Of a stretch of 64,000 nucleotides of DNA, positions 1 through 64,000 are shown piece by piece. The stretch lies in assembly GCF_004303025.1 (NCBI RefSeq), contig NZ_PJQW01000003.1, positions 62,001 to 126,000 on the forward strand. Direction: 5' to 3'. A program made the position numbers and the translations under genes. Source of the DNA: Flavobacterium sp. J27. GTDB lineage: Bacteria > Bacteroidota > Bacteroidia > Flavobacteriales > Flavobacteriaceae. The notes under the pieces were generated by a model. The model made no database searches, had not been told where the DNA came from, and saw nothing but the letters and a program-made list of their open reading frames with translations. How positions within the stretch are numbered: the stretch's first letter is position 1; each line of letters begins with the position of its first letter.

Positions 1-1200
1 ATAGATTGTTTAAATATAAAATCAAATTATTCACAATTACAATTAGCAGCTATTTTAGGTACTTCAAAAAAATTAATAGAATACCGTATTGATAAATTAA
101 TTGTAGATAACCATTTAGAAAAAAAAGAAAATAATTTTATTATTACAGAATCAGGTAAAGAAGTTTTTATTAATAAATCATTAAAACGACTTCATAAAAA
201 ATCATATGACTTTTATTTAGATGGGATTAATTTAAACCCTTTAAGTGAAGATTTTTACAAATTCTATAAAGCCAATTTTTTTAGTGAGTATGATATAGAA
301 TACTATACAATTAACAAAGGAAAAACTAGTACTAATAGACCGTTTGCTCCAGATATTGTTCATACTCCTATTGCAAAAGAAACTTTAGTAAATAAAATAA
401 TGGATATCCCTGAACTTGAAAGAGAAAGCTATGCGATTCCATTAGGCTTAGTTGAAATTGAAGATATATCATTTACAAAACTATCATTACCAATTCTAAT
501 TAATGTTACAAAAAATGAAAATGGAATAAAAAAAGAATTAATTGATGGCTTTGTATTTCATGCTTTTGATAGTGAAAATTCATACTATGATGAAGCACGC
601 AAAAATGTTATAGGATTTGAAAAGAATTGTATAGAGAGAATCAAAAATTTGCAATTTAAAATTATAATACCCAATAAAGGAGAGGAAGTAAATACAGATA
701 AAAAACCACTTATTACTTCTAATTGGAATGAAATTGACAAATACAAAGAAAGTAATCAAAAATGTTTTATTTTCAGTAAAGAAGACCTAAAAGAAGTAGT
801 TGAAAAGCTTTATAACTTAAAAAACGTTGAAATAGAAAATTTGATTAATGAAGAATCTGAAATTGGTATCAACATCACAAAAAAAATGTTGCTTGCTTCA
901 AATGATAGAAAGACATTATTATCAAATTTATTGAGGGAAAGAGACTATATAATATTAAAAACGTATTATAATGTATTTATGCTCTATTTGTATTATAAAT
1001 CTACAGATGCATTTGTTAATAAAGTAATTAAGTTTAAAAAAATCATTGATGAATATACAAAAAACAAGAAAGATTTTAAGACCATTATTTATTCTTATCC
1101 TGAGTACAAATACGATTTCAGAGAATGTTTAAAAGCAGCCGGTGAATTTGAAGTATTAGAAACTATAGATATTTATAATCACATGTTACAACTTAAGTAA
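1..1200 (+). CDS. Winged-helix-like protein of a CARF/PLD cassette, 5' partial
   Basis: The reading frame is open to the left edge, so the true start lies outside the window; 399 residues are visible. An ATG at 400 exists, but the frame upstream of it is clearly coding, so I do not use it. The first visible ~55 residues look like a helix-turn-helix or winged helix (QLAAILGTSKKLIEYRIDKL, then a wing-like KKENNFIITESG segment). The remainder is a mixed alpha/beta protein rich in Lys, Glu and Ile that I do not recognise. Its stop overlaps the start of the PLD-like gene by one base (TAATG), so it is the first visible member of a four-gene operon. Inferred role: DNA-binding regulator or target-recognition subunit. 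The missing N-terminus could hold a further domain. Confidence 0.6.
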   Translation: MDCLNIKSNYSQLQLAAILGTSKKLIEYRIDKLIVDNHLEKKENNFIITESGKEVFINKSLKRLHKKSYDFYLDGINLNPLSEDFYKFYKANFFSEYDIEYYTINKGKTSTNRPFAPDIVHTPIAKETLVNKIMDIPELERESYAIPLGLVEIEDISFTKLSLPILINVTKNENGIKKELIDGFVFHAFDSENSYYDEARKNVIGFEKNCIERIKNLQFKIIIPNKGEEVNTDKKPLITSNWNEIDKYKESNQKCFIFSKEDLKEVVEKLYNLKNVEIENLINEESEIGINITKKMLLASNDRKTLLSNLLRERDYIILKTYYNVFMLYLYYKSTDAFVNKVIKFKKIIDEYTKNKKDFKTIIYSYPEYKYDFRECLKAAGEFEVLETIDIYNHMLQLK

Positions 1201-2645
1201 TGAATTTTGAAGTTAAACCTACAGATGTTCTCAATCAAGGAGCATTTATCAACATAGAGAGCCAACAATCTAGTTATAATTTTTATGATTATGAATCTAT
1301 TTATTGTACTCATAAAGAAGATAAAAGACTTAAAGAAGAAATTATTGAAATTATCGATTCGGCAGAAACAGTACTTAAAATTTGTAGTTTTATAATTACT
1401 GATGATGAAATTTTTGAAGTATTAATAGACAAGGCAACATCAACTGATGTCGTTATATTCATATTAACTCAGTTGGATGCTAAAAAAATGACAAGTAGAA
1501 GTAATCATTTAGATTTTATTACAGAGGAAGAAATAGCAGAAAAACCAGAAGAAAAACATTTATCAAATATCAAAAAATTATATGATGTAGGTGTTCATAT
1601 CAGGGCTTCGGTATCTGCTCATGCCAAGTTTATTATTTCCGATAGAGATAAAGGTTTTATTACTAGCGCAAACCTTACAACTCCATCATTAAATGAAAAT
1701 ATGGAATCGGGTGTGTATTTGGATGAAAATAGTAGTCAAGAATTAGATATTTTATTTGATATTATTTATCAAAAAGGAACAAATTATACAAAGTTTTTAG
1801 ATTCATCTAGTTCAAATAAAATGTTTGTAATAAGTTCAGATATCGATGATGCTTTCAAAAATTTACCTGTACCAGAAGATTCAAACCTTAGATACACTTT
1901 TATAGATGAGCATACAAATCTTTTAGAACAAATAATTAAATGTATTAATGAGGCAAATTTATTTATTTATTTATCCACATACAGTATTGTAGGTTTACAA
2001 AATATTGAGAAATTTATGGAAGCAATTAAGACGGCAATTCAGAGAGAGGTAGTTATAAAGATATTTTGTAGAGGAATGAATTATCGTAACGATCATGTTG
2101 TTGCTTCACAAGCTTTAGTAGAATTAGGATGTGATATTTTTGCAAATTATGACAATCACTCAAAAGGAATTGTTACAGAAAATGAAGCAATGATTTTTAC
2201 AGCTAATATCGATGGGAATCATGGTTTAACAAATGGTTTTGAGGTTGGGTATATATTAAATGATGAACAATATGAAGATTTTTTTAACTTTCACAAAGAA
2301 TTGATTTATAATAGTACTCATAAGTTTGCAATTCATCCCAAAAGAATAGATTTATTTAAAACTTTTTGTAATTATGAACGTTTTAAAAAATTAAAGCCTC
2401 CTACAATTCCTCAGCAAATTATAATTTCAGCGAATAAAAAAATAAATATTGAAATTGAAGATTTTAAAAATTTACCAATATTTTATAATGTTTCAGAGAT
2501 ACTTACTCATGTTACAGTAGGTCAGTCTACATATGAGGCAACATTTTTAGGCAACATTTTTAGTATCATAAAGAAACTACCTTTTCAATATAATAGAGAG
2601 AAATATTTGTTGAAATACGATAGCTTAATTTTAGAAATCAAGTAA
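1200..2645 (+). CDS. Phospholipase D-like protein with two HKD-type motifs
   Basis: This 481-residue protein has the bilobed layout of the PLD superfamily, which includes nucleases, phospholipases and helicase-associated nucleases. The first motif is canonical: H141, K143 and D148, followed by TSANLTTPSLNENMESGV, which fits the usual Ser-Ala-Asn and Glu positions. The second is H320, K322 with Glu327 where Asp is usual, followed by FTANIDGN and NGFEVG. No signal peptide or membrane segment is visible, so it should be cytosolic. The C-terminal ~100 residues after the second lobe are unrecognised. It is joined by one-base TAATG overlaps to both neighbours. Beside CARF proteins, a nucleic-acid-cutting effector is more likely than a lipid enzyme, but that is inference. 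Confidence 0.75.
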   Translation: MNFEVKPTDVLNQGAFINIESQQSSYNFYDYESIYCTHKEDKRLKEEIIEIIDSAETVLKICSFIITDDEIFEVLIDKATSTDVVIFILTQLDAKKMTSRSNHLDFITEEEIAEKPEEKHLSNIKKLYDVGVHIRASVSAHAKFIISDRDKGFITSANLTTPSLNENMESGVYLDENSSQELDILFDIIYQKGTNYTKFLDSSSSNKMFVISSDIDDAFKNLPVPEDSNLRYTFIDEHTNLLEQIIKCINEANLFIYLSTYSIVGLQNIEKFMEAIKTAIQREVVIKIFCRGMNYRNDHVVASQALVELGCDIFANYDNHSKGIVTENEAMIFTANIDGNHGLTNGFEVGYILNDEQYEDFFNFHKELIYNSTHKFAIHPKRIDLFKTFCNYERFKKLKPPTIPQQIIISANKKINIEIEDFKNLPIFYNVSEILTHVTVGQSTYEATFLGNIFSIIKKLPFQYNREKYLLKYDSLILEIK

Positions 2646-3220
2646 TGAAAAATAATTTACCATACTTAGAAGAATGGTTGGAGTTAGCAAATTCAGGTAA
2701 TTTCAACAAAGCACAGGAACTGTATTATGAAAATCTTTTTAATGCAGTTGTTGATAATTTTAAAAATAATTTCAGCAATAAAATTGAATCAGGTGGAGTA
2801 TTGTTTTCAATTTTAGGTTTTTCTCCAGAACCAATTATTTTAACTGCTAAGGCTATTGAACCAGAAAAGCATATCATTTTTACAACAAACAATAGAAGTG
2901 ATGGAAATGATTATCTAGAAAAGTTTTTAGACTCAAAATATGAGATGATATACATTGACGATGAAAATTTTAATACTTTGTATAAAGCATTAAAAGAATC
3001 TTTAATTTTAAATCCAAACTCAAATATAACCCTTGATATTACAGGAGGTAAAAAATCTATGGTAGCTGCTGCAAGCATCTTTGGCAAAGATTATGGTTGT
3101 AAAATAGTTTATGTAGATTTTACCGAATATTTAAAAGATTTACGAAAACCTTTGCCAGGTTCAGAAATTATGAATATTGTTTACGATCCTTTAGTCAATC
3201 AACCTGAATTATTCATATAA
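2645..3220 (+). CDS. Stand-alone CARF-like Rossmann protein
   Basis: A 191-residue cytosolic protein with the signature of CARF (CRISPR-associated Rossmann fold) domains. There is an N-terminal strand and loop (LFSILGFSPEPIILTAKAIE), then IIFTTNN, and a second ligand-loop motif at about residues 130-140 (LDITGGKKSM, T133-G134-G135-K136-K137). This matches the TGG(T/K)K-M pattern seen in Csm6/Csx1/Can-type sensors of cyclic oligoadenylates. No nuclease domain follows, which is unusual for a CARF effector. It may be a sensor subunit acting with its neighbours, a heteromeric partner of the CARF-nuclease encoded next, or a ring nuclease that degrades the signal. The gene overlaps both flanking genes by one base. 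Confidence 0.7.
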   Translation: MKNNLPYLEEWLELANSGNFNKAQELYYENLFNAVVDNFKNNFSNKIESGGVLFSILGFSPEPIILTAKAIEPEKHIIFTTNNRSDGNDYLEKFLDSKYEMIYIDDENFNTLYKALKESLILNPNSNITLDITGGKKSMVAAASIFGKDYGCKIVYVDFTEYLKDLRKPLPGSEIMNIVYDPLVNQPELFI

Positions 3221-4332
3221 TGAAGCATCAAATTTCACTCGTTGGAGGACAATTATTACCAATATATGTAGGTATTAAAGAATTTAATCCTGGCAAAATA
3301 CACTTTATTGTTTCAAAAGAATCGGCTACAAGTTTAAACAACATAAAGCCAATTATTAAAGGTATTCTCTTAAATGAATACCAATGTAATCCATTTGATT
3401 TTTATGAAATTAAATCCATTTGTGAACAGATAATTCAGAAATTAAATCCAAACGACACCATCGAATTTAATCTTACTGGTGGTACTAAAATTATGGTGTT
3501 AGCTTGCCAAGCAATTATACACGAAAAAGGGATAAAAGGATTTTACATTAATCAAGATAATTCTTATTTAGAATTGCCTTCCTACGAAAGGAAAAATATT
3601 AGTTTAGAGTTAACTGTAAATGAATTTTTTGATTTAAGTGGTCATAAAACTTTTAATTATAAAACAATTAAAGATTTTAAAACAGAAGATTTTAAAGCTG
3701 CTGAAAAAATTGGAAATTTTGCGAATAATGATACTAGATATAAAGTAATTATAGGATATCTAAGAAGAAAATATCTTAATAAAAACATTGCATTGTCGTT
3801 ATCTGGTAATGAATCAATTAATAATAATCTTAAAATAATTTGGGACCCTTTAAATTTAAAAATAAAATCTAATAATAAAATTATACTAGATTTAAATTCA
3901 TCTATTATTAATGATTTATTTTTTAAAGCAGCTTGGTGGGAATTGTTAATAGCAAATGAAATTGCTAAATCAATAAAATTTAAAGAATTATTTTTAGGCT
4001 TTGAACTTAATTTCAAATCTGATAAAAATACAACAAAAAATGAAATTGATATTTTAATAAATACAGGAAAAAAGTTGATTTTTATTGAGTGTAAATCAGG
4101 TTTAGTTAAACAAGAGGATATCAATAAAATGAAGGTAGTAAAGCAAACATATGGTGGTGCTATAGCAAAATCAATTTTAGTTTCTCGAGAATTGCCAATA
4201 CCCTCAATAATTGAAAAGTGTAAAGAACTGAATATTGAACTATTCTATTCTAATGTTTTAAACAAAGAAGTGAATCCAATAAACAAGTTGATTAAGCTAA
4301 TAAGCGAAATAGAAAATAAAGCCTCTATATGA
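3220..4332 (+). CDS. Card1/Can2-like CARF plus PD-(D/E)XK nuclease (DUF1887-like)
   Basis: At 370 residues this is about the length of Card1-type proteins, which are activated by cyclic tetra-adenylate in type III CRISPR immunity. The N-terminal half is a CARF domain: ISLVGGQLLPIYVGIKEF at the start and the ligand loop FNLTGGTKIM with T86-G87-G88-T89-K90. The middle (~145-230) resembles the winged-helix-like linker. The C-terminal third has a PD-(D/E)XK nuclease core: E241 in AAWWELLIANEI, E275-I-D277, and E290-C-K292 in LIFIECKSG. Known Card1 enzymes nick DNA and cut RNA once activated. Here no CRISPR array or cas gene is visible, so the activator is unknown. It is the last gene of the cassette; 124 bases separate it from the next gene, which is on the opposite strand. 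Confidence 0.82.
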   Translation: MKHQISLVGGQLLPIYVGIKEFNPGKIHFIVSKESATSLNNIKPIIKGILLNEYQCNPFDFYEIKSICEQIIQKLNPNDTIEFNLTGGTKIMVLACQAIIHEKGIKGFYINQDNSYLELPSYERKNISLELTVNEFFDLSGHKTFNYKTIKDFKTEDFKAAEKIGNFANNDTRYKVIIGYLRRKYLNKNIALSLSGNESINNNLKIIWDPLNLKIKSNNKIILDLNSSIINDLFFKAAWWELLIANEIAKSIKFKELFLGFELNFKSDKNTTKNEIDILINTGKKLIFIECKSGLVKQEDINKMKVVKQTYGGAIAKSILVSRELPIPSIIEKCKELNIELFYSNVLNKEVNPINKLIKLISEIENKASI

Positions 4333-4456
4333 TATTTTTATAAAAACTATTCTAATTATTACTTATAAATATTCATTTTAAATTTATTTAGATACTATAA
4401 AATTAAAATAAAAAACCCCCAATAGTGTGGGAATAATTTCTTTAAAAAAAAACGCA

Positions 4457-4804
4457 TTAAAGTTGAGTTTCTTTTTCTAATTGCTTATCACCCCATTCTT
4501 TCAAATGAATTATAAAAGGTATAAGTTCGTTACCTATTTCAGTTAGAGTATATTCTACCTTGGGAGGAACTTCGTGATATACTTTTCTATCTATTAATTT
4601 GTCTGCTTCAAGTTCTCTAAGTGTTTGTGTTAGCATTTTTGTAGTTATATCTGGTAAAGTTCTGCTAAGTTCGCCATATCTTAGGATGTTATACTGATGA
4701 AGATACCATAAAATTCTTCCTTTATATTTTCCACCTATACGTTTAAATGCATAGTCAACAGAACAAGTTGCCACTTCAGGACATTTTTTTTCTTTTTTTT
4801 TCAT
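4457..4804 (-). CDS. HxlR-family transcriptional regulator
   Basis: This is a 115-residue winged-helix regulator. The start at 4804 gives MKKKEKKCPEVATCSVDYAF; an upstream ATG at 4855 would add 17 residues running through the operator region and is less likely. HxlR hallmarks are visible: a Cys near the N-terminus (CPEVATC), the IGGKYKGRILWYL helix, LSRTLPDITTKMLTQTLREL recognition region, and the wing ending PPKVEYTLTEIG. Members respond to electrophiles such as quinones and aldehydes, often through the N-terminal Cys. It is divergent from a quinone-oxidoreductase-like gene at 4918 across a repeat-rich operator, so it probably controls that operon and itself. Confidence 0.88.
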   Translation of the reverse strand: MKKKEKKCPEVATCSVDYAFKRIGGKYKGRILWYLHQYNILRYGELSRTLPDITTKMLTQTLRELEADKLIDRKVYHEVPPKVEYTLTEIGNELIPFIIHLKEWGDKQLEKETQL

Positions 4805-4828
4805 ATTTAAAGTGTTGATTTTCAATTT

Positions 4829-4867
4829 ACATACTTTTTTGTATGTAGAGTACAAAAAAGTACATAC
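4829..4867. promoter_or_regulatory. Operator with ACATAC / GTATGT half-sites
   Basis: ACATAC (4829-4834), GTATGT (4841-4846) and ACATAC (4862-4867) lie between the divergent HxlR and oxidoreductase genes. The first pair is an inverted repeat across T6, and GTATGTA (4841-4847) pairs with TACATAC (4861-4867) across 13 bases. The last half-site abuts the likely -33 element of the rightward promoter. This is the expected layout for an HxlR dimer site; binding itself is inferred. Confidence 0.65.
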
Positions 4868-4898
4868 TTGTCACAAATATACTATTATTCTAGTTTTG
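4868..4898 (+). promoter_or_regulatory. Promoter for the 4918 oxidoreductase operon
   Basis: TTG (4868-4870), 20 bases, then TAGTTTTG (4891-4898) fits the Bacteroidota TTTG/TTG-N19-21-TAnnTTTG promoter. The ATG follows 19 bases later. The HxlR half-site ends one base before the -33 element. Confidence 0.6.
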
Positions 4899-4917
4899 TA
4901 TCAAAATATTTAAAAAT

Positions 4918-5946
4918 ATGGAAAATTATAAAAACAATCCTAGGTTGATGAAAGCCATCAGGCAACATGAATTTGGTGGGCCAGAAGTATTACAATATGA
5001 AGATGCTCCAATACCACCACTTCAAAATGGAGAGGTAAGAGTGAAAGTTAAAGCAATCGGACTTAATCCGCCAGATTGGTATTTAAGAGAAGGATATAAA
5101 ATGTTGCCTCCAGAATGGCAACCTAAAGTGCCTTTTCCTGTTATACTTGGTACCGATATTTCAGGAGTCGTAGATGCAGTCGCAGATGACGTTAGCAAAT
5201 TTTCAGTAGGAGATGAAGTATATTCAATGGTTCGTTTTCCTAGTTACGGACCAAGTCAGGCATATGCAGAATATGTAAACGTACCTGTGTTAGAATTAGC
5301 TTTGAAACCAAAAAACATTAATCACACTGAAGCTGCTGCAGTTCCAATGTCTCTTTTAACAGCATGGCAGTTTATGATTGAACTGGGTCATGATGTTCAA
5401 AATCCTTTACAATCGAATACACACAAACCAGTTGAACTTAATAATAAGAGAGTGTTAATTAATGGCGCTGCAGGCGGTGTTGGTCATTTTGCTCTTCAAC
5501 TTGCTAAATGGAAAGGAGCTTACGTTATTGCAGTGGCATCAACCAAACAAGAAACATTATTGCGTAAATTGGGTGCTGATGAATTTATTGATTACACAAA
5601 ATCTAAAGCTGAGGAGATAGTCCACAATCTAGATCTTGTAATTGATTCGGTAGGAGGGTCTACTACAAGTCGGTTTTTAAAAACACTAAAACCAGGCGGA
5701 GCATTATTCCCTATTTTTCCTCTAGGATTTAATGATAATGAAGAAGCTCAAAAGCTGGATGTTACTGTATCGGCTACACAAGTACGTTCCAATGGGAAAC
5801 AATTAGAAGAATTTGTTCCATTGTTAAATGATGGAACCATAAAAGTAATCATAGATAGTACTTTTCCATTAGCTGAAGCTAGCAAAGCTCACGAAAGAGC
5901 TGCTAAAGGACACATTCAAGGTAAAATTGTGTTAACGGTAAATTAA
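4918..5946 (+). CDS. Zinc-independent medium-chain dehydrogenase/reductase (quinone-oxidoreductase-like)
   Basis: A 342-residue MDR enzyme with an N-terminal GroES-like domain (GGPEVLQYEDAPIPPLQNGEV; GLNPPDWYLREG) and a C-terminal Rossmann domain with an NADPH motif near residues 180-190 (INGAAGGVGHFALQLAKW). The AAAVPMSLLTAWQ helix is typical of quinone oxidoreductase and zinc-free alcohol dehydrogenase relatives, and no structural-zinc Cys cluster is visible. Likely reaction: NADPH-dependent reduction of quinones or enones. The ATG at 4918 is used; a start at M11 (MKAIRQHEFGG) would also make a complete domain. It leads a short operon with the NTF2-like gene 8 bases downstream and is probably repressed by the divergent HxlR protein. 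Confidence 0.88.
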   Translation: MENYKNNPRLMKAIRQHEFGGPEVLQYEDAPIPPLQNGEVRVKVKAIGLNPPDWYLREGYKMLPPEWQPKVPFPVILGTDISGVVDAVADDVSKFSVGDEVYSMVRFPSYGPSQAYAEYVNVPVLELALKPKNINHTEAAAVPMSLLTAWQFMIELGHDVQNPLQSNTHKPVELNNKRVLINGAAGGVGHFALQLAKWKGAYVIAVASTKQETLLRKLGADEFIDYTKSKAEEIVHNLDLVIDSVGGSTTSRFLKTLKPGGALFPIFPLGFNDNEEAQKLDVTVSATQVRSNGKQLEEFVPLLNDGTIKVIIDSTFPLAEASKAHERAAKGHIQGKIVLTVN

Positions 5947-5954
5947 TTGTTATT

Positions 5955-6374
5955 ATGACTATTCAAGAATTATCAGATAAATTTTCTATCCAAGAACTAG
6001 TTGCAAACATTTCAATTTATGGAGATAATAAAGATTTTAAAAATCAGGTTAGGTTATTTACTAAAAATGGTATTTCAGAAACAATTAGTGATGGTAATGT
6101 CATTTTGAAGCTCGAAGGAAGAAATGTAATGGAAGAGGCTTTTAACAAGTTTCTAAAAGATTATAAAAAGATTTATCATCTCAATGGTCAACAAACAATA
6201 ACTTTAAATGGTAATAAAGCATCGGGAACTTGCTATTGTTTGATTACACTTGTTGATACTGAAAATGTAAAAACAACTATTGGAGCAATCTATACAGATG
6301 AATATGTTAAAATCAATAATGAATGGTTGGTTGATAAACGTATAGGTAATTTTAAATGGGAAGAAAAAGAGTAA
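5955..6374 (+). CDS. SnoaL/NTF2-like protein
   Basis: This 139-residue protein has the cone-shaped NTF2-like pattern: an N-terminal helix (IQELSDKFSIQELVANISIYGDNKD), then ISDGNVILKLEGR, HLNGQQTITLNGNKASGTCYCLITL, and a terminal strand pair around EWLVDKRIGNFKW. It belongs to the SnoaL-like group, which contains small isomerases, cyclases and binding proteins, so the substrate cannot be read from sequence. It follows the MDR gene by 8 bases and ends just before a strong terminator. Inferred: processes or binds a product of the reductase. Confidence 0.75.
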   Translation: MTIQELSDKFSIQELVANISIYGDNKDFKNQVRLFTKNGISETISDGNVILKLEGRNVMEEAFNKFLKDYKKIYHLNGQQTITLNGNKASGTCYCLITLVDTENVKTTIGAIYTDEYVKINNEWLVDKRIGNFKWEEKE

Positions 6375-6413
6375 AATATTTTTAAAAATAATTTCAGTGA
6401 ATTTTTAAATGAA

Positions 6414-6443
6414 TAAAGTTGTCTCTGATTCTGAGACAACTTT
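6414..6443 (+). terminator. Rho-independent terminator after the 4918-6374 operon
   Basis: AAAGTTGTCTC and GAGACAACTTT form an 11-bp perfect stem with a 7-base loop, followed by a T-rich run. It ends the MDR/SnoaL operon. Confidence 0.85.
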
Positions 6444-6553
6444 TATATTTTGTTTAATATAGTATTTCATTTCAACTACAAAATTCCTCAATTGAGCTAC
6501 AATCAAAAAATCATTCAATACAATCTTTGCATTGTAAATTTAAAAAAAACAAT

Positions 6554-7453
6554 ATGCAAATAGTATTGACAGGTTCATTAGGACGAATTGGAAAACCATT
6601 AACCCAAAGTTTAGTTAAAAAAGGACATTCAGTTACTGTGATTAGTAGTAAATCTGAAAGACAAAAAGAGATTGAAGAACTTGGAGCAAAAGCAGCTATT
6701 GGTAGTATGCAAGATGTAAATTTTTTAACTACTACTTTTAAAGGTGCAGATGTTGTGTATCTTATGATTGCATGGGATGCAATAGGTAATATCTTCAATA
6801 AAGAAATTGATTTTCCTACTGAATTTCTCAACATTGCTCATAATTACAAACAAGCCATTGAGCAATCAGGAGTTAAAAAAGTAGTACAATTAAGTAGCAT
6901 TGGGGCACATACTAATACAGGCATTGGTAGCCTTTCTATCTATCACGAGGTAGAACAAATTATGAATCAACTTCCAATGGATGTGTTTGTAAAATATATG
7001 CGTCCTGTGGCATTTTATCCAAATATTTATAGATTTATGCAAACCATTAAATCTGATAGTGTAATCATTCAAAGTTATGGAGGAGACGCTAAAGAACCTT
7101 GGGTTTCTCCTTTAGATATTGCCAATGCCATTGTAGAAGAAATTGAAACTCCATTTAACGCTAGAACTTTTCGCTACATAGCTAGTGATGAGGTGTCACC
7201 TAATGAAATAGCGAGAATTTTAGGTAATGCCATAAATAATGAGTTAAAATGGTTGGTTATACCTGCTGAACAACTATTAGAGGAAGTAATAGCTTCTGGA
7301 ATGAACGACTGGGTAGCTAAAGGATTTGTTGAAATGCAAGCAGCACAAGAAAGCGGAATTTTATATAAAGACTTCTATAAAAACAAACCCGTTTTAGGTA
7401 AAATCAAATTAACCGATTTTGCACAAGATTTTGCTCAAATGTATAATCAATAA
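6554..7453 (+). CDS. NmrA-like NAD(P)-binding atypical SDR
   Basis: Starting at the ATG at 6554 gives 299 residues beginning MQIVLTGSLGRIGKPLTQSL, with the Rossmann nucleotide loop at the very N-terminus; an upstream in-frame ATG at 6527 adds nine implausible residues. Later segments fit the NmrA/isoflavone-reductase-like group: GADVVYLMIAWDA, VVQLSSIGAHTNTGIG, HEVEQIMNQLPMDVFVKYMRPVAF. The YxxxK catalytic pair of classical SDRs is absent, as in atypical members that bind NADP as sensors or reduce unusual substrates. It is 11 bases upstream of a classical SDR gene, probably in one operon with it and the AraC gene. Confidence 0.85.
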   Translation: MQIVLTGSLGRIGKPLTQSLVKKGHSVTVISSKSERQKEIEELGAKAAIGSMQDVNFLTTTFKGADVVYLMIAWDAIGNIFNKEIDFPTEFLNIAHNYKQAIEQSGVKKVVQLSSIGAHTNTGIGSLSIYHEVEQIMNQLPMDVFVKYMRPVAFYPNIYRFMQTIKSDSVIIQSYGGDAKEPWVSPLDIANAIVEEIETPFNARTFRYIASDEVSPNEIARILGNAINNELKWLVIPAEQLLEEVIASGMNDWVAKGFVEMQAAQESGILYKDFYKNKPVLGKIKLTDFAQDFAQMYNQ

Positions 7454-7464
7454 ATACTAATATC

Positions 7465-8202
7465 ATGAAGAAAGTATTGATAACAGGAGCCAACAAAAGT
7501 ATTGGATTTGAAACTGCAAAAGTATTGCTTAAAAAGGGGTACTATGTTTACTTAGGAAGTCGTGATTTACAAAATGGAGTAACCGCTATTGAAAAACTAC
7601 ATAAAGAAGGTTTAAAAAATGTAGAAGTAATTCAATTAGATGTGACTAGTGAAGAGTCAGTTAAAAAAGCACGAACTGAAATTGGTAATAAAACTGGAGT
7701 TTTAGATGTATTAATAAATAATGCTGGAATAAATGGAGGTTGGCCACAAGCAGCTTTAGAAGCAAGTATTGAGCAGTTTAAAAATGTATTTGAAACCAAT
7801 GTGTATGGCGTAGCAAGGGTAACACAAGCATTTATAGATTTATTGAGAAAAGCAGAACAACCTCGCATTGTAAATGTATCTTCAAGTGGCTGCTCACTAA
7901 CATTGCATTGTGACCCAAATTGGAAGTATTATACACACAAAGCAGCAGTTTATCCTGCTTCAAAAGCTGCACTCAATATGTACACAATTAATTTGGCATA
8001 CGAATTAAAAGATACTTCATTTAAAGTAAATGCAGTTTGTCCAGGTTTTGTAGCTACAGATTTTAATGGACATCGAGGAACAGGAACTGTCCAAGAAGCA
8101 GCAGACCGTATTTCTAAATATGCAATGATTGACCAAAATGGACCTACTGGAAAATTTATTGCAGAAGAGCACAACCCAGATACGGGTGAATGTCCATGGT
8201 AA
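7465..8202 (+). CDS. Classical short-chain dehydrogenase/reductase
   Basis: A 245-residue SDR with the cofactor loop TGANKSIG (residues 7-14), the NNAG motif at 85-88, a catalytic Ser region VNVSSSGCS, and the active-site pair Y163-x3-K167 (YPASK). The region VCPGFVATDFNGHRGTGT matches SDRs that reduce carbonyls with NADPH. The C-terminus (AEEHNPDTGECPW) resembles carbonyl-reductase-like members. It lies 11 bases after the NmrA-like gene and 32 bases before the AraC regulator. This SDR-AraC pairing recurs twice more in the window. The physiological substrate is unknown. Confidence 0.88.
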   Translation: MKKVLITGANKSIGFETAKVLLKKGYYVYLGSRDLQNGVTAIEKLHKEGLKNVEVIQLDVTSEESVKKARTEIGNKTGVLDVLINNAGINGGWPQAALEASIEQFKNVFETNVYGVARVTQAFIDLLRKAEQPRIVNVSSSGCSLTLHCDPNWKYYTHKAAVYPASKAALNMYTINLAYELKDTSFKVNAVCPGFVATDFNGHRGTGTVQEAADRISKYAMIDQNGPTGKFIAEEHNPDTGECPW

Positions 8203-8234
8203 AAAACTGTGTGTTAATTTAGTAAATTTATACA

Positions 8235-9146
8235 ATGAAAAAAATAAGCGTTACTTCAACAAAAATAGATTCATTGACAGACTTTCATAAGGTGCTTGGT
8301 TTATCAAAGCCATTGCACCCTATGATTAGTTTTTTTGATGTAAAAGATGTAAATATTTCAGACGAGCAAGTTGGAAACACATTCATTTTAAATTTTTACA
8401 AAATATCGTATAAATCAAATCTTTGTGGTCAGGCAAAATACGGGCAACACTATTATGATTTTGGAGAAGGTGGTTTAGTTTATACAGCACCCAATCAACT
8501 TTTTGAAGTACATAACAATGTGAGCTCAGGTTGTGTGTTATTAGTTCATCCTGATTTTTTATTGACATACCCATTAGCTAAAAAAATCAAACAACATCGT
8601 TTTTTTTCTTATAGTACAAACGAAGCTTTACACCTTTCAGAAAAAGAGAAAGAAACAATTTTTTCAGTTTTCAAAATAATTGATGAGGAATTAAAAAGTA
8701 GAATAGACGATTTCAGTCAAGATGTAATTATCTCACAATTAGAATTATTACTCAATTACAGTAATCGTTTCTACAAACGTCAATTTATTACTCGTAAAGC
8801 AGTTAATAATGAAATATTGCAAAAATTAGAAGAAGTTTTAAACAGCTATTTCAACCAAGAAAAATCAAGTAATTTAGGAATACCCAAAGTGCAGAAAATA
8901 GCAGAAGAATTAAATATTTCACCAAGTTATCTAAGTGATTTATTGAGAATGCTTACAGGACAAAATGCACAACAACACATTCAAAATAAAGTCATAGAAA
9001 AAGCAAAAGAACTGCTATCAACAACAAATTTATCAGTATCTGAAATTGCTTTTGAATTAGGATTTGAACATTCACAAAGTTTTTCTAAATTATTTAAAAG
9101 CAAAACCAATAAAAGCCCATTAGAGTTCAGACAATCATTTAATTAA
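8235..9146 (+). CDS. AraC-family transcriptional regulator (paralogue 1 of 3)
   Basis: This 303-residue protein has an N-terminal sensor domain opening with a stretch shared by two other genes in the window (DFHKVLGLSKPLHPMISFFD), then a cupin-like region (GQHYYDFGEGGLVYTAPNQL). The C-terminal AraC double helix-turn-helix has IPKVQKIAEELNISPSYLSDLL and SVSEIAFELGFEHSQSFSKLF. It follows the SDR gene at 7465 and converges on the HxlR gene at 9150, only 3 bases away. It probably activates the neighbouring reductase operon in response to a small ligand. Its close relatives start at 24424 and 27335. Confidence 0.92.
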   Translation: MKKISVTSTKIDSLTDFHKVLGLSKPLHPMISFFDVKDVNISDEQVGNTFILNFYKISYKSNLCGQAKYGQHYYDFGEGGLVYTAPNQLFEVHNNVSSGCVLLVHPDFLLTYPLAKKIKQHRFFSYSTNEALHLSEKEKETIFSVFKIIDEELKSRIDDFSQDVIISQLELLLNYSNRFYKRQFITRKAVNNEILQKLEEVLNSYFNQEKSSNLGIPKVQKIAEELNISPSYLSDLLRMLTGQNAQQHIQNKVIEKAKELLSTTNLSVSEIAFELGFEHSQSFSKLFKSKTNKSPLEFRQSFN

Positions 9147-9149
9147 TTT

Positions 9150-9500
9150 TTATGTACTAATAATCATTTCTCTGTGTGTTTTTCCCCAATCGGTTAAGTT
9201 ATTAATAATAGTCTGTAAACTTCTGCCATGCTCAGTAAGTTGATATTGAACAGAAATTGGCTGAGTATCTAATACAGTCCGAATAACTAATTTATTTATT
9301 TCTAATTCTTTCAATTCTTTGCTGAGCATCTTGTTCGATATGCCCACTACATCATTCAATATATCAGAAAACCTTCTTTTGTTATGATAACAAATTGACG
9401 ATATAATCGCAATTTTCCATTTTCCATTAAGCACATACATGGCATCTTGTATGGCCATCATGTTTCCTTTATTGTCTTGTACACAATTATTATCTGTCAT
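9150..9500 (-). CDS. HxlR-family transcriptional regulator
   Basis: A 116-residue winged-helix protein with a Cys near the N-terminus (NNCVQDNKGNMMAIQDAMYV), the GKWKIAIISSICYHNKRRFSDIL core, ISNKMLSKELKELEINKLV recognition region, and QYQLTEHGRSLQ wing. It resembles the HxlR protein at 26105 (both have FSDIL/YSDIL, the KMLS-ELKELEINKL block and LDTxP wing), so the two look like paralogues. Its start is followed upstream by an array of six GTTAC repeats that leads into the promoter of the divergent 9683 gene. It is therefore the likely regulator of the SnoaL/SDR pair downstream. Confidence 0.9.
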   Translation of the reverse strand: MTDNNCVQDNKGNMMAIQDAMYVLNGKWKIAIISSICYHNKRRFSDILNDVVGISNKMLSKELKELEINKLVIRTVLDTQPISVQYQLTEHGRSLQTIINNLTDWGKTHREMIIST

Positions 9501-9502
9501 AT

Positions 9503-9550
9503 GTTACTATGTTACTTCTAAGTTACTGTTACTTTTTGTTACAAAGTTAC
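9503..9550. promoter_or_regulatory. Array of six GTTAC repeats (putative HxlR operator)
   Basis: Same-strand GTTAC pentamers begin at 9503, 9511, 9522, 9528, 9538 and 9546. They fill the space between the HxlR start and the promoter of the divergent gene. The density suggests cooperative binding by the adjacent HxlR protein. Confidence 0.65.
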
Positions 9551-9578
9551 AAAAATAAATAAAAGCATTCTACTTTTG
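9546..9578 (+). promoter_or_regulatory. Promoter of the SnoaL/SDR pair with GTTAC in the -33 position
   Basis: GTTAC (9546-9550), 20 bases, then TACTTTTG (9571-9578), a perfect TAnnTTTG -7 element. The same GTTAC-N20-TACTTTTG arrangement occurs on the minus strand at 26024-26056 before the nitroreductase gene. Confidence 0.6.
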
Positions 9579-9682
9579 TATTCAAAATTTAATGTATCAC
9601 ACAAATGAAAAAAATTAAAAACAAAGTATTTATACTTACAGATGTGTCAAAAGAGATGAAAGTAAGTACTTCTAAAAACTTA

Positions 9683-10582
9683 ATGAAAAAGTTTTTAATA
9701 ACATTAGCTATAACAATTGTTTCCATTGTCAATGTTGAAGCTCAAAAGTCAAATGTTGACACTAATTCAAATAAAACTGTAATGCGTAATTTTTATCAGC
9801 GCTATATTGAAGCAGCAAACAATCGAGATTTTGAAACAATCGCAAGTATGGTAAGTGAAGATGTTTTGATAAATGGTAAAAAAACTAAAAAAGAGGAATC
9901 TATAGCAGGTTTTAAACAGGTTTTTGATATGATCCCGAATCATAAATGGCACATCGAAGATCTTTACATCGATGGTGAGCGTCTAGCTGTTCGTTTACGT
10001 AATACTGGAACTCCCAAAGAAAATTCAGTTTTAGGAATAAATCCTGATGGAAAATCAGTAGAATTTACAGAGTTTGCTTCATATAGAATTCATAATGGCA
10101 AATTTGTTGAGATGTGGTATCTTGTAGATGTTGAAAAGATATCAGAACAACTCAACAATAATTCAAATCCTACCGCATTAGAAGTTGTTAACCGTTTTTT
10201 TGATCGGTTCAAAAACGGTGCAACACCAGAAGAACTTGCTAATTTTTTTGATGAAAAAGCGGAACATTATATTCCGGGTGACACAGTACATGTTCCTTGG
10301 ATTGGAAAAAGAACAGGGCGTAAGGAAATTGCTGAACACTTTAGACTACTTAAGCTACATATCCAACCTCAAAAATTGTCATTTACAGATATAGTTGCTC
10401 AAGGCAACCGAGTAGTAGTATTAGGATACCTTGAATCTCTTATGAAAAATAATGGTAATGTTATGAAATCGCAATTCACTATCGATATTGTAGTTGAAAA
10501 CGGTTTAATCACACACTACTATTTATTAGAAGATTCTTTCGAAATAGCAAGAGCAGTTAATGCTAAAAAAAATAAAAAATAA
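9683..10582 (+). CDS. Exported protein with two SnoaL/NTF2-like domains
   Basis: The start at 9683 gives 299 residues opening with a signal peptide (MKKFLITLAITIVSIVNVEA, then Q), so export to the periplasm or cell surface is likely. Two tandem SnoaL-like domains follow: ~35-160 (RNFYQRYIEAANNRDFETIASMV ... FVEMWYLVDVE) and ~170-290 (VVNRFFDRFKNGATPEELANFF ... DIVVENGLITHYYLLEDSF). An in-frame ATG at 9605 would add 26 residues ahead of the signal peptide; those residues look like the beginning of an SDR rather than a leader, so I treat them as an upstream relic. It is 10 bases before an SDR gene. Function is unknown; ester-cyclase-like or hydrolase activity is possible. Confidence 0.75.
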   Translation: MKKFLITLAITIVSIVNVEAQKSNVDTNSNKTVMRNFYQRYIEAANNRDFETIASMVSEDVLINGKKTKKEESIAGFKQVFDMIPNHKWHIEDLYIDGERLAVRLRNTGTPKENSVLGINPDGKSVEFTEFASYRIHNGKFVEMWYLVDVEKISEQLNNNSNPTALEVVNRFFDRFKNGATPEELANFFDEKAEHYIPGDTVHVPWIGKRTGRKEIAEHFRLLKLHIQPQKLSFTDIVAQGNRVVVLGYLESLMKNNGNVMKSQFTIDIVVENGLITHYYLLEDSFEIARAVNAKKNKK

Positions 10583-10592
10583 AAATTATAAT

Positions 10593-11363
10593 ATGAGTAA
10601 ATTAAAAAACAAAGTAGCCGTAATTACAGGTGGTAATAGTGGAATAGGGTTTGGTATTGCTGAAGCTTTCAAAAACGAAGGTGCAGTTGGTTCTATAACT
10701 GGACGAAATCAAACAACAATTAATAGTTCAGTTGAAGCATTAGATTCTAGTTTTATTGGAATCAAAGGAGATGTAACCCGAATGAAAGATCTTGAAAAAA
10801 TATTCAAAGAGACTTATAATAAATTTGGGAAAATTGATATACTTGTAGTTAATGCTGGGGGTATTGTAGATGGAATTGCTATGGATATGGTTAGTGAAGT
10901 TACCGAAGAAAGTTATGATAAATATATGGATTTGAATTTAAAGAGTAGTTATTTTACTGTTCAAAAAGCATTACCTTATCTCAATGATGAAGCATCTATA
11001 ATCTTAATAGGTTCAAGTGCCGCCCACAGAGCTGCGCCAGGTATGGCCATATATAGTGCTGCAAAGGCAGCTATTATATCTTTAGCAAAAGGGTTATCAC
11101 TTGATTTGTTAGATAGAAGGATCAGAGTAAACACTTTATCTCCAGGTTCAATTGATACTCCGGTATTTGGTAAAATAGTTCCGCAAGAACAAGTAGAACA
11201 AGTGAAACAAGTTTGGAAAAACATTATCCCAGTAGGCAGAATGGGATTGCCTTCTGATATGGGAAAAGCAGCAGTTTTTCTAGCTTCAGATGACTCTTCT
11301 TTTGTTGTAGGTACAGAACTTCTTTCAGATGGTGGAATGACTAATATTAGTTTGATGAGATAA
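10593..11363 (+). CDS. Classical short-chain dehydrogenase/reductase
   Basis: Starting at the ATG at 10593 gives 256 residues; an earlier in-frame ATG overlaps the preceding gene's end and is less likely. Motifs: cofactor loop T12-G-G-N-S-G-I-G19, VNAGG at about residue 88, LIGSSAA for the catalytic Ser region, Y154-x3-K158, and the C-terminal ASDDSSFVVGTELLSDGGM block of FabG-like enzymes. It should catalyse NAD(P)-dependent oxidation or reduction of a small alcohol or carbonyl. It forms an operon with the SnoaL-like gene and ends at a bidirectional terminator. Confidence 0.9.
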   Translation: MSKLKNKVAVITGGNSGIGFGIAEAFKNEGAVGSITGRNQTTINSSVEALDSSFIGIKGDVTRMKDLEKIFKETYNKFGKIDILVVNAGGIVDGIAMDMVSEVTEESYDKYMDLNLKSSYFTVQKALPYLNDEASIILIGSSAAHRAAPGMAIYSAAKAAIISLAKGLSLDLLDRRIRVNTLSPGSIDTPVFGKIVPQEQVEQVKQVWKNIIPVGRMGLPSDMGKAAVFLASDDSSFVVGTELLSDGGMTNISLMR

Positions 11364-11374
11364 TTAATTAATCC

Positions 11375-11412
11375 TAACAAAGGCACTTAAATAAAATAAG
11401 TGCCTTTTGTTA
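11375..11412. terminator. Bidirectional terminator between convergent genes
   Basis: TAACAAAGGCACTTA and TAAGTGCCTTTTGTTA pair around a short A-rich loop, with A and T tracts on the two sides. It serves the SDR gene at 10593 and the LytTR gene at 11440. Confidence 0.8.
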
Positions 11413-11439
11413 TTTCTATACTTCATTACTGAATATATA

Positions 11440-12195
11440 TTACATATCTAACCATGCTTTAAAATCGGTGCAGCGTTCTCTTGAAACAATAACTTCATCT
11501 TCTTGTGAGGGGTTTAATTTTAATAATAATCGACTGTTAAAATAATTATGAATTTCTTTTACAGAACTTAATGAAACCATATATTTTCTGTTGATTCTAA
11601 AAAAATCAATAGGATTTAAAATATCTTCTAGTTGGTCAATTGTATATTCAACAGGATAATCTTTACCATCAAAAGTATTTAAGCATATCGTACCATTCTC
11701 TGATTTAAAGAAAGCAATATCATTTACATTAAACGTGCTAAAATGATTACCAACTTTTACCATAAATCGTTGTTTGTACTGTTTTTGAAAAAGATTTTTA
11801 AAATCTTGAAGTTTGGGATTGATAGTCTCATTTTTTGGATAAGGAGAAAGTCTAAATTTATCTAACGCTCGTTGTAGTTCCTTTTTATCTATTGGTTTCA
11901 AAAGATAATCAAGACCATTATATTTAAACCCTCTTATAGCATATTCATTATAAGCAGTTGTAAAAATAATAGGAGGATGATCCTCTATGGTATCAAGTAT
12001 ATCAAAACCATATCCATCATTTAATTGAATATCCAAAAAGACTAAATCAGGTAATGTATTAGTTTTAAACCATTTGAGTGCACTTTCTACAGAAGGAAGT
12101 ATTTCTATAACATCAATGTCAGACGAAACCTCATTAATAAGGTTTTCAAGTCTTCTGCTTGCAATTGGCTCATCTTCTATTATTATTGCTTTCAT
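11440..12195 (-). CDS. LytTR-family response regulator
   Basis: A 251-residue response regulator. The N-terminal receiver has acidic residues E7-D8, phosphoacceptor D55 (LVFLDIQLNDG), a Thr in IIFTTAYNEYAI, and K in DYLLKPIDKKEL. The C-terminal LytTR DNA-binding domain spans about 145-250 (RFMVKVGNHFSTFNVNDIAF, FFRINRKYMVSLSSVKEI, VIVSRERCTDFKAWLDM). It lies 7 bases downstream of the histidine kinase gene, forming a two-component pair. Two good LytTR-type boxes occur upstream of the divergent 13542 operon, the likely target. Confidence 0.93.
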   Translation of the reverse strand: MKAIIIEDEPIASRRLENLINEVSSDIDVIEILPSVESALKWFKTNTLPDLVFLDIQLNDGYGFDILDTIEDHPPIIFTTAYNEYAIRGFKYNGLDYLLKPIDKKELQRALDKFRLSPYPKNETINPKLQDFKNLFQKQYKQRFMVKVGNHFSTFNVNDIAFFKSENGTICLNTFDGKDYPVEYTIDQLEDILNPIDFFRINRKYMVSLSSVKEIHNYFNSRLLLKLNPSQEDEVIVSRERCTDFKAWLDM

Positions 12196-12202
12196 TTGTT
12201 TA

Positions 12203-13288
12203 TTATTTTAACGGTGTTCGTCGTTTAACTTCTTTTTTTAATAATGGCAGACTAACCTTAAAAGTATCGTTTTCTTGAATTACTTTTACTTTATCATCCG
12301 TATAGAAAGAAAACCTTTTTTTTATATTTTCTAATCCTTTTTTAGTAGATTCTTGGCTATCTTTTCTAATTCTTACTGTGTTTTCAACAATGATGCATTC
12401 ATTTTTTTTATTTGTAATAGAAATTACTAAAGGATGTTCTTTGGAATAGTAATTATGTTTAAGGGCATTTTCAATGAGCATTTGAAGCGATAAGGTTGGA
12501 ATAACATAATTATTAGCTTTTAAATCAATTTTTGTGGTAATTTGAAGTGATATTTTATGTCTAACATCCATCATGAAGATAAAAGAGTCTAAAAAGTTAA
12601 GCTCTTTTTCAAGGCTTATTAAATCTTCTTCTTCATTTTCTAAAATATAGCGATAGCAAGAAGAAAGTCTAGATACAAAATCAGATGCTAAGTCTCTATC
12701 TTCATACATTAAAGATGTTAATGTGTTTAAACTATTAAAAAGAAAATGAGGACTTATCTGATTTTTCAAACTTTTATATTTTGACTGCATAACCTCATTT
12801 TCCAATTCCATCATTTTTTGCTCTAAATCTTTCTTAACCTTTCCTGAAAAATAAAACAAATTAAATACTACAACGGTTACAGCTATTAGACAAGCTCGTA
12901 AAAAATCACTACGAAATTGTAACCAAGGATCTATTACATCAACTATATCAAGTGTGTCAGAAAAATGAAATATAGCGAGATAATACGTTAAAGCAAAAAT
13001 TGGAGCAACTGTTAGAAGTGTCAATCCTAAAATTTTCATACCCGAAAACCACTCTAGTCTATTTAGTAAGTCTTTTTTTAAATGATTTTTTATAAGCCAG
13101 TCATTCAATTCCCAAGTAATTATAAAAAATAAAAATGCAGTTGAATAGTAAAAAAGATTGGTAATACTAAAAAAAATGTTTTCATCTTCTTTGTTAACCG
13201 TTAACCTGATGCACAAAAAAACTATAGTAATTAGCAAAAAACGAATGAATATTTTTTTAAATGAAGGATGATACGTAGTTCTTGTCAT
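12203..13288 (-). CDS. LytS/YehU-type sensor histidine kinase
   Basis: This 361-residue membrane kinase has four hydrophobic segments in the first ~160 residues (IFIRFLLITIVFLCIRL, YYSTAFLFFIITW, ILGLTLLTVAPIFALTY, ACLIAVTVVVFNLFYF), a short coiled coil (KKDLEQKMMELENEVMQSKY), and the His_kinase family phosphoacceptor motif NQISPHFLFNSLNTL near residue 180. The ATPase part retains the N-box-like MLIENALKHNYY and KKGLENIKKRF. It signals to the LytTR regulator encoded just downstream. The sensed cue is unknown; there is no large extracytoplasmic domain, so sensing in or near the membrane is likely. Confidence 0.92.
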   Translation of the reverse strand: MTRTTYHPSFKKIFIRFLLITIVFLCIRLTVNKEDENIFFSITNLFYYSTAFLFFIITWELNDWLIKNHLKKDLLNRLEWFSGMKILGLTLLTVAPIFALTYYLAIFHFSDTLDIVDVIDPWLQFRSDFLRACLIAVTVVVFNLFYFSGKVKKDLEQKMMELENEVMQSKYKSLKNQISPHFLFNSLNTLTSLMYEDRDLASDFVSRLSSCYRYILENEEEDLISLEKELNFLDSFIFMMDVRHKISLQITTKIDLKANNYVIPTLSLQMLIENALKHNYYSKEHPLVISITNKKNECIIVENTVRIRKDSQESTKKGLENIKKRFSFYTDDKVKVIQENDTFKVSLPLLKKEVKRRTPLK

Positions 13289-13444
13289 TATCCTGAATAT
13301 TTAAAAACAAAGATAAGGAACTAATTACATAGGGGAATCTTTTACTATTAAACTGTTGATTTTAGACATTGAAACCGCATATTTTCTTTTGAATGGTTGT
13401 TTTTTAAAATTAAATCAACAAAAATATTTTAAAGGTTAAAAGTA

Positions 13445-13473
13445 ACAGTTTAACAACTTATTCAACAGTTGAT
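13445..13473 (+). promoter_or_regulatory. Tandem LytTR-type binding boxes
   Basis: ACAGTTTAA (13445-13453) and ACAGTTGAT (13465-13473) match 8/9 and 9/9 of the LytTR consensus [TA][AC][CA]GTTN[AG][TG]. They are separated by 11 bases, close to the usual ~12-base spacing. A further near match, ACTGTTGAT, lies at 13352-13360. They sit upstream of the ATG at 13542 and between divergent genes. Confidence 0.6.
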
Positions 13474-13541
13474 AGGAAATTGCTTTTTTAAGATTTTGTT
13501 TTGCAGCAATTTAGCATCAAAATTAAAAAAAGATAGTAAAA

Positions 13542-14672
13542 ATGAATTTAGATTTAAAACAGACATTCTATGTTTTTTTTGCCTTACTTTCTATCTCACT
13601 TATGGAAGCTCAGGAACCAAATCCTTTAAAAGCACTTTCATTGGCTAGAATAAAAAAAAATGGAAGAACACACATTGTACAGGTAAACAAAATTGATGAT
13701 GAATATATTGAGGGAATAAATTTGAGCGAGCAATTTAATCGTTATCCAATTGCGATTTTTGAGTTAGTAGAAGAAGTAGGGTATGATCAAATTTTAGAAA
13801 AAATCTCTCAAGGAAATATCATAAGGGTTAGATCTTCAGATGTTTTACCTCCTGTTGATGCACTTAATAATACCATAGCAGCTGCAACAAATTATCCTGA
13901 ACACAAAGAAGAGACCCATGTTGAAATAGACCCCGTTTTATTTCCAAAAATTGCACAATTAACCCCTTACATAAGTACTGTAAAAACTAAAAGCGCTTAT
14001 CTCTTAGACTACGAAGTAGAGTTGGGGTTTGTGTATTCAAAAGATGTAAAAAAAAGAGAAGATTTAGAAAATCAATTATTAGGTTTTATGGTAGTTATGG
14101 ATTATTCAGATAGAGAAAGTCAATTAAGAGAATATGATACGAGTCACCCAGAATTAGCCGTTGGGTTTACAAATAGTAAAAGTCACGAAGGATTTTTTCC
14201 AGTTGGACCTATCTTGGTAATTCCCAGAAAATGGCAAGATTACTATAAAGATTTAGAACTAAAACTTTGGAGAGGTACAGAATTAAAGCAAAATGATTCG
14301 CCTAAAAATCTATATTGGGATATTTCAAAAATAACGGAAGAAACTTTAAAGTTTGGAAATAAAGAAATTTGGACACTCAGAGATAAACCTATTTCATTAC
14401 TACCCAAAAATTACATTGAGAAAGGAACAATTGTAATAACAGGAACGCCAGGTGGTGTCATATTTACAACCCCAACAAAAGGGTATATTATTAAAAAAGC
14501 TATTAAGTATTCCCTTTTATTTAAATATTTCAAATGGAATCCAAAGGAGTATGTAGTGGATCAATTTATTAAAAAACTTCGAAAAGAAGATGACTATCTA
14601 AAAGATGGTGAGAAAATTTACGCACAAATTTCAAATTTAGGCTATATAAAAAGTCAAGTTGTTTCAGAATAA
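13542..14672 (+). CDS. Exported fumarylacetoacetate-hydrolase-family protein
   Basis: This 376-residue protein starts with a signal peptide (MNLDLKQTFYVFFALLSISLMEAQ). The C-terminal ~250 residues carry FAH-family motifs: YEVELGFVYSKDV with metal-binding Glu residues, MVVMDYSDRESQ, SHEGFFPVGPILV, and ITGTPGGV. Such enzymes cleave or isomerise beta-diketo acids, normally in the cytosol, so export is unusual. The C-terminus (DGEKIYAQISNLGYIKSQVV) matches the family end. It is followed after 20 bases by an outer-membrane-type gene, and the upstream LytTR boxes suggest control by the adjacent two-component system. Confidence 0.83.
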   Translation: MNLDLKQTFYVFFALLSISLMEAQEPNPLKALSLARIKKNGRTHIVQVNKIDDEYIEGINLSEQFNRYPIAIFELVEEVGYDQILEKISQGNIIRVRSSDVLPPVDALNNTIAAATNYPEHKEETHVEIDPVLFPKIAQLTPYISTVKTKSAYLLDYEVELGFVYSKDVKKREDLENQLLGFMVVMDYSDRESQLREYDTSHPELAVGFTNSKSHEGFFPVGPILVIPRKWQDYYKDLELKLWRGTELKQNDSPKNLYWDISKITEETLKFGNKEIWTLRDKPISLLPKNYIEKGTIVITGTPGGVIFTTPTKGYIIKKAIKYSLLFKYFKWNPKEYVVDQFIKKLRKEDDYLKDGEKIYAQISNLGYIKSQVVSE

Positions 14673-14692
14673 TAATTTAAAAAATAAAAAAA

Positions 14693-15616
14693 ATGAGAAA
14701 AACCCTATTTGTAACAATAATGGTGCTGTTAGTTTCAACACATTCTAATGCACAGTCTTTTGAAGACATATTTAATTTTAGTCATACTTCTTTTTCCGAA
14801 GTTGATAATAATCTTTTTGGCAGCAATATTAAGAGTAATAAACTGAATTTGACCAAATTCTATTTAGCTGGTCCACCAATTGAATTAGGAAAACTAAGAA
14901 TCATTTATAATGCTGAATATAAATGGTATCAAAATGATTTCACGAGTAGAAATAATCAAGAGTTATTATTTGCAAAAGATTTGCATGATGTTAGGTTAGC
15001 TACAATATTTAATTATAAGTTAAGTAATAAATGGGCGTTAAACTATGTAAATTTCTCCTCAGTAAAATCAGATTTTAAAAATTTTAATTTTTCAAATGCC
15101 TATAAAGGAGTTAATGCTGTTACGGTTGGTTTTAGCCCTAAAGGCGACGATAATTTTAGATATGGATTGGGTGTAACCTATTCTAAAGATATGGGAGACG
15201 CGTTAATTTTGCCAGTAGCTTTTATTTATTATAAAACAGATAAATGGCTTATAGATTTAATGTATCCTAGACTGAATGTTTTTCACCGGTTTACTAAAAA
15301 AATCGAAGCGGGATTTATGGTAAACTATGATATAGGAGCATTTGATGTTGAATTTGATAGCAACCTTATCTCAAGTATGCCTGTAAAACCAGCATATCAA
15401 ACCACAAACGTTTTAGCATTTACACCACAGATTAATTATTACCTCTCAAATGAACTCAATATTTATGCAAGAGCAGGTATTAATTTAATATCTGAAACAG
15501 GATTAACAGATGCTGATTATAATGAAATTGAAAATATCGGTTACGAATCAGAAAAAATGGGAGTTGCTTTTGGTGTTGGGTTAACATATAAAATACCCCA
15601 TGGTAAAAAGGAATAA
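14693..15616 (+). CDS. Outer-membrane beta-barrel-like protein (DUF6268-like)
   Basis: A 307-residue protein with a signal peptide (MRKTLFVTIMVLLVSTHSNA, then Q) and many alternating amphipathic strands ending in aromatic residues (LGKLRIIYNAEYKWY, FRYGLGVTYSKDMG, ALILPVAFIYYKTDKWLIDLMYP, KIEAGFMVNYDIGAF, GVAFGVGLTYKIP). The general pattern matches flavobacterial barrel proteins of the DUF6268 type, an assignment I make from memory and with modest confidence. It follows the exported FAH-like gene by 20 bases and probably shares its LytTR-controlled promoter. Possible role: uptake or surface channel for the FAH substrate. Confidence 0.65.
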   Translation: MRKTLFVTIMVLLVSTHSNAQSFEDIFNFSHTSFSEVDNNLFGSNIKSNKLNLTKFYLAGPPIELGKLRIIYNAEYKWYQNDFTSRNNQELLFAKDLHDVRLATIFNYKLSNKWALNYVNFSSVKSDFKNFNFSNAYKGVNAVTVGFSPKGDDNFRYGLGVTYSKDMGDALILPVAFIYYKTDKWLIDLMYPRLNVFHRFTKKIEAGFMVNYDIGAFDVEFDSNLISSMPVKPAYQTTNVLAFTPQINYYLSNELNIYARAGINLISETGLTDADYNEIENIGYESEKMGVAFGVGLTYKIPHGKKE

Positions 15617-15713
15617 GAACTTAGAATGGTATTAAAAAAATAACGTTTATAAGTATTTATAATTCAGAATCTTTCTAACTACTTAATTGAAGCATAACTT
15701 AGATTAAATTACA

Positions 15714-15962
15714 ATGAAAATGACAAAATTAAACAACACTTTAATTCAAAGAGAAATATCCATTTTTCGAACTTCTGTCAATTCAAAATGTGATGTTAAG
15801 AATTTAAAACCTTTACTTGATTACCTAGTTGGTGCAGGAAAATGGAATTTTGATTTGGAAGACTCTGAAAAAATACTCAGAATAAATAACTTTCCCAGTA
15901 TGAATAATTTTATTAGTAGAGAAATTAATAAGTTGGGTTTTGAGTGTGTCGAAATCTTTTGA
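15714..15962 (+). CDS. Small HMA-like ferredoxin-fold protein without CxxC
   Basis: An 82-residue cytosolic protein of a type common in Flavobacteria. The pattern KPLLDYLVGAGKWNFDLED, EKILRI, and REINKLGFECVEIF suggests the beta-alpha-beta-beta-alpha-beta fold of heavy-metal-associated domains. The metal-binding CxxC is missing and only isolated Cys residues remain, so metal transfer cannot be assumed. A second protein of similar size and C-terminal pattern (LGFECK) is encoded at 23082. It stands alone beside a decayed region; its own stop is followed by ~500 bases with no intact gene. Confidence 0.6.
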   Translation: MKMTKLNNTLIQREISIFRTSVNSKCDVKNLKPLLDYLVGAGKWNFDLEDSEKILRINNFPSMNNFISREINKLGFECVEIF

Positions 15963-16462
15963 ACTTAAAAAGAAAGCTAAAAAGAGAATCATGAAATTTT
16001 ACAAAAAATAGGCAGTTTGTAATCATTTTTGATACTATAATTAAGAATAGTTACCAATTTATAGAAAGACCTTTCTTTAGTAGATTTATGGCGAAATGAA
16101 TAGTCATAAATTAAGATAAAAAGTAAATCTAGGAGTGTTATTTCAGGTCTTTTTGCAAAAGAATTTACCTATACTGAAAAAACGAAAATAATTTTAGGAT
16201 GTCTAATGGATAAAGAAGTTAAAGGGTATTTTCTTAAAAAAGGATATACTTATGTCGCTATTATGAATACTAATTTATCGTCTTTTAATATCCAATTAAT
16301 TTTTATGGAGTACGCAATTCATTATGAAGAAATTCCAAATTAGTAATTCAAATCACTTTAATTAATTTATTAGCAAGAATTTTGCGGCTATTTTTTACTG
16401 TCTGTATTTTTTTTGTGTTTTTACTCCTGCTTTTTTTCATCATTTTGGTAATCTGAGAGATT
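15963..16462. other. Decayed intergenic stretch with unanchored coding fragments
   Basis: No intact gene is seen. A + frame from about 16110 to the stop at 16341-16343 reads coding-like text (GLFAKEFTYTEKTKIILG, KGYFLKKGYTYVAIMN, FMEYAIHYEEIPN) but lacks a convincing start. A second frame around 16375-16520 reads FFHHFGNLRDYEVFQPNG and TPVFEINEEF and is cut off where the SDR relic begins. I recognise neither. They look like remnants of two unrelated genes, consistent with deletion scars rather than regulatory DNA. Confidence 0.5.
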
Positions 16463-16813
16463 ATGAAGTATTTCAACCTAATGGAACTCCTGTTTTTGAA
16501 ATCAATGAGGAATTTAACAGAGGCATTATTTGCAGAAACCAATGCAATAGGAATAAAATCTACAGTAATATATCCTGGAGCTTTTAGAACTAATTTTTTA
16601 AATGATACGTCTCTTAAAACACCCTCTCATTTAATTGAGGATTATGAAGCGGCAAGAATTTCACAAAAATATTATCAAAATGAGCTGAACGGCAATCAAC
16701 AAGGTGATCCTGAAAAATTTGCAGAGGTAATTATTGAGATAGCAAAGAGCAATAATCCACCGTTACATTTATTTATGGGTAGAGATGCTTATAATGCGTC
16801 TTATAAAAAATAG
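16463..16813 (+). pseudogene. C-terminal relic of a short-chain dehydrogenase
   Basis: The frame encodes only the last ~95 residues of an SDR: RNLTEALFAETNAIGIKSTV, IYPGAFRTNFL, GNQQGDPEKFAEVIIEIAKS, NNPPLHLFMGRDAYNAS. This aligns by eye with the end of the intact SDR encoded at 23509 (LTEALAAEVGSLGIHATVVY, YPGYFRTNFLDN, GNQTGNPDKAADVFIAISK, PPLHLFLGSDSY). The cofactor loop, NNAG and YxxxK parts are absent, so it cannot be an active reductase. The ATG at 16463 lies inside unrelated upstream sequence. It is best read as a truncated duplicate left by deletion. Confidence 0.8.
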
Positions 16814-16982
16814 AAAAAGTAAAATCAGATTTGGAAAAATGGAAAGAGATAACTCATTCCACATCTTTTGAACAAGACTAACAAACCATCATTGTAATGT
16901 TTGTTTTTGATGGAATTCCGTTGAAATGAAGTTAAAAATAATTTCTATTTTTAGTATATTTATACTTATTTAAAAGTGCAAA

Positions 16983-17570
16983 ATGGAAACAAAGCTATTA
17001 CAAAATGTAAAAAAGCATATTCAACTTTCTGAAGAAGAAGAAACCTATTTTGTAAGTTATTTTAAGCCAATTTCAATTCAAAAAAAAGATTTTTTATTGC
17101 GAGAGGGCGAAATCTGTAAATTCGAAGGATTTGTAACCAAAGGCTTGTTTAAAGTATGCCATTATGATGAGAAAGGACTTGAGAAAATAATTTCATTTCC
17201 AAGAGAAGATTGGTGGGTGGGCGATATTGATAGTTTTACGAATCAAAAACCGTCTTCCTATTTTATCCAAGCATTGGAAGATGCTGAGGTTTTACTTATT
17301 AGTAGAGAGGATAAAGAAAATTTATATGTTAATCTGCCCAAGGTTGAAAAATTGTTTCGTATTATGGGACAAAAAGCTTTGATTGCTTTACAAAGAAGAA
17401 TGTCCGAAAATCTTAGGAAACCTGCTGAAGAACGATATAGCGATTTTCTTGAAAAATATCCACAATTACTACAACGACTTACGAATCTTCAAATAGCTGC
17501 TTATTTGGGTGTTTCACATGAATTACTAAGTAAAATTAGAAAAAAGATTGTGTCTAAAAAGATAATTTAA
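16983..17570 (+). CDS. Crp/Fnr-family transcriptional regulator
   Basis: A 195-residue regulator with an N-terminal cyclic-nucleotide-binding-like beta roll (FLLREGEICKFEGFVTKGLF, FPREDWWVGDIDSFTNQKPS, YFIQALEDAEVLLIS) and a C-terminal helix-turn-helix (LTNLQIAAYLGVSHELLSKI). The strict cyclic-AMP-binding Arg motif is not obvious, as in many Bacteroidota members that bind other effectors. It precedes the MBL-fold gene on the same strand and may activate it; relatives often control stress or detoxification genes. No iron-sulfur Cys cluster of the FNR type is visible. Confidence 0.9.
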   Translation: METKLLQNVKKHIQLSEEEETYFVSYFKPISIQKKDFLLREGEICKFEGFVTKGLFKVCHYDEKGLEKIISFPREDWWVGDIDSFTNQKPSSYFIQALEDAEVLLISREDKENLYVNLPKVEKLFRIMGQKALIALQRRMSENLRKPAEERYSDFLEKYPQLLQRLTNLQIAAYLGVSHELLSKIRKKIVSKKII

Positions 17571-17651
17571 GATTGAATTTATTGAAGTTTTTCAATGTTT
17601 TTGGATTTTGATAGTCAGAACTTTGTACCATCAATTTCTAAAAAAATAAGA

Positions 17652-18548
17652 ATGAAAACTATTTTAAAAATTATTTTAATAACATTATCTTTTATAGTTA
17701 TGGATTTACAAGCACAAAATTTTAAAAGTATTGTTGCAGGTGATATAACATTAAATGTATATTATGCTGCACCATCTAGTTTCGGTGTTACTTCGGTAAT
17801 TATTTCTGGACAAAATGAAGCTGTTTTAATTGATGCTCAATTTACATTGGCTGATGCCGAAAATGTAGCACAAGAAATTAAAAAATCTGGAAAAAAGCTA
17901 ACGACGATTTTTATAAGTCACGGTGACCCAGATTTTTATTTTGGATTAGAAGTATTTAAAAGACATTTTCCTGAAGCGATTGTCTATGCAACAGAAGAAA
18001 CAGTGGAACATATTAAACTTACTGAGCAAAAGAAATTAGATGTTTGGGGAGCACAGGTAGGAGATGCAATTACTAAAAATGTCGTTTTGCCTCAAGTTCT
18101 AAAAGGAAATTCAATCACTTTAGAAAATAAAAAATTGGAAATTATAGGTTCTGATAATTTTGCACATCGCACTTTTGTTTGGATACCTTCTATAAAAGCA
18201 GTTGTAGGTGGAATTAATGTTTTTGGAGATACATTTCATGTTTGGATGGCAGAAGATAAGGAGTCAACGGAGAAAGATGCGAGAAAAAATTGGATCGCAG
18301 CTTTGGATAAAATTAGAAGCTTACAACCAAAAATTGTTATTCCAACACACATAGATGCAGAAGCTTCACTAGATATAAAATCAGTTACTTACACAAAAGA
18401 ATATATTTTGTTTTATAAACAAGCTTTAAAAACGAATGCTACTTCTGAAAGTTTGATAAAAACAATGCAAGAAAAATATCCAAATGCAGGTCTTTTACCC
18501 GTCTTAGAAATTGGAGCTAAAGTGAATACAGGAGAAATGAAATGGTAA
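17652..18548 (+). CDS. Exported metallo-beta-lactamase-fold protein with altered metal motif
   Basis: The start at 17652 gives 298 residues with a signal peptide (MKTILKIILITLSFIVMDLQA, then Q); an upstream ATG at 17595 would bury it. The MBL fold is indicated by AVLIDAQFTLADAENVA, TTIFISHGDPDFYFG (H90, D92, D94), GGINVFGDTFHVWMAED and PTHID. The usual HxHxDH motif reads HGDPDF here, so two of the expected histidines are replaced, and metal binding may be altered. It lies 81 bases after the Crp/Fnr gene and ends at a strong terminator. The substrate is unknown; periplasmic hydrolase activity is possible. Confidence 0.85.
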   Translation: MKTILKIILITLSFIVMDLQAQNFKSIVAGDITLNVYYAAPSSFGVTSVIISGQNEAVLIDAQFTLADAENVAQEIKKSGKKLTTIFISHGDPDFYFGLEVFKRHFPEAIVYATEETVEHIKLTEQKKLDVWGAQVGDAITKNVVLPQVLKGNSITLENKKLEIIGSDNFAHRTFVWIPSIKAVVGGINVFGDTFHVWMAEDKESTEKDARKNWIAALDKIRSLQPKIVIPTHIDAEASLDIKSVTYTKEYILFYKQALKTNATSESLIKTMQEKYPNAGLLPVLEIGAKVNTGEMKW

Positions 18549-18554
18549 TAAATT

Positions 18555-18578
18555 AAACTCGGCAATTGCCGAGTTTTT
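18555..18578 (+). terminator. Rho-independent terminator after the MBL-fold gene
   Basis: AAACTCGGCAATTGCCGAGTTT is a perfect palindromic hairpin followed by T residues, 6 bases after the stop codon. Confidence 0.85.
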
Positions 18579-18592
18579 AAATTAAATGAGAA

Positions 18593-18976
18593 ATGACAAA
18601 TTTAGAAATATTAAAAAGTACTTATGAAGGTGCTGTTGAAGAAAAAGTACTTAATCTTCAGAAACATTTAGACAAAAATGTAACTTGGAAAGAAGCAGAA
18701 GGTTTTCCTTATTCTGGTACATATATAGGCTTTGATGAAGTCGTAAAACTATTCATTCATTTAGGAAATGATTGGATAGATTATAAAATCGATGTTGAAG
18801 ATTTTGTTGTCGATGGAGATAAAATTGTAGCTTATGGGACCTATAGTGGAATAAACAAAAAAACAAATAAATCATTTGAGGCTAGGGTTGCTCATTTATT
18901 CAAATTCAAAAACGCAAAAATTATTAGTTATGAGCAATTTGTTGATAGTCAAAAAGTGATTCAAGCCATGCAATAA
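18593..18976 (+). CDS. SnoaL/NTF2-like protein
   Basis: This 127-residue protein reads as a compact SnoaL-like domain: N-terminal helix (LEILKSTYEGAVEEKVLNLQ), KHLDKNVTWKEAEGFPYSG, GFDEVVKLFIHLGNDWIDYK, IDVEDFVVDGDKIVAYGTYS, and ARVAHLFKFKNAKIISYEQF. This family often appears as ketosteroid-isomerase-like proteins of unknown substrate. It sits between two terminators, so it appears to be a one-gene unit. It shows no signal peptide. The gene is convergent with the HxlR gene at 19035. Confidence 0.8.
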   Translation: MTNLEILKSTYEGAVEEKVLNLQKHLDKNVTWKEAEGFPYSGTYIGFDEVVKLFIHLGNDWIDYKIDVEDFVVDGDKIVAYGTYSGINKKTNKSFEARVAHLFKFKNAKIISYEQFVDSQKVIQAMQ

Positions 18977-18996
18977 AACAAATAAAGTTATAATAC

Positions 18997-19028
18997 AAGC
19001 CTTTAAATTTTAATTTAAAGGCTTTTTT
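18997..19028. terminator. Bidirectional terminator between convergent genes
   Basis: AAGCCTTTAAATT and AATTTAAAGGCTT form a near-perfect stem followed by a T run. It serves the SnoaL-like gene and the opposing HxlR gene. Confidence 0.8.
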
Positions 19029-19034
19029 TAAATA

Positions 19035-19403
19035 TTAATTTTCATTTTCTAAGATAATCTGACATTTTTTAAAGGCTATATCTGGATAATTTTGAATGGT
19101 CCAGTCGCTCAAATGTTTTAAAACAGGTAAAAATGATTTTCCTTTTTCTGATAAGGAATATTCTACTCGTGGTGGAATTTCAGGAAATTTTTTTCTAATT
19201 AAAAGTCCGTCTTCTTCTAATTCTCTCAATTGGTCTGTTAAGACTTTTTTAGAAATATCTGGAAGGAAAAACAATAATTTTCCAAAACGGATACTTCCAT
19301 TCGCACATAAGTATAACAGAATTGGTTTCCATTTACTTCCAATGATATTCATAGCGTGAACCATTGAACAAAAATCATTGTTTTCAATCACCTTTCTTCC
19401 CAT
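19035..19403 (-). CDS. HxlR-family transcriptional regulator
   Basis: A 122-residue winged-helix protein with the N-terminal Cys (NNDFCSMVHAMNIIGSKWKP), ILLYLCANGSIRFGKLLFFL, PDISKKVLTDQLRELEEDGL, and EIPPRVEYSLSEKGKSFLP. It is closer to the protein encoded at 4457 (shared PPxVEY and PDI blocks) than to the pair at 9150/26105. Two GTTAC repeats lie directly upstream of its start. It is divergent from the DoxX operon at 19509, the likely regulatory target. Confidence 0.9.
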   Translation of the reverse strand: MGRKVIENNDFCSMVHAMNIIGSKWKPILLYLCANGSIRFGKLLFFLPDISKKVLTDQLRELEEDGLLIRKKFPEIPPRVEYSLSEKGKSFLPVLKHLSDWTIQNYPDIAFKKCQIILENEN

Positions 19404-19405
19404 AA

Positions 19406-19421
19406 GTTACATTTTTGTTAC
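19406..19421. promoter_or_regulatory. Two GTTAC repeats upstream of the HxlR gene
   Basis: GTTAC at 19406-19410 and 19417-19421, start-to-start 11 bases, about one helical turn, lie immediately upstream of the leftward HxlR start. They resemble the larger GTTAC array at 9503-9550. Confidence 0.45.
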
Positions 19422-19508
19422 CACTTTTTTTAGTGAAATCATATTAATTAGTTTCAAATATAAACTATTATAAGTTTATTTGCTAAACTATTTTAAAATA
19501 AATTTAAT

Positions 19509-19943
19509 ATGTGGAATAAAATTAGACATAATACTAAAGATAGTTATCGAATAGATGGCTTGATATTTAGTTTAAGAACTGGTATTGCGCTACTCATTTT
19601 TTTAAATCATGGAGTTGAAAAAATAGTCGATTTTAACGCCATGCTCATCACTTTTCCTGATCCATTAGGTATAGGAAAATTACCAAGCTTATTGTTTGCT
19701 TTTATGGCAGATGTAGTAGGTTCTGTTTTTCTTTTTTTAGGATTGCTGTTCAGATGGAGCGCGTTGTTAATAGCAAGTAATCTTTTGGTTGCTTTTTTTA
19801 TTGTACATAAAGCAAATCTAATGGAAATACATGGTGAATTAGCTTTGGTATATTTAATAATCATATTGTTTCTTTTCTTTTTTGGACCAGGCAATAGGAG
19901 TCTTGATAGTGTTTTAAAGATTAGTAACCGTAATAATAAGTAA
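19509..19943 (+). CDS. DoxX-family membrane protein
   Basis: This 144-residue inner-membrane protein has four hydrophobic segments: GIALLIFLNHGVEKI, LPSLLFAFMADVVGSVFLFLG, WSALLIASNLLVAFFIVH, and ALVYLIIILFLFFFGPG. The pattern LNHGVEKI, KLPSLLFAFMADVVGSVF and FGPGNRSLDS is typical of the DoxX family, whose members are linked to quinone or thiol redox chemistry in membranes. It is the first gene of a run of five: DoxX, SnoaL-like, nitroreductase, ABM protein and a small membrane protein, with spacings of 8 bases or less or overlaps. The divergent HxlR gene probably controls it. Confidence 0.88.
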   Translation: MWNKIRHNTKDSYRIDGLIFSLRTGIALLIFLNHGVEKIVDFNAMLITFPDPLGIGKLPSLLFAFMADVVGSVFLFLGLLFRWSALLIASNLLVAFFIVHKANLMEIHGELALVYLIIILFLFFFGPGNRSLDSVLKISNRNNK

Positions 19944-19944
19944 C

Positions 19945-20412
19945 ATGATAGCAAATTATAGTTTAGATACAATGGTAAAAGGAATTACCACTATAGAAAT
20001 GCAAACTATTTCTGAGTTTTATAAGGTATGGGAACACAAACAGTATGATGTCTTAGACACTATTTGTGTAACTAACTGGAAAGATATTCCTTTAGCTCCC
20101 AATCAAGAAGATAGCTTGGAAGGTTTTAAAAAGATTATAGAAGGTTTTACTCAAAAATTCCCTGATCTTAAAATAAATATTTTAGATGTTTTTGGAACCA
20201 ATGAACGTATTGCTGTTCGAGCTGAAATGAGCTTTACCCTTCAAAGTGAATTGTTTGGAATTCCGGCAACTCAAGAAAGAGTTATAGTCAGAATTCATGA
20301 TTTTCATTATTTACAACATGGTCAATTAACACATACTTGGCATTTAGAAGACTGGTTTGGCTTGTTAATGCAGAGTGGTGGGTTTACTTCAAAAAATAAC
20401 TTAATTAAATAG
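19945..20412 (+). CDS. SnoaL-like ester-cyclase-type protein
   Basis: A 155-residue protein starting one base after the DoxX stop. SnoaL-like elements: ISEFYKVWEHKQYDVLDTIC, GFKKIIEGFTQKFPDLKINI, IAVRAEMSFTLQSELFGIPA, ERVIVRIHDFHYLQHGQLTH and WHLEDWFGLLMQ. The His-rich C-terminal part (HDFHYLQHGQLTHTWHLEDW) resembles polyketide-cyclase-like ester cyclases, which use an acid-base pair on a small aromatic or ketone substrate. It is embedded in the five-gene redox operon. No signal peptide is visible. Confidence 0.82.
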   Translation: MIANYSLDTMVKGITTIEMQTISEFYKVWEHKQYDVLDTICVTNWKDIPLAPNQEDSLEGFKKIIEGFTQKFPDLKINILDVFGTNERIAVRAEMSFTLQSELFGIPATQERVIVRIHDFHYLQHGQLTHTWHLEDWFGLLMQSGGFTSKNNLIK

Positions 20413-20419
20413 AAATAAA

Positions 20420-21085
20420 ATGAATTTATTAGATCATCTTCAATGGCGTTATGCTACCAAAAAAATGACGGGTGAAAAAATACCACAAGAAAAAATAGAT
20501 TATATTTTAGAAGCGTCAAGATTAGCTCCTTCGTCATCTGGTTTACAACCCTATCACATTTTTGTAATTAGTAATAAAGAATTACTTGAAAAAATAAAAC
20601 CCATTGCTTTAAATCAAGGGCAAATTACAGAAGCATCTCATCTTTTAGTATTTGCAACATGGGATGGCTATTCTTTAGAAAAAATGGAAAAGGTATTTCA
20701 TAAAACTCTTTTAGAAAGAGGACTTCCCTTAGATAAAATGGACAATTACAAAAACATGATGTGGGGCATGTATGAAAAATGTACTCAAGAATGGCATATT
20801 CATCATGCAGCTAAGCAAGCTTATATTGCTGTCGCCTTGGCTCTAGTTGCTGCGGCCGAACAAAAAATTGATGCCACTCCTATGGAAGGTTTTAATCCTA
20901 TTGCCTTAGATGCGTTATTAGAACTGCAAGATAAAGGCTTGAGAAGTGCTGTTATTGTGGCACTAGGATATAGAGATGAAGCTAATGATTATTTGGTAAA
21001 ATTAAAAAAAGTACGCACTCCAAAACAAGAATTTATAACAGAAATAAAGTATAATGATAGTAGAATTAACAACCATAAGAATTAA
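20420..21085 (+). CDS. NAD(P)H-dependent nitroreductase-family oxidoreductase (paralogue A)
   Basis: This 221-residue flavin enzyme has the nitroreductase pattern: QWRYATKKMTGEKIPQEKID near the start (FMN-contacting R and K), EASRLAPSSSGLQPYHIFVI, AAKQAYIAVALALVAAAEQK, IDATPMEGFNP, and VIVALGYRDEANDYL. Such FMN enzymes reduce nitro compounds, quinones or enones. A close paralogue lies at 25368 on the minus strand. Its last 32 bases overlap the start of the ABM-domain gene. It belongs to the DoxX operon. Confidence 0.92.
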   Translation: MNLLDHLQWRYATKKMTGEKIPQEKIDYILEASRLAPSSSGLQPYHIFVISNKELLEKIKPIALNQGQITEASHLLVFATWDGYSLEKMEKVFHKTLLERGLPLDKMDNYKNMMWGMYEKCTQEWHIHHAAKQAYIAVALALVAAAEQKIDATPMEGFNPIALDALLELQDKGLRSAVIVALGYRDEANDYLVKLKKVRTPKQEFITEIKYNDSRINNHKN

Positions 21086-21350
21086 AGAAAATCATAATGT
21101 AGCTTTTGAAGCTGCATTTGAAAAAATTGAAGAAGTCTTAGCGAAAGCAGAAGGCTATCTCTCACATGAATTACAAAAAAATATTGAGAAAAGTAATCAA
21201 TATGTTGCTGTGATTCATTGGGAAAAATTAGAAGATCATACTGTAACGTTTGTACAGTCTAGTTTGTTTCAAGAATTAGGGACATTAATTGGTCCTTATT
21301 TTGAAAATGCTCCTGATGTGCAACATTATGAAATAATCCAGAAAAAATAA
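21054..21350 (+). CDS. Antibiotic-biosynthesis-monooxygenase (ABM) domain protein
   Basis: A 98-residue ferredoxin-like ABM-domain protein (MIVELTTIRIKENHNVAFEA, EEVLAKAEGYLSHELQK, YVAVIHWEKLEDHTVTFVQS, LGTLIGPYFENAPDVQHYE). The family includes quinol monooxygenases such as YgiN and heme-degrading enzymes; no clear heme-binding set is visible, so a quinol-type or unknown role is likelier. The start at 21054 fits the family N-terminus and overlaps the nitroreductase gene by 32 bases, implying tight coupling. It usually acts as a dimer. Confidence 0.85.
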   Translation: MIVELTTIRIKENHNVAFEAAFEKIEEVLAKAEGYLSHELQKNIEKSNQYVAVIHWEKLEDHTVTFVQSSLFQELGTLIGPYFENAPDVQHYEIIQKK

Positions 21351-21358
21351 ATTAAAAA

Positions 21359-21574
21359 ATGAGTACACCAAAAAAATGGAAATGGTCAATTCTTATTTGG
21401 TTAGCAATTTATCCTTTAACAACCTTTATTTTTGCTGTTCTTGGAGAATACATTATGAATATCCAATCTTTACCTCTTAGAACCTTAGTAGTAACAATAG
21501 TTGAAGTGCCTATTATGGTCTATGTGTTGCTTCCTTTTTTACAAAAAATCATGAAGAATTGGTTACAGAAATAA
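21359..21574 (+). CDS. Small two-helix membrane protein
   Basis: A 71-residue protein with two likely membrane helices (ILIWLAIYPLTTFIFAVLGEY and LRTLVVTIVEVPIMVYVLLPF) and basic ends (MSTPKKWKW, KIMKNWLQK). It starts 8 bases after the ABM gene and ends the five-gene DoxX operon. I do not recognise the family with certainty, though small membrane proteins of this type often accompany ABM-domain genes. It has no Cys residue, so it cannot carry thiol chemistry itself. Confidence 0.65.
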   Translation: MSTPKKWKWSILIWLAIYPLTTFIFAVLGEYIMNIQSLPLRTLVVTIVEVPIMVYVLLPFLQKIMKNWLQK

Positions 21575-21590
21575 ATTAAAATTGACTTTT

Positions 21591-21627
21591 AAAAAGCAAT
21601 GTAAATAATAAATTTGCATTGCTTTTT
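21591..21627. terminator. Bidirectional terminator between convergent operons
   Basis: AAAAAGCAATG and CATTGCTTTTT pair around a 15-base A/T-rich loop. It serves the DoxX operon and the opposing Fur-family gene. Confidence 0.78.
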
Positions 21628-21629
21628 AG

Positions 21630-22016
21630 TTATTTAGTATCGTTTAAACATTCTTTACAGGTTCCTACTAAAACACAATTTACTTTTTCTACTTCGTAAT
21701 TTTCTGGTATAGAAAAGTTTACAACAGAAGGAAGACACTCAATGGTTTGACATGTGGTACATCTAAAATGAAAATGATTATTTGGTAATTTGTTTTCATC
21801 ACATTTCATACATACTGCGAAATATTGTTTGCCGTCATCTGCTACTATTTTATGAACAATACCATCTTCACAAAAGCGATTTAAAATTCTGTAAATAGTG
21901 GCTCTATCTATTGTAATGTCTATTTTTTTTTCAATAGCATCATGACTCATTGCTTTTTTTGTATTTGTTAATACGCTTAAAACAACTTCTTGGCTAGGTG
22001 TATTTCTTCTTTTCAT
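21630..22016 (-). CDS. Fur-family metalloregulator
   Basis: A 128-residue Fur superfamily protein. The N-terminal winged helix (TPSQEVVLSVLTNTKKAMSH, ITIDRATIYRILNRFCEDGI) precedes a metal-binding C-terminal half with KLPNNHFHFRCTTC and VGTCKEC, i.e. the two CxxC pairs of a structural zinc site, and His residues between. Fur, Zur and PerR cannot be told apart by sequence alone. Three 7-1-7 boxes with core TGCAACTAAGTTGCA lie in the divergent space, so it likely autoregulates and controls the thioredoxin-reductase-like gene at 22160. Confidence 0.92.
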   Translation of the reverse strand: MKRRNTPSQEVVLSVLTNTKKAMSHDAIEKKIDITIDRATIYRILNRFCEDGIVHKIVADDGKQYFAVCMKCDENKLPNNHFHFRCTTCQTIECLPSVVNFSIPENYEVEKVNCVLVGTCKECLNDTK

Positions 22017-22022
22017 TGTAAA

Positions 22023-22114
22023 CGCGACTAAATTGCAATAAATTAATGCAACTAAGTTGCAATATTATAAAATTTTTTTACATTTGCAAAATCTATTAAT
22101 GCGATTAAGTTGCA
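22023..22114. promoter_or_regulatory. Three Fur-type 7-1-7 boxes
   Basis: CGCGACTAAATTGCA (22023-22037), TGCAACTAAGTTGCA (22047-22061, a perfect 7-1-7 palindrome) and TGCGATTAAGTTGCA (22100-22114). TTTG at 22083-22086 and TAAGTTGC at 22106-22113 form a plausible -33/-7 pair for the rightward gene, so box 3 covers its -7 element and the protein would repress by blocking polymerase. Confidence 0.75.
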
Positions 22115-22159
22115 TTTAATTTAGATTGAATTTTTCTTTTAACTTTTAATAAATAAAAT

Positions 22160-23068
22160 ATGAAAAATGAAAATGTATTTGATGTTATCATCATTGGAGG
22201 AAGTTATGCTGGTTTATCGGCTGCTATGGCCTTAGGACGTTCCTTGAGAAAAGTACTATTAATTGATAGTGGTTTACCTTGTAACAAACAAACACCTCAG
22301 TCGCATAACTTTATCACCTTGGACGGAGAAAAACCAGCTATTATTACTAAGAAAGCTAAGGAACAAGTGCTTCAATATAAAACGATTATATTCTATGAAG
22401 GAGTAGCTGTAAAAGGAAAAAAAGTGAAAGATTATTTTAGAATTTCAACTAATAGTTTAGAAGAATTTTATGCAAAGAAATTAATTTTTGCAACAGGTAT
22501 AAAAGACATACTGCCTACTATTAAAGGTTTTTCTGATTGCTGGGGAATATCTGTAGTGCATTGTCCGTATTGTCATGGTTATGAAATAAAAGATAAAAAA
22601 ACGGCAATTTTTGCTCAAGGTGAAAAAGCGTTTCATTTGGCGTCTTTGGTAAATAATTTAACTAAAGATGTAACGTTAATTACTTCAAATATTTCTTTAT
22701 TAGAAGACGAACAAATACAAAAATTAGAAAAACATAACATCAAAATTATTGATAAAGAGATCATAGAAGTTGTTCATCAGGTAGGATATCTAAACCAACT
22801 TATTTTTAATGATGGGAGTCAAGAAAATTTTGAAGCAGTTTATGCTGCTGTACCTTTCACACAACATTGTAGTATTCCGTTAGAACTAGGCTGTGAAATA
22901 ACTGAGATGGGACATTTAAAAGTAGATTTTTTACAAAAAACAACAATTTCAGGAGTTTTTGCTTGTGGCGACAATAGTTCTATGTTGCGATCTGTAGCTC
23001 ATGCGGTTGCTTCTGGAAATATGTGTGGAGCAATGGTAAATATGGAGTTAATTAAAGAAGAATTTTAG
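22160..23068 (+). CDS. Thioredoxin-reductase-like FAD/NAD(P) oxidoreductase
   Basis: A 302-residue two-dinucleotide-fold flavoprotein: FAD motif IIGGSYAGLSAAMALGRSLR at the N-terminus, HCPYCHGYEIK carrying the redox CxxC near residue 136, and the C-terminal FAD-binding GVFACGDNSSMLRSVAHAVA. The length and order match low-molecular-weight thioredoxin reductases; the HCPYCHGYE form is common in a subgroup of uncertain partner. The usual NADPH-domain glycine motif is weak (AIFAQGEKAFHLASL). It follows three Fur boxes, so metal or peroxide status probably controls it, and precedes an HMA-like gene by 13 bases. Confidence 0.88.
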   Translation: MKNENVFDVIIIGGSYAGLSAAMALGRSLRKVLLIDSGLPCNKQTPQSHNFITLDGEKPAIITKKAKEQVLQYKTIIFYEGVAVKGKKVKDYFRISTNSLEEFYAKKLIFATGIKDILPTIKGFSDCWGISVVHCPYCHGYEIKDKKTAIFAQGEKAFHLASLVNNLTKDVTLITSNISLLEDEQIQKLEKHNIKIIDKEIIEVVHQVGYLNQLIFNDGSQENFEAVYAAVPFTQHCSIPLELGCEITEMGHLKVDFLQKTTISGVFACGDNSSMLRSVAHAVASGNMCGAMVNMELIKEEF

Positions 23069-23081
23069 AAAATTTTAAATT

Positions 23082-23327
23082 ATGATAGAGGTTTTCATCA
23101 CAAACATAACGAAAGTATATCAAGTGAAAAATGTTATTGAAAGGATTTCCAAGAACTTTTTAGGTTTACAAATTGATTATGATTTGGATGAAACAGGACT
23201 TGTTTTTCCTTGCGGGCATACTGTACTCCGAATAGAAGGAAATAAAATTGAGTCAGAATTGATAACAATACTTGTGAACCAATTAGGCTTTGAATGCAAA
23301 ATCATGCCTGATACTATTTGTTTATAA
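23082..23327 (+). CDS. Small HMA-like protein without CxxC
   Basis: An 81-residue cytosolic protein whose order of strands and helices (MIEVFITNITKVYQVKNVIE, FLGLQIDYDLDETG, HTVLRIEGNKIES, LVNQLGFECKIMPDTICL) suggests a heavy-metal-associated ferredoxin-like fold. It lacks the metal-binding CxxC but has CGH and two C-terminal Cys residues. It follows the thioredoxin-reductase-like gene by 13 bases and is probably co-transcribed under Fur-family control. The similarly sized protein at 15714 is likely a distant relative. Confidence 0.6.
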   Translation: MIEVFITNITKVYQVKNVIERISKNFLGLQIDYDLDETGLVFPCGHTVLRIEGNKIESELITILVNQLGFECKIMPDTICL

Positions 23328-23508
23328 TTTGTATTTATGGGAAATAGAAAAACACTTAAAGACCAACAGGTATTTCTGCTAAAAAATTAAAAATAAAACT
23401 TCTTAAAATGTATTGATTAGGTTACAGGAAAGTCGGATTGGGTTACATCAATGAAAAATGATCTTAAGAAATTTGCATCATTACTTTATGAATTTAAAAA
23501 ATAAAAAA

Positions 23509-24348
23509 ATGAATGCAAAAAAAGTTTGGTTTGTAACTGGGGCTTCTAAAGGTTTAGGCTTAGCCTTGGTAAAAAAATTATTGGAAAATGATTATTATGT
23601 AGCTGCAACATCTAGAGACAAATTGGCTTTGGAAAAAGCCGTCAATTATTTAGGGAATAATTTTTTGCCTCTAGAAGTAGATTTAATAAATGAAGAAAGT
23701 GTAACCAATGGATTAGCGGCAGCAGTTGAAAAGTTTGGTAAAATTGATATGGTAGTCAATAATGCAGGTTATGGTCAAGCGGGTACATTAGAAGAATTAA
23801 GTGATGAAGAATCAAGAGAAAATTTTGATGTTAATGTTTTTGGTGTCTTACATGTAATCCGAAAAGTGATGCCATATTTAAGAGAAAACAAAGCGGGACA
23901 TATTATCAATATTTCTTCAGTAGGTGGTTTTATGGGTAACTTTCCTAGTTTTGGTGTATACTGTGCGACAAAGTATGCTTTAGTTGGTTTAACGGAAGCT
24001 TTAGCTGCTGAAGTGGGAAGTTTAGGAATACATGCTACTGTTGTTTATCCAGGCTATTTTAGGACAAACTTTCTAGACAATGGTTCTTTTAAATTACCAA
24101 AAAATCCTATTGCCGTTTATACCGAAGCTAGAAAATTAGAAGAAATGCATGTAAACGAAATTAGAGGAAATCAAACAGGGAACCCAGATAAAGCTGCAGA
24201 TGTATTTATAGCTATTTCTAAACAAGAAAAACCACCCTTGCATTTGTTTCTAGGTTCCGATTCTTATCAGTTTGCAAAGCAAAAAATAGAAATTGTAACG
24301 AAGGAATTAAATGCTAACGAAAAATTAGCAACTTCAACAGACTATTAA
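23509..24348 (+). CDS. Short-chain dehydrogenase/reductase
   Basis: The start at 23509 gives 279 residues beginning MNAKKVWFVTGASKGLG; an earlier ATG at 23458 adds 17 unneeded residues. Motifs: T10-G-A-S-K-G-L-G17, VNNAGYGQ, NISSVGGFMG, and Y151-x3-K155 (YCATK). The C-terminal extension (GNQTGNPDKAADVFIAISK, PPLHLFLGSDSYQFAKQK) is characteristic of a flavobacterial oxidoreductase group and is what survives in the relic at 16463. It precedes an AraC gene after a terminator, repeating the SDR-AraC arrangement seen at 7465 and 26551. Confidence 0.9.
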   Translation: MNAKKVWFVTGASKGLGLALVKKLLENDYYVAATSRDKLALEKAVNYLGNNFLPLEVDLINEESVTNGLAAAVEKFGKIDMVVNNAGYGQAGTLEELSDEESRENFDVNVFGVLHVIRKVMPYLRENKAGHIINISSVGGFMGNFPSFGVYCATKYALVGLTEALAAEVGSLGIHATVVYPGYFRTNFLDNGSFKLPKNPIAVYTEARKLEEMHVNEIRGNQTGNPDKAADVFIAISKQEKPPLHLFLGSDSYQFAKQKIEIVTKELNANEKLATSTDY

Positions 24349-24359
24349 TAAAAGGAAAA

Positions 24360-24395
24360 CAAACGTAAGATAAGTATCAGGTGTCTTGCGTTTGT
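24360..24395 (+). terminator. Rho-independent terminator after the SDR gene
   Basis: CAAACGTAAGA and TCTTGCGTTTG pair (one G-U) around a 14-base loop, followed by T-rich sequence. It separates the SDR from the AraC gene at 24424. Confidence 0.7.
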
Positions 24396-24423
24396 TTATT
24401 TTGTATTTTAGCTATTAGGTAAT

Positions 24424-25341
24424 ATGGAAAAATTTAAAGTACATAAAATTAATACAATTAGCGAATTTCACACCATTGCAAATTTGCCAAAACCTGAGCA
24501 TCCATTGATTAGTTTAATTGATTATTCTAAAGTGGAATATCAGTTTGCAGAGAAAGAAGTCGTTTGGATTCAAGGTTTCTATACCATTGGATTAAAGCGA
24601 AATGTAGCTGGAAAGTTTGTTTACGGACAACAAATTTACGATTTTAATGAAGGATTGTTGACATTTATTGCATCTGGTCAACGTATTCAATATGAGTTTG
24701 TTGAACAAGAAATAAAACCTTCAGGTTGGCTATTAGTAATTCACCCAGATTTTTTATGGAATACACCATTAGCAAAACAAATTAAACAATATGATTTTTT
24801 TGGATATGCTGTAAATGAAGCTTTGTTTTTGTCTGAAAAAGAAGAAAATGTATTGATAAATGTAATGCAGAATATAGAATTAGAGTATCATTCATTGATA
24901 GATAAATTTAGTCAGAACATAATAATAGCTCAAATAGAGGTTTTGTTAAACTATGCTGAGCGTTTTTATCAGCGTCAATTTATAACAAGAAAAATTACTA
25001 ATCATCATATTTTAGGGCAATTTGAAGACTTGTTATCTGAATATTTTGATGGGAATAGTTTAATTCAAAATGGGTTGCCAAGCGTAAATGAAATAGCAAG
25101 TAAATTAAATATCTCATCAAATTACTTAGGAAATTTACTTAAAAGTTTAACAGGTCAAAATACACAACAGCATATTCAAGATAAGATTGTAGAAAAAGCA
25201 AAAGAAAAACTTTCAACTACAGCGCTAAGTATAAGTGAAATCGCTTTTGATTTAGGCTTTGAACATTCGCAATCGTTTAGCCGTTTTTTTAAAAGCAAAT
25301 CAGGAAAAACACCTATTGAATTCAGAATGGGATTTAATTAA
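24424..25341 (+). CDS. AraC-family transcriptional regulator (paralogue 2 of 3)
   Basis: A 305-residue protein with the same N-terminal block as its paralogues (TISEFHTIANLPKPEHPLIS), cupin-like sensor (YGQQIYDFNEGLLTFIASGQ, LLVIHPDFLWNTPLAKQIKQ), and C-terminal double HTH (LPSVNEIASKLNISSNYLGN, LSISEIAFDLGFEHSQSFSR). The segment DFLWNTPLAK is almost identical in the protein encoded at 27335, marking these two as the closer pair. It is convergent with the nitroreductase gene at 25368, separated by a shared terminator. Confidence 0.92.
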   Translation: MEKFKVHKINTISEFHTIANLPKPEHPLISLIDYSKVEYQFAEKEVVWIQGFYTIGLKRNVAGKFVYGQQIYDFNEGLLTFIASGQRIQYEFVEQEIKPSGWLLVIHPDFLWNTPLAKQIKQYDFFGYAVNEALFLSEKEENVLINVMQNIELEYHSLIDKFSQNIIIAQIEVLLNYAERFYQRQFITRKITNHHILGQFEDLLSEYFDGNSLIQNGLPSVNEIASKLNISSNYLGNLLKSLTGQNTQQHIQDKIVEKAKEKLSTTALSISEIAFDLGFEHSQSFSRFFKSKSGKTPIEFRMGFN

Positions 25342-25368
25342 AAAAAGCACTTTAAGTGCTTTTTTTAT
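25341..25368. terminator. Bidirectional terminator between convergent genes
   Basis: AAAAAAAGCACTT and AAGTGCTTTTTTT pair directly after the AraC stop; A and T tracts flank both sides. It also overlaps the end of the opposing nitroreductase gene. Confidence 0.8.
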
Positions 25369-26000
25369 TATTCAATTTCTGTAACCAATTGCTCTATAGG
25401 TCTTCTTACTTTCTTCATGTTTTCATTCCAGTCATTTCCACTGTCTCTAAAGCCTATTGGTAAGATTACAGCCGTTTTTAAACCTTTTTCTTTCATGCCT
25501 AAAATACGATCATAGGCTTGAGGATCAAAACCTTCCATAGGAGTAGCGTCAATTTTTTGTTCTGCAGCAGCAACTATTGCCACAGAAAAAGAGATATAAG
25601 CTTGTTTTGCTGTGTGAATAGCATGCCAATCAGTCCCTAATGGTTCATACATCCCCCATAAAAGTTTTTTGTAATCATCCATTTGTGTTAAAGGTAAACC
25701 TCTTTCAGATAAAATATAATTAAACTCTTTTTCAATTCTTTCTAAACTGTAACTGTCCCAAGCAGCCCAAACTAATAAATGAGAACATTCTGTTATTTGT
25801 TCCTGATTAAAGGAATGTGGTTTCAATTCTTCTAAAAGTGTTGGGTTACTAATAACAAAAATTTCATATGGTTGTAATCCTGAAGAAGAAGGTGCTAATC
25901 TGGCAGCTTCAAGAATATAATCTATTTTTTCCTGTGACACTTTTTTTCCTGTCATTCTTTTTGTGGCATATCGCCATTGTAAATCATTAATTAAACTCAT
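25368..26000 (-). CDS. NAD(P)H-dependent nitroreductase-family oxidoreductase (paralogue B)
   Basis: A 210-residue paralogue of the protein encoded at 20420: QWRYATKRMTGKKVSQEKID, EAARLAPSSSGLQPYEIFVI, TAKQAYISFSVAIVAAAEQK, IDATPMEGFDPQAYD and LPIGFRDSGNDW. It should bind FMN and reduce nitroaromatics, quinones or similar electrophiles with NAD(P)H. It is divergent from the HxlR gene at 26105; its promoter (TACTTTTG at 26031-26024 on the minus strand) has a GTTAC motif 20 bases upstream, the same arrangement as before the 9683 gene, so HxlR control is likely. Confidence 0.92.
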   Translation of the reverse strand: MSLINDLQWRYATKRMTGKKVSQEKIDYILEAARLAPSSSGLQPYEIFVISNPTLLEELKPHSFNQEQITECSHLLVWAAWDSYSLERIEKEFNYILSERGLPLTQMDDYKKLLWGMYEPLGTDWHAIHTAKQAYISFSVAIVAAAEQKIDATPMEGFDPQAYDRILGMKEKGLKTAVILPIGFRDSGNDWNENMKKVRRPIEQLVTEIE

Positions 26001-26023
26001 AGTAAAAACAATTAAATTTATGT

Positions 26024-26099
26024 CAAAAGTATCTATTTTGAGTTACTTTTGGTAACTTTGTGTTTAAAAGTAATAGTGACAAAAAGGTAACAAAGTGAC
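26024..26099. promoter_or_regulatory. Divergent operator/promoter region with GTTAC-type repeats
   Basis: On the minus strand, TACTTTTG (26031-26024) lies 20 bases downstream of GTTAC (26056-26052). On the plus strand, GTTAC is at 26042-26046, GTAAC at 26052-26056 and 26087-26091, and GTGAC at 26076-26080 and 26095-26099. TAACTTTG (26053-26060) may be a plus-strand -7 element. The repeats suit binding by the HxlR protein encoded at 26105. Confidence 0.6.
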
Positions 26100-26104
26100 A
26101 TAAG

Positions 26105-26470
26105 ATGGAAAAAACGATAGAAAAAACAAATTCGGCTTGTTTATACAAAATAAGAGCCGTTCATGATGTAATATATATTATTGGTGGAAAATGGAAAATA
26201 TCAATTATTACCTGTTTATGCTATGGTAACAAGAGGTATTCAGATATTTTAAATGAAGTCGAAGGTATTTCTGGTAAGATGTTAAGTAGGGAATTGAAAG
26301 AATTGGAAATAAATAAACTTATTGAAAGAAAAGTTTTGGATACAAAGCCACTTGGTGTTGAATATTCTTTAACGGAAATTGGAATGTCTTTAAAAAAAGT
26401 AACAGAAACAATAGCTGATTGGGGGATAGAATATAGAACAATGAGGAGATTTGATGAAGGAGAATTTTAG
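26105..26470 (+). CDS. HxlR-family transcriptional regulator
   Basis: A 121-residue winged-helix protein with the N-terminal Cys (NSACLYKIRAVHDVIYIIGG), KWKISIITCLCYGNKRYSDI, EGISGKMLSRELKELEINKL, and LDTKPLGVEYSLTEIGMSLK. It resembles the protein encoded at 9150, and both have GTTAC repeats in their upstream regions. It is divergent from nitroreductase paralogue B and is followed 80 bases later by an SDR-AraC pair, so it may control both sides. Confidence 0.9.
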   Translation: MEKTIEKTNSACLYKIRAVHDVIYIIGGKWKISIITCLCYGNKRYSDILNEVEGISGKMLSRELKELEINKLIERKVLDTKPLGVEYSLTEIGMSLKKVTETIADWGIEYRTMRRFDEGEF

Positions 26471-26550
26471 CTACAATATTCTCAGATTTGGCTACATTGT
26501 CAAAAACATTTCTTCCGAAATTTGTGCTATAATTATAAATAAGAATAAAT

Positions 26551-27315
26551 ATGGAAGTAAAAACTAAAATAGCTTTAGTAACTGGAGCAAGTAGAGGTTT
26601 AGGAAGAGACATGGCTATTAATCTAGCCAAAAAAGGAATCGATGTAATGTTAACTTATAATAGTAATGAGAAAGCTGCTGCTGAGGTAGTTCAGGAAATC
26701 AATCTATTAGGACAAAAAGCAAAAGCACTACAATTAGATACAAGTAATGTTAAAAATTTTGATACTTTTATAACTACATTAAAAGCTTATTTGAAATCGG
26801 AATATGAGGTAGTCACTTTCGATTTTTTAATTAATAATGCTGGAACAGGAGTCTATGGTTCGGTAACTGATACATCTGAAGACGCTTTTGATGCCATGAT
26901 GAATATTCATTTTAAAGGAGTGTACTTTTTAACACAAAAACTATTGCCAATTCTTAATAATGGCGGAAGAATTATTAATATTTCTTCTGGTTTAACCCGA
27001 GTTTCATTTCCAAATGTCTCTGCTTATGCCAGTATGAAAGGAGCTATAGAAACTTATACCAAGTGTTTAGCGAAAGAATTAGGACCTAGAAAAATTACAG
27101 CTAATATTGTAGCTCCAGGTGCAATTGCTACAGATTTTGGTGGAGGTTCGAACAAATCAGATGAAGGAAAGAGAAATGCAATAGCTAGTATTACTGCTCT
27201 TGGTCGTGTGGGAGAACCAGAAGATATTGGAGGAGTTGTTGCTTTTATTTGTTCTCCAGAAGCAGGATGGATGAATGGGCAACGAATAGAACTTTCTGGA
27301 GGTATGATGTTATAA
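26551..27315 (+). CDS. Short-chain dehydrogenase/reductase (FabG-like)
   Basis: A 254-residue SDR: cofactor loop T11-G-A-S-R-G-L-G18, LINNAGTGVYG, IINISSGLTR, Y159-x3-K163 (YASMK), and the FabG-like ending GRVGEPEDIGGVVAFICSPE, AGWMNGQRIELSGGM. It should be a soluble NADP-dependent carbonyl reductase. It is 19 bases upstream of the third AraC paralogue, the tightest of the three SDR-AraC pairs, and is therefore probably co-transcribed with it. Confidence 0.92.
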   Translation: MEVKTKIALVTGASRGLGRDMAINLAKKGIDVMLTYNSNEKAAAEVVQEINLLGQKAKALQLDTSNVKNFDTFITTLKAYLKSEYEVVTFDFLINNAGTGVYGSVTDTSEDAFDAMMNIHFKGVYFLTQKLLPILNNGGRIINISSGLTRVSFPNVSAYASMKGAIETYTKCLAKELGPRKITANIVAPGAIATDFGGGSNKSDEGKRNAIASITALGRVGEPEDIGGVVAFICSPEAGWMNGQRIELSGGMML

Positions 27316-27334
27316 AATAATGTAAATTTGAGAT

Positions 27335-28249
27335 ATGAATCAGCAAACCATACACAGAGTAAAATCGATTGCAGAATTTCATAAAATGAAAGGGTTGCCT
27401 TCACCACAACATCCATTAATTAGTATTTTTGATTATAGTAAAATAGAATGTTCCAAAGAGGTAAACCATAAAAATTTTGTTTTTGATTTTTATCATATCT
27501 CATGCAAAAGAAGCATTGGTACAAAATATAAATACGGACAAGGAAATTATGACTTTGATGATGGTGTAATGTTTTTCATTGCACCTAATCAAGTCTTTGG
27601 AATCGAACCCATAGCAGAAATTGCAACACCAAAAAGTGGTTGGATATTGATGGTGCATCCTGATTTTCTATGGAATACACCTTTGGCTAATACAATAAAA
27701 AAATATGATTTTTTTGACTATTCTGTAAATGAAGCTTTGTTTTTATCTGAAAGGGAAGAAACTATTTTGAAAGGTATTGTTAAAAATATTGAACAAGAAT
27801 ACAATGCCAATTTAGACCAATTTAGTCAGAGTATTATTATTTCCCAAATTGAAACAATGCTTACTTATTCTGATCGATTTTATCAAAGACAGTTTTTAAC
27901 CAGAAAAGCTAGTAATCATAAAACTTTAGACCATGTTGAAAAACTGATAGAAGATTACTTTAATGATGAAAATAACTTAGGCTTACCTTCTGTTCAATAT
28001 ATTGCCGATGCTTTACATATTTCTCCAACCTATTTGAGTAGTTTGTTGAAATCTCTTACAGGACAAACCACGCAACAGCATATTCATGAAAAATTAATTG
28101 AGAAAGCTAAAGAAAAATTATCTACAACAACACTAACAATTAGCGAAATAGCTTACGAATTAGGTTTTGAACATTCTCAATCATTTAATAAATTATTCAA
28201 AGCCAAAACGAAACTTACTCCCATGATGTTTAGAGATCAATTTAATTAA
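27335..28249 (+). CDS. AraC-family transcriptional regulator (paralogue 3 of 3)
   Basis: A 304-residue protein with SIAEFHKMKGLPSPQHPLIS at the N-terminus, the sensor core YGQGNYDFDDGVMFFIAPNQ and MVHPDFLWNTPLANTIKKYD, and the C-terminal double HTH (LPSVQYIADALHISPTYLSS, LTISEIAYELGFEHSQSFNK). It is closest to the 24424 protein. The three proteins form a recent-looking paralogous family in a 20-kb stretch, each beside an SDR, so they probably sense related compounds and control the paired reductases. Confidence 0.92.
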   Translation: MNQQTIHRVKSIAEFHKMKGLPSPQHPLISIFDYSKIECSKEVNHKNFVFDFYHISCKRSIGTKYKYGQGNYDFDDGVMFFIAPNQVFGIEPIAEIATPKSGWILMVHPDFLWNTPLANTIKKYDFFDYSVNEALFLSEREETILKGIVKNIEQEYNANLDQFSQSIIISQIETMLTYSDRFYQRQFLTRKASNHKTLDHVEKLIEDYFNDENNLGLPSVQYIADALHISPTYLSSLLKSLTGQTTQQHIHEKLIEKAKEKLSTTTLTISEIAYELGFEHSQSFNKLFKAKTKLTPMMFRDQFN

Positions 28250-28310
28250 TTTTATGATTAAATAAGTTTCTGCTAGAAAAATCTTCCGTATCTTTTCATT
28301 TATATTTCTC

Positions 28311-28318
28311 TACTTTTG
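28311..28318 (+). promoter_or_regulatory. -7 promoter element for the 28339 gene
   Basis: TACTTTTG is a perfect TAnnTTTG match 20 bases before the ATG. A clear TTTG/TTG at the -33 position is not seen. Confidence 0.5.
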
Positions 28319-28338
28319 TATAGATAAAATTTAAATAA

Positions 28339-28926
28339 ATGAAAAAAATAGTATTCTTAATACTTACACATATCCTAATTTCTTGTGGTTCTTTTGAAAA
28401 TTTTGAAACAATAGGAGTCAATAATTTTAGTTTAGATTTACCGACTTATCTTTCAAAGACTACAAATTTAAACAATAGTGCTTCTTTACAATATCAAAAT
28501 GTTTTTAAAGAATTATATATAATTGCTATTGATGAAGATAAAAATGAATTAGGAAAAGCTTTACATAATAATGGTCTTGATAAAATATATTCCAATGATT
28601 TTAATGGTTATGTAGATCTATTAAAAATAGGTTTGGAAAATGATATTGAAATGGAAAATGAAACAGTAAAAGATACTCTAATTAATGGTTTGCAAACCAA
28701 ATTAATAAAATTTGAAGGAAAAGTAGAAACATATAATGTTTTTTACGCGGTAGCCTATGTAAATGGGGTTGATAATTATTATCAGATTATGAGTTGGACT
28801 TTATTGGATAAAAAAGAGGAATATGAAACCACTATAGATAAAATGATTTTTTCTTTTAAAGTAAAAAACATGAAAAAGGAAAGTAAAAAGAAAGCACAAA
28901 AAAACAAAAAAGAATTTCTAAAATAA
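28339..28926 (+). CDS. Predicted lipoprotein of unknown function
   Basis: A 195-residue protein with a lipoprotein signal peptide (MKKIVFLILTHILISCGS; lipobox I-S-C with Cys at residue 16). The mature part resembles small periplasmic beta-rich proteins (NFSLDLPTYLSKTTNLNNSA, LQYQNVFKELYIIAIDEDKN, YQIMSWTLLDKKEEYETTID) and ends in a strongly basic tail (KKESKKKAQKNKKEFLK). I do not recognise a named family with confidence. It precedes the rhodanese gene by 14 bases and may be the first gene of the arsenosugar region or a separate stress-response unit. Confidence 0.65.
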   Translation: MKKIVFLILTHILISCGSFENFETIGVNNFSLDLPTYLSKTTNLNNSASLQYQNVFKELYIIAIDEDKNELGKALHNNGLDKIYSNDFNGYVDLLKIGLENDIEMENETVKDTLINGLQTKLIKFEGKVETYNVFYAVAYVNGVDNYYQIMSWTLLDKKEEYETTIDKMIFSFKVKNMKKESKKKAQKNKKEFLK

Positions 28927-28940
28927 GTCGTTTTTACCAC

Positions 28941-29441
28941 ATGAAAAAAGGAATAGTATTTGTATTTTTAATATCATGTATGTCTGTTTTTTCTCAAAAA
29001 GAAATTTCGGATGTAATTGCACGATATAATAAAAATACGGTACCTTACATTAGCGTAGAAGACACAAAGGATAAAAACGATAGCAGTATAATTTTAGATG
29101 CTAGAGAAAAAGCGGAGTTTAACGTAAGTCATTTAAAAAATGCCACTTATATAGGATATAATGAGTTTGATACTGCTCAGTTTCAAGTACAGTTTCCAGA
29201 TAAAGAAATGCCTATTATTGTGTATTGTTCTTTAGGTATTCGAAGTGAAATCATAGCTGAAAAAATTATGAATTTAGGTTATACCAATGTGCACAACTTA
29301 TATGGTGGTATTTTTGAGTGGAAAAACAAAGGAAATGCGGTTTTTACCAATGAAGGAGTTGAAACGGAAGAAGTGCATGCCTTTTCAAAAACTTGGGGGA
29401 AGTATTTAATCAAAGGAATTAAAGTTTATAATAAAAAATAA
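28941..29441 (+). CDS. Exported rhodanese-like protein
   Basis: A 166-residue protein with an N-terminal signal peptide (MKKGIVFVFLISCMSVFSQ) and a single rhodanese domain (IILDAREKAEFNVSHLKNAT, IGYNEFD, IVYCSLGIRSEIIAEKIMNL, VHNLYGGIFEWKNKG). The catalytic loop Cys is in YCSLGIRS, so it may carry persulfide or bind arsenate/phosphate-like groups. Rhodanese-type proteins often accompany flavobacterial arsenosugar genes. It lies 7 bases upstream of the peroxidase-like gene. Confidence 0.87.
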   Translation: MKKGIVFVFLISCMSVFSQKEISDVIARYNKNTVPYISVEDTKDKNDSSIILDAREKAEFNVSHLKNATYIGYNEFDTAQFQVQFPDKEMPIIVYCSLGIRSEIIAEKIMNLGYTNVHNLYGGIFEWKNKGNAVFTNEGVETEEVHAFSKTWGKYLIKGIKVYNKK

Positions 29442-29448
29442 ATAGAAA

Positions 29449-29784
29449 ATGGAAAAGACATATTATGATCCAGCGGATTTAAAAAAATTTGGAAAAATTG
29501 TAGAATGGAGTGAAGAACTTGGGAATAGCTTTTTTGAGTATTATGGAAAAGTATTTGAAGAAGGCAGCCTTTCCGCTAGAGAAAAGTCGCTAATTGCGCT
29601 TGCCGTTTCTCATGCCGTACAATGTCCTTATTGTATAGACGCTTATACAGGTGATGGTCTGAAAAGGGGAATTACTAAAGAAGAAATGATGGAAGCCGTT
29701 CATGTTACTGCGGCCATTAAAAGTGGAGCGGCTTTAGTTCATGGCGTTCAAATGATGAATAAATATAAAAAACTATCCATGTAG
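29449..29784 (+). CDS. Arsenosugar-associated peroxidase-like (carboxymuconolactone decarboxylase family) protein
   Basis: This 111-residue AhpD-like protein has LGNSFFEYYGKVFEEGSLSA, REKSLIALAVSHAVQCPYCI (redox CxxC) and KEEMMEAVHVTAAIKSGAAL. Its sequence and location fit the arsenosugar biosynthesis-associated peroxidase-like family. It probably handles arsenic or peroxide redox chemistry around ArsM and ArsS; the exact reaction is not settled. It is 7 bases after the rhodanese gene and is separated from arsS by 91 bases holding a regulated promoter. Confidence 0.85.
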   Translation: MEKTYYDPADLKKFGKIVEWSEELGNSFFEYYGKVFEEGSLSAREKSLIALAVSHAVQCPYCIDAYTGDGLKRGITKEEMMEAVHVTAAIKSGAALVHGVQMMNKYKKLSM

Positions 29785-29796
29785 TATTTTCGTATA

Positions 29797-29843
29797 TATG
29801 TAAAATAGCTAACATTTTTTAAAAAAGGATTATGCTATTTTTG
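29797..29843 (+). promoter_or_regulatory. arsS promoter with shared arsenic-cluster box
   Basis: The 17-base box TATGTAAAATAGCTAAC (29797-29813) is followed, 22 bases later, by TATTTTTG (29836-29843), a good -7 element. The same box with one mismatch occurs at 34004-34020, with a TACTTTTA -7-like element at the same distance. It is probably the site of the missing regulator's binding or a shared activator site. Confidence 0.6.
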
Positions 29844-29875
29844 TTCCTCTCGATACATTGAATAAACAGAAAAAT

Positions 29876-30931
29876 ATGTTGAAATCACTTCATGCAAAAG
29901 AAAGTCCGTTGTCAAAAACAGATAAGCAATTGGAAATTCTCTCCAGCGGAATTTTTAGAGATGGGTCGTTGCCTACTTTTGCAGATCAGATTAATAAGAC
30001 TGACCAATTCCCTTTACAACCCCGAAACATTGAAATATTACAAATTAATGTGGGTTATATGTGCAATCAGGTTTGTGCTCATTGTCATGTAGATGCTGGT
30101 CCAGATAGAAAAGAAATAATGACAAAAGAGACCATGATGCAAATTTTAGACGTTCTAAAAACAACAGCTGTTACCACTTTAGATTTAACTGGAGGAGCAC
30201 CTGAAATGAACCCAAATTTTAGATGGTTTGTAGAAGAAGCGTCTAAAACAGGTGTCAAGGATTTTATTGTTAGATCTAATTTGACAATTATTAGAGCTAA
30301 TAAAAAATATTACGATTTGCCAGCCTTTTTTAAAAAGCACAATATTCATGTAGTAAGTTCTATGCCACATTGGACTAAAGGAAAAACGGATGTACAAAGA
30401 GGAGAAGGCGTTTTTGATAAGTCTGTCCAAGCGCTACAAGAATTAAACGCTATTGGTTATGGTATGCCAGATAGTAATTTAAAATTAGATTTAGTTTATA
30501 ACCCTTCAGGAGCTTTTCTTCCAAGTGATCAATTTTCTATGGAAAAAGATTTTAAAAAAGCGTTAAAAGAAGATTTCAATATTCATTTTCACAACCTATT
30601 CGCTATTACAAATTTACCGATTTCTCGATTTCTCGACTATCTTATCGCATCAGATAATTATGAAGATTATATGTATGCCTTAGTAGAAGCCTATAATCCT
30701 GCTGCAGTAGCAAATGTAATGTGTACTAATACAATATCTGTTAGTTGGGATGGGTGGTTATATGATTGCGATTTTAACCAAATGTTAGATTTAAAAGTAG
30801 CTTCTAAATCAAAACATATTTCAGAATTTAATGAAGCAATTTTAAATAACAGAAATATCGTGATTTCTCAACATTGTTACGGTTGTACAGCAGGAGCAGG
30901 AAGTAGTTGTCAAGGTGTTGTAGTATCTTAA
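29876..30931 (+). CDS. arsS: Arsenosugar biosynthesis radical SAM protein ArsS
   Basis: With the ATG at 29876, the protein is 351 residues (a TTG 18 bases upstream is a weaker start). Radical SAM motif: C63-x3-C67-x2-C70 (GYMCNQVCAHCH), followed by DLTGGAPEMNPNFRWFVEEA. A C-terminal Cys cluster (QHCYGCTAGAGSSCQG) likely binds a second iron-sulfur cluster. In the known pathway ArsS joins the 5'-deoxyadenosyl group of SAM to dimethylarsinous acid. It heads the operon with the downstream transferase, phosphorylase, channel and arsM genes; the spacing to the next gene is 2 bases. Confidence 0.95.
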   Translation: MLKSLHAKESPLSKTDKQLEILSSGIFRDGSLPTFADQINKTDQFPLQPRNIEILQINVGYMCNQVCAHCHVDAGPDRKEIMTKETMMQILDVLKTTAVTTLDLTGGAPEMNPNFRWFVEEASKTGVKDFIVRSNLTIIRANKKYYDLPAFFKKHNIHVVSSMPHWTKGKTDVQRGEGVFDKSVQALQELNAIGYGMPDSNLKLDLVYNPSGAFLPSDQFSMEKDFKKALKEDFNIHFHNLFAITNLPISRFLDYLIASDNYEDYMYALVEAYNPAAVANVMCTNTISVSWDGWLYDCDFNQMLDLKVASKSKHISEFNEAILNNRNIVISQHCYGCTAGAGSSCQGVVVS

Positions 30932-30933
30932 AA

Positions 30934-31539
30934 ATGAAAGAAAATTTAATTTTAATATTTACAAGAAACCCCGAATTAGGTAAGGTTAAAACTCGTTTAG
31001 CAGCCACTATTGGTAACGAAAATGCATTAGAAGTATACATTTATTTATTAGAGCATACTAAGAAAACGGTTTTAGAAACTAACGTTGATAAGAGAGTATT
31101 GTATTCTGAAGTAATCAATAACAATGATATTTGGGATAATCAATTCTTTCAAAAAGGAAAACAAATTGGGAATAATTTAGGAGAACGAATGTATCACGCT
31201 TTTAGAGAAGGTTTCAAAGAAGGATATCAAAAGATTGTTATTATAGGTTCCGATTTGATTGCTTTAGAAAGGAATGATATTGATAAAGCGTTCCAAAAGC
31301 TAAAAGATCATGATATAGTTCTTGGTCCTGCTCTAGATGGAGGTTATTATTTATTAGGAATGAAAACAATGCATGAAAAAATATTTCAAAATAAAGAATG
31401 GAGCACGGCTACCGTTTTTAAAGATACTTTAGAAGATATTTCAGAATTACCATATTATTTGTTAGAAGAGAAAAACGATATAGATACTTACGAGGATATA
31501 AAAGAAATACCAGTTTTTAAAAAATATACGATTACATGA
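30934..31539 (+). CDS. TIGR04282-type arsenosugar glycosyltransferase-like protein
   Basis: Starting at the ATG at 30934 (2 bases after arsS) gives 201 residues beginning MKENLILIFTRNPELGKVKT. The motif FTRNPELGKVKTRLA and later VIIGSDLIALERNDIDKAFQ, DHDIVLGPALDGGYYLLGMK match the TIGR04282 nucleotide-diphospho-sugar-transferase-like family of arsenosugar clusters. It should bind a nucleotide sugar or a similar phosphate compound. An earlier start inside arsS is unlikely. It overlaps the phosphorylase gene by 4 bases (ATGA). Confidence 0.9.
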   Translation: MKENLILIFTRNPELGKVKTRLAATIGNENALEVYIYLLEHTKKTVLETNVDKRVLYSEVINNNDIWDNQFFQKGKQIGNNLGERMYHAFREGFKEGYQKIVIIGSDLIALERNDIDKAFQKLKDHDIVLGPALDGGYYLLGMKTMHEKIFQNKEWSTATVFKDTLEDISELPYYLLEEKNDIDTYEDIKEIPVFKKYTIT

Positions 31540-32351
31540 CACAAGAAATTTTAAATTCAACAACTCAATTTTTACAACAAAAAGGATTTCTTAATCCAGA
31601 AATAGGGATAGTTTTAGGCACAGGTTTAGGACAGTTAGTACATCATCTTCAAGTTGAGGTAAGTATCAATTACTCTGAAATTCCAAATTTTCCAGTCTCA
31701 ACCGTAGAATTTCATTCAGGAAAATTACTATTAGGAATGTTAGAAGGAAAGAAAGTTATAGTAATGCAAGGTCGTTTTCATTTGTATGAAGGCTATAGTT
31801 TACAAGAAATAACTTTTCCAATACGTGTAATGAAAGCCTTAGGGGTTTCTAGTTTGTTAATTTCAAATGCTGCTGGTGCTATCAATTTAAATTATAAAAA
31901 AGGAGATTTAATGTTGTTGGACGATCATATCAATTTACAAGGAGGTTCTCCTTTGGCTTTTGCAACTGTTTCAGATTTTGGTGAGCGTTTTACAGACATG
32001 TGTACCCCTTACGATATTTCGTTGAACACTAAAATATTAGCTATAGCTAATGAGAATAATATTGTTTTGCATAAAGGAGTTTATGCTGCTGTTGTAGGAC
32101 CACAACTTGAAACCAGAGCGGAATATCGTTATTTGAAAATTATTGGAGCTGATGCTGTAGGGATGAGTACAGTTCCAGAAGTTATTGTAGCAAATCATTT
32201 ACAATTGCCAGTTATGGCTGTTTCTGTTTTAACTGACGAATGCAACCCAGATGATTTAAAACCTGTAAATATTCCTGAAATTATTGCCGTAGCAGGGGAA
32301 GCAGAGCCTAAAATGATCACACTTTTTAAAGAATTAATAAAATCTAAATGA
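31536..32351 (+). CDS. Purine nucleoside phosphorylase (trimeric type)
   Basis: A 271-residue PNP with GIVLGTGLGQLVHHL, FHSGKLLLGMLEGKKVIVMQ, GRFHLYEGYSLQEIT, ISNAAGAINLNYKKGDLMLL, DHINLQGGSPL, and VVGPQLETRAEYRYLKIIGA. It cleaves purine nucleosides with phosphate. In an arsenosugar cluster its natural target is presumably the 5'-deoxy-5'-dimethylarsinoyl-adenosine made by ArsS, releasing adenine and the arsenosugar phosphate. It is joined by ATGA overlaps at both ends, so translation is coupled. Confidence 0.93.
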   Translation: MTQEILNSTTQFLQQKGFLNPEIGIVLGTGLGQLVHHLQVEVSINYSEIPNFPVSTVEFHSGKLLLGMLEGKKVIVMQGRFHLYEGYSLQEITFPIRVMKALGVSSLLISNAAGAINLNYKKGDLMLLDDHINLQGGSPLAFATVSDFGERFTDMCTPYDISLNTKILAIANENNIVLHKGVYAAVVGPQLETRAEYRYLKIIGADAVGMSTVPEVIVANHLQLPVMAVSVLTDECNPDDLKPVNIPEIIAVAGEAEPKMITLFKELIKSK

Positions 32352-33016
32352 GAAGATATATTGCCGAAATTATAGGAACTTTCGCCATTGTTTTTTGTGG
32401 AACTGGTGCTATAATTATCGATCAAGAAACAAACGGAACCATTTCTCATTCGGGTATTGCTATTACATTTGGGTTAATTGTAATGGCAATGATATATGCT
32501 TTAGGAAGTATTTCAGGAGCTCATTTTAATCCGGCTGTTACTATTGCATTTTCAATCGCAAATAAATTTAAAAAAAGAGAGATCATTCCCTATGTTATAA
32601 GTCAGTTTTTAGGGGCAATATTAGCTAGTGGATTATTATATTTACTTTTTCCATCAAATGCCTTTTTAGGAGCAACTATTCCTTCTGGAAGTAACATGCA
32701 ATCTTTTATACTAGAATTTATACTTACATTTTTATTAATGTTAGTTATTTTAAGTGTGGCACATGGTTCAAAAGAGCAAGGTATGTTTGCGGGCATTGCG
32801 ATAGGATCAGTTGTAGGTTTAGAAGCGATGTTTGCTGGGCCCATTTGTGGAGCTTCAATGAATCCAGCTAGGTCCTTAGGACCTGCTTTTGTGGCTGATC
32901 AAATGGAGCAACTATGGATCTATTTATTAGCACCTACATTAGGTGCAGCAGTTGCCGTTTTTATCTGGAGTTATCTTACTAATAATAAATTAAAAGAAAA
33001 AATAATTAAGCTATGA
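32348..33016 (+). CDS. MIP-family aquaporin/aquaglyceroporin-like channel
   Basis: A 222-residue membrane channel with six hydrophobic helices and both NPA motifs: GAHFNPAVT (about residue 63) and GASMNPARS (about residue 175). The N-terminal MRRYIAEIIGTFAIVFCGTG is typical of bacterial MIP proteins. In an arsenic cluster it probably passes arsenite or a small neutral arsenic species across the inner membrane. It overlaps both flanking genes by 4 bases. Confidence 0.93.
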   Translation: MRRYIAEIIGTFAIVFCGTGAIIIDQETNGTISHSGIAITFGLIVMAMIYALGSISGAHFNPAVTIAFSIANKFKKREIIPYVISQFLGAILASGLLYLLFPSNAFLGATIPSGSNMQSFILEFILTFLLMLVILSVAHGSKEQGMFAGIAIGSVVGLEAMFAGPICGASMNPARSLGPAFVADQMEQLWIYLLAPTLGAAVAVFIWSYLTNNKLKEKIIKL

Positions 33017-33984
33017 AAAATTATTTAGACGCTACAAACGATTTGTATAAAAATGCTGCTTTAACTCCTGACGTGGGCTTGTGCTGTACCACAACTCCTA
33101 TATGGAAATTTCCAGGACTGGAAATTCCTCAAATTATGCAGGAAATGAATTATGGGTGTGGAAGTACTATTGCAGCTCAAGATTTAATTAATAATCCGAA
33201 AGTGTTATATGTTGGTGTTGGAGGTGGAATGGAATTGTTGCAATTTGCTTATTTTTCTCGTCAAAAAGGAGGCGTAGTAGGTGTGGATGTTGTAGATGAA
33301 ATGCTAGAGGCTTCTAGGAAAAATTTTCAAATCGCTGAAGAACAAAACGATTGGTTTAAAAGTGAATTTGTAGAATTAAAAAAAGGAAATGCATTAGAGT
33401 TACCTATCGAAGACGAGAGTATAGATGTGGCTGCTCAAAATTGTCTTTTTAATATTTTTAAAACGGAAGATTTAAAAAAAGCATTACAAGAAATGTATCG
33501 TGTTTTAAAACCACACGGTCGTTTAGTAATGAGTGATCCCACATGCGAACAGGAAATGAACGCAACACTTCGTAATGACGATCATTTAAGAGCTCTTTGC
33601 TTAAGTGGCAGTATTCCAATAAAAGAATATATTAAAGCGCTAACAGACGTAGGTTTTGGAACTATTGAAATTAGAGGTAGACGTCCTTATCGTATTTTGG
33701 ACCCTGAAAATTATCCTACAGACGAGTTAATTTATATTGAAAGTATTGAAGTATGTGCTATTAAAGATCCTATGCCAGAAGATGGACCGTGTGTTTTTAC
33801 TGGTAAAGCGGCAATATATTATGGAAAAGAGGATTATTTTGACGATCAAAAAGGACATGTATTGCTAAAAAATCAACCTTTAGCCGTTTGCGATAAAACG
33901 GCAAATGCTTTAGCTAGTTTAGGAAGAAAAGATATTTTTATCAGTGAAAGTACATTCCATTATAATGGTGGAGGTTGTTGCTAA
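33013..33984 (+). CDS. arsM: Arsenite methyltransferase ArsM (arsenosugar type)
   Basis: A 323-residue SAM-dependent methyltransferase. Arsenic-binding Cys candidates are C24-C25 (VGLCCTTTPIW), C49 (NYGCGSTI) and a C-terminal CC. The SAM loop is VLYVGVGGGMELLQFAYFS, followed by GVDVVDEMLEASRKNF and later GRLVMSDPT. It methylates arsenite toward dimethylarsinous acid, the substrate of ArsS. It is the last gene of the ATGA-coupled arsS operon; the next gene starts after 86 bases carrying its own regulated promoter. Confidence 0.94.
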   Translation: MKNYLDATNDLYKNAALTPDVGLCCTTTPIWKFPGLEIPQIMQEMNYGCGSTIAAQDLINNPKVLYVGVGGGMELLQFAYFSRQKGGVVGVDVVDEMLEASRKNFQIAEEQNDWFKSEFVELKKGNALELPIEDESIDVAAQNCLFNIFKTEDLKKALQEMYRVLKPHGRLVMSDPTCEQEMNATLRNDDHLRALCLSGSIPIKEYIKALTDVGFGTIEIRGRRPYRILDPENYPTDELIYIESIEVCAIKDPMPEDGPCVFTGKAAIYYGKEDYFDDQKGHVLLKNQPLAVCDKTANALASLGRKDIFISESTFHYNGGGCC

Positions 33985-34003
33985 AAAGTTCGTTTTTTAA
34001 AGT

Positions 34004-34050
34004 TATGTAATATAGCTAACGTTTTGTTTTTTTGTCGTATCTTACTTTTA
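34004..34050 (+). promoter_or_regulatory. Second promoter with the shared arsenic-cluster box
   Basis: TATGTAATATAGCTAAC (34004-34020) differs at one of 17 bases from the arsS box. TACTTTTA (34043-34050) lies 22 bases later, exactly as at arsS, 20 bases before the ATG at 34071. Confidence 0.6.
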
Positions 34051-34070
34051 CCAAATTCAAAAACAAAACA

Positions 34071-34889
34071 ATGAAAAAAACAGCTATTTTAAGTATTGTA
34101 TGTGCGTTTGGATTTCAATTTACAAATGCACAAAGTCCGTGGACAAGAGAAAAAGGCAGCGCTTATTTACAGCTAGGTGTTACTAGTTTGAGTTATGATG
34201 CCCTTCAATTAGATGGTCATAAAGTGGAGAATATAGGTGATTATTCAGATGTTACATTTCAGATTTATTCTGAATTTGGAATCACAAACAAGTTGGAAGC
34301 ACAATTAATATTGCCTTATAAAACGGCTAATTATGATAACGCAGGGGTTTCACAAAGTATTTCTGGATTAGGTAATGTTTCTCTAGGATTAAAATACAAA
34401 TTATCGGATGGCAATTGGAAAATTAGTTCAGGAGTTTTATTTACAGCTAATTCGATTAAGAAAGATGAAAGCCTAGTAGTCAGTTCCACAGGAATTAATG
34501 CCAATACAATTTTACCTTACGTAAGTATCGGTTCTAGTTATAATAAATGGTACTATTTTGGTATGCTTGGTTATGGTTATATGGACAACGATTATTCAGA
34601 TTATCTAAAAGCAACCATTGAAGTGGGTTATAATATTATTCCTAAAGGTCATTTAATGTTAGTTTTGGATACCAGAAATCCAATTGCAAAAGAAGATGCT
34701 TATTTTAATGATGCCGTTCAGTGGGCTTCTCATTTAGATAGACAAACATATAATGCTATTGGTATCAAAGCTAATTATGAATTTATTCAGGATAAATTTG
34801 GGGCTAATTTTTCTACCTTTGGTGCTTTTGGAATAGATAACGCTCCTTTAGCGCCAACTATTAATATTGGTGTTTATACAAAATTATAA
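34071..34889 (+). CDS. Outer-membrane beta-barrel-like protein of the arsenosugar cluster
   Basis: The ATG at 34071 gives 272 residues with a signal peptide (MKKTAILSIVCAFGFQFTNA, then Q). The mature protein is a run of amphipathic beta strands (GSAYLQLGVTSLSYDALQLD, LEAQLILPYKTANYDNAGVS, GNVSLGLKYKLSDGNWKISS, FGMLGYGYMDNDYSDYLKAT) and ends INIGVYTKL. It is probably an outer-membrane channel or barrel that allows arsenicals or cluster products to cross the outer membrane. It heads a second operon with the desaturase-like gene (2 bases downstream) and shares the arsS-type box. Confidence 0.75.
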   Translation: MKKTAILSIVCAFGFQFTNAQSPWTREKGSAYLQLGVTSLSYDALQLDGHKVENIGDYSDVTFQIYSEFGITNKLEAQLILPYKTANYDNAGVSQSISGLGNVSLGLKYKLSDGNWKISSGVLFTANSIKKDESLVVSSTGINANTILPYVSIGSSYNKWYYFGMLGYGYMDNDYSDYLKATIEVGYNIIPKGHLMLVLDTRNPIAKEDAYFNDAVQWASHLDRQTYNAIGIKANYEFIQDKFGANFSTFGAFGIDNAPLAPTINIGVYTKL

Positions 34890-34891
34890 TA

Positions 34892-35764
34892 ATGAATAAG
34901 TATAAAGAAATAATAATAACATCCTATTCAGATTATTTTAATTATCTGAAAAACGAATTGGTTACATTGCACATTGAAAACTATTTTTATGGATTACTCA
35001 TTATTTCTTTATTGGTTTTTGTTTTAGAAATTGTATTTCCTTGGCGAAAAAATCAAGCCATTATAAGAAAAGATTTTTGGTTAGATACATTCTATATGTT
35101 TTTTAACTTCTTTCTTTTAAATCTTATTATTTTAATGGCAATGAATAATGTAACGGCACAGTTGTTTAATGATTTTTTAGCCTTATTTGGTTTACATTTA
35201 CAATCATTACAACTCCTTGATTTGTCTCAGTTTTCCAAGCCAGTTGCTTTATTAGTTTTCTTTATAATTACCGATTTTATTCAATGGAATACGCATCGTT
35301 TATTGCATCGGTTTGAATTCTTTTGGAATTTCCATAAAGTGCATCATTCTGTAAAAGAAATGGGATTTGCAGCTCATTTACGATATCATTGGATGGAACC
35401 AGTTGTCTATAAAACATTATTGTATGTGCCCGTTGCCATTATTGGTGGTTTTAGTATTCAAGACGTATTTATTGTGCATTTTATAGCTATTACTATTGGC
35501 CATTTAAATCATGCCAATATTGGTTGGGATTATGGACTTTTTAAATATATACTCAATAATCCCAAAATGCATATTTGGCATCATAGTAAAGAAATGCCAA
35601 GAAAGTATGGTGCAAATTTTGGTATTTCACTAAGTGTATGGGATTACATGTTTAAAAGCGATTACATTCCAAAAGATGGCAAGGATATTGAACTTGGATT
35701 TGAAAACGATGAAGAATTTCCTAAAGATTTTATAAAACAAGAAGCGTATCCGTTACAATTATAA
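34892..35764 (+). CDS. Sterol desaturase/fatty-acid hydroxylase family membrane enzyme
   Basis: A 290-residue membrane protein with hydrophobic segments at about 35-55, 70-95 and 115-135 and the diiron His clusters of the family: HRLLH, HKVHHS, HLNHAN and HIWHHSKE. Members hydroxylate or desaturate lipids or other alkyl chains using O2 and reductant. Its place behind the arsenic-type promoter suggests a step that oxidises or links the arsenosugar, possibly to a lipid; this is inference. Only 2 bases separate it from the upstream outer-membrane gene. Confidence 0.88.
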   Translation: MNKYKEIIITSYSDYFNYLKNELVTLHIENYFYGLLIISLLVFVLEIVFPWRKNQAIIRKDFWLDTFYMFFNFFLLNLIILMAMNNVTAQLFNDFLALFGLHLQSLQLLDLSQFSKPVALLVFFIITDFIQWNTHRLLHRFEFFWNFHKVHHSVKEMGFAAHLRYHWMEPVVYKTLLYVPVAIIGGFSIQDVFIVHFIAITIGHLNHANIGWDYGLFKYILNNPKMHIWHHSKEMPRKYGANFGISLSVWDYMFKSDYIPKDGKDIELGFENDEEFPKDFIKQEAYPLQL

Positions 35765-35838
35765 GAACAATTTAATTTTGATGATAATTAATTTTTAGAT
35801 CTAATAAAGTTGCTAAACAAAAAGCAATAGTTACAATT

Positions 35839-36537
35839 ATGAAAAAATATATTATTCTACTATTTTTCTTTTCAGTACCCATTTTTTCTCAAAATTTTGA
35901 CTATAAAGAGTATGGCTTATTATTAAGTAAACATGTCTCTAATAAAGGAAATGTAAACTATAGTCTATTGCAATCAAATGTAATGGATCTAAACAAAGTA
36001 GTACGTCAATTTGAAATGAACTACCCTACTAGTAAATGGTCTAGAAATGAAATTTTAGCCTATTATATTAACGCCTATAATGTGTATACGTTAAAAAAAA
36101 TAATTGATAATTATCCTGTAAAAAGTATTAAAGATATTAATAACGCTTGGGATGATAAGTTTATAACTTTGGGTTCTAAGAAAATTTCGTTGACTTATAT
36201 TGAACACAATATCTTGAGAAAAATGAATGAACCAAGGATTCATTTTGCGATTAATTGTGCTTCTTATTCCTGTCCAATATTAGCTAATGTTCCTTATCTA
36301 CCAAAAACACTAGATAATCAACTAGAAACTGCTGCTAAAAAATTTATTAATGATAGCACGAAAAATATATTATCGGTAAATGAAATAAAGATTTCTGAGA
36401 TTTTTAATTGGTTTTCCAAAGATTTTAAAACCCAAAATAACTCTTTAATTACTTATTTGAATCAATTTGCAGACATCAAAATCAATGAAAATGCTAAAAT
36501 TCGTTATTTAGAGTATAATTGGAATTTAAATGAATAA
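35839..36537 (+). CDS. Exported DUF547 protein
   Basis: A 232-residue protein with a signal peptide (MKKYIILLFFFSVPIFSQ). DUF547 features are visible: EILAYYINAYNVYTLKKIID, ARIHFAINCASYSCPILANV-type core (here PRIHFAINCASYSCPILANV, Cys residues at INCASYSC), and a C-terminal FADIKINENAKIRYLEYNWN. The family is of unknown activity, often papain-like in fold and linked to membrane or lipid processes; a Cys is retained. It precedes the TIGR04283-type transferase by 2 bases, so it belongs to the arsenosugar cluster. Confidence 0.85.
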   Translation: MKKYIILLFFFSVPIFSQNFDYKEYGLLLSKHVSNKGNVNYSLLQSNVMDLNKVVRQFEMNYPTSKWSRNEILAYYINAYNVYTLKKIIDNYPVKSIKDINNAWDDKFITLGSKKISLTYIEHNILRKMNEPRIHFAINCASYSCPILANVPYLPKTLDNQLETAAKKFINDSTKNILSVNEIKISEIFNWFSKDFKTQNNSLITYLNQFADIKINENAKIRYLEYNWNLNE

Positions 36538-36539
36538 GC

Positions 36540-37229
36540 ATGATTTCTGTTATCATACCCACTTTCAATGAACAAGAAAATATTGCTATACTATTAGATT
36601 ATCTCCTAGAAAATAAAGGTGATAACACAATTAAAGAAATTATTTTAGTTGATGGTGGAAGTACAGATAATACGCTTAAGATTGCAAAAATATATAAAAG
36701 TATTACCATCTTGCAATCTGAAAAAGGTAGAGCGAAACAATTAAATTATGGTGCTCAATTTGCTAAGGGAGAAATACTCTATTTTTTACACTGTGATAGT
36801 TTGCCTCCTAAAAAATTTGATAGTCTTATTATAAATGAAGTAGGGAAAGGAAATTTAGCAGGTTGTTTTAAAATGAAATTTAACTCTAATCATATTGTTT
36901 TAAAAATAACACAATGGTTTACACAATTTAATGTAAAGTTTTTTAGAGGAGGTGATCAATCTTTATTTGTTACCAAAAAGATATTTCAAGAAGAGAAAGG
37001 CTTTAATGAAAAATATCGAATTTATGAAGATAATGATTTGATTTATAGATTGTATAAGAAAATAGGTTTTACAGTTATTCAGCAACATATCATTACATCT
37101 GCAAGACGATATGAGGAAAATGGGTTCTGGAAATTGCAATATCACTTTATGATGATTCATCTACTGTATAATTTAAAGATTTACAACCAAGAGAAAATTT
37201 TACAATATTACAGTAGAAATATAAAATAG
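36540..37229 (+). CDS. TIGR04283-type arsenosugar family-2 glycosyltransferase
   Basis: A 229-residue GT-A-fold transferase: ISVIIPTFNEQENIAILLDY at the N-terminus, EIILVDGGSTDNTLKIAKIY, ILYFLHCDSLPPKKFDSLII (with HCDS in place of a typical DxD), and FRGGDQSLFVTKKIFQEE, RIYEDNDLIYRLYK. This fits the TIGR04283 family found in arsenosugar clusters, which transfers a sugar or glycerol-type group from a nucleotide donor. It is the last gene of the cluster. Confidence 0.92.
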   Translation: MISVIIPTFNEQENIAILLDYLLENKGDNTIKEIILVDGGSTDNTLKIAKIYKSITILQSEKGRAKQLNYGAQFAKGEILYFLHCDSLPPKKFDSLIINEVGKGNLAGCFKMKFNSNHIVLKITQWFTQFNVKFFRGGDQSLFVTKKIFQEEKGFNEKYRIYEDNDLIYRLYKKIGFTVIQQHIITSARRYEENGFWKLQYHFMMIHLLYNLKIYNQEKILQYYSRNIK

Positions 37230-37321
37230 CTGTCTAAAAAAATAAAGATAAAAAATGTATTTTTAACTACTATATTACTAAAAAGAAAACTAAATTTTTA
37301 ATCACAAATAAAAAACAACTT

Positions 37322-37897
37322 ATGAAAAAAACGGTATTGAGTATCTTGTTCGGGGCGTTTACATTATTGAGTAATGCTCAAGAATTTGCTAAAATAGATA
37401 AAAGCGTTATGGACGCTACCTACTTTCCTGAAAATGCAACAAAAAGAGCATTTATTAAAGATAAAGAAAAACAAGTAGAAGCAGAACCAAAAATAAGAAT
37501 ATTGTATTCTCGTCCGCTAAAAAAAGGAAGAACTATTTTTGGAGACGTAGTTAAATATGGGGAATCTTGGAGAATAGGAGCAAATGAATCTACAGAAATA
37601 CTATTTTTAACCGATGCAGTTTTTGGTGGAACCAATGTAAAAGCAGGACGATATACACTAATCGCTATACCAAAAGAAAAAGAATGGACTATTAAATTAA
37701 ACTCCATAAATGATGGTTGGGGTAATTATTCTTATGATGCCTCTTTTGATATCGCAAGTGTTACTGTTCCTACAACAACTTCCGAAAATGAAATTGAAGC
37801 GTTATCAATTATAATGTATGAGAAAAGTAAAAATGTAGTACATATTAAAATTGGTTGGGATAAAACAATTGCGGAAATTCCAGTTACTTTGAAATAA
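37322..37897 (+). CDS. Exported DUF2911 protein
   Basis: A 191-residue protein with a signal peptide (MKKTVLSILFGAFTLLSNA, then Q). The mature part has the DUF2911 pattern KIRILYSRPLKKGRTIFGDV, VKYGESWRIGANESTEILFL, GTNVKAGRYTLIAIPKEKEW, and INDGWGNYSYDASFDIASVT. The family is widespread in Bacteroidota, periplasmic or surface located, and of unknown function. It stands alone with 92 bases upstream and a strong terminator downstream, so it is probably not part of the arsenic cluster. Confidence 0.88.
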   Translation: MKKTVLSILFGAFTLLSNAQEFAKIDKSVMDATYFPENATKRAFIKDKEKQVEAEPKIRILYSRPLKKGRTIFGDVVKYGESWRIGANESTEILFLTDAVFGGTNVKAGRYTLIAIPKEKEWTIKLNSINDGWGNYSYDASFDIASVTVPTTTSENEIEALSIIMYEKSKNVVHIKIGWDKTIAEIPVTLK

Positions 37898-37910
37898 ACA
37901 CTTTATAAAA

Positions 37911-37953
37911 TAAACAATAAAACTGATAGTTTTACTATCAGTTTTATTGTTTA
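37911..37953 (+). terminator. Rho-independent terminator after the DUF2911 gene
   Basis: TAAACAATAAAACTGATAG and CTATCAGTTTTATTGTTTA form a long, perfectly paired stem around a 5-base loop. Confidence 0.85.
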
Positions 37954-37999
37954 TGGTAAAATTTGGAAGTGAAAATGAAAAAAAGAACCTAGAAGTTAT

Positions 38000-38821
38000 A
38001 TGATTTACACTGGTCAAATAAATGAATTCATTCGATTGGAAGAAATAACGCCCAATAATTGTGAATTACTGAAAGAAAAAATTAAAGAAGGACTTAGTAT
38101 TATTTGGGCAGTTGAAGCATTGCATATTAAAGTAGACGGTGTGGTTACTTTAGTAAAAGAAAATGAAATCATTTTTGTAACCGAATATCATAATGTAGAA
38201 ATTGTTCAAGTTCAGAAAGTTAGGTTAATTCGATTTAATAGAGCTTTCTATTGTATTCTAGACCATGATAGCGAAGTAGGTTGTAAAGGAGTTTTGTTTT
38301 TTGGTGCTGCGCAATTAGCTAAAATTGAAATCCCGAATTTAGAATTTGAAAAATTTGAAACACTTTGGAAAATGTTTGTCATTGAAATGTTATCCAAAGA
38401 CGATCTCAAAAGCGAAATGTTACAAATGATGTTAAAACGACTGCTTATTCTTTGTATTAGAATTTATAAAGAACAAGCGGAATTAACACATTTTGATAAG
38501 CAACAATTTGATATTGTTAGAGAATACAATTATTTGGTGGAAATTCATTTTAGAAGCAAACATCAGGTGTCAGATTACGCTGTTTTATTACATAAAAGCC
38601 CAAAAACTTTATCGAATGTGTTTAAAAAAGTGGGTAAAAAAACACCTTTGCAAATTATTCAGGATCGAATTATGTTAGAATCTATTCGATTATTACGCTA
38701 TACAGATAAATCTATTAAAGAAATTACATATGAAGTAGGTTATGAAGACATTCAAACTTTTAGTCGTTTTTTTAAAAAAATAGAAGGTGTTTCCCCTTCT
38801 GAGTTTAAGAAAAAGGGGTAA
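38000..38821 (+). CDS. AraC-family transcriptional regulator
   Basis: A 273-residue regulator with a cupin-like N-terminal sensor (GLSIIWAVEALHIKVDGVVT, NEIIFVTEYHNVEIVQVQKV) and a C-terminal double HTH (HQVSDYAVLLHKSPKTLSNV, KSIKEITYEVGYEDIQTFSR). It is not close to the three paralogues at 8235, 24424 and 27335. It probably controls the alkylhydroperoxidase-like gene 112 bases downstream. The ligand is unknown. Confidence 0.9.
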   Translation: MIYTGQINEFIRLEEITPNNCELLKEKIKEGLSIIWAVEALHIKVDGVVTLVKENEIIFVTEYHNVEIVQVQKVRLIRFNRAFYCILDHDSEVGCKGVLFFGAAQLAKIEIPNLEFEKFETLWKMFVIEMLSKDDLKSEMLQMMLKRLLILCIRIYKEQAELTHFDKQQFDIVREYNYLVEIHFRSKHQVSDYAVLLHKSPKTLSNVFKKVGKKTPLQIIQDRIMLESIRLLRYTDKSIKEITYEVGYEDIQTFSRFFKKIEGVSPSEFKKKG

Positions 38822-38933
38822 AGGGAAAAATTAACAAATATCAAGGAAAAAAGGTCTAACCTATGGTTGTTTTTTTGAAACAACTTTGTACTGTTAAATT
38901 AAACGAACAATAATTAATTAAATTTTTAAAATT

Positions 38934-39482
38934 ATGTCAAATTTCACAGTACCAACAAGAGAACAAGTATCAGAAAACAACCAAGCAATCTTTGATAACT
39001 TACAAAAAGGATTAGGATTTGTACCTAATTTATACGCTTATTTTGCTAAAAATGAGACAGCTTTAGGAGACTATTTAGCGTTGCAAAACAGAAAAAGTAC
39101 TTTAAAAGCCAAAGAAAGAGAAGTGATTAATTTAGTAACTAGTCAAATAAATAATTGTTTGTATTGTCAATCAGCACACACTGTAATTGGAAAAATGAAT
39201 GGTTTTTCGGATGAGCAAGTTATTGAACTTAGAAAAGGATTCGCATCTTTTGATTCTAAATTAGACGCTTTAGTTAAATTTGCAGCTTCTGTAGTTGAAA
39301 ATAGAGGAAAAGCCACAAATGTAGCCAAAGAAAATTTTTTTCAAGCGGGTTACAATGAAGCAAATATGATTGATGTTGTTTTAGTAATAGGTGATAAAAT
39401 CATTAGTAATTACATTCATAATTTAACTGATTTCGCTATCGATTTTCCTATAGCAACTCCAATTGAAAAAGAATTAGTATAA
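38934..39482 (+). CDS. Alkylhydroperoxidase/carboxymuconolactone decarboxylase-like protein
   Basis: A 182-residue AhpD-like protein: EQVSENNQAIFDNLQKGLGF, LALQNRKSTLKAKEREVINL, and the redox CxxC with proton-relay His in INNCLYCQSAHTVIGKMNGF. The family reduces peroxides or decarboxylates small lactones. It follows an AraC gene on the same strand, a typical inducible detoxification pair, and converges on the GH113-like gene with a shared terminator. Confidence 0.9.
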   Translation: MSNFTVPTREQVSENNQAIFDNLQKGLGFVPNLYAYFAKNETALGDYLALQNRKSTLKAKEREVINLVTSQINNCLYCQSAHTVIGKMNGFSDEQVIELRKGFASFDSKLDALVKFAASVVENRGKATNVAKENFFQAGYNEANMIDVVLVIGDKIISNYIHNLTDFAIDFPIATPIEKELV

Positions 39483-39511
39483 AAATTTTAGTCTTACTTA
39501 TTTTTATAAAA

Positions 39512-39551
39512 AAAACACCCTGTTTCATAAAATAATGAGATAGGGAGTTTT
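39512..39551. terminator. Bidirectional terminator between convergent genes
   Basis: AAAACACCCTGTTTCAT and ATGAGATAGGGAGTTTT pair at 14 of 17 positions around a 6-base A/T loop, with A and T tracts outside. Confidence 0.65.
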
Positions 39552-39561
39552 ATTTGTTTTT

Positions 39562-40569
39562 TCAATTTTTAGATGCATTACTGGTTTCAGAATACATTCT
39601 TTTTACAATTTCTAATGAGGGTTTGTTTTGAACCGTATAATCACTATCGTTAACCCCTCCTACTGAAGTGTGGTCTTCAAACCATTTCCATAAAAAACCG
39701 CCCGCAAACCAATCTTCTTTCCAAAATTGATTGTAAAGTGCTTGTAAGGCATTGGTCTGCGCTTGTAAATTTACCTTTTTTTCTTTTGAAAAATTCCAAG
39801 GTTCATGGGTAGTATAATCCGTGCTTTGGTAACCGTATTCGGTAAATAAAACTTTTTTATTGTGTTTTTCAGCAAAGGATTCCATACTGTTTTTATGACG
39901 ATTCCATTCTTTTTCAAGTAATTCAATAGAAGGTGTTTGCTCATTCGCTAAAGGGAAATAAGCATCAATGCCAATATAATCTAACGTATTAAAAAAAGGA
40001 ACATTTTGATAGGTGTCCCAATTTTCAGCATAGGTTAATTTTCCGTGATATACTTTTTTTATATCTTGGATTAATGTTTTCCAAAATAAAGGTCTTTTGA
40101 TAACAAAACTATTTAATTCTGTTCCAATACAAAATAATTCAATGTTTTGATATTCAGCTATGTTAGCATAAAATAGAATGAACCGTGCATAATTTTTTTC
40201 TAGGGCTAGCCAATCTTCTTCTGATTTCATTTCAAGATGTCCTGTAAATCCCTTAGGAATCCAAATTTGAGGTTTCAGCATTATTTTAATATTATTGGAA
40301 TGAAAAAGAGTACTTGCATTTTCAATACCTTCTTTTCGTTCTCCTATCCATTGTCTTTTAGAATTAAAAAAAATAGCGGTATCATTCACAGTTTTCATAA
40401 AGGCAAATGGCATCAAAGTAACCCAATTAGCATGGGTTTCTATTACTGGATTTATTTCTTTTTGAGTGGTTAAATTAGGAGAAGCAACAAAGCTTATTCC
40501 ATTTATTTTATGCTCTTGAGATGAACAAAAGGTAAAAAGAAGAAAGGTAAAATAAAATAACTTTTTCAT
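39562..40569 (-). CDS. Exported GH113-like glycoside hydrolase
   Basis: A 335-residue protein with a signal peptide (MKKLFYFTFLLFTFCSSQ) that may be a lipoprotein signal. The TIM-barrel signs are IMLKPQIWIPKGFTGHLEMK, ELFCIGTELNSFV (acid/base Glu), LDYIGIDAYFPLANEQ, and VLFTEYGYQSTDY (nucleophile Glu). This combination fits GH113-type beta-mannanase relatives. Export suggests it acts in the periplasm or on the surface. It is transcribed away from the FAD/Fe-S gene pair; 231 bases lie between them with no gene. Confidence 0.78.
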   Translation of the reverse strand: MKKLFYFTFLLFTFCSSQEHKINGISFVASPNLTTQKEINPVIETHANWVTLMPFAFMKTVNDTAIFFNSKRQWIGERKEGIENASTLFHSNNIKIMLKPQIWIPKGFTGHLEMKSEEDWLALEKNYARFILFYANIAEYQNIELFCIGTELNSFVIKRPLFWKTLIQDIKKVYHGKLTYAENWDTYQNVPFFNTLDYIGIDAYFPLANEQTPSIELLEKEWNRHKNSMESFAEKHNKKVLFTEYGYQSTDYTTHEPWNFSKEKKVNLQAQTNALQALYNQFWKEDWFAGGFLWKWFEDHTSVGGVNDSDYTVQNKPSLEIVKRMYSETSNASKN

Positions 40570-40801
40570 TTTAAAATAGTAATCAATTTTCAGAAAAGTT
40601 TTATGCTATTTTTAGTTTAAACCAAAATGTTTAAATATACAAAATCATTCGAATCATTAAAAAAATCTTTTCTAAAAGCTTATTTATCTTGATTTATCAA
40701 ATTAGTTTATCTAGAATGGAAAGCTATTTTTAAATAAAAGTAAGATTTCTAACTTTTATTAGTATCTTAAAACTTTATTTTTACCCAGTTAAATTTTTAA
40801 T

Positions 40802-42100
40802 ATGGAACACATCGTCATAATTGGAAATGGAATTTCTGGTGTTACACTAGCGAGACATATTCGTAAAAATTCAGATAAAAAAATTACTATTATCTCTGCG
40901 GAAACAGAATATTTCTTTTCCAGAACTGCGTTAATGTATGTTTATATGGGACATATGAAATTTGAACATACGCAACCATATGAAAACCATTTTTGGAAAA
41001 AAAACAGGATCGATTTAGTATTTAAAAAAGTGGATAAAGTACTGCCAAATGAAAATAGTTTGCTTTTAAACGATCAAACGAAATTCTCTTATGATAAATT
41101 AGTGATTGCTACAGGTTCAAAGTCAAATAAATTTGGTTGGCCCGGTCAAGATGCTAAAGGTGTTTTGGGATTGTATCATAAGCAAGATTTGGAAGAATTA
41201 GAAGTTTTGTCGAAAGAAGCTAAGCATGCCGTAATTGTGGGAGGAGGTTTGATAGGAATTGAATTAGCCGAAATGTTACTTACTCGAAAAATAGGAGTTA
41301 CTTTTTTAGTGAGAGAAAAGTATTTTTGGGGAAGTGTTTTACCAGAAGGTGAGGCAAAATTAATAGAGAAACATATAAAAGAACATCATGTCGATTTGCG
41401 TTTGGAAACCAATTTGAAAGAAATTCTTACTGATGAAAATGGAAGAACGAAAGCAATTCTAACAGAAGAAGGAGATGAAATTGAATGCGATATCGTTGGA
41501 CTAACGGTAGGCGTTTCACCGAATATTGCTTTTTTAGAAGGTTCTGGTATTGAAACGAACAAAGGTGTTTTAGTAAATCGTTTTTTAGAAACTAATCTTT
41601 CAAATATTTATGCAATAGGTGATTGCGCAGAACAAAGAGAAGCTATTGGATACAGAAGACCAGTGGAAGCGGTTTGGTATACAGGAAGAATGATGGGTGA
41701 AGTTTTAGCGCAAACTATTTGTGGTAATAAAATGGCATATAATCCAGGACCTTGGTTTAACTCTGCTAAATTTTTGGATATAGAATACCAAACGTATGGT
41801 TGGGTTTGGGCAAAACCAAGAGACTATGAGAAACAAATCTATTGGGAACATAAGTCAGGTAAAATAGCCGTTAGAATTGCTTATCATAAAGAGACACAAC
41901 AGTTTTTAGGGATTAATACTTTCGGTATCAGAATGCGTCATGATTTTTTTGATAAAGTCTTAAGAGAGCAAAAGACAGTAGGTTATGTAATTGATCATTT
42001 AAAGCAAGCTAATTTTGATCCTGAATTTTATACACATTATGAGAAAGAAATGACACAGGAGTTTAAATCAGTATTACAAACAGTAAGAGCACACATATGA
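40802..42100 (+). CDS. FAD/NAD(P)-dependent oxidoreductase
   Basis: A 432-residue flavoprotein with FAD motif IVIIGNGISGVTLARHIR, second Rossmann motif VIVGGGLIGIELAEMLLTRK, and the FAD-binding NIYAIGDCAEQREAIGYRRP. It resembles NADH-rubredoxin and nitrite-reductase-type disulfide-family reductases without a redox CxxC. The extra C-terminal part (GPWFNSAKFLDIEYQTYGWV) is shared with large flavobacterial relatives. It overlaps the membrane Fe-S gene by 4 bases, so the two probably pass electrons to one another. Confidence 0.9.
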   Translation: MEHIVIIGNGISGVTLARHIRKNSDKKITIISAETEYFFSRTALMYVYMGHMKFEHTQPYENHFWKKNRIDLVFKKVDKVLPNENSLLLNDQTKFSYDKLVIATGSKSNKFGWPGQDAKGVLGLYHKQDLEELEVLSKEAKHAVIVGGGLIGIELAEMLLTRKIGVTFLVREKYFWGSVLPEGEAKLIEKHIKEHHVDLRLETNLKEILTDENGRTKAILTEEGDEIECDIVGLTVGVSPNIAFLEGSGIETNKGVLVNRFLETNLSNIYAIGDCAEQREAIGYRRPVEAVWYTGRMMGEVLAQTICGNKMAYNPGPWFNSAKFLDIEYQTYGWVWAKPRDYEKQIYWEHKSGKIAVRIAYHKETQQFLGINTFGIRMRHDFFDKVLREQKTVGYVIDHLKQANFDPEFYTHYEKEMTQEFKSVLQTVRAHI

Positions 42101-43956
42101 AGAATTTAAAAATATTACGATTATTAGGTTTAGTTCTTTTTATTGCCGCGATAGTTGCTTTTATAGGAACTTTATTTATTGGTAATTATACCATAACTGA
42201 GAAAGTATTAAATACTACTTTTTCGAATAAACCAGAAAGAGTACGTACAACTATAAAAACAGTAGCTCAAGAAAAAGATATCTTAAATAAAGTGTATAAT
42301 AATGTTTTTGTTTTTGATAAAGAAGTTGGAGTCTTATTAGAAGAGTATAATACTAAAATAACAGATTTAATAGAAAAAGAAAAAGGATTGTCGCAAAATG
42401 AAATTGATCAGATTTTTGCTAAATCAATTCAAAATGGTAGAATTAACTACACTAGAGCGGTTGTTGATACTGTTTTTCTGAAAGCACCAGAAAAAGCAAA
42501 ATTAGTGGATGAAGCGACAAATTGGATGTATGCTGAAAATAGAAATTATGAAAAGGAAACCGATTTTAGAAACGATTTTACTAATAAAATAGCCGATATT
42601 AATAGAAATAATGCACAAGAGTTTTTATTGTATCCTAATAAATATACTAAATTTGATCTTACTAAAGCCTCTATTACAGGAACATTACAAGAAAATAAAA
42701 CTACTTATTTAGGGTTGACTTTTGGTTTAGGAATATTTGGTTCATTATTATTTATTATTACTGGATTGTTTTTGGAACCTTTACCAGGAATCAAAAATAA
42801 CGGCATCTATTTGTCTGAAGCAACAAATAGAGGTTGGGTCGCTTTTTTTGTTTTTGCTTTTCTAGTTTCATTTTATGTTTTATTATATTTTTTTCCTTTT
42901 TACATTGTTAATTGGACGAATATAGTAGATCCTTTAAAATCGCTGTTTATTAGAAATGGCAAAGCATCACAATGGTTTCTTTATGGGGTTTTATATTGTG
43001 TTTCTATGCTAGTAATGGGAATTAGAATGTTTATAAAATACCGTCATAATAGTTATCAGGTTGTACGAACAGCAAGCGTTTTATTTTTTCAAATTATTTT
43101 TGCTTTTCTTTTGGTTGAAATATTGCCACTATTTGATTTGCCTGGAGTAGATTTAAAAAATGCTTGGCCATTGGATTACAATTTTGTTACTGATTGGAAT
43201 GTAAAACAACATTTAGAAGCAGGACATTTAGGTAAATTTATGTTGGTTTGGGGTGTTGTTTTAAGTTTAGTGATTGTACCTTTTATGGTCTATTTCTATG
43301 GTAAAAGATGGTATTGCTCTTGGGTTTGTGGTTGTGGTGGATTAGCCGAAACATTAGGAGATCCTTACAGACAACTTTCTGATAAGAGATTAATAGCATG
43401 GAAAATAGAGCGATGGACTATTTATCCCATTCTTGTTTTTGCAATAGTAATGACCGTTGTGGTTGGATATAATACTTATAATATTGTTTATAATCCTTCA
43501 AACATAGGTAATAATACTTTGTTTGGAATTAATGCTTATAAAATTAATGAAGTATATGGCTTTTTGATTGGTTCCATTTTTGCGGGTGTTATTGGAACTG
43601 GATTTTATCCCATACTTGGCAATCGTTCCTGGTGTCGATTTGGGTGTCCTTTAGCAGCATATATGGGACTTATTCAGCGATTTAAATCAAGGTTTAGAAT
43701 CACTACCAATGGGGGTCAATGCATTTCTTGTGGCAATTGTTCAACTTATTGTGAACAAGGCATCGATGTAAGAGCGTATGCGCAAAAAGGAGAAAATATC
43801 GTTAGAGCTTCATGTGTAGGATGTGGTGTTTGTGCAGCTGTTTGTCCAAGAGGTGTACTTAAATTAGAAAATGCTCCAGAAAAGGGAAGGATAAAAGCAA
43901 ACGAAATTTTACTAGGTAATGATATAGATTTGATGGATTTACTTAACAAAAAATAA
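42097..43956 (+). CDS. Membrane-bound 4Fe-4S protein (NapH/NosR/RdxA-like)
   Basis: A 619-residue protein with several membrane helices (about residues 10-30, 205-230, 250-275, 295-315, 325-350, 385-405, 450-470, 490-515) and a long N-terminal periplasmic segment. The polyferredoxin signature is RWYCSWVCGCGGLAETL and NRSWCRFGCPLAAYMG, and two C-terminal 4Fe-4S clusters are CISCGNCSTYCEQG and CVGCGVCAAVCPRG. It likely moves electrons across or along the inner membrane, with the coupled FAD protein as partner. The terminal acceptor is not identified. Confidence 0.9.
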   Translation: MKNLKILRLLGLVLFIAAIVAFIGTLFIGNYTITEKVLNTTFSNKPERVRTTIKTVAQEKDILNKVYNNVFVFDKEVGVLLEEYNTKITDLIEKEKGLSQNEIDQIFAKSIQNGRINYTRAVVDTVFLKAPEKAKLVDEATNWMYAENRNYEKETDFRNDFTNKIADINRNNAQEFLLYPNKYTKFDLTKASITGTLQENKTTYLGLTFGLGIFGSLLFIITGLFLEPLPGIKNNGIYLSEATNRGWVAFFVFAFLVSFYVLLYFFPFYIVNWTNIVDPLKSLFIRNGKASQWFLYGVLYCVSMLVMGIRMFIKYRHNSYQVVRTASVLFFQIIFAFLLVEILPLFDLPGVDLKNAWPLDYNFVTDWNVKQHLEAGHLGKFMLVWGVVLSLVIVPFMVYFYGKRWYCSWVCGCGGLAETLGDPYRQLSDKRLIAWKIERWTIYPILVFAIVMTVVVGYNTYNIVYNPSNIGNNTLFGINAYKINEVYGFLIGSIFAGVIGTGFYPILGNRSWCRFGCPLAAYMGLIQRFKSRFRITTNGGQCISCGNCSTYCEQGIDVRAYAQKGENIVRASCVGCGVCAAVCPRGVLKLENAPEKGRIKANEILLGNDIDLMDLLNKK

Positions 43957-44091
43957 TTTTTAAAACCAAGAACAAAGTTTGGTCGTATATAATTTTATAA
44001 TTTGGATTACTATTGTTTTTCTTTGAAAATAAGTTTACTTAACGAATAGTAACCCTAGTATTAAAAAACAAAACAAATAAAATATAAGACT

Positions 44092-44496
44092 ATGAGAATA
44101 TACCTGTCACTTTGCTTATTTTTGATTGTTATTATGTCTGCTTTTGGTCAAAAGACATACATTAAGAATTACTATGATACGGGTGTGTTAAAAGAAGAAG
44201 GTTGGGTAGAAAACAACCAAAAAGTTGATTATTGGTTTTTTTATGATAAAAATGGCGTAAAAAAAGAAGAAGGGCATTATGATAAAAATCAAAAAGTAAA
44301 ATGGTGGATTTTTTATGATGCCAAAGGTAAAGTTGTTAAAAAAAGCGAATTTGAAAATAATAAGTTAAATGGATTTACGATTGTGTACGAGAAAAATAAA
44401 ATAATACGAGCCGAAGAATATACTATGAATAAGAAAACCAATCAATGGGAAAGTTTGGAAGCTTTTAAAAAAGATAATCCGTTTTTGTTTTTATGA
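44092..44496 (+). CDS. Exported YwqK/MORN-repeat-like protein
   Basis: A 134-residue protein with a signal peptide (MRIYLSLCLFLIVIMSAFGQ) and short YwqK-type repeats: NYYDTGVLKEEGWVENNQK, WFFYDKNGVKKEEGHYDKNQ, WIFYDAKGKVVKKSEFENNK. Such repeats form a beta-sheet strip; the function is unknown but surface or periplasmic binding is common. Its stop overlaps the start of the GT2 gene by 4 bases (ATGA), tying it to the glycosyltransferase operon. Confidence 0.85.
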   Translation: MRIYLSLCLFLIVIMSAFGQKTYIKNYYDTGVLKEEGWVENNQKVDYWFFYDKNGVKKEEGHYDKNQKVKWWIFYDAKGKVVKKSEFENNKLNGFTIVYEKNKIIRAEEYTMNKKTNQWESLEAFKKDNPFLFL

Positions 44497-45191
44497 TAAC
44501 ACCCAAAATAAAAGTTATTATTCCAGCTTTTAATGAAGAAAAGGCGATTTCTAATGTAATTAAAGAGATTCCTACTCTTGTTTCTGAAATAATTGTGGTA
44601 GATAATAACTCCAACGACGCTACGTCAACCGTTGCTAAAACAGCAGGTGCAACTGTACTTTTTGAGCCTAGAAAAGGATATGGTTATGCTTGTTTACGTG
44701 GAATGAAATACATTGAACAGCAATTAGAAAAACCAGATATTATTGTTTTTTTAGATGGAGATTATTCAGATTACCCTGAAGAACTGATACAACTTACAAC
44801 GCCAATTGTAGAACAAAATGTTGATTTTGTGATTGGAGCAAGGGTAAAAGGTTTAAGAGAAACTGGTGCAATGACTCCGCAACAAATTTTTGGGAATTGG
44901 CTAGCTACATTTCTTATGAAAGTATTTTTTAAAGCTAAGTTTTCTGATTTAGGACCCTTTAGAGCTATTAAGTATGATAAATTAATAGCTTTGCAAATGG
45001 AAGATAAAACGTATGGATGGACCGTAGAAATGCAATTAAAAGTTTTGAAACAAAAAATGTCTTATATTGAAATACCTGTACGGTATAAAAATAGAATTGG
45101 TGTTTCTAAAGTTTCTGGAACAGTTAAAGGAACAATTATGGCTGGTGTTAAAATTATTGGATGGATCCTCAAATATAGTTTTAAAAAATAA
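44493..45191 (+). CDS. Family-2 glycosyltransferase, polyprenyl-phosphate-mannose-synthase-like
   Basis: A 232-residue GT-A enzyme: KVIIPAFNEEKAISNVIKEI, EIIVVDNNSNDATSTVAKTA, IIVFLDGDYSDYPEELIQLT (DGD as DxD metal motif), DFVIGARVKGLRETGAMTPQ. It probably transfers a sugar from a nucleotide donor to a lipid carrier or protein. It is one of three transferases in this operon, overlapping both neighbours. Confidence 0.9.
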   Translation: MITPKIKVIIPAFNEEKAISNVIKEIPTLVSEIIVVDNNSNDATSTVAKTAGATVLFEPRKGYGYACLRGMKYIEQQLEKPDIIVFLDGDYSDYPEELIQLTTPIVEQNVDFVIGARVKGLRETGAMTPQQIFGNWLATFLMKVFFKAKFSDLGPFRAIKYDKLIALQMEDKTYGWTVEMQLKVLKQKMSYIEIPVRYKNRIGVSKVSGTVKGTIMAGVKIIGWILKYSFKK

Positions 45192-46675
45192 TGACCTATT
45201 TAGTACTATCTTATATAATCTTATTTTTTTATAGCTTGGCTATAGTGCTAATTTTTTTCTATAGTTTGGCTCAATTTAATTTGTTGTTAAATTATTTAAA
45301 AAGTAAGAAGAAACAGACAGAGAAAGTAAAGTTTGATTTTTCTAAAGTATCAGAAATACCTTTTGTAACAATTCAATTGCCTATTTTTAATGAAAAATAT
45401 GTAGTAGAAAGATTGTTGAACACGGTTTCTCAATTAGAATATCCAGTAGATAAATTTGAAATACAAGTTTTAGATGATTCTACAGACGATTCTGTACATC
45501 AGACAAAAGAAATAATTGAGACTATTGCAGCAAATGGGGTAGCAATACATCATATAAGAAGAAAAAATAGAGTAGGGTTTAAAGCAGGAGCTTTAAAAGA
45601 AGGATTAAAAATTGCAAAAGGAGATTTTATAGTCATATTTGATGCCGATTTTGTACCAAATAAAGATTGGCTATTTCAAACAATACCTTATTTTAAAGAT
45701 GAAAATATTGGTGTGGTTCAAACCAGATGGGGGCATATTAATAGAGATTTTTCATTATTAACAAAAATACAAGCATTTGCCTTAGATGCTCATTTTACTT
45801 TAGAACAGGTAGGTCGTAATTCAAAAGAACATTTTATAAATTTTAATGGAACTGCAGGAGTTTGGAGAAAGAGTTGTATACTAGATGCGGGAAATTGGGA
45901 AAGTGATACCTTAACTGAAGATCTAGATTTAAGCTACAGAGCGCAGTTAAAAAAATGGCAATTTGTTTATTTAGAAGACATAGAAACCCCTGCTGAACTA
46001 CCTGCTGTTTTAAGTGCGGCTCGATCACAACAGTTTAGATGGAATAAAGGTGGAGCAGAAAATTTTAAAAAAATGTCAAAAAGAGTTATTGCAGCACATG
46101 ATATTACTTTAAAAACTAAGTTTCATGGCTTACTACATCTTTTAAATAGTTCTATGTTTTTATGCATTTTTGCTATGGCAATTCTAAGCGTACCTGCTTT
46201 GTATATAAAGAATCAATTTCCAGAATTGAAAATTCTATTTAATATAGCGGCTTTTTTTGTGTTAACTTCTATCATTTTCTTTACCTGTTATTGGTTTACT
46301 TATAAGAAAATAAATGGAGGAGGAATCGCAAATTTCTTTAAGTACATTCGTATGTTTTTTACTTTTTATACTATAGCAATGGGGTTTTCTTTTCAAAATT
46401 CTATAGCTGTTTTAGAAGGATTGTTTGGTAAAAAAAGTGAATTTGTAAGAACTCCGAAGTTTAACATTGAATCTTTAAAAGAAAAATGGAAAGAAAATAT
46501 TTATCTCTCCAGTAAAATTTCTAAAAATACTATAGTTGAAGGATTGCTAGTTTTGTATTTCTTATTTGGTATTTATAGTGGATACAAACTAAATGATTTC
46601 GGACTTTTACCTTTTCATATAATGTTATTTATAGGGTATGGTTATGTTTTTGTTAAATCCTTTAAAACGATTTGA
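45191..46675 (+). CDS. Membrane family-2 glycosyltransferase, cellulose-synthase-like
   Basis: A 494-residue processive-type GT2 with membrane segments near the N-terminus and four or more near the C-terminus. Motifs: FVTIQLPIFNEKYVVERLLN, IQVLDDSTDDSVHQTKEII (first D), IVIFDADFVPNKDW (DxD), TLTEDLDLSYRAQLKKW (TED), and the QxxRW motif in QQFRWNKGG. It should polymerise or transfer a hexose at the inner face of the membrane. It overlaps the previous gene by one base (TAATG) and the next by four (TTGA). Confidence 0.9.
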   Translation: MTYLVLSYIILFFYSLAIVLIFFYSLAQFNLLLNYLKSKKKQTEKVKFDFSKVSEIPFVTIQLPIFNEKYVVERLLNTVSQLEYPVDKFEIQVLDDSTDDSVHQTKEIIETIAANGVAIHHIRRKNRVGFKAGALKEGLKIAKGDFIVIFDADFVPNKDWLFQTIPYFKDENIGVVQTRWGHINRDFSLLTKIQAFALDAHFTLEQVGRNSKEHFINFNGTAGVWRKSCILDAGNWESDTLTEDLDLSYRAQLKKWQFVYLEDIETPAELPAVLSAARSQQFRWNKGGAENFKKMSKRVIAAHDITLKTKFHGLLHLLNSSMFLCIFAMAILSVPALYIKNQFPELKILFNIAAFFVLTSIIFFTCYWFTYKKINGGGIANFFKYIRMFFTFYTIAMGFSFQNSIAVLEGLFGKKSEFVRTPKFNIESLKEKWKENIYLSSKISKNTIVEGLLVLYFLFGIYSGYKLNDFGLLPFHIMLFIGYGYVFVKSFKTI

Positions 46676-48021
46676 TTTTGAAGCAATTGTTATTGCAATA
46701 TAAGAGTGTTTTTTTTGTGTTTTTTTCTGCCTTAACCTATGTGTTTTTAGGTTATTTTGTTGCAAGAGAAAGTTTTAATCTATTGTTTTCTTTATATACA
46801 GTAACTTTTATTGCATTCTATTTTTTATATACTTCGTCTTTTTCAGAACGTCAATTGTTTGCTTTTGGAATTTGCTTTAGAATAATACTTCTTTTTTGTT
46901 TGCCATTTTGGTCACAAGATTTTTACCGTTTTATTTGGGATGGAAGAGTATTGCTTTCAGGAATTAGTCCGTATGAATTTAAACCAAATGATATAATTAG
47001 CAATGTGCCTATTTTGCAATCTCATGAGTTATATGAAAAAATGGGAAGTTTAAGTGCTTCTCATTTTTCAAATTATCCTCCAGTAAACCAATTTTTATTT
47101 GCTATTGTAGCTTTTCTTTCACCAAAATCTATTTTCTTTTCAGCTTTTTTTTTAAAAGTATTTATATTTTTTTCCGACATTGGAATCTATTATTTTGGTA
47201 AAAAGTTATTGCAATTACTTTTAGTTGAAACTAAAAATATTTTTCTATATTTTTTGAATCCTTTAGTGATATTGGAATTAGCAGGAAATGCTCATTTTGA
47301 AGGAGTAATGTTGTTTTTTTTAATTTTAGGGTTTTATTTTTTCTTTCTAAATAAATGGATTTTAGCAGCTTTTTGTATTGCATTATCTGTATCAGTTAAA
47401 TTGTTGCCATTATTATTATTACCATTTATTTATCAACGATTAGGATTTAAGAAAAGTTTTTTCTTTTGCTTAGTTGTAATACTATTTAATTGTATACTCT
47501 TTTTACCATTTTTAACCAATACTCTTATTCAAAATTATTCAGATACAATCGCTTTATGGTTTGTTAATTTTGAATTTAATGCGAGTTTTTATTATCTATT
47601 TAGAACGATAGGGTATTGGATTAAAGGATATAATACAATTGGTATTATTGGTAAAATAACACCAATTTTTGCAGTCATAATGATCTTGTTTTTTGCGTTA
47701 GTAAAAGAAAATAGAAAACCGTATTCCTTTTTTAGAAATAGTTTGTTTGCATTAACTATCTATTTTTTTATTTCTACAACAGTTCACCCGTGGTATTTAA
47801 TTAACTTACTGGTACTTTCTTTGTTTACTAAATTTAGATTTGTTATAGTATGGACTTATACAGTTGTTTTAAGCTATTACGCCTATAGCCAAATACCTTT
47901 TCAAGAAAATATGGTTTTTCTTTTCTTGGAATACGGTATTGTGATTGGTGTTTTATACTACGATTTTTTTAAAATTAATAAAAATAAGAGACTAGCATTG
48001 TCAAATAATTTAAAAGAATAG
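46672..48021 (+). CDS. Integral membrane GT-C-type glycosyltransferase (GT87/mannosyltransferase-like)
   Basis: A 449-residue protein with about 10-12 hydrophobic helices. It starts at TTG 46672, overlapping the previous stop as TTGA; no suitable ATG lies nearby, so this is the best start. The motif FYRFIWDGRVLLSGISPYEF (aspartate in a DG pair after the first helices) and NYPPVNQFLFAIVAFLSP fit lipid-linked-sugar GT-C enzymes. It would use a polyprenyl-phosphate sugar donor on the outer face of the inner membrane. It ends 10 bases from the convergent murF gene. Confidence 0.8.
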   Translation: MILKQLLLQYKSVFFVFFSALTYVFLGYFVARESFNLLFSLYTVTFIAFYFLYTSSFSERQLFAFGICFRIILLFCLPFWSQDFYRFIWDGRVLLSGISPYEFKPNDIISNVPILQSHELYEKMGSLSASHFSNYPPVNQFLFAIVAFLSPKSIFFSAFFLKVFIFFSDIGIYYFGKKLLQLLLVETKNIFLYFLNPLVILELAGNAHFEGVMLFFLILGFYFFFLNKWILAAFCIALSVSVKLLPLLLLPFIYQRLGFKKSFFFCLVVILFNCILFLPFLTNTLIQNYSDTIALWFVNFEFNASFYYLFRTIGYWIKGYNTIGIIGKITPIFAVIMILFFALVKENRKPYSFFRNSLFALTIYFFISTTVHPWYLINLLVLSLFTKFRFVIVWTYTVVLSYYAYSQIPFQENMVFLFLEYGIVIGVLYYDFFKINKNKRLALSNNLKE

Positions 48022-48031
48022 AAATTATTTT

Positions 48032-49312
48032 TTATAATAGTTCCAATGTTCTTTCCAGTGCCATTCCTCTTGATCCTTTTATTAATAACAATGCATTTTG
48101 AGGTGTATTTTTGATAAAATGCTTTGAAAAATTTTCAAATGAATCAAAAAATAGAAGGTTACTTTTTTCTATTTTATTAGCAAAAAAGTCTTTGCCAATA
48201 AAATAGGATACTATAGTTTCATTTTCTTTTAATAGAGCAACAATTTTTTGATGCTCATCATTACTTTCTTTACCTAGTTCAAACATATCTCCAAAAACAA
48301 CTATTTTATTTGGATGTTTCAATTGTTTGAAATTTTCAATAGCCGCCTGCATACTACTTGGATTAGCATTGTATGCGTCTAAAATAATTTCGTTGCTGTT
48401 TTTTTGAATAAGTTGCGAACGATTGTTTGTGGGGATATATGATTCTATAGCTTCTTTTATATGTTTGGGATTAATTGAAAAATATTCTCCAATAGTTATA
48501 GCTGCATTAATATTATTTGCATTATACATGCCAATTAAATGAGAAGAAATAACTAAATTTTTATAAGTCATTTGCACCATAGGATTTACCTTAATATCGG
48601 TTACAATAACATCACTTTTTTGTGTTGTAGAGAAAGAATAACGGGTAATAGTTTTTGTCTTTTGTTCTTGTAAAGTATCGTCTAAATTTACAAAAGCTAT
48701 TTTCTTTTTCTTTTCTAGAAATTGATACAGTTCACTTTTTCCTTCGATAACACCTTCAACACCTCCAAAGCCTTCTAAATGAGCTTTTCCAAAATTGGTA
48801 ATATAACCAAAATCAGGCTCAGCTATTTCACATAAAAAGGCTATTTCCTTTTTATGATTTGCCCCCATTTCCACAATTCCTATTTCAGTATCTTTTGTAA
48901 ATGACAATAGAGTTAGTGGAACGCCGATATGATTATTTAGATTGCCTGAGGTTGCAGTTGTTTTGTATTTTTTTGATAAAACAGTATTAATAAGTTCTTT
49001 TGTAGTTGTTTTACCATTGCTTCCTGTTAATGCAATTATTTTTGTTTGAAGCTCTTTTCTGTGATAATTGGCTAGTCTTTGTAAGATAATTAAAGTGTCA
49101 GAAACTAAAATTGTCTTCCCTTCAATTTGATAATTAGGGTTGTCAATTAGTACATATTTTGCTCCTTTTTTGATGGCCTCTTTTGTAAATGTATTAGCAT
49201 CAAAATTAGCTCCTTTTAAGGCAACAAAAAGATCGTTTTTTTCAATCTTTCTTGTGTCAGTTATGACTCTGTTACATTCTAAAAACTTTTCGTATATTTT
49301 ATCGATATTCAT
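48032..49312 (-). CDS. murF: UDP-N-acetylmuramoyl-tripeptide--D-alanyl-D-alanine ligase MurF
   Basis: A 426-residue Mur ligase with ATP-binding loop IIALTGSNGKTTTKELINTV at about residues 90-105, NLNNHIGVPLTLLSF, IGIVEMGANHKKEIAFLCEI, ILDAYNANPSSMQAAIENFK, and VVFGDMFELGKESNDEH. It adds D-Ala-D-Ala to the UDP-MurNAc-tripeptide in the cytosol. It ends next to the convergent GT-C gene and is downstream of gldJ on the same strand with a terminator between. Confidence 0.95.
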   Translation of the reverse strand: MNIDKIYEKFLECNRVITDTRKIEKNDLFVALKGANFDANTFTKEAIKKGAKYVLIDNPNYQIEGKTILVSDTLIILQRLANYHRKELQTKIIALTGSNGKTTTKELINTVLSKKYKTTATSGNLNNHIGVPLTLLSFTKDTEIGIVEMGANHKKEIAFLCEIAEPDFGYITNFGKAHLEGFGGVEGVIEGKSELYQFLEKKKKIAFVNLDDTLQEQKTKTITRYSFSTTQKSDVIVTDIKVNPMVQMTYKNLVISSHLIGMYNANNINAAITIGEYFSINPKHIKEAIESYIPTNNRSQLIQKNSNEIILDAYNANPSSMQAAIENFKQLKHPNKIVVFGDMFELGKESNDEHQKIVALLKENETIVSYFIGKDFFANKIEKSNLLFFDSFENFSKHFIKNTPQNALLLIKGSRGMALERTLELL

Positions 49313-49327
49313 AAAGCGAATATACTA

Positions 49328-49363
49328 AAAAAGCCCATTTTTTTAAAAAAATGGGCTTTTTAA
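49328..49363 (-). terminator. Terminator between gldJ and murF
   Basis: AAAAAGCCCATTTTTTT and AAAAAAATGGGCTTTTT form a perfect hairpin between the gldJ end and the murF start, both on the minus strand. It ends gldJ transcription. Confidence 0.75.
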
Positions 49364-49381
49364 TATGAAAATTAATTTGTC

Positions 49382-51076
49382 TTAGAATTTTGGATTACCT
49401 CTAGGCGTTTTCTTGTTAGATTTTGGACCTACTTTAGACATAGCATTTCTAAATCCAATATAGTCGGTTGCCATATCTTGAGGGAAGTATCTTCTTGACG
49501 CTGGGTCTAACCAGTATGCTCTATCTCTCCAAGAACCACCTTTGTAAACTCTTACTTCATTGTTTACAAGAGTTGTTCTTTTGTCTGACTGGTCATATTT
49601 TTTCTCTAATTTACCTGTTGCCGAATCTACAGCTATTGAATGTCTTGGAGATTCATACATTCTCTTCGTTTTATCTTCTTCTTCATCATCTGAACCAAAA
49701 TTAAAGAATCTTGTAGAAGGCTTGTCTCCATCTCTATAATCTCTATTGTCAGATGTTGAGAAGTTTTGTCTTAAATATGTCTCATTATCATCAACTGGAA
49801 CTTGTGCAATTTGACCAGGGAAGTTTCTAGCTAAAATTTTACCATTACTTAATGTGTCATATTTTACATTTTCAGCTGTTACAACTTCAACAACTCCATC
49901 TTCGCCAATTTTATTTTTCATGTAAACATTACCTCTGTAGTAATTGAAGTCATTTGCTTCGTCATCAACCATAGGTCTGTAAACATCTGCTACCCATTCA
50001 GCTACATTTCCAGCCATATCATAAAGACCAAAATCGTTTGCAGGATAACTTTTTACTTTGTTTGTAATATCCGCTCCGTCATCGCTCCAACCAGCAACTC
50101 CACCATAATCACCTCTACCTTGTTTAAAGTTTGCTAACTGATCACCTCTTTGTTGTCTTTTGCCAGATCTTGTGTATTGACCATTCCAAGGGTATTTCTT
50201 TTGACCTTTATAAATATTAAATTCTCTGTTTCCTACTAATGCGCTTGCAGCATATTCCCATTCTGCTTCGGTTGGAAGTCTATACTCTGGTAAAATTAAA
50301 CCTGAATTAATTTGCGCATACACATTTTTAGCAGTATCAGCAACTTCTTTTCTTCCGCCATTCATTTCTCTTTTTAAAACAATGTCTTCATTACCTCCAT
50401 ATGTTTTAGTTGGTGAAGCTAAATAGGTTTCTGTGCTAAATGTTGATTCAGCTGTAACTTCTGAACCTAACTTAACTTTAGAATCTTTTTTCAAATAACC
50501 GTTTTTTTCTAACATGTTTTCGTTAACACGGTCTGTTCTCCATTTGCTAAATTCAACTGCTTGAATCCAGTTTACACCTACTACAGGATATTCAGCATAT
50601 GCTGGATGTCTTAAGTAGTTGTTTGTCATAGTTTCGTTATAACCAAGGCGGTTTCTCCAAACCAATGTGTCTGGAATTGCCCCTGTATATATGTTTTTAT
50701 AATTTTCTTCTGTAGGTGGGAAAACAGTTTTTAACCAAAATAAGTATTCTGTATACATTAAATTAGTTACTTCTGTTTCGTCCATGTAAAAAGATTGAAT
50801 GTGTTGCTGACTTGGTGTGTTATTCCAATCATGCATTACATCATCTTGCACTTTACCCATTGTAAATGTACCACCTTCGATTGGCACCATTCCTGGAGGT
50901 GTTTCTTGTTTTGTAAACTTAGAATTGTGTTGGAAACCACCGTTTTTGTCGTTGATTTTCCATCCAGTAGCTCTTGAGGCTCCTTTTGTGCTAGAACTTT
51001 TGCTACAGCTGCTCAAACCAATAGTTATTGATAGTATCAATAACGCCTTCAAAGTCATAATTTGCTTAATTTTCAT
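49382..51076 (-). CDS. gldJ: Gliding motility / T9SS lipoprotein GldJ
   Basis: A 564-residue lipoprotein with signal peptide and lipobox (TIGLSSCSKSSS). The mature protein has the formylglycine-generating-enzyme/sulfatase-modifying-type fold: VPIEGGTFTMGKVQDDVMHD, FYMDETEVTNLMYTEYLFWL, YRLPTEAEWEYAASALVGNR, DMAGNVAEWVADVY, GGSWRDRAYWLDPASRRYFP, and ending RNAMSKVGPKSNKK. This matches GldJ of Flavobacteria, an outer-membrane lipoprotein needed for gliding and for stability of the T9SS ring/helical track. It is transcribed divergently from porU with 206 bases between. Confidence 0.95.
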   Translation of the reverse strand: MKIKQIMTLKALLILSITIGLSSCSKSSSTKGASRATGWKINDKNGGFQHNSKFTKQETPPGMVPIEGGTFTMGKVQDDVMHDWNNTPSQQHIQSFYMDETEVTNLMYTEYLFWLKTVFPPTEENYKNIYTGAIPDTLVWRNRLGYNETMTNNYLRHPAYAEYPVVGVNWIQAVEFSKWRTDRVNENMLEKNGYLKKDSKVKLGSEVTAESTFSTETYLASPTKTYGGNEDIVLKREMNGGRKEVADTAKNVYAQINSGLILPEYRLPTEAEWEYAASALVGNREFNIYKGQKKYPWNGQYTRSGKRQQRGDQLANFKQGRGDYGGVAGWSDDGADITNKVKSYPANDFGLYDMAGNVAEWVADVYRPMVDDEANDFNYYRGNVYMKNKIGEDGVVEVVTAENVKYDTLSNGKILARNFPGQIAQVPVDDNETYLRQNFSTSDNRDYRDGDKPSTRFFNFGSDDEEEDKTKRMYESPRHSIAVDSATGKLEKKYDQSDKRTTLVNNEVRVYKGGSWRDRAYWLDPASRRYFPQDMATDYIGFRNAMSKVGPKSNKKTPRGNPKF

Positions 51077-51282
51077 ACTCTAGTAGGTAATAAATTTAGT
51101 GTCGCAAGATAGTAATTATGTGTTAATTTGCAACATGATTTTTAAAAAATCTAAAAAAAAATTAATTTTATGTTAAAATCGCTTAATAACAACGAATTAT
51201 TTTATTTTTTATTGTGTTGTAGTATATTTAATTTTTTTTGTTCTCTTTGTAATATTAAAATATTAATTGCGTTATTCTACTA

Positions 51283-54200
51283 ATGAAAAAGAAAATTATA
51301 TATTTCTTTCTATTGATTTGTGTTGTTTCTGTAGCACAAAATAGTAAAGTTGTTTCCTTGAATTGGAAAGGATTTGAAGTTTATTCAAATGGAGATTATA
51401 CATTTAAATGTCCTAGGTTTACGGGCGATTTTTTTAGTTTAGATTTAAATAATCATACTGTTTCTTATAACGAAGAAGCATTTGTGTCTCAATTGATAGA
51501 TGAAAATTCTTTAGTTGTAACTAATGTTAGTTATCAGAATATTTTACCTGAAGAGTTGTTTGATTTGGATATACAAAAAATACCTACTTCAATAAATCCT
51601 AGGATAGAGTCTTTTTATGCTAGGGATCAAATAATTTCTTTGTTTAGTTTTTCGCCAATTATTAAAAATAATGGTGTTTTTCAAAAAGTTGTTTCTTTAA
51701 GTTATGCCTATAATTTTAAAACAGGTAATAATCGTTTTTTTAGCACCCAGAGTATTACAAATTCAGCATTTGCAACTGGGAGTTGGTACCGATTTTATGT
51801 TGAAAAATCTGGTGTTTATAAAATATCAAAATCGTTTCTTCAAGGTTTAGGATTTGATGTGAATGTTGATCCTAGGACTATTAAGATTTTTGGTAATGGA
51901 GGAAGAATGTTGCCATTGTTAAATGATACAGCTTATCCAGACGATATAGCTGAAAATGCCATACGATTTGTGGGTGAAAATGACGGTGTGTTTCATGATT
52001 CGGATTATATTCTTTTTTATGCGGAAGGGGTAGATACATGGAATGCTGAAAGTTTAACTAAAATAAATCTTTTTTCAAATAAATCTTATTACTATATAAC
52101 TTCTGGTATGGGTCAGGGAAAAAGGATAACAGCTGCTTTAGAACCTACAAATTCTGCATCTTTAACTTTTTCAAACTTTGATGATGTTATCATTTACGAA
52201 AAGGATCTGGTTAATGTGGCTAAAGTAGGGAGAAGATGGTTTGGAGAAGAGTTTAATATTAATAACAATCAAACTTTTAATTTTTCTATCCCAAATGTTG
52301 ATGCTTCCGAACCTATAAATTTGAAGATTAATTTTGCTTCTGTTTCTTTTGGAAATTCTTCTTTTGCTGTAAAAGTAAATAATCAAGCCTTAGGTACGGT
52401 CTCTTTTCCTGTGGTGCAAAGTGGCGGAACAGCAGAAGGTTTTGAGAATGTATTTAATGCTACTTTTAGTGCAGCATCATCTGTGAATATCGACTTAACA
52501 TACAATAATGGAGGCGTGCCTTCTTCAAATGGTTTTTTAGATTTTATAATGTTAAAGGCTAAAAGAAATTTGCAAGGTTATGGCAAGCAATTTGAGTTTT
52601 TTAATAATGAGGAGGCAAATAATATAGGAGTTGGTGAGTATGTGGTTTCCAATGCTACTTCTATTAATGAGGTTTGGGATGTGACGGATATTTATAATGT
52701 TACTAATTATGTGAATAATAACCAGTCTAGTTTTTCTTTTAAAGTAGATCTGGGGTTTCAAAAAAAATATATCGCTTTAGATGACTCCGATTTCTATACG
52801 CCTTTAAAAGATGCGGTTACACGTGTGGCTAATCAAAATTTAAAAGGAACTATTTTTAATGATAATCAGGGTAATTTTCAAGATATTGATTGTTTAATTA
52901 TTACACCTTCTTTTTTAGTTAATCAGGCAGAAAGATTGGCTAATTTTCATAGAAGCAATTCAGGATTAGTGGTTCGAGTGGTTAGTTTAGAATCCATTTA
53001 TAAAGAATTTAGCTCAGGTAAACAGGATGTAGCAGCGATTCGGAATTTTGTAAAATATGTCTATTGGAATGCTTCAGACTCGTCAAGAAGAGTAAAATAC
53101 TTAAACCTTTTTGGCGATGCTTCTTATGATTATAAAGATAGAGTTCCAAATAATAGTAATATTGTTCCCACATTTCATGGATTTAATCCCAATAGTTCAG
53201 AGGTAAACAATTCTTCTAATATGTCGCTTTTTTCGGCTTTTATATCAGATGATTTTTTTACATTAATGGATAATGGAGAAGGTCCAATGACTTCTACTAT
53301 GGATGGAATCGATATCGCTGTGGGACGAATGATTGTTTCTTCAGTTCAACAAGCGAAACAAATGGTTGATAAAGTGATAGATTATTATGATGAACAATCC
53401 TATGGTAGATGGAGAAATAGTTATGTTATTTATTCTGATGATGCTGATACAGAAGGAGATGCACAGTTGCAGTTTGCTTTAGATGATTTGGCAGATGATT
53501 TAATTGCGGCAAAACCATTTGTGAATGTAAAAAAAATCCATACAGACTCTTATGTTCAACAAGTTGCGGCTGGAGGGGAGCGTTATCCAGATGCTAAAAG
53601 TGATTTCTTAGACGCAATACAGTTAGGTGCTCTAGTGGTTAATTATTTGGGACATGGTAATGAAGAATCATTAGCTAGAGAAAGATTGTTTGAAAAATTA
53701 GATGCTCAAAATCTTTATAATCCTTACAGGTATCCTTTGTTTATAACTATTACTTGTGATTTTACTCGATTCGATGATCCTAATCGTTTTTCAGGTGGTG
53801 AGTATTTGTATTGGAATGCGCAAGGTGGAGCAGTAAGCCTTATTGCAACTACAAGATTAATAGGTGTAACTACTGGTTTGGTAATGAATGATTATTTGAA
53901 TAGTTATTTGTATGCTTTTGGGACTAATAATTATCCTACCATAGCAGAAGCATTGAGAATGGCTAAACTTCAAAACGGAACATCATCTAATAGAAGGGTA
54001 GTTTTTTATATTGGAGATCCTGCTTTGAAATTAGCAATACCAAAGCCTAAAGTAGTGCTTACAGAGGTTAATGATATTCCAATTAATCAATTTAATGGAA
54101 CTTTTCAAGCACTAAGTTTGATGAAAATCAAGGGTAGTATATTAGATGAAAACGACGTTGTAATGACTGGTTATAATGGTGATTTAGCCGTTCAGATTTT

Positions 54201-55149
54201 TGATAAAGATATTAATAGAAGTACTTTAGGAAATAATGGAGCTAGTGATGCTTCAGGGATTATAATTATGGATTTTACCACAATTGGAGAAACTATTTTT
54301 AGAGGTAATGCTTCCGTAAATAATGGAGTTTTTGAATTAAGTTTTGTGGTGCCTCAAGATATTAAAATTCCCGTAGGGAACGGTAAGATTAGTTTTTATG
54401 CTAAGAGAAATAATCCGATTTTAGAAGATCAAACGGGTTATAATAAAGATATTTTAATAGGAGGAGTAAATGCTAACGCTCCAGCAGATAATGCGCCGCC
54501 AGTAGTAAGATTGTATTTAAATGATGAAAGTTTTGTTTCTGGAGGAATTTCAAATTGTTCCCCTATATTGTTAGCGTTTTTAGAAGATGAAAATGGTATT
54601 AATACGGCAAGTGGCATAGGTCATGATATTGTTGCGATTTTAGATGGAGATGAATCAAATCCATATATTTTAAATGATTATTATGAAACTGAAAATGACG
54701 ATTTTACTAAAGGGAAGGTGCGATATCAGTTTCGAAATCTAACGTCAGGTTTGCATACCATACTTTTTAAAGCATGGGATGTTTATAATAATTTGGTAAC
54801 GGCTGAAATTCAGTTTAATGCAGTTTGCGGGAGTGAAAATATTGCCTTAGAGCGTGTTCTAAATTATCCGAATCCTTTTGTTAGTTATACTGAGTTTTGG
54901 TTTACTCATAATAGACCTTTTGAATCTTTAGATGTGCAAGTGCAAATTTTAACCATTACTGGAAAACTGATAAAAACAATTAATCAACAAGTAATGACTG
55001 AAGGCTTTTTGTGTAGAGAATTAAAATGGGATGGGAAAGATGATTTTGGAGATAAAATAGGAAAAGGCGTTTATGTGTATAAGCTTACAGTGCGATCTTC
55101 TTTAACTGGAGATACAGCAGAAAAATATGAGAAACTTGTAATACTATAA
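51283..55149 (+). CDS. porU: Type IX secretion system sortase PorU
   Basis: A 1288-residue protein: signal peptide (MKKKIIYFFLLICVVSVAQ), a large N-terminal region, a C25 gingipain-like peptidase domain with catalytic H790 (LVVNYLGHGNEESL) and C825 (LFITITCDFTRF), and a C-terminal part with a T9SS-type CTD (LNYPNPFVSYTEFWF, YVYKLTVRSS, EKLVIL). PorU removes the C-terminal signal of T9SS cargo at the outer surface and attaches cargo to lipopolysaccharide in species that do so. It is 38 bases upstream of porV, its partner. Confidence 0.95.
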   Translation: MKKKIIYFFLLICVVSVAQNSKVVSLNWKGFEVYSNGDYTFKCPRFTGDFFSLDLNNHTVSYNEEAFVSQLIDENSLVVTNVSYQNILPEELFDLDIQKIPTSINPRIESFYARDQIISLFSFSPIIKNNGVFQKVVSLSYAYNFKTGNNRFFSTQSITNSAFATGSWYRFYVEKSGVYKISKSFLQGLGFDVNVDPRTIKIFGNGGRMLPLLNDTAYPDDIAENAIRFVGENDGVFHDSDYILFYAEGVDTWNAESLTKINLFSNKSYYYITSGMGQGKRITAALEPTNSASLTFSNFDDVIIYEKDLVNVAKVGRRWFGEEFNINNNQTFNFSIPNVDASEPINLKINFASVSFGNSSFAVKVNNQALGTVSFPVVQSGGTAEGFENVFNATFSAASSVNIDLTYNNGGVPSSNGFLDFIMLKAKRNLQGYGKQFEFFNNEEANNIGVGEYVVSNATSINEVWDVTDIYNVTNYVNNNQSSFSFKVDLGFQKKYIALDDSDFYTPLKDAVTRVANQNLKGTIFNDNQGNFQDIDCLIITPSFLVNQAERLANFHRSNSGLVVRVVSLESIYKEFSSGKQDVAAIRNFVKYVYWNASDSSRRVKYLNLFGDASYDYKDRVPNNSNIVPTFHGFNPNSSEVNNSSNMSLFSAFISDDFFTLMDNGEGPMTSTMDGIDIAVGRMIVSSVQQAKQMVDKVIDYYDEQSYGRWRNSYVIYSDDADTEGDAQLQFALDDLADDLIAAKPFVNVKKIHTDSYVQQVAAGGERYPDAKSDFLDAIQLGALVVNYLGHGNEESLARERLFEKLDAQNLYNPYRYPLFITITCDFTRFDDPNRFSGGEYLYWNAQGGAVSLIATTRLIGVTTGLVMNDYLNSYLYAFGTNNYPTIAEALRMAKLQNGTSSNRRVVFYIGDPALKLAIPKPKVVLTEVNDIPINQFNGTFQALSLMKIKGSILDENDVVMTGYNGDLAVQIFDKDINRSTLGNNGASDASGIIIMDFTTIGETIFRGNASVNNGVFELSFVVPQDIKIPVGNGKISFYAKRNNPILEDQTGYNKDILIGGVNANAPADNAPPVVRLYLNDESFVSGGISNCSPILLAFLEDENGINTASGIGHDIVAILDGDESNPYILNDYYETENDDFTKGKVRYQFRNLTSGLHTILFKAWDVYNNLVTAEIQFNAVCGSENIALERVLNYPNPFVSYTEFWFTHNRPFESLDVQVQILTITGKLIKTINQQVMTEGFLCRELKWDGKDDFGDKIGKGVYVYKLTVRSSLTGDTAEKYEKLVIL

Positions 55150-55187
55150 TAAAATATTATATTTGTCTAATTTAATTTACAATTCTA

Positions 55188-56384
55188 ATGAAGAAAATAG
55201 CAGTTTTATTAATTCTATTTATAACTGGTCAATATGTAAAAGCTCAGGAAAGAGTAATTACAACAGGGGTTCCTTTTTTATTAATTGCTGCAGATGCTAG
55301 ATCTGCTGGTATGGGAGATATGGGGGTGGCAACTTCTACAGACGCTTTTTCTCAACAACATAATCCAGCAAAATATGCTTTTTCTTTGGAAAAACAAGGT
55401 TTTTCGTTGAGTTATACGCCCTATTTGACAAGTATCGCAAATGATATTTCCTTAGGTCAAGTTACTTATTTTAATCGAATCAATGAACGTAGTGCTTTTG
55501 CGGCTTCTTTACGTTACTTTGGGCTAGGTGATATACAGTTAACGAATGCACAAGGAGAACTTCAAAATACAGTTTCGCCAAATGAATTAGCTTTAGATGG
55601 TTCTTATGCTTTGAAATTAAGCGAACGATTCTCTATGTCAGTTGGAGGACGATTTATACGTTCTAATCTAAAAATTGCTACAGATAATAATGACGCAACA
55701 GCAGCTTCAACTTTTGCAGTTGATATTTCTGGATATTATCAATCTGAAGAAATAGCTTATAATGATTTTAACGGAAGATGGAGAGCTGGTTTTAATTTTC
55801 AAAATCTAGGTCCTAAGATTAACTATGATAACGATAAGTTAGATGAGAATTCAAATTTTATTCCGTCTAATATGAGATTAGGTGCTGGTTTTGATTTTAT
55901 TTTTGACGAATATAATAAAGTAGCAGTAGGAGTGGAAGTAACTAAATTATTAGTGCCAACACCTCCAAAGAGAATTAATTCTGGTGATTTGAAAGAAGAT
56001 GGAACAGCATATACTCAAGCTGAAGCTGATACTGCTAATAGTCAGGCTATTATTGATTATAGAAAAACAGGCTGGGTGAGTGGTATTTTTAAATCTTTTG
56101 GTGATGCGCCAGATGGATTTAGTGAAGAGTTAAAAGAATTTACTTATGCTTTAGGTGCTGAATATGCTTATCAAGATTCTTTTTCTTTAAGAACAGGCTA
56201 TTTTCATGAAAGTGAAACAAAAGGAGCTAGAAAATATTTTACTTTAGGTGCAGGGTTTAAATACAATGCTGTTAAAATAGATGTTTCGTATTTGTTTTCA
56301 GCATCAAAAGTTAGAAACCCATTAGAAAATACATTGCGATTCTCATTATCATTCAATTTTGGTGATGGCTATGATGAATTATAA
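55188..56384 (+). CDS. porV: Type IX secretion system outer-membrane protein PorV
   Basis: A 398-residue outer-membrane barrel with signal peptide (MKKIAVLLILFITGQYVKA, then Q). Conserved segments include TGVPFLLIAADARSAGMGDM, GVATSTDAFSQQHNPAKYAF, and LRTGYFHESETKGARKYFTL. It is a FadL-like barrel that shuttles T9SS cargo to the PorU sortase. It follows porU by 38 bases and ends before a terminator. Confidence 0.95.
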   Translation: MKKIAVLLILFITGQYVKAQERVITTGVPFLLIAADARSAGMGDMGVATSTDAFSQQHNPAKYAFSLEKQGFSLSYTPYLTSIANDISLGQVTYFNRINERSAFAASLRYFGLGDIQLTNAQGELQNTVSPNELALDGSYALKLSERFSMSVGGRFIRSNLKIATDNNDATAASTFAVDISGYYQSEEIAYNDFNGRWRAGFNFQNLGPKINYDNDKLDENSNFIPSNMRLGAGFDFIFDEYNKVAVGVEVTKLLVPTPPKRINSGDLKEDGTAYTQAEADTANSQAIIDYRKTGWVSGIFKSFGDAPDGFSEELKEFTYALGAEYAYQDSFSLRTGYFHESETKGARKYFTLGAGFKYNAVKIDVSYLFSASKVRNPLENTLRFSLSFNFGDGYDEL

Positions 56385-56407
56385 TAATAACAATTAAAAA
56401 ATGAAAC

Positions 56408-56439
56408 ATCCAAATTCTTAAAGAGTTTGGATTTTTTTT
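56408..56439 (+). terminator. Terminator after porV
   Basis: ATCCAAA and TTTGGAT pair around an 11-base loop and are followed by a T run. It also lies just upstream of the cdd start, separating the two units. Confidence 0.7.
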
Positions 56440-56448
56440 CCTATATAT

Positions 56449-56931
56449 ATGAAGCAAATTACATTTACAACAACATTTTCAGTGTTTGATTCTTTAGAAG
56501 AACTTGATGTAAAAGATAAAACAATCATGTTGCAAGCAATAGAAGCTAGAAAAAAGGCCTATGCTCCTTATTCAAAATTTCAAGTAGGTACTGCAATATT
56601 ATTAGATAATGGAGAAATTATTCTGGGTTCTAATCAAGAGAATGCAGCTTACCCTTCAGGATTGTGCGCAGAAAGGGTTGCTATCTTTTATGCAGGGGCA
56701 AATTACCCTGATGCTAAAGTCTTGAAATTGTTTATTTCTGCCTCACCAAAAGATAGAGAACTAGAAGATCCAATTCCACCATGTGGTTCTTGCAGACAAT
56801 CTATTGCTGAATATGAGATGAAACAAGATTCAGGAATTGAAATTTATTTTATGGGATCAAAGGGTAAAGTATACCATTCAAATTCCCTGCAAAATCTATT
56901 GCCTTTCCTTTTTGAAAAAAAGCATCTATAA
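56449..56931 (+). CDS. cdd: Cytidine deaminase
   Basis: A 160-residue zinc enzyme with YAPYSKFQVGTAILLDNGEI, the catalytic AAYPSGLCAERVAIFYAGAN (zinc Cys and Glu) and DPIPPCGSCRQSIAEYEM (two zinc Cys). It deaminates cytidine and deoxycytidine to uridine in pyrimidine salvage. It sits between porV and pdhA, a typical flavobacterial order. No fusion or truncation is seen. Confidence 0.95.
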   Translation: MKQITFTTTFSVFDSLEELDVKDKTIMLQAIEARKKAYAPYSKFQVGTAILLDNGEIILGSNQENAAYPSGLCAERVAIFYAGANYPDAKVLKLFISASPKDRELEDPIPPCGSCRQSIAEYEMKQDSGIEIYFMGSKGKVYHSNSLQNLLPFLFEKKHL

Positions 56932-57016
56932 CGATTTCGTTGATAAAAAATAACATATTCGTAATAAAATAAAGAAAATTGATAAAAATTAATTTTTTCA
57001 ATAAGCTTCTATGTAG

Positions 57017-57024
57017 TATTTTTG
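57017..57024 (+). promoter_or_regulatory. -7 element of the pdhA promoter
   Basis: TATTTTTG matches TAnnTTTG, 70 bases before the pdhA start, in a 163-base gap that holds no gene. No clear -33 element was identified. The leader of about 60-65 bases is A/T rich with no stable hairpin that I can see. Confidence 0.5.
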
Positions 57025-57094
57025 CTTTTTGTAAAATTTTTCAAATTAAGTTTTATCTTTTTTTGTAAAATAATCCAATTTAATTCATAAACAA

Positions 57095-58093
57095 ATGAAA
57101 CCAATAACTAAAGAAGTTTACCTAAAGTGGTATGAGGAAATGCAATTTTGGAGAAAGTTTGAAGACAAACTTGCTGCACTTTACATTCAACAAAAAGTAA
57201 GAGGATTTTTACATTTATATAATGGACAAGAAGCGGTATTAGCTGGTGCTTTACATGCAATGGATTTATCTAAAGATAAAATGATTACGGCGTATCGTAA
57301 TCACGTTCAGCCTATAGGAATGGGAGTTGATCCAAAAAGAGTTATGGCTGAGTTATTAGGTAAGGCTACAGGTACTTCTCAAGGATTAGGTGGGTCAATG
57401 CATATTTTTTCTAAAGAGCATGGTTTTTATGGTGGACATGGAATAGTTGGAGGGCAAATTCCACTTGGTGCAGGACTAGCTTTTGCAGATAAATATTTTG
57501 AAACAGGAGGAGTTACTTTAACATACTTTGGTGATGGAGCTGCAAGACAGGGATCGTTACATGAAACGTTCAATATGGCGATGAACTGGAAATTGCCAGT
57601 AGTATTTATTGTAGAAAATAATGGTTATGCAATGGGAACTTCGGTAGAACGTACTGCAAACCATACAGATATCTGGAAATTAGGATTAGGTTATGAAATG
57701 CCTAGTGGACCAGTAGATGGAATGAATCCAATAAAAGTTGCAGAAGCGATGCATGAAGCGATTGAAAGAGCAAGAAGAGGCGACGGTCCAACATTCTTAG
57801 AAATGAAAACATACCGTTATCGAGGACATTCTATGTCTGATGCGCAACACTACAGAACTAAAGAAGAAGTAGAAGAGTATAAAAAAATCGATCCAATTAC
57901 TCAAGTTTTAGATATCATAAAAGAAAATGGTTATGCTACAGAAACGGAAATTGAAGCGATTGATAGCCGTGTAAGAGATTTGGTCGAAGAATGTGAGAAA
58001 TTTGCTGACGAATCACCTTATCCAGAATTGAATGTGATGTACGATGTAGTATACGAAGAAGAAAATTATCCATTTTTACCTCATAAATTATAA
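57095..58093 (+). CDS. pdhA: Pyruvate dehydrogenase E1 component, alpha subunit
   Basis: A 332-residue E1-alpha subunit: YLKWYEEMQFWRKFEDKLAA, VRGFLHLYNGQEAVLAGALH, DKMITAYRNHVQPIGMGVDP, the thiamine diphosphate motif GDGAARQGSLHETFNMAMNW ending VENNGYAMGTS, and phosphorylation-loop-like YRYRGHSMSDAQHYR. It decarboxylates pyruvate with the beta subunit and passes the acetyl group to E2. It is followed by the E2 gene after 5 bases; the E1-beta gene is not in this window. Confidence 0.96.
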   Translation: MKPITKEVYLKWYEEMQFWRKFEDKLAALYIQQKVRGFLHLYNGQEAVLAGALHAMDLSKDKMITAYRNHVQPIGMGVDPKRVMAELLGKATGTSQGLGGSMHIFSKEHGFYGGHGIVGGQIPLGAGLAFADKYFETGGVTLTYFGDGAARQGSLHETFNMAMNWKLPVVFIVENNGYAMGTSVERTANHTDIWKLGLGYEMPSGPVDGMNPIKVAEAMHEAIERARRGDGPTFLEMKTYRYRGHSMSDAQHYRTKEEVEEYKKIDPITQVLDIIKENGYATETEIEAIDSRVRDLVEECEKFADESPYPELNVMYDVVYEEENYPFLPHKL

Positions 58094-58098
58094 GTATT

Positions 58099-59745
58099 AT
58101 GGCAACAGTAATAACAATGCCGCGTTTAAGCGATACAATGACAGAAGGAACCGTGGCAAAATGGCTTAAAAAAGTTGGTGACAAAATAGAAGAAGGCGAT
58201 ATTTTAGCTGAAATTGAAACCGACAAAGCTACTATGGAGTTTGAATCTTTTAATGCAGGAACTCTTTTGTATATTGGGATTAATGAAGGAGAAACTGCAG
58301 ATGTAGATTCTCTTTTGGCAATCATTGGCAAAGAAGGTGAAGATGTTTCAAGTTTATTAAGTGGTGCTAACACTGAAAATAATACTGATTCAAAACCAGA
58401 AACAAAATCAAAAACGGAAGAATCTAATATTGAAAAACCAGCAAGCGGAAAATCAGAATTACCTAAAGGAGTTATTGTTGTAACAATGCCTCGTTTAAGT
58501 GATACTATGACAGAAGGAACTGTAGCTACTTGGTTGAAAAAGGTAGGTGATATCATTTCTGAAGGAGATATCCTAGCTGAGATTGAAACCGACAAAGCTA
58601 CTATGGAATTTGAATCATTTAACGCAGGAACTTTATTGCATATTGGTGTTCAAGAAGGTGAATCTGCTCCTGTAGATAGTATTTTAGCAATCTTAGGACC
58701 TTCAGGAACAGATATTTCAGGTGTAGTTGCAAATTATAAATCAGGTGATTCTGGGAGCGCCGAAAATAAAGAAGCTCAAGAAGAATCTAAACCGATTGAG
58801 TCTGCAACTTCAGTACCAGTTCAGAATACACATTCTGCTTCTAATGGTAGGATATTTGCTTCCCCTTTAGCCAAAAAAATAGCAGAAGAAAAAGGAATTA
58901 ATTTAACCGAAGTTAAAGGTTCTGGTGAAAACGGTAGAATAGTAAAATCTGATGTAGAAAACTTTACGCCAAATACAGTTGCTACCACGTCAAAAGTAAT
59001 AGAACCTGTAAAAGAAGCTTCAAATGCAGTGGCAGATGTGAAGCCTTTTGTGCCTGCTGGCGAAGTGTATCAGGAAGAAGTGAAAAACTCTCAGATGCGT
59101 AAGGTAATTGCAAAACGATTAGCTGAATCAAAATTCTCAGCACCACATTATTATTTAACTATAGAGTTAGATATGGATAATGCAATTGCTTCTCGTGAAA
59201 TGATTAATAGTATTCCAAATACTAAAGTTTCCTTTAATGATATGGTTATTAAAGCAAGTGCGATGGCTTTAAAGAAACATCCGCAAGTAAATTCACAATG
59301 GAAAGAAGATGCTATGATTTTAAATCATCATGTAAACATTGGAGTTGCGGTAGCTGTTGAAGATGGATTAGTTGTCCCTGTGTTGAAATTTACAGATCAA
59401 ATGACATTAACTCAAATTGGAGCAAATGTTAAAGATATGGCTGGAAGAGCTCGTGTGAAAAAAATTCAACCTGCAGAAATGGAAGGTAGTACTTTTACAA
59501 TTTCAAATTTAGGAATGTTTGGTATTCAGTCTTTTACTTCTATTATCAATCAACCTAACTCAGCTATTTTATCTGTAGGTGCTATTGTTGAAAAACCAGT
59601 AGTTAAAAACGGACAAATTGTGGTTGGAAACACCATGACTGTTACCTTGGCTTGCGATCATAGAACTGTTGATGGTGCAACGGGAGCACAATTCTTACAA
59701 ACGTTTAAAGCGTTTATGGAAAATCCAGTAACGATGTTAGCATAA
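58099..59745 (+). CDS. pdhC: Pyruvate dehydrogenase E2 component (dihydrolipoyl acetyltransferase)
   Basis: A 548-residue E2 with two N-terminal lipoyl domains (each with the lipoyl-Lys loop EIETDKATMEFESFNAG, near residues 43 and 180), Ser/Glu-rich linkers, a peripheral subunit-binding domain (FASPLAKKIAEEKGINLTEV), and the C-terminal acyltransferase with LACDHRTVDGATGAQFLQTF (catalytic His and Asp) near the end. The E1-alpha and E2 genes are adjacent, and E3 and E1-beta must be elsewhere. The two lipoyl domains are nearly identical, a sign of recent duplication. Confidence 0.96.
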   Translation: MATVITMPRLSDTMTEGTVAKWLKKVGDKIEEGDILAEIETDKATMEFESFNAGTLLYIGINEGETADVDSLLAIIGKEGEDVSSLLSGANTENNTDSKPETKSKTEESNIEKPASGKSELPKGVIVVTMPRLSDTMTEGTVATWLKKVGDIISEGDILAEIETDKATMEFESFNAGTLLHIGVQEGESAPVDSILAILGPSGTDISGVVANYKSGDSGSAENKEAQEESKPIESATSVPVQNTHSASNGRIFASPLAKKIAEEKGINLTEVKGSGENGRIVKSDVENFTPNTVATTSKVIEPVKEASNAVADVKPFVPAGEVYQEEVKNSQMRKVIAKRLAESKFSAPHYYLTIELDMDNAIASREMINSIPNTKVSFNDMVIKASAMALKKHPQVNSQWKEDAMILNHHVNIGVAVAVEDGLVVPVLKFTDQMTLTQIGANVKDMAGRARVKKIQPAEMEGSTFTISNLGMFGIQSFTSIINQPNSAILSVGAIVEKPVVKNGQIVVGNTMTVTLACDHRTVDGATGAQFLQTFKAFMENPVTMLA

Positions 59746-59766
59746 TTATTATATTTAAATATTTGA

Positions 59767-59796
59767 AAGGGCTCTGTATTTCAGAGCCTTTTTTTT
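59767..59796 (+). terminator. Terminator after the pdhA-pdhC operon
   Basis: AAGGGCTCTG and CAGAGCCTT pair with one bulged G and are followed by a long T run, 21 bases after the stop. Confidence 0.8.
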
Positions 59797-59810
59797 ATGT
59801 GTAAAACTCA

Positions 59811-59859
59811 GTTAGGTAGTGTAACTAACATTTATTGAGTCGTTTAGTACGTATTTTTG
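59811..59859 (+). promoter_or_regulatory. Promoter with a TAAC-type box upstream of the DoxX-like gene
   Basis: GTTAGGTAGTGTAACTAAC (59811-59829; GTTA-N11-TAAC) is followed 22 bases later by TATTTTTG (59852-59859), a good -7 element. Spacing and the GTTA-N11-TAAC outline match the arsenic box at 34002-34020, so this may be a third, weaker copy. Confidence 0.4.
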
Positions 59860-59879
59860 CCTTGTTAAATGATGAAATT

Positions 59880-60269
59880 ATGAAAAAAACTGTCTTTATT
59901 TGGATTCTTAAGTGTGTAGCAGCTATTATACTATTACAAACTTTATTTTTCAAATTTACTGCTGCACCAGAAAGTGTTTATATTTTTTCTACTTTAAATG
60001 CAGAACCTTTTGGTAGAATAACTTCTGGAATTATCGAATTAATAGCCTCAATCTTAATTTTAGTTCCTAAAACAACTTTAATAGGAGCAATTCTTGGTGG
60101 AGTAACAATGTTGGGAGCTGTGTTTTCTCATCTAACTATTTTGGGTGTTGAAGTTCAAGATGACGGCGGAACTTTATTCATCTTAGCAGTAATTACTTTA
60201 ATCTCCTGCTTAATACTAATTTATTTTTACAAAGACAACTTTACTAAACTTCTCCAATTTAAGATGTAG
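59880..60269 (+). CDS. DoxX-like membrane protein
   Basis: The ATG at 59880 gives 129 residues; a TTG at 59835 is less suitable. Four hydrophobic segments are visible (FIWILKCVAAIILLQTLFFK, ITSGIIELIASILILVP, LIGAILGGVTMLGAVFSHLT, LFILAVITLISCLILIYFY). The layout resembles DoxX-type membrane proteins. Its role is unknown; it is alone between two units and has its own promoter with a TAAC-type box. Confidence 0.75.
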   Translation: MKKTVFIWILKCVAAIILLQTLFFKFTAAPESVYIFSTLNAEPFGRITSGIIELIASILILVPKTTLIGAILGGVTMLGAVFSHLTILGVEVQDDGGTLFILAVITLISCLILIYFYKDNFTKLLQFKM

Positions 60270-60340
60270 TTTTCAATTCTTATGCTTTAAAACCTAAGTT
60301 TTGTCGGGATTTTATTATTTTTACGAAAATAAATATAGGA

Positions 60341-61321
60341 ATGAAAAAAATATGTTTTATTGTAAGCTTAGTTTTGTTAGCTTGTAATGGTTCGAAATCA
60401 ACGGTTTCTAATGAATTGAACACAGTTTCCCAAAGTATCAGTGGAAGTGAAAATTCTTTTGCAAATCAAGAAGATATAGCAAAGACACTTCAGTTTTTAA
60501 CTTCAGATGAACTGGAAGGTCGTAATACAGGTAGTAAAGGAATTGAAAAAGCAAGTTACTTTTTAGAAGGTGTTTTCAAGCAAAACAAAGTAAAACCTTA
60601 TTTTAAAAGCTATAGAGACACCCTTTCAAATTATGATTTACCCGCTTATAATATCGTTGGCTATATAGAAGGAAATGATCCTAAATTAAAAAATGAATTT
60701 GTTGTTATAGGAGCACATTATGATCATATAGGTAGAATTACACCAGTAAATGGAGATGATATTGGTAATGGAGCCAATGATAATGCTTCAGGAACAACGG
60801 CGGTTACTGAAGTTGTAAAATATTTTGCAAAACATAAAACTAATAAAAGAAGCATTATTTTTGCTTTCTTCTCAGCAGAAGAAAAAGGATTATTAGGTTC
60901 TAAACACTTAGCAAAGAAATTAAAAGAGCAAAATCTTAATTTATATTTTATGTTTAATTATGAAATGATTGGGGTAAAAATGAATAGAGAAGATATGTTA
61001 CTTTATTTAACTGGTTTTGGTAAAAGTAATATGGCGCAAAAAATGAATGAATATGCAGGTGAAAATTTGATAGGCTATATTCCTGCAGAAACTCAGTATC
61101 AATTATTTAGAGCATCTGATAATTATCCTTTTTATACCGAATTTGAAGTTCCAGCTCAAACCGTATCTACCTTTGATTTTGAAAATTTTCAATTTTACCA
61201 TCAGCCAGATGATGAATTTGAATTAATGGATACCAAACACATGACGAATGTGGTTAATAAAACGATTCCAGTTTTAGAAAAAATGATGAATGCACCAAGC
61301 AAAGAAATTCAGATGAAATAA
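60341..61321 (+). CDS. M28-family metallopeptidase lipoprotein
   Basis: A 326-residue lipoprotein with lipobox VLLACNGS (Cys15). M28 zinc-ligand motifs are visible: FVVIGAHYDHIGRI (His and Asp), GNGANDNASGTTAVTEVVKY (bridging Asp), IFAFFSAEEKGLLGSKHLAK (Glu pair), and FNYEMIGVKM, YPFYTEFEVPAQTV, FQFYHQPDDEFE. It is probably an outer-membrane- or periplasm-anchored aminopeptidase. It ends 80 bases before an SDR gene, with only a short weak hairpin between. Confidence 0.92.
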   Translation: MKKICFIVSLVLLACNGSKSTVSNELNTVSQSISGSENSFANQEDIAKTLQFLTSDELEGRNTGSKGIEKASYFLEGVFKQNKVKPYFKSYRDTLSNYDLPAYNIVGYIEGNDPKLKNEFVVIGAHYDHIGRITPVNGDDIGNGANDNASGTTAVTEVVKYFAKHKTNKRSIIFAFFSAEEKGLLGSKHLAKKLKEQNLNLYFMFNYEMIGVKMNREDMLLYLTGFGKSNMAQKMNEYAGENLIGYIPAETQYQLFRASDNYPFYTEFEVPAQTVSTFDFENFQFYHQPDDEFELMDTKHMTNVVNKTIPVLEKMMNAPSKEIQMK

Positions 61322-61401
61322 GCATAAAAAATGCTTCTAAAAATGAAAAATTAACTAATGAAAGATTATCATTATGTTTTTTACTTTCAAATTTTAAATA
61401 A

Positions 61402-62082
61402 ATGAAAAACATTATAATAACAGGAACTTCCAGAGGTATTGGATATGAATTAGCTTTGTTGTTTGCCAATCAAGGACATCAAGTAGCGGCTGTTTCAAGA
61501 AAACAACCTCAAGAATTTCTTGAGAATAAAAATATAACTTGTTTAGGAATTGATATTTCAAATGAAAAGGAATTACTACAAGTTAAAGAGTTTGTTGAAA
61601 AATCATGGAATAGTAATGTAGATATAGTCATACATAATGCAGGATTACTTATTGGGAAGCCTTTTGCTGAACTAACTTCTGAAGATTTTGAACAAGTTTA
61701 TAAAGTTAACGTTTTTGCTGTTGCAGCATTAACCCGTATCTGTATTCCTTATTTGTCTAAAGGGAGTCATGTGGTCACCATAAGTTCTATGGGTGGTATT
61801 CAAGGAAGTATGAAGTTTCCAACTTTAGCAGCTTATAGCTCTAGTAAAGGAGCAGTAATAACGTTGTCTGAATTGTTAGCCGAAGAATACAAAGAAAAAG
61901 GAATTGCTTTTAATGTTTTAGCACTTGGCGCTGTCAATACAGAAATGCTACAAGAAGCTTTTCCAGGATATCAAGCACCGCTTTTAGCTAAAGAAATGGC
62001 AACTTATATTTTTGATTTTAGTTTAACGGGTAATAAATATTACAACGGTAAAGTTTTGCAGGTTTCATCTACAACACCTTAA
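61402..62082 (+). CDS. Short-chain dehydrogenase/reductase
   Basis: A 226-residue SDR: T7-G-T-S-R-G-I-G14, VIHNAGLLIGKPF (NAG with His in place of the first Asn), HVVTISSMGG, Y145-x3-K149 (YSSSK). It is shorter than most SDRs and lacks a substrate-loop extension, so it may be a 3-oxoacyl reductase-like or regulatory member. It lies 3 bases upstream of the SprT-like gene and is probably co-transcribed. Unlike the SDRs at 7-27 kb, no AraC gene accompanies it. Confidence 0.88.
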   Translation: MKNIIITGTSRGIGYELALLFANQGHQVAAVSRKQPQEFLENKNITCLGIDISNEKELLQVKEFVEKSWNSNVDIVIHNAGLLIGKPFAELTSEDFEQVYKVNVFAVAALTRICIPYLSKGSHVVTISSMGGIQGSMKFPTLAAYSSSKGAVITLSELLAEEYKEKGIAFNVLALGAVNTEMLQEAFPGYQAPLLAKEMATYIFDFSLTGNKYYNGKVLQVSSTTP

Positions 62083-62085
62083 AAA

Positions 62086-62688
62086 TTGAGCGACGTTTTA
62101 CAAAAATATTTACCTGAACATGCGGTTCAATCTTGTTTTGAATTAATCAAAAACAATCACGTTCATTTAAAAATCGTAAATGAACGAGTAACTCGTCATG
62201 GTGATTATAGAAAAGATGCGAATGGGTATCATCAAATTACAGTAAATGCCAGTCTCAATAAATATCGTTTCCTAATTACTCTAGTTCATGAAATTGCACA
62301 TTTAGTTGCCTTTGAAAAATACGGGAGGTATATTAAACCTCATGGTGATGAATGGAAACTCACGTTTAGACAATTGATGTTGCCATATATACGACCTGAG
62401 ATTTTTCCAAATCAATTGTTACCATTATTAGCTCGTCATTTTAAAAATCCGAAAGCAAGTAGCGATACAGACGCTACACTATCTTTGGCATTGAAGCAGT
62501 ATGATGAAAAAGAATCAGATAAGAATTATATTTTTGAAATTCCGTATGGAGCTTATTTTAAAATTCATAATGGGCGAGTTTTTAAAAAAATAGCACTACG
62601 CGTAAAACGGTATGAGTGTATTGAACTACAAACGGGAAGAATTTTTCTTTTTCAGCCCAACGCAGAAGTAGAATTGGTGGCCAATTAA
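62086..62688 (+). CDS. SprT-like zinc metalloprotease-domain protein
   Basis: Starting at TTG 62086, 3 bases after the SDR stop, the protein has 200 residues; no suitable ATG is nearby. The zinc motif is ITLVHEIAHLVAFEKYGRYI (HExxH) followed by KPHGDEWKLTFRQLMLPYIR, as in SprT-like proteins. The C-terminal part (IFEIPYGAYFKIHNGRVFKK, RVKRYECIELQTGRIFLFQP) resembles the zinc-ribbon/beta-rich end of relatives but lacks a full Cys cluster. It is probably a cytosolic DNA-protein-crosslink-type protease domain or an inactive relative. Confidence 0.83.
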   Translation: MSDVLQKYLPEHAVQSCFELIKNNHVHLKIVNERVTRHGDYRKDANGYHQITVNASLNKYRFLITLVHEIAHLVAFEKYGRYIKPHGDEWKLTFRQLMLPYIRPEIFPNQLLPLLARHFKNPKASSDTDATLSLALKQYDEKESDKNYIFEIPYGAYFKIHNGRVFKKIALRVKRYECIELQTGRIFLFQPNAEVELVAN

Positions 62689-62834
62689 ATGGTTTATTAG
62701 TTCAACGAAAGTTTTGATATTAATATTATAATTTCAATTTTTGCAGGAATTTATCTATTTTCTGAATTGCTATTTTTTGGCATTATATTTTTAAGTATAT
62801 TTAAAGTTATAAAAAGAACCCTTTTAAGGTATAT

Positions 62835-63893
62835 ATGAAAAACAACAATTATTACGCAATAATAATGGCTGGTGGTGTAGGTTCGCGTTTTTGGCCAGTA
62901 AGTACAACCGAATTTCCAAAACAGTTTCACGACATGTTAGGAACTGGAGAAACGCTGATTCAAAAAACATTTTCCAGATTAAGTAAACTCATTCCTTCTG
63001 AAAATATTTTGGTTTTAACCAATGAAAAATACAACGACTTAGTATTAGAGCAATTGCCGTCAATTCAACCGAATCAGGTTGTTCTTGAACCTGCTATGCG
63101 AAATACAGCACCCTGTATTTTGTACGCTTCTATGAAAATTAAAAAAGAAAACCCAGACGCTTTGCTTATTGTTGCTCCGTCAGACCATTGGATAGAAGAT
63201 GAAACTGCTTTTGTGCAAAATGTGCAACAATCTTTTGATTATTGTACTTCAAATAATGCATTAATGACTCTTGGTATTCAACCCACTTTTCCAAATACTG
63301 GTTTTGGGTATATCGAATTTGATAAATTAGATATAAATCCAATAAAGAAAGTAAAACAGTTTAGAGAAAAACCAGATTATGAAACAGCGAAATCTTTTTT
63401 AGCAAGTGGTAATTTTCTTTGGAATGGCGGTATTTTTATTTGGAGTGTTTCTTCGGTTTTAGAAGCTTTTGCAACATTTCAACCTGAAATGAATGCTCTT
63501 TTTGTCTCTGGTTTTGAGAGCTACAATACGATAGCTGAAAAAGAATTTATTGCTCAAAATTATCCTTTAGCCGAAAATATTTCTATAGATTATGCTATTT
63601 TGGAAAAAGCATCGAATGTGTATGTCTTACCTGCAACTTTCGATTGGAATGATTTAGGAACTTGGGGGTCTTTACACGAAAAATTGGATAAAGATTTCAA
63701 TAATAATGCCGTTGTAAATGCTACTGTAATATTAGAAAACGCTTCTAACAATATCATTAGGACTGAAGGTAAAAAGCTCGTGGTTGTGGATGGTCTTGAT
63801 GATTTTATAATTGTTGATAAAACCGATACTTTATTAATTTATCCAAAAAGTAAAGAGCAAGAAATCAAAGGAATTGTAAGTAAACTACAATAA
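62835..63893 (+). CDS. manC: Mannose-1-phosphate guanylyltransferase
   Basis: A 352-residue nucleotidyltransferase with MAGGVGSRFWPVSTTEFPKQ (G-loop and PKQ), EPAMRNTAPCILYASMKIKK, LIVAPSDHWIEDE, KKVKQFREKPDYETAKSFLA, GNFLWNGGIFIWSVSSVLEA and DWNDLGTWGSLHEKL. It makes GDP-mannose for glycans and is the single-domain form without a C-terminal isomerase domain. It starts 147 bases after the SprT-like gene. GDP-mannose fits the mannosyl-type transferases in the 44-48 kb operon, although they are not adjacent. Confidence 0.93.
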   Translation: MKNNNYYAIIMAGGVGSRFWPVSTTEFPKQFHDMLGTGETLIQKTFSRLSKLIPSENILVLTNEKYNDLVLEQLPSIQPNQVVLEPAMRNTAPCILYASMKIKKENPDALLIVAPSDHWIEDETAFVQNVQQSFDYCTSNNALMTLGIQPTFPNTGFGYIEFDKLDINPIKKVKQFREKPDYETAKSFLASGNFLWNGGIFIWSVSSVLEAFATFQPEMNALFVSGFESYNTIAEKEFIAQNYPLAENISIDYAILEKASNVYVLPATFDWNDLGTWGSLHEKLDKDFNNNAVVNATVILENASNNIIRTEGKKLVVVDGLDDFIIVDKTDTLLIYPKSKEQEIKGIVSKLQ

Positions 63894-63900
63894 ATTAAAC

Positions 63901-64000
63901 ATGGAAAATAATACTCCGTTAAATTTCTCAGAGATAGTTAAACAGATAAAACAATTTGTAATTAGTATTTTTGATATCTCAAGAGATTCAGATAAGACCA
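63901..64000 (+). CDS. Unidentified protein, 3' partial (possibly DUF389)
   Basis: A new ATG 8 bases after the manC stop opens a frame that runs off the right edge; only 33 residues are visible (MENNTPLNFSEIVKQIKQFV, then ISIFDISRDSDKT). The acidic IFDISRDSDKT end resembles the soluble N-terminal part of flavobacterial DUF389 membrane proteins, but this is too short to assign. The short gap suggests co-transcription with manC. Confidence 0.45.
   Translation, partial: MENNTPLNFSEIVKQIKQFVISIFDISRDSDKT

Follow-up and report, generated by a model that had tools for sequence, protein, structure and literature searches.

A CRP/FNR-type activator very probably places two arsenosugar operons of Flavobacterium sp. 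J27 in a thiol/methionine-sulfoxide redox regulon, as judged from sequence patterns around two boxes in the 64,000-nucleotide stretch of DNA analysed (the window). In the proposed mechanism, each box would be bound by a homodimer of one flavobacterial CRP/FNR subfamily, the product of G000:C7:9872-10537, which lies outside the window. The dimer would read TGTTAG-N4-CTAACA with CRP geometry and, with the dyad at -41.5 of a sigma-A TAnnTTTG promoter, would recruit RNA polymerase by class II activation. Two such promoters would drive arsS-GT-PNP-MIP-arsM and porin-hydroxylase-DUF547-GT, and the regulator would also drive msrA, YHS-msrB, redoxin, thioredoxin, DM13 and DUF547 genes. Because the same regulator would serve both sets, we propose that the arsenosugar genes are expressed together with the redox regulon. 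The sites, their spacing and conservation, the target set and the co-occurrence with the regulator were computed directly.

The putative first operon (+ strand) begins with arsS, encoding the arsenosugar radical SAM protein (29876-30931; TIGR04167, 435 bits against a cut-off of 300). It continues with a TIGR04282 arsenosugar glycosyltransferase (30934-31539), a purine nucleoside phosphorylase (31536-32351) and a MIP-family channel (32348-33016), and ends with arsM, encoding the arsenosugar arsenite methyltransferase (33013-33984; NF038099, 573 bits against 400). ArsS and ArsM both score above the curated NCBIfam cut-offs, which identifies an arsenosugar biosynthesis cluster. The second operon (+ strand) would start with an open frame for a porin-like protein (34071-34889), named from reading only; a Pfam and NCBIfam family search of it returned no family, and it proved unrelated to the outer-membrane-like protein L238 when the two were compared. 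A fatty acid hydroxylase-type protein follows (34892-35764, PF04116), and a DUF547 protein (35839-36537, PF04784) and a family 2 glycosyltransferase (36540-37229, PF00535) probably belong to the same operon. Genes reading as AraC type are present at 24424, 27335 and 38000.

The sequence-only reading had reported two boxes matching at 16 of 17 bases, each at a fixed distance from a -7 element, and both observations were confirmed: TATGTAAAATAGCTAAC (29797-29813, +) and TATGTAATATAGCTAAC (34004-34020, +) are each followed after 22 bases by TATTTTTG or TACTTTTA, respectively. The conserved unit is a 16-mer beginning two bases later, which makes the spacer 21 bases. Both boxes are degenerate versions of a 16-bp inverted repeat, TGTTAG-N4-CTAACA, with 21 bp between its end and a TAnnTTTG-type element, and the arsenic boxes themselves are imperfect inverted repeats. 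Box 1, TGTAAAATAGCTAACA (29799-29814, +), is a predicted CRP/FNR-type site in the arsS promoter, with its dyad at a predicted -41.5; the -7 element TATTTTTG (29836-29843, +) would occupy -12 to -5, giving an inferred transcription start at 29848. Box 2, TGTAATATAGCTAACG (34006-34021, +), is a predicted weaker site in a promoter located between arsM and the gene for the porin-like protein, where, by the same reasoning, the -7 element TACTTTTA (34043-34050, +) predicts a start at 34055.

Four places in the window match the box at up to three mismatches, against a shuffle mean of 1.33, and this count is unremarkable because 5 of 100 shuffles also reach four. At zero mismatches, the two boxes are the only places in the window. 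In the whole genome (4.33 Mb), a scan of the kind that the earlier reading had called for found the 17-mer at zero or one mismatch only at the two boxes, and three more places at two mismatches, none with the promoter layout; the composite of palindrome and -7 element also occurs at redox genes. A scoring matrix was built from 29 of the 32 composite matches in regulator-bearing genomes, leaving out two G061 matches and one G134 match, which are near-copies of those in G278 and G122. With this matrix of non-arsenic sites, box 1 (24.4) and box 2 (15.4) rank first and second in the window. Box 2 carries four mismatches to the composite motif, and it would be unconvincing alone because its score is equalled or passed in 6 of 80 arsS loci (1.53 Mb). 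A weak third candidate, AGTAAGATTTCTAACT (40739-40754, +; matrix score 12.7), is followed after 21 bases by TATTTTTA (40776-40783) and precedes a gene for an FAD/NAD oxidoreductase (40802-42100, Pfam); its sequence is identical in G061, G278 and G315.

In the same genome, the composite is also found in front of msrA, YHS-msrB, redoxin, thioredoxin, DM13 and DUF547 genes. The proposal that the box is the site for the cluster needs correction on this point: the box is not arsenic-specific and forms part of a genome-wide redox regulon. At up to two mismatches, there are 7 composite matches against 0 in a reversed control, with start codons 16-61 nt downstream of the -7 element; at up to three, the excess is small (17 against 10). 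The bare palindrome without the -7 element is not enriched at up to two mismatches (174 against 357 in the reversed control), and informative value is limited to the composite with its fixed spacing. Nine palindromes occur at up to one mismatch, and all four that do not fall within long open frames are followed by TAnnTTT after 21 or 22 bases; spacings of 18-26 bases were scanned, so this distance was not imposed by the search. The spacer is 21 at 16 of 16 places, although the pattern permitted 20-22. The perfect inverted repeats TGTTAGATAGCTAACA were found with a pattern that did not require symmetry at positions 4 and 6, whereas the later genus and across-genera scans did require it, and the palindrome and spacer there are partly imposed by the pattern. 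In a study of F. psychrophilum, the flavobacterial TAnnTTTG is placed at -12 to -5 (PMC9723704). With that placement, the dyad is at -41.5 relative to a transcription start that is predicted for the present organism. This position fits a class II CRP activator site, as far as sequence can indicate, and a site fixed there suits an activator; of the two roles offered earlier, operator or activator, the latter is thereby favoured.

Among the 299 genomes covered by the arsS search, box 1 is present in all five that have arsS together with the regulator, and in none of the 15 with arsS but no regulator (Fisher 6.4e-5); the regulator-bearing genomes G301, G302, G303 and G313 lay outside this draw. 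Box 1 is at the same place in G315 and G388, but these were found through the box itself and are not independent evidence for it. Box 2 occurs in 5 of the 7 known genomes with arsS and the regulator, the present one included. Its variants precede the porin-like gene in G278, G061, G149 and G315, and differences between relatives spare the right half-site (TGTCAGATAGCTAACT, TGTAACATAGCTAACT); G232 lacks box 2, and none was detected in the 17 kb examined from G388. The G149 assembly is 76% complete, and its arsS is interrupted by stops. An operator or activator site common to two operons, as previously suggested, is therefore supported, since close relatives bearing the regulator keep the boxes at both promoters, arsS and porin; box 2 is the weaker of the two predicted sites. 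Conservation upstream of arsS does not extend to the 80 arsS loci from the genome collection (two labelled Flavobacterium), none of which has a box at arsS, and the arsenic link is accordingly not ancestral but confined to some lineages. The loci L038, L045, L074, L085, L105 and L110 have matches to the 17-mer with 2-3 mismatches roughly 3-4 kb downstream of arsS, but these lie inside the arsM coding sequence and were rejected.

The distribution of the motif follows that of the regulator gene. In the genus, TGTTAG-N4-CTAACA-N21-TAnnTTTG at up to one mismatch matches 19 of 396 genomes, namely 16 of 21 with the regulator and 3 of 375 without it (Fisher 1.5e-21), whereas the 11 reversed-control matches include none in the 21. 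Removal of the sites adjoining the regulator gene leaves 12/21 against 3/375. Since genus genomes are related, these p-values are overstated and the sample across genera is the better test: the composite is present in 36 of 40 genomes with the regulator and in 0 of 40 without, or 15/40 against 0/40 when sites beside the gene are removed. In 33 of the 36 positives, a site on the same strand begins 4-205 nt downstream of the point where the match to the regulator gene ends. Among 16 genomes with arsS, searched at up to two mismatches, the seven with the regulator give 50 matches (control 5), and the nine without it, taken from the 15 above, give 2 (control 6).

The regulator contains an N-terminal cNMP-binding domain (PF00027, 1e-18) and a C-terminal Crp helix-turn-helix (PF13545, 1.4e-11), both above gathering scores. 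Its AlphaFold2 model has a CRP-like fold (mean pLDDT 76.5), with MtbCRP, NtcA and GlxR as the best PDB matches (E about 1e-17, TM about 0.7). It scores 73.1 bits against the NCBIfam equivalog NF008732, below the cut-off of 266 for an orthologue of cAMP-activated CRP. All 30 aligned members of the subfamily share Cys17, His19, His28 and Cys105, and the subfamily occurs in 61 of the 219 family genomes sampled, the present one included. A matrix scan of 3.7 kb around the present copy found no composite-type site. In 120 genus genomes, the only regulator match is a second CRP/FNR subfamily with about 35% identity. The regulator is assigned from co-occurrence, adjacency and fold, and its binding to the boxes is predicted. 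From the same material we infer the dimer, activation rather than repression, and the operon limits.

Operons of ars genes are commonly controlled by ArsR, and because the cluster genes are arsenic genes the boxes might be operators of an arsenic-specific ArsR/SmtB-type repressor released by arsenite. However, the composite also stands before msr, thioredoxin, redoxin and DM13 genes, and an ArsR operator is disfavoured because the motif is common to these non-arsenic redox genes; the motif also tracks the CRP/FNR gene both within the genus and across the family, and the fixed -41.5 position suits an activator, which makes this explanation very improbable. We consider it slightly harder still to accept the boxes as half-sites of an AraC-family activator, arranged as direct repeats of 21-bp period. 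An AraC-type helix-turn-helix was found in 38000-38821, the one of the three such genes that was scanned, and 3 of 7 arsS promoters examined, those of G232 (13/15 bases), G149 and G388 (11/15 each), have another copy 21 bp downstream of box 1. The other four (G000, which is the present genome, G278, G061 and G315) lack it, with 5-7/15 bases at that offset. Moreover, the motif is an inverted repeat elsewhere, its distribution follows the CRP/FNR gene, and the 5 kb upstream of the G232 cluster contain no AraC-type gene.

Flavobacteria have several CRP/FNR genes, including the second subfamily mentioned above, and the position of a site by itself does not prove activation. Another paralogue could thus bind a CRP/FNR-type site, or repression could occur under some conditions. 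We regard this as unlikely: of the 120 genomes with only the second subfamily, G355 alone has a composite match, inside an open frame, and in 33 of 36 genera a site adjoins the regulator gene, which speaks for the named subfamily. The co-occurrence might also reflect another factor co-inherited with the regulator. The two copies at zero or one mismatch in the genome would agree with chance similarity or a duplicated promoter of no regulatory role, but the presence of box 1 in 5/5 against 0/15 genomes of the 299-genome draw, together with differences in box 2 between relatives that spare the right half-site, leaves this reading with almost no credibility.

The E. coli CRP site is TGTGA-N6-TCACA. 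The regulator and boxes described here share the fold, the helix-turn-helix and the half-site spacing of that system, but the half-site is TGTTA (TGTTA-N6-TAACA) instead of TGTGA, the recognition helix reads SRPTLN instead of SRETVG, and the promoters are of the Bacteroidota sigma-A type, unlike those of E. coli CRP. The dyad at -41.5 of class II CRP promoters also applies here when TAnnTTTG is taken as -12 to -5. MtbCRP, NtcA, GlxR and FNR belong to the same superfamily, and CooA is among the best sequence matches; identity to the structural matches is 20-25% in the alignments listed. The sites of FNR and NtcA differ from TGTTAG-N4-CTAACA. In the same phylum, Bacteroides BT4338 is described as a Crp-like regulator of a sugar-use regulon with the palindromic site TATGTTnTAnAACATA (PMC3878776). 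It resembles the present regulator in its family and its palindromic site and differs in the motif and in the mostly redox targets found here. Known arsenosugar clusters contain the same two proteins, ArsS (TIGR04167) and ArsM (NF038099), but the redox CRP/FNR site at arsS is absent from the 80 loci compared. Among the papers listed by full-text literature searches, none was recognisable as dealing with arsenosugar-gene regulation of this kind or with such CRP/FNR regulation of methionine sulfoxide reductase; for the written forms of the motif, no paper was found.

A likely regulator, a predicted binding motif and a target set can now be named for a CRP/FNR subfamily. The proposed activator provides a testable hypothesis for how bacterial arsenosugar genes are controlled and why, namely in concert with the repair of thiols and methionine sulfoxide. 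Close relatives that have arsS but not the regulator are also devoid of the sites, so removing the gene in cultured environmental Flavobacterium offers a simple test of the link. The signal would be oxidative or thiol-reactive and might include arsenite itself. More tentatively, and with considerable doubt, the subfamily might be a thiol- or metalloid-reactive sensor that in some Flavobacterium senses trivalent arsenic or its oxidant stress, switching on methionine-sulfoxide repair and arsenosugar synthesis. If so, arsenosugar formation would belong to a thiol-protection response as well as disposing of arsenic.

The arsenic cluster of the window is of the arsenosugar type, as judged from the NCBIfam and Pfam families of its genes. 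It encodes a rhodanese (NF045521), an AhpD-like protein (TIGR04169), ArsS (TIGR04167), a glycosyltransferase (TIGR04282) followed by a purine nucleoside phosphorylase and a MIP channel, ArsM (NF038099), a porin-like protein without a family, a fatty-acid-hydroxylase-type protein and, as its last members, a DUF547 protein and a family 2 glycosyltransferase. The sequence-only reading described a 17-base box at 29797 and again at 34004, each followed after 22 bases by a -7 element, and both the positions and the spacings were confirmed. Box 1 (29799-29814, + strand) separates the AhpD-like gene from arsS, and box 2 (34006-34021, + strand) does the same for arsM and the porin-like gene. In the genome-wide scan suggested by that reading (4.33 Mb), no place besides these two matched the 17-mer at up to one mismatch, and none of the three places with two mismatches shows the arrangement of box, about 22 bases and -7 element. 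With a matrix derived from 29 non-arsenic sites, the boxes score 24.4 and 15.4, respectively, the best two values in the window. Because 15.4 is also attained in 6 of 80 arsS loci of a genome collection, the case for box 2 rests on conservation. Its counterpart is TGTCAGATAGCTAACT in G278 and G061, TGTAATCTAGCTAACG in G315 and TGTAACATAGCTAACT in G149, where the preceding gene is a nucleoside phosphorylase gene instead of arsM. The arsM/porin gene gap of G232 (approximately 50 nt) contains no site, and G388 has neither an arsM nor a porin match within the 17 kb examined.

Conservation of the box at arsS in related species was borne out only in part. Four close relatives (G278, G061, G232 and G149) retain an intact box 1; in two near ones (G220 and G131) it has been eroded or replaced. 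However, the 80 arsS loci of the species-level collection, including two labelled Flavobacterium, have upstream of arsS neither the 17-mer at up to three mismatches nor, at a matrix score of at least 13, the composite (the inverted repeat TGTTAG-N4-CTAACA, N21 and a -7 element of the TAnnTTTG type). Only some lineages link the site to arsS; it is lacking at the remaining arsS loci examined. A pattern designed from the relatives' boxes, TGTNANATAGCTANC-N21..23-TANNTTT, was found at 16 places in 12 of 398 genomes of the genus (one match for the reversed control), with an identical spacer in all 16, three lengths having been permitted. Eleven of these places are arsenosugar promoters. The remaining five pointed to a CRP/FNR regulator and msr genes: the perfect inverted repeat TGTTAGATAGCTAACA occurs immediately after a CRP/FNR-family gene in G303 and G085, and the site precedes an MsrB-MsrA fusion (Pfam) in G301 and a putative MsrB, by reading of the sequence, in G122 and G134. 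The arsS promoters of G232 (L147), G149 (L153) and G388 (L149) carry a further copy of the box (13, 11 and 11 of 15 bases, respectively) 21 bp downstream, within the spacer to the -7 element. Its centre would be near -20.5, and it might act negatively.

All 12 box genomes have a homologue of the G303 CRP/FNR protein; the four boxless arsS genomes tested have none. When the J27 copy (G000:C7:9872-10537, outside the window; hereafter the regulator) was used as a query, 21 of 396 genus genomes matched at E ≤5.4e-70; the next match (2.7e-40) belongs to another subfamily and was the sole match in 120 further genus genomes. The 12 box genomes all fall within the 21 (Fisher 1.1e-17), as do 10 of 10 after removal of the two with a site beside the regulator gene (1.5e-14). 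arsS occurs in 20 of 299 genus genomes, and box 1 accompanies it in 5/5 with the regulator and 0/15 without (Fisher 6.4e-5). G315 and G388, which were found through the box and are outside this draw, have both box 1 and the regulator. The composite TGTTAG-N4-CTAACA-N21-TANNTTTG at up to one mismatch was present in 19 of 396 genomes, namely 16/21 with and 3/375 without the regulator (Fisher 1.5e-21), or 12/21 versus 3/375 when regulator-adjacent sites were omitted; the reversed control gave 11 matches, none in regulator-bearing genomes. The three exceptions, G039 (L252), G057 (L248) and G355 (L239), have one match each. The L252 site, ahead of a thioredoxin-like gene that by reading resembles that of L221, may be a remnant, and the L239 site is within an open frame.

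Across the wider family, 40 genomes with and 40 without the regulator, one per genus, contained the composite in 36 and 0 cases, respectively (Fisher 2.5e-18; reversed control, 1 and 2 matches), usually as TGTTAG-NTAG-CTAACATTTTA or a near variant. In 33 of the 36 genera, a site on the strand of the regulator gene begins 4-205 nt beyond the end of the match to that gene (≤48 nt in 32), and in G303 of the genus set it overlaps the last codons of the gene. Sites distant from the regulator gene weigh more, because an adjacent site is inherited along with it; distant sites alone gave 15/40 versus 0/40 (1.2e-5). The gene after the regulator in other genera is, by reading, mostly a putative lipoprotein gene (of two scanned in Pfam, one has RskA_C and the other no family). 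A redoxin-like gene often comes next (both of those scanned have Redoxin and AhpC-TSA). In addition to its full-length regulator gene, G301 has a fragment of a second one (G301:C169, L174), with TGTTAGGAATCTAACA just after the fragment and before a lipoprotein-like gene. At up to two mismatches, seven arsS genomes with the regulator contained 50 composite matches (reversed control 5), and 9 of the 15 without it contained 2 (reversed control 6). These counts in 16 genomes indicate that where there is no regulator there is no site network, the arsS site included. The earlier proposal of a shared operator or activator site, with the cluster falling into two operons, would stand insofar as box 1 is kept in close relatives and tracks the regulator, but the site is not limited to arsenic genes.

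The J27 genome has seven composite matches at up to two mismatches (reversed control 0), all with a start codon 16-61 nt past the -7 element; one overlaps the end of the preceding gene. They precede arsS, the MsrA gene, a YHS protein gene (scoring above the cut-off for NF041384 and narrowly missing that for Pfam YHS) with the MsrB (SelR) gene behind it, and genes for an AhpC/TSA redoxin, a DsbH-like thioredoxin (scoring under the DsbH cut-off), a DM13 protein and a DUF547 protein. Matches with three mismatches lie ahead of Thioredoxin_9 and Pyr_redox_2 protein genes, which are weaker targets because the total at this level is 17 versus 10 in the reversed control and some matches are within coding sequence. 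Nine palindromes were found at up to one mismatch, five inside long open frames and four outside; all four of the latter have TAnnTTT at a distance of 21 or 22 bases, within a scanned range of 18-26. In several species (L221, L254, L255 and L257), the DsbH-like thioredoxin promoter keeps TTTGGCAT..TTTTTTG or similar in its spacer. Sigma-54 promoters have a -24/-12 element, of which this stretch, overlapping a CRP-type promoter, is reminiscent.

In the start-site map of F. psychrophilum, as far as the part of the source consulted shows, TAnnTTTG lies at -12 to -5 (PMC9723704). With this placing, the 16-bp repeat, which ends 21 bases before TAnnTTTG, spans -49 to -34 and has its dyad at -41.5. 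CRP and FNR occupy this position at class II promoters, and the regulator is predicted to be a class II-type activator. It has cNMP-binding and Crp helix-turn-helix domains and scores below the CRP equivalog cut-off. Its best PDB matches are MtbCRP, CooA, GlxR and NtcA by sequence and MtbCRP, NtcA and GlxR by fold (model mean pLDDT 76.5). The half-site TGTTA-N6-TAACA shares four of five positions with TGTGA of CRP. Comparison with the sequence and DNA contacts of E. coli CRP indicates that the SR arginine of the recognition helix is common to both, whereas the regulator has proline and asparagine for the glutamate and arginine of CRP, a replacement that would be consistent with the missing second G of the half-site. 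All 30 aligned subfamily members have Cys17, His19, His28 and Cys105, which may point to a redox or metal signal.

Several other features were observed. A weak third composite site (40739-40754, + strand; -7 element at 40776-40783) precedes genes for an FAD/NAD oxidoreductase and a 4Fe-4S protein; it is identical in G061, G278 and G315, but the intergenic DNA around it is well conserved too. Three genes of AraC type by reading flank the arsenic cluster (24424-25341, 27335-28249 and 38000-38821), only the third having a helix-turn-helix by Pfam; a gene with a similar start occupies the place of the 27335 gene in G278 and G061. The closest relatives (L132, L133, L134 and L136) have genes between arsS and the TIGR04282 gene that the window lacks, encoding a second glycosyltransferase-like protein and proteins of 1063-1070, 480-481, 444 and 275-293 aa, of which the first two sizes are read as a putative outer-membrane receptor pair. 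At both G416:C23:45578-45651 and G469:C34:83779-83852, a single palindrome is paired with a spaced -7 element on either strand and may be a bidirectional promoter controlled by the regulator. In either direction, a T-rich element rather than TAnnTTTG stands 21 bases from the perfect palindrome TGTTAGTTAACTAACA (L089:20633-20648), which is on an arsS-bearing contig of another flavobacterium.

Six written forms of the motif had no occurrence in the literature searched. In the portions of the sources consulted, the Crp-like BT4338 of Bacteroides has a different binding motif (PMC3878776), and a CRP/FNR regulon study of an anammox community places Flavobacteriales homologues, which may or may not be of the present subfamily, near MalR with predicted carbon sensing (PMC8510549). 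A putative CRP/FNR activator site with its regulon is a known kind of system; if confirmed, the novelty would lie in the regulon of this CRP/FNR subfamily and in the placement of arsenosugar genes in it.
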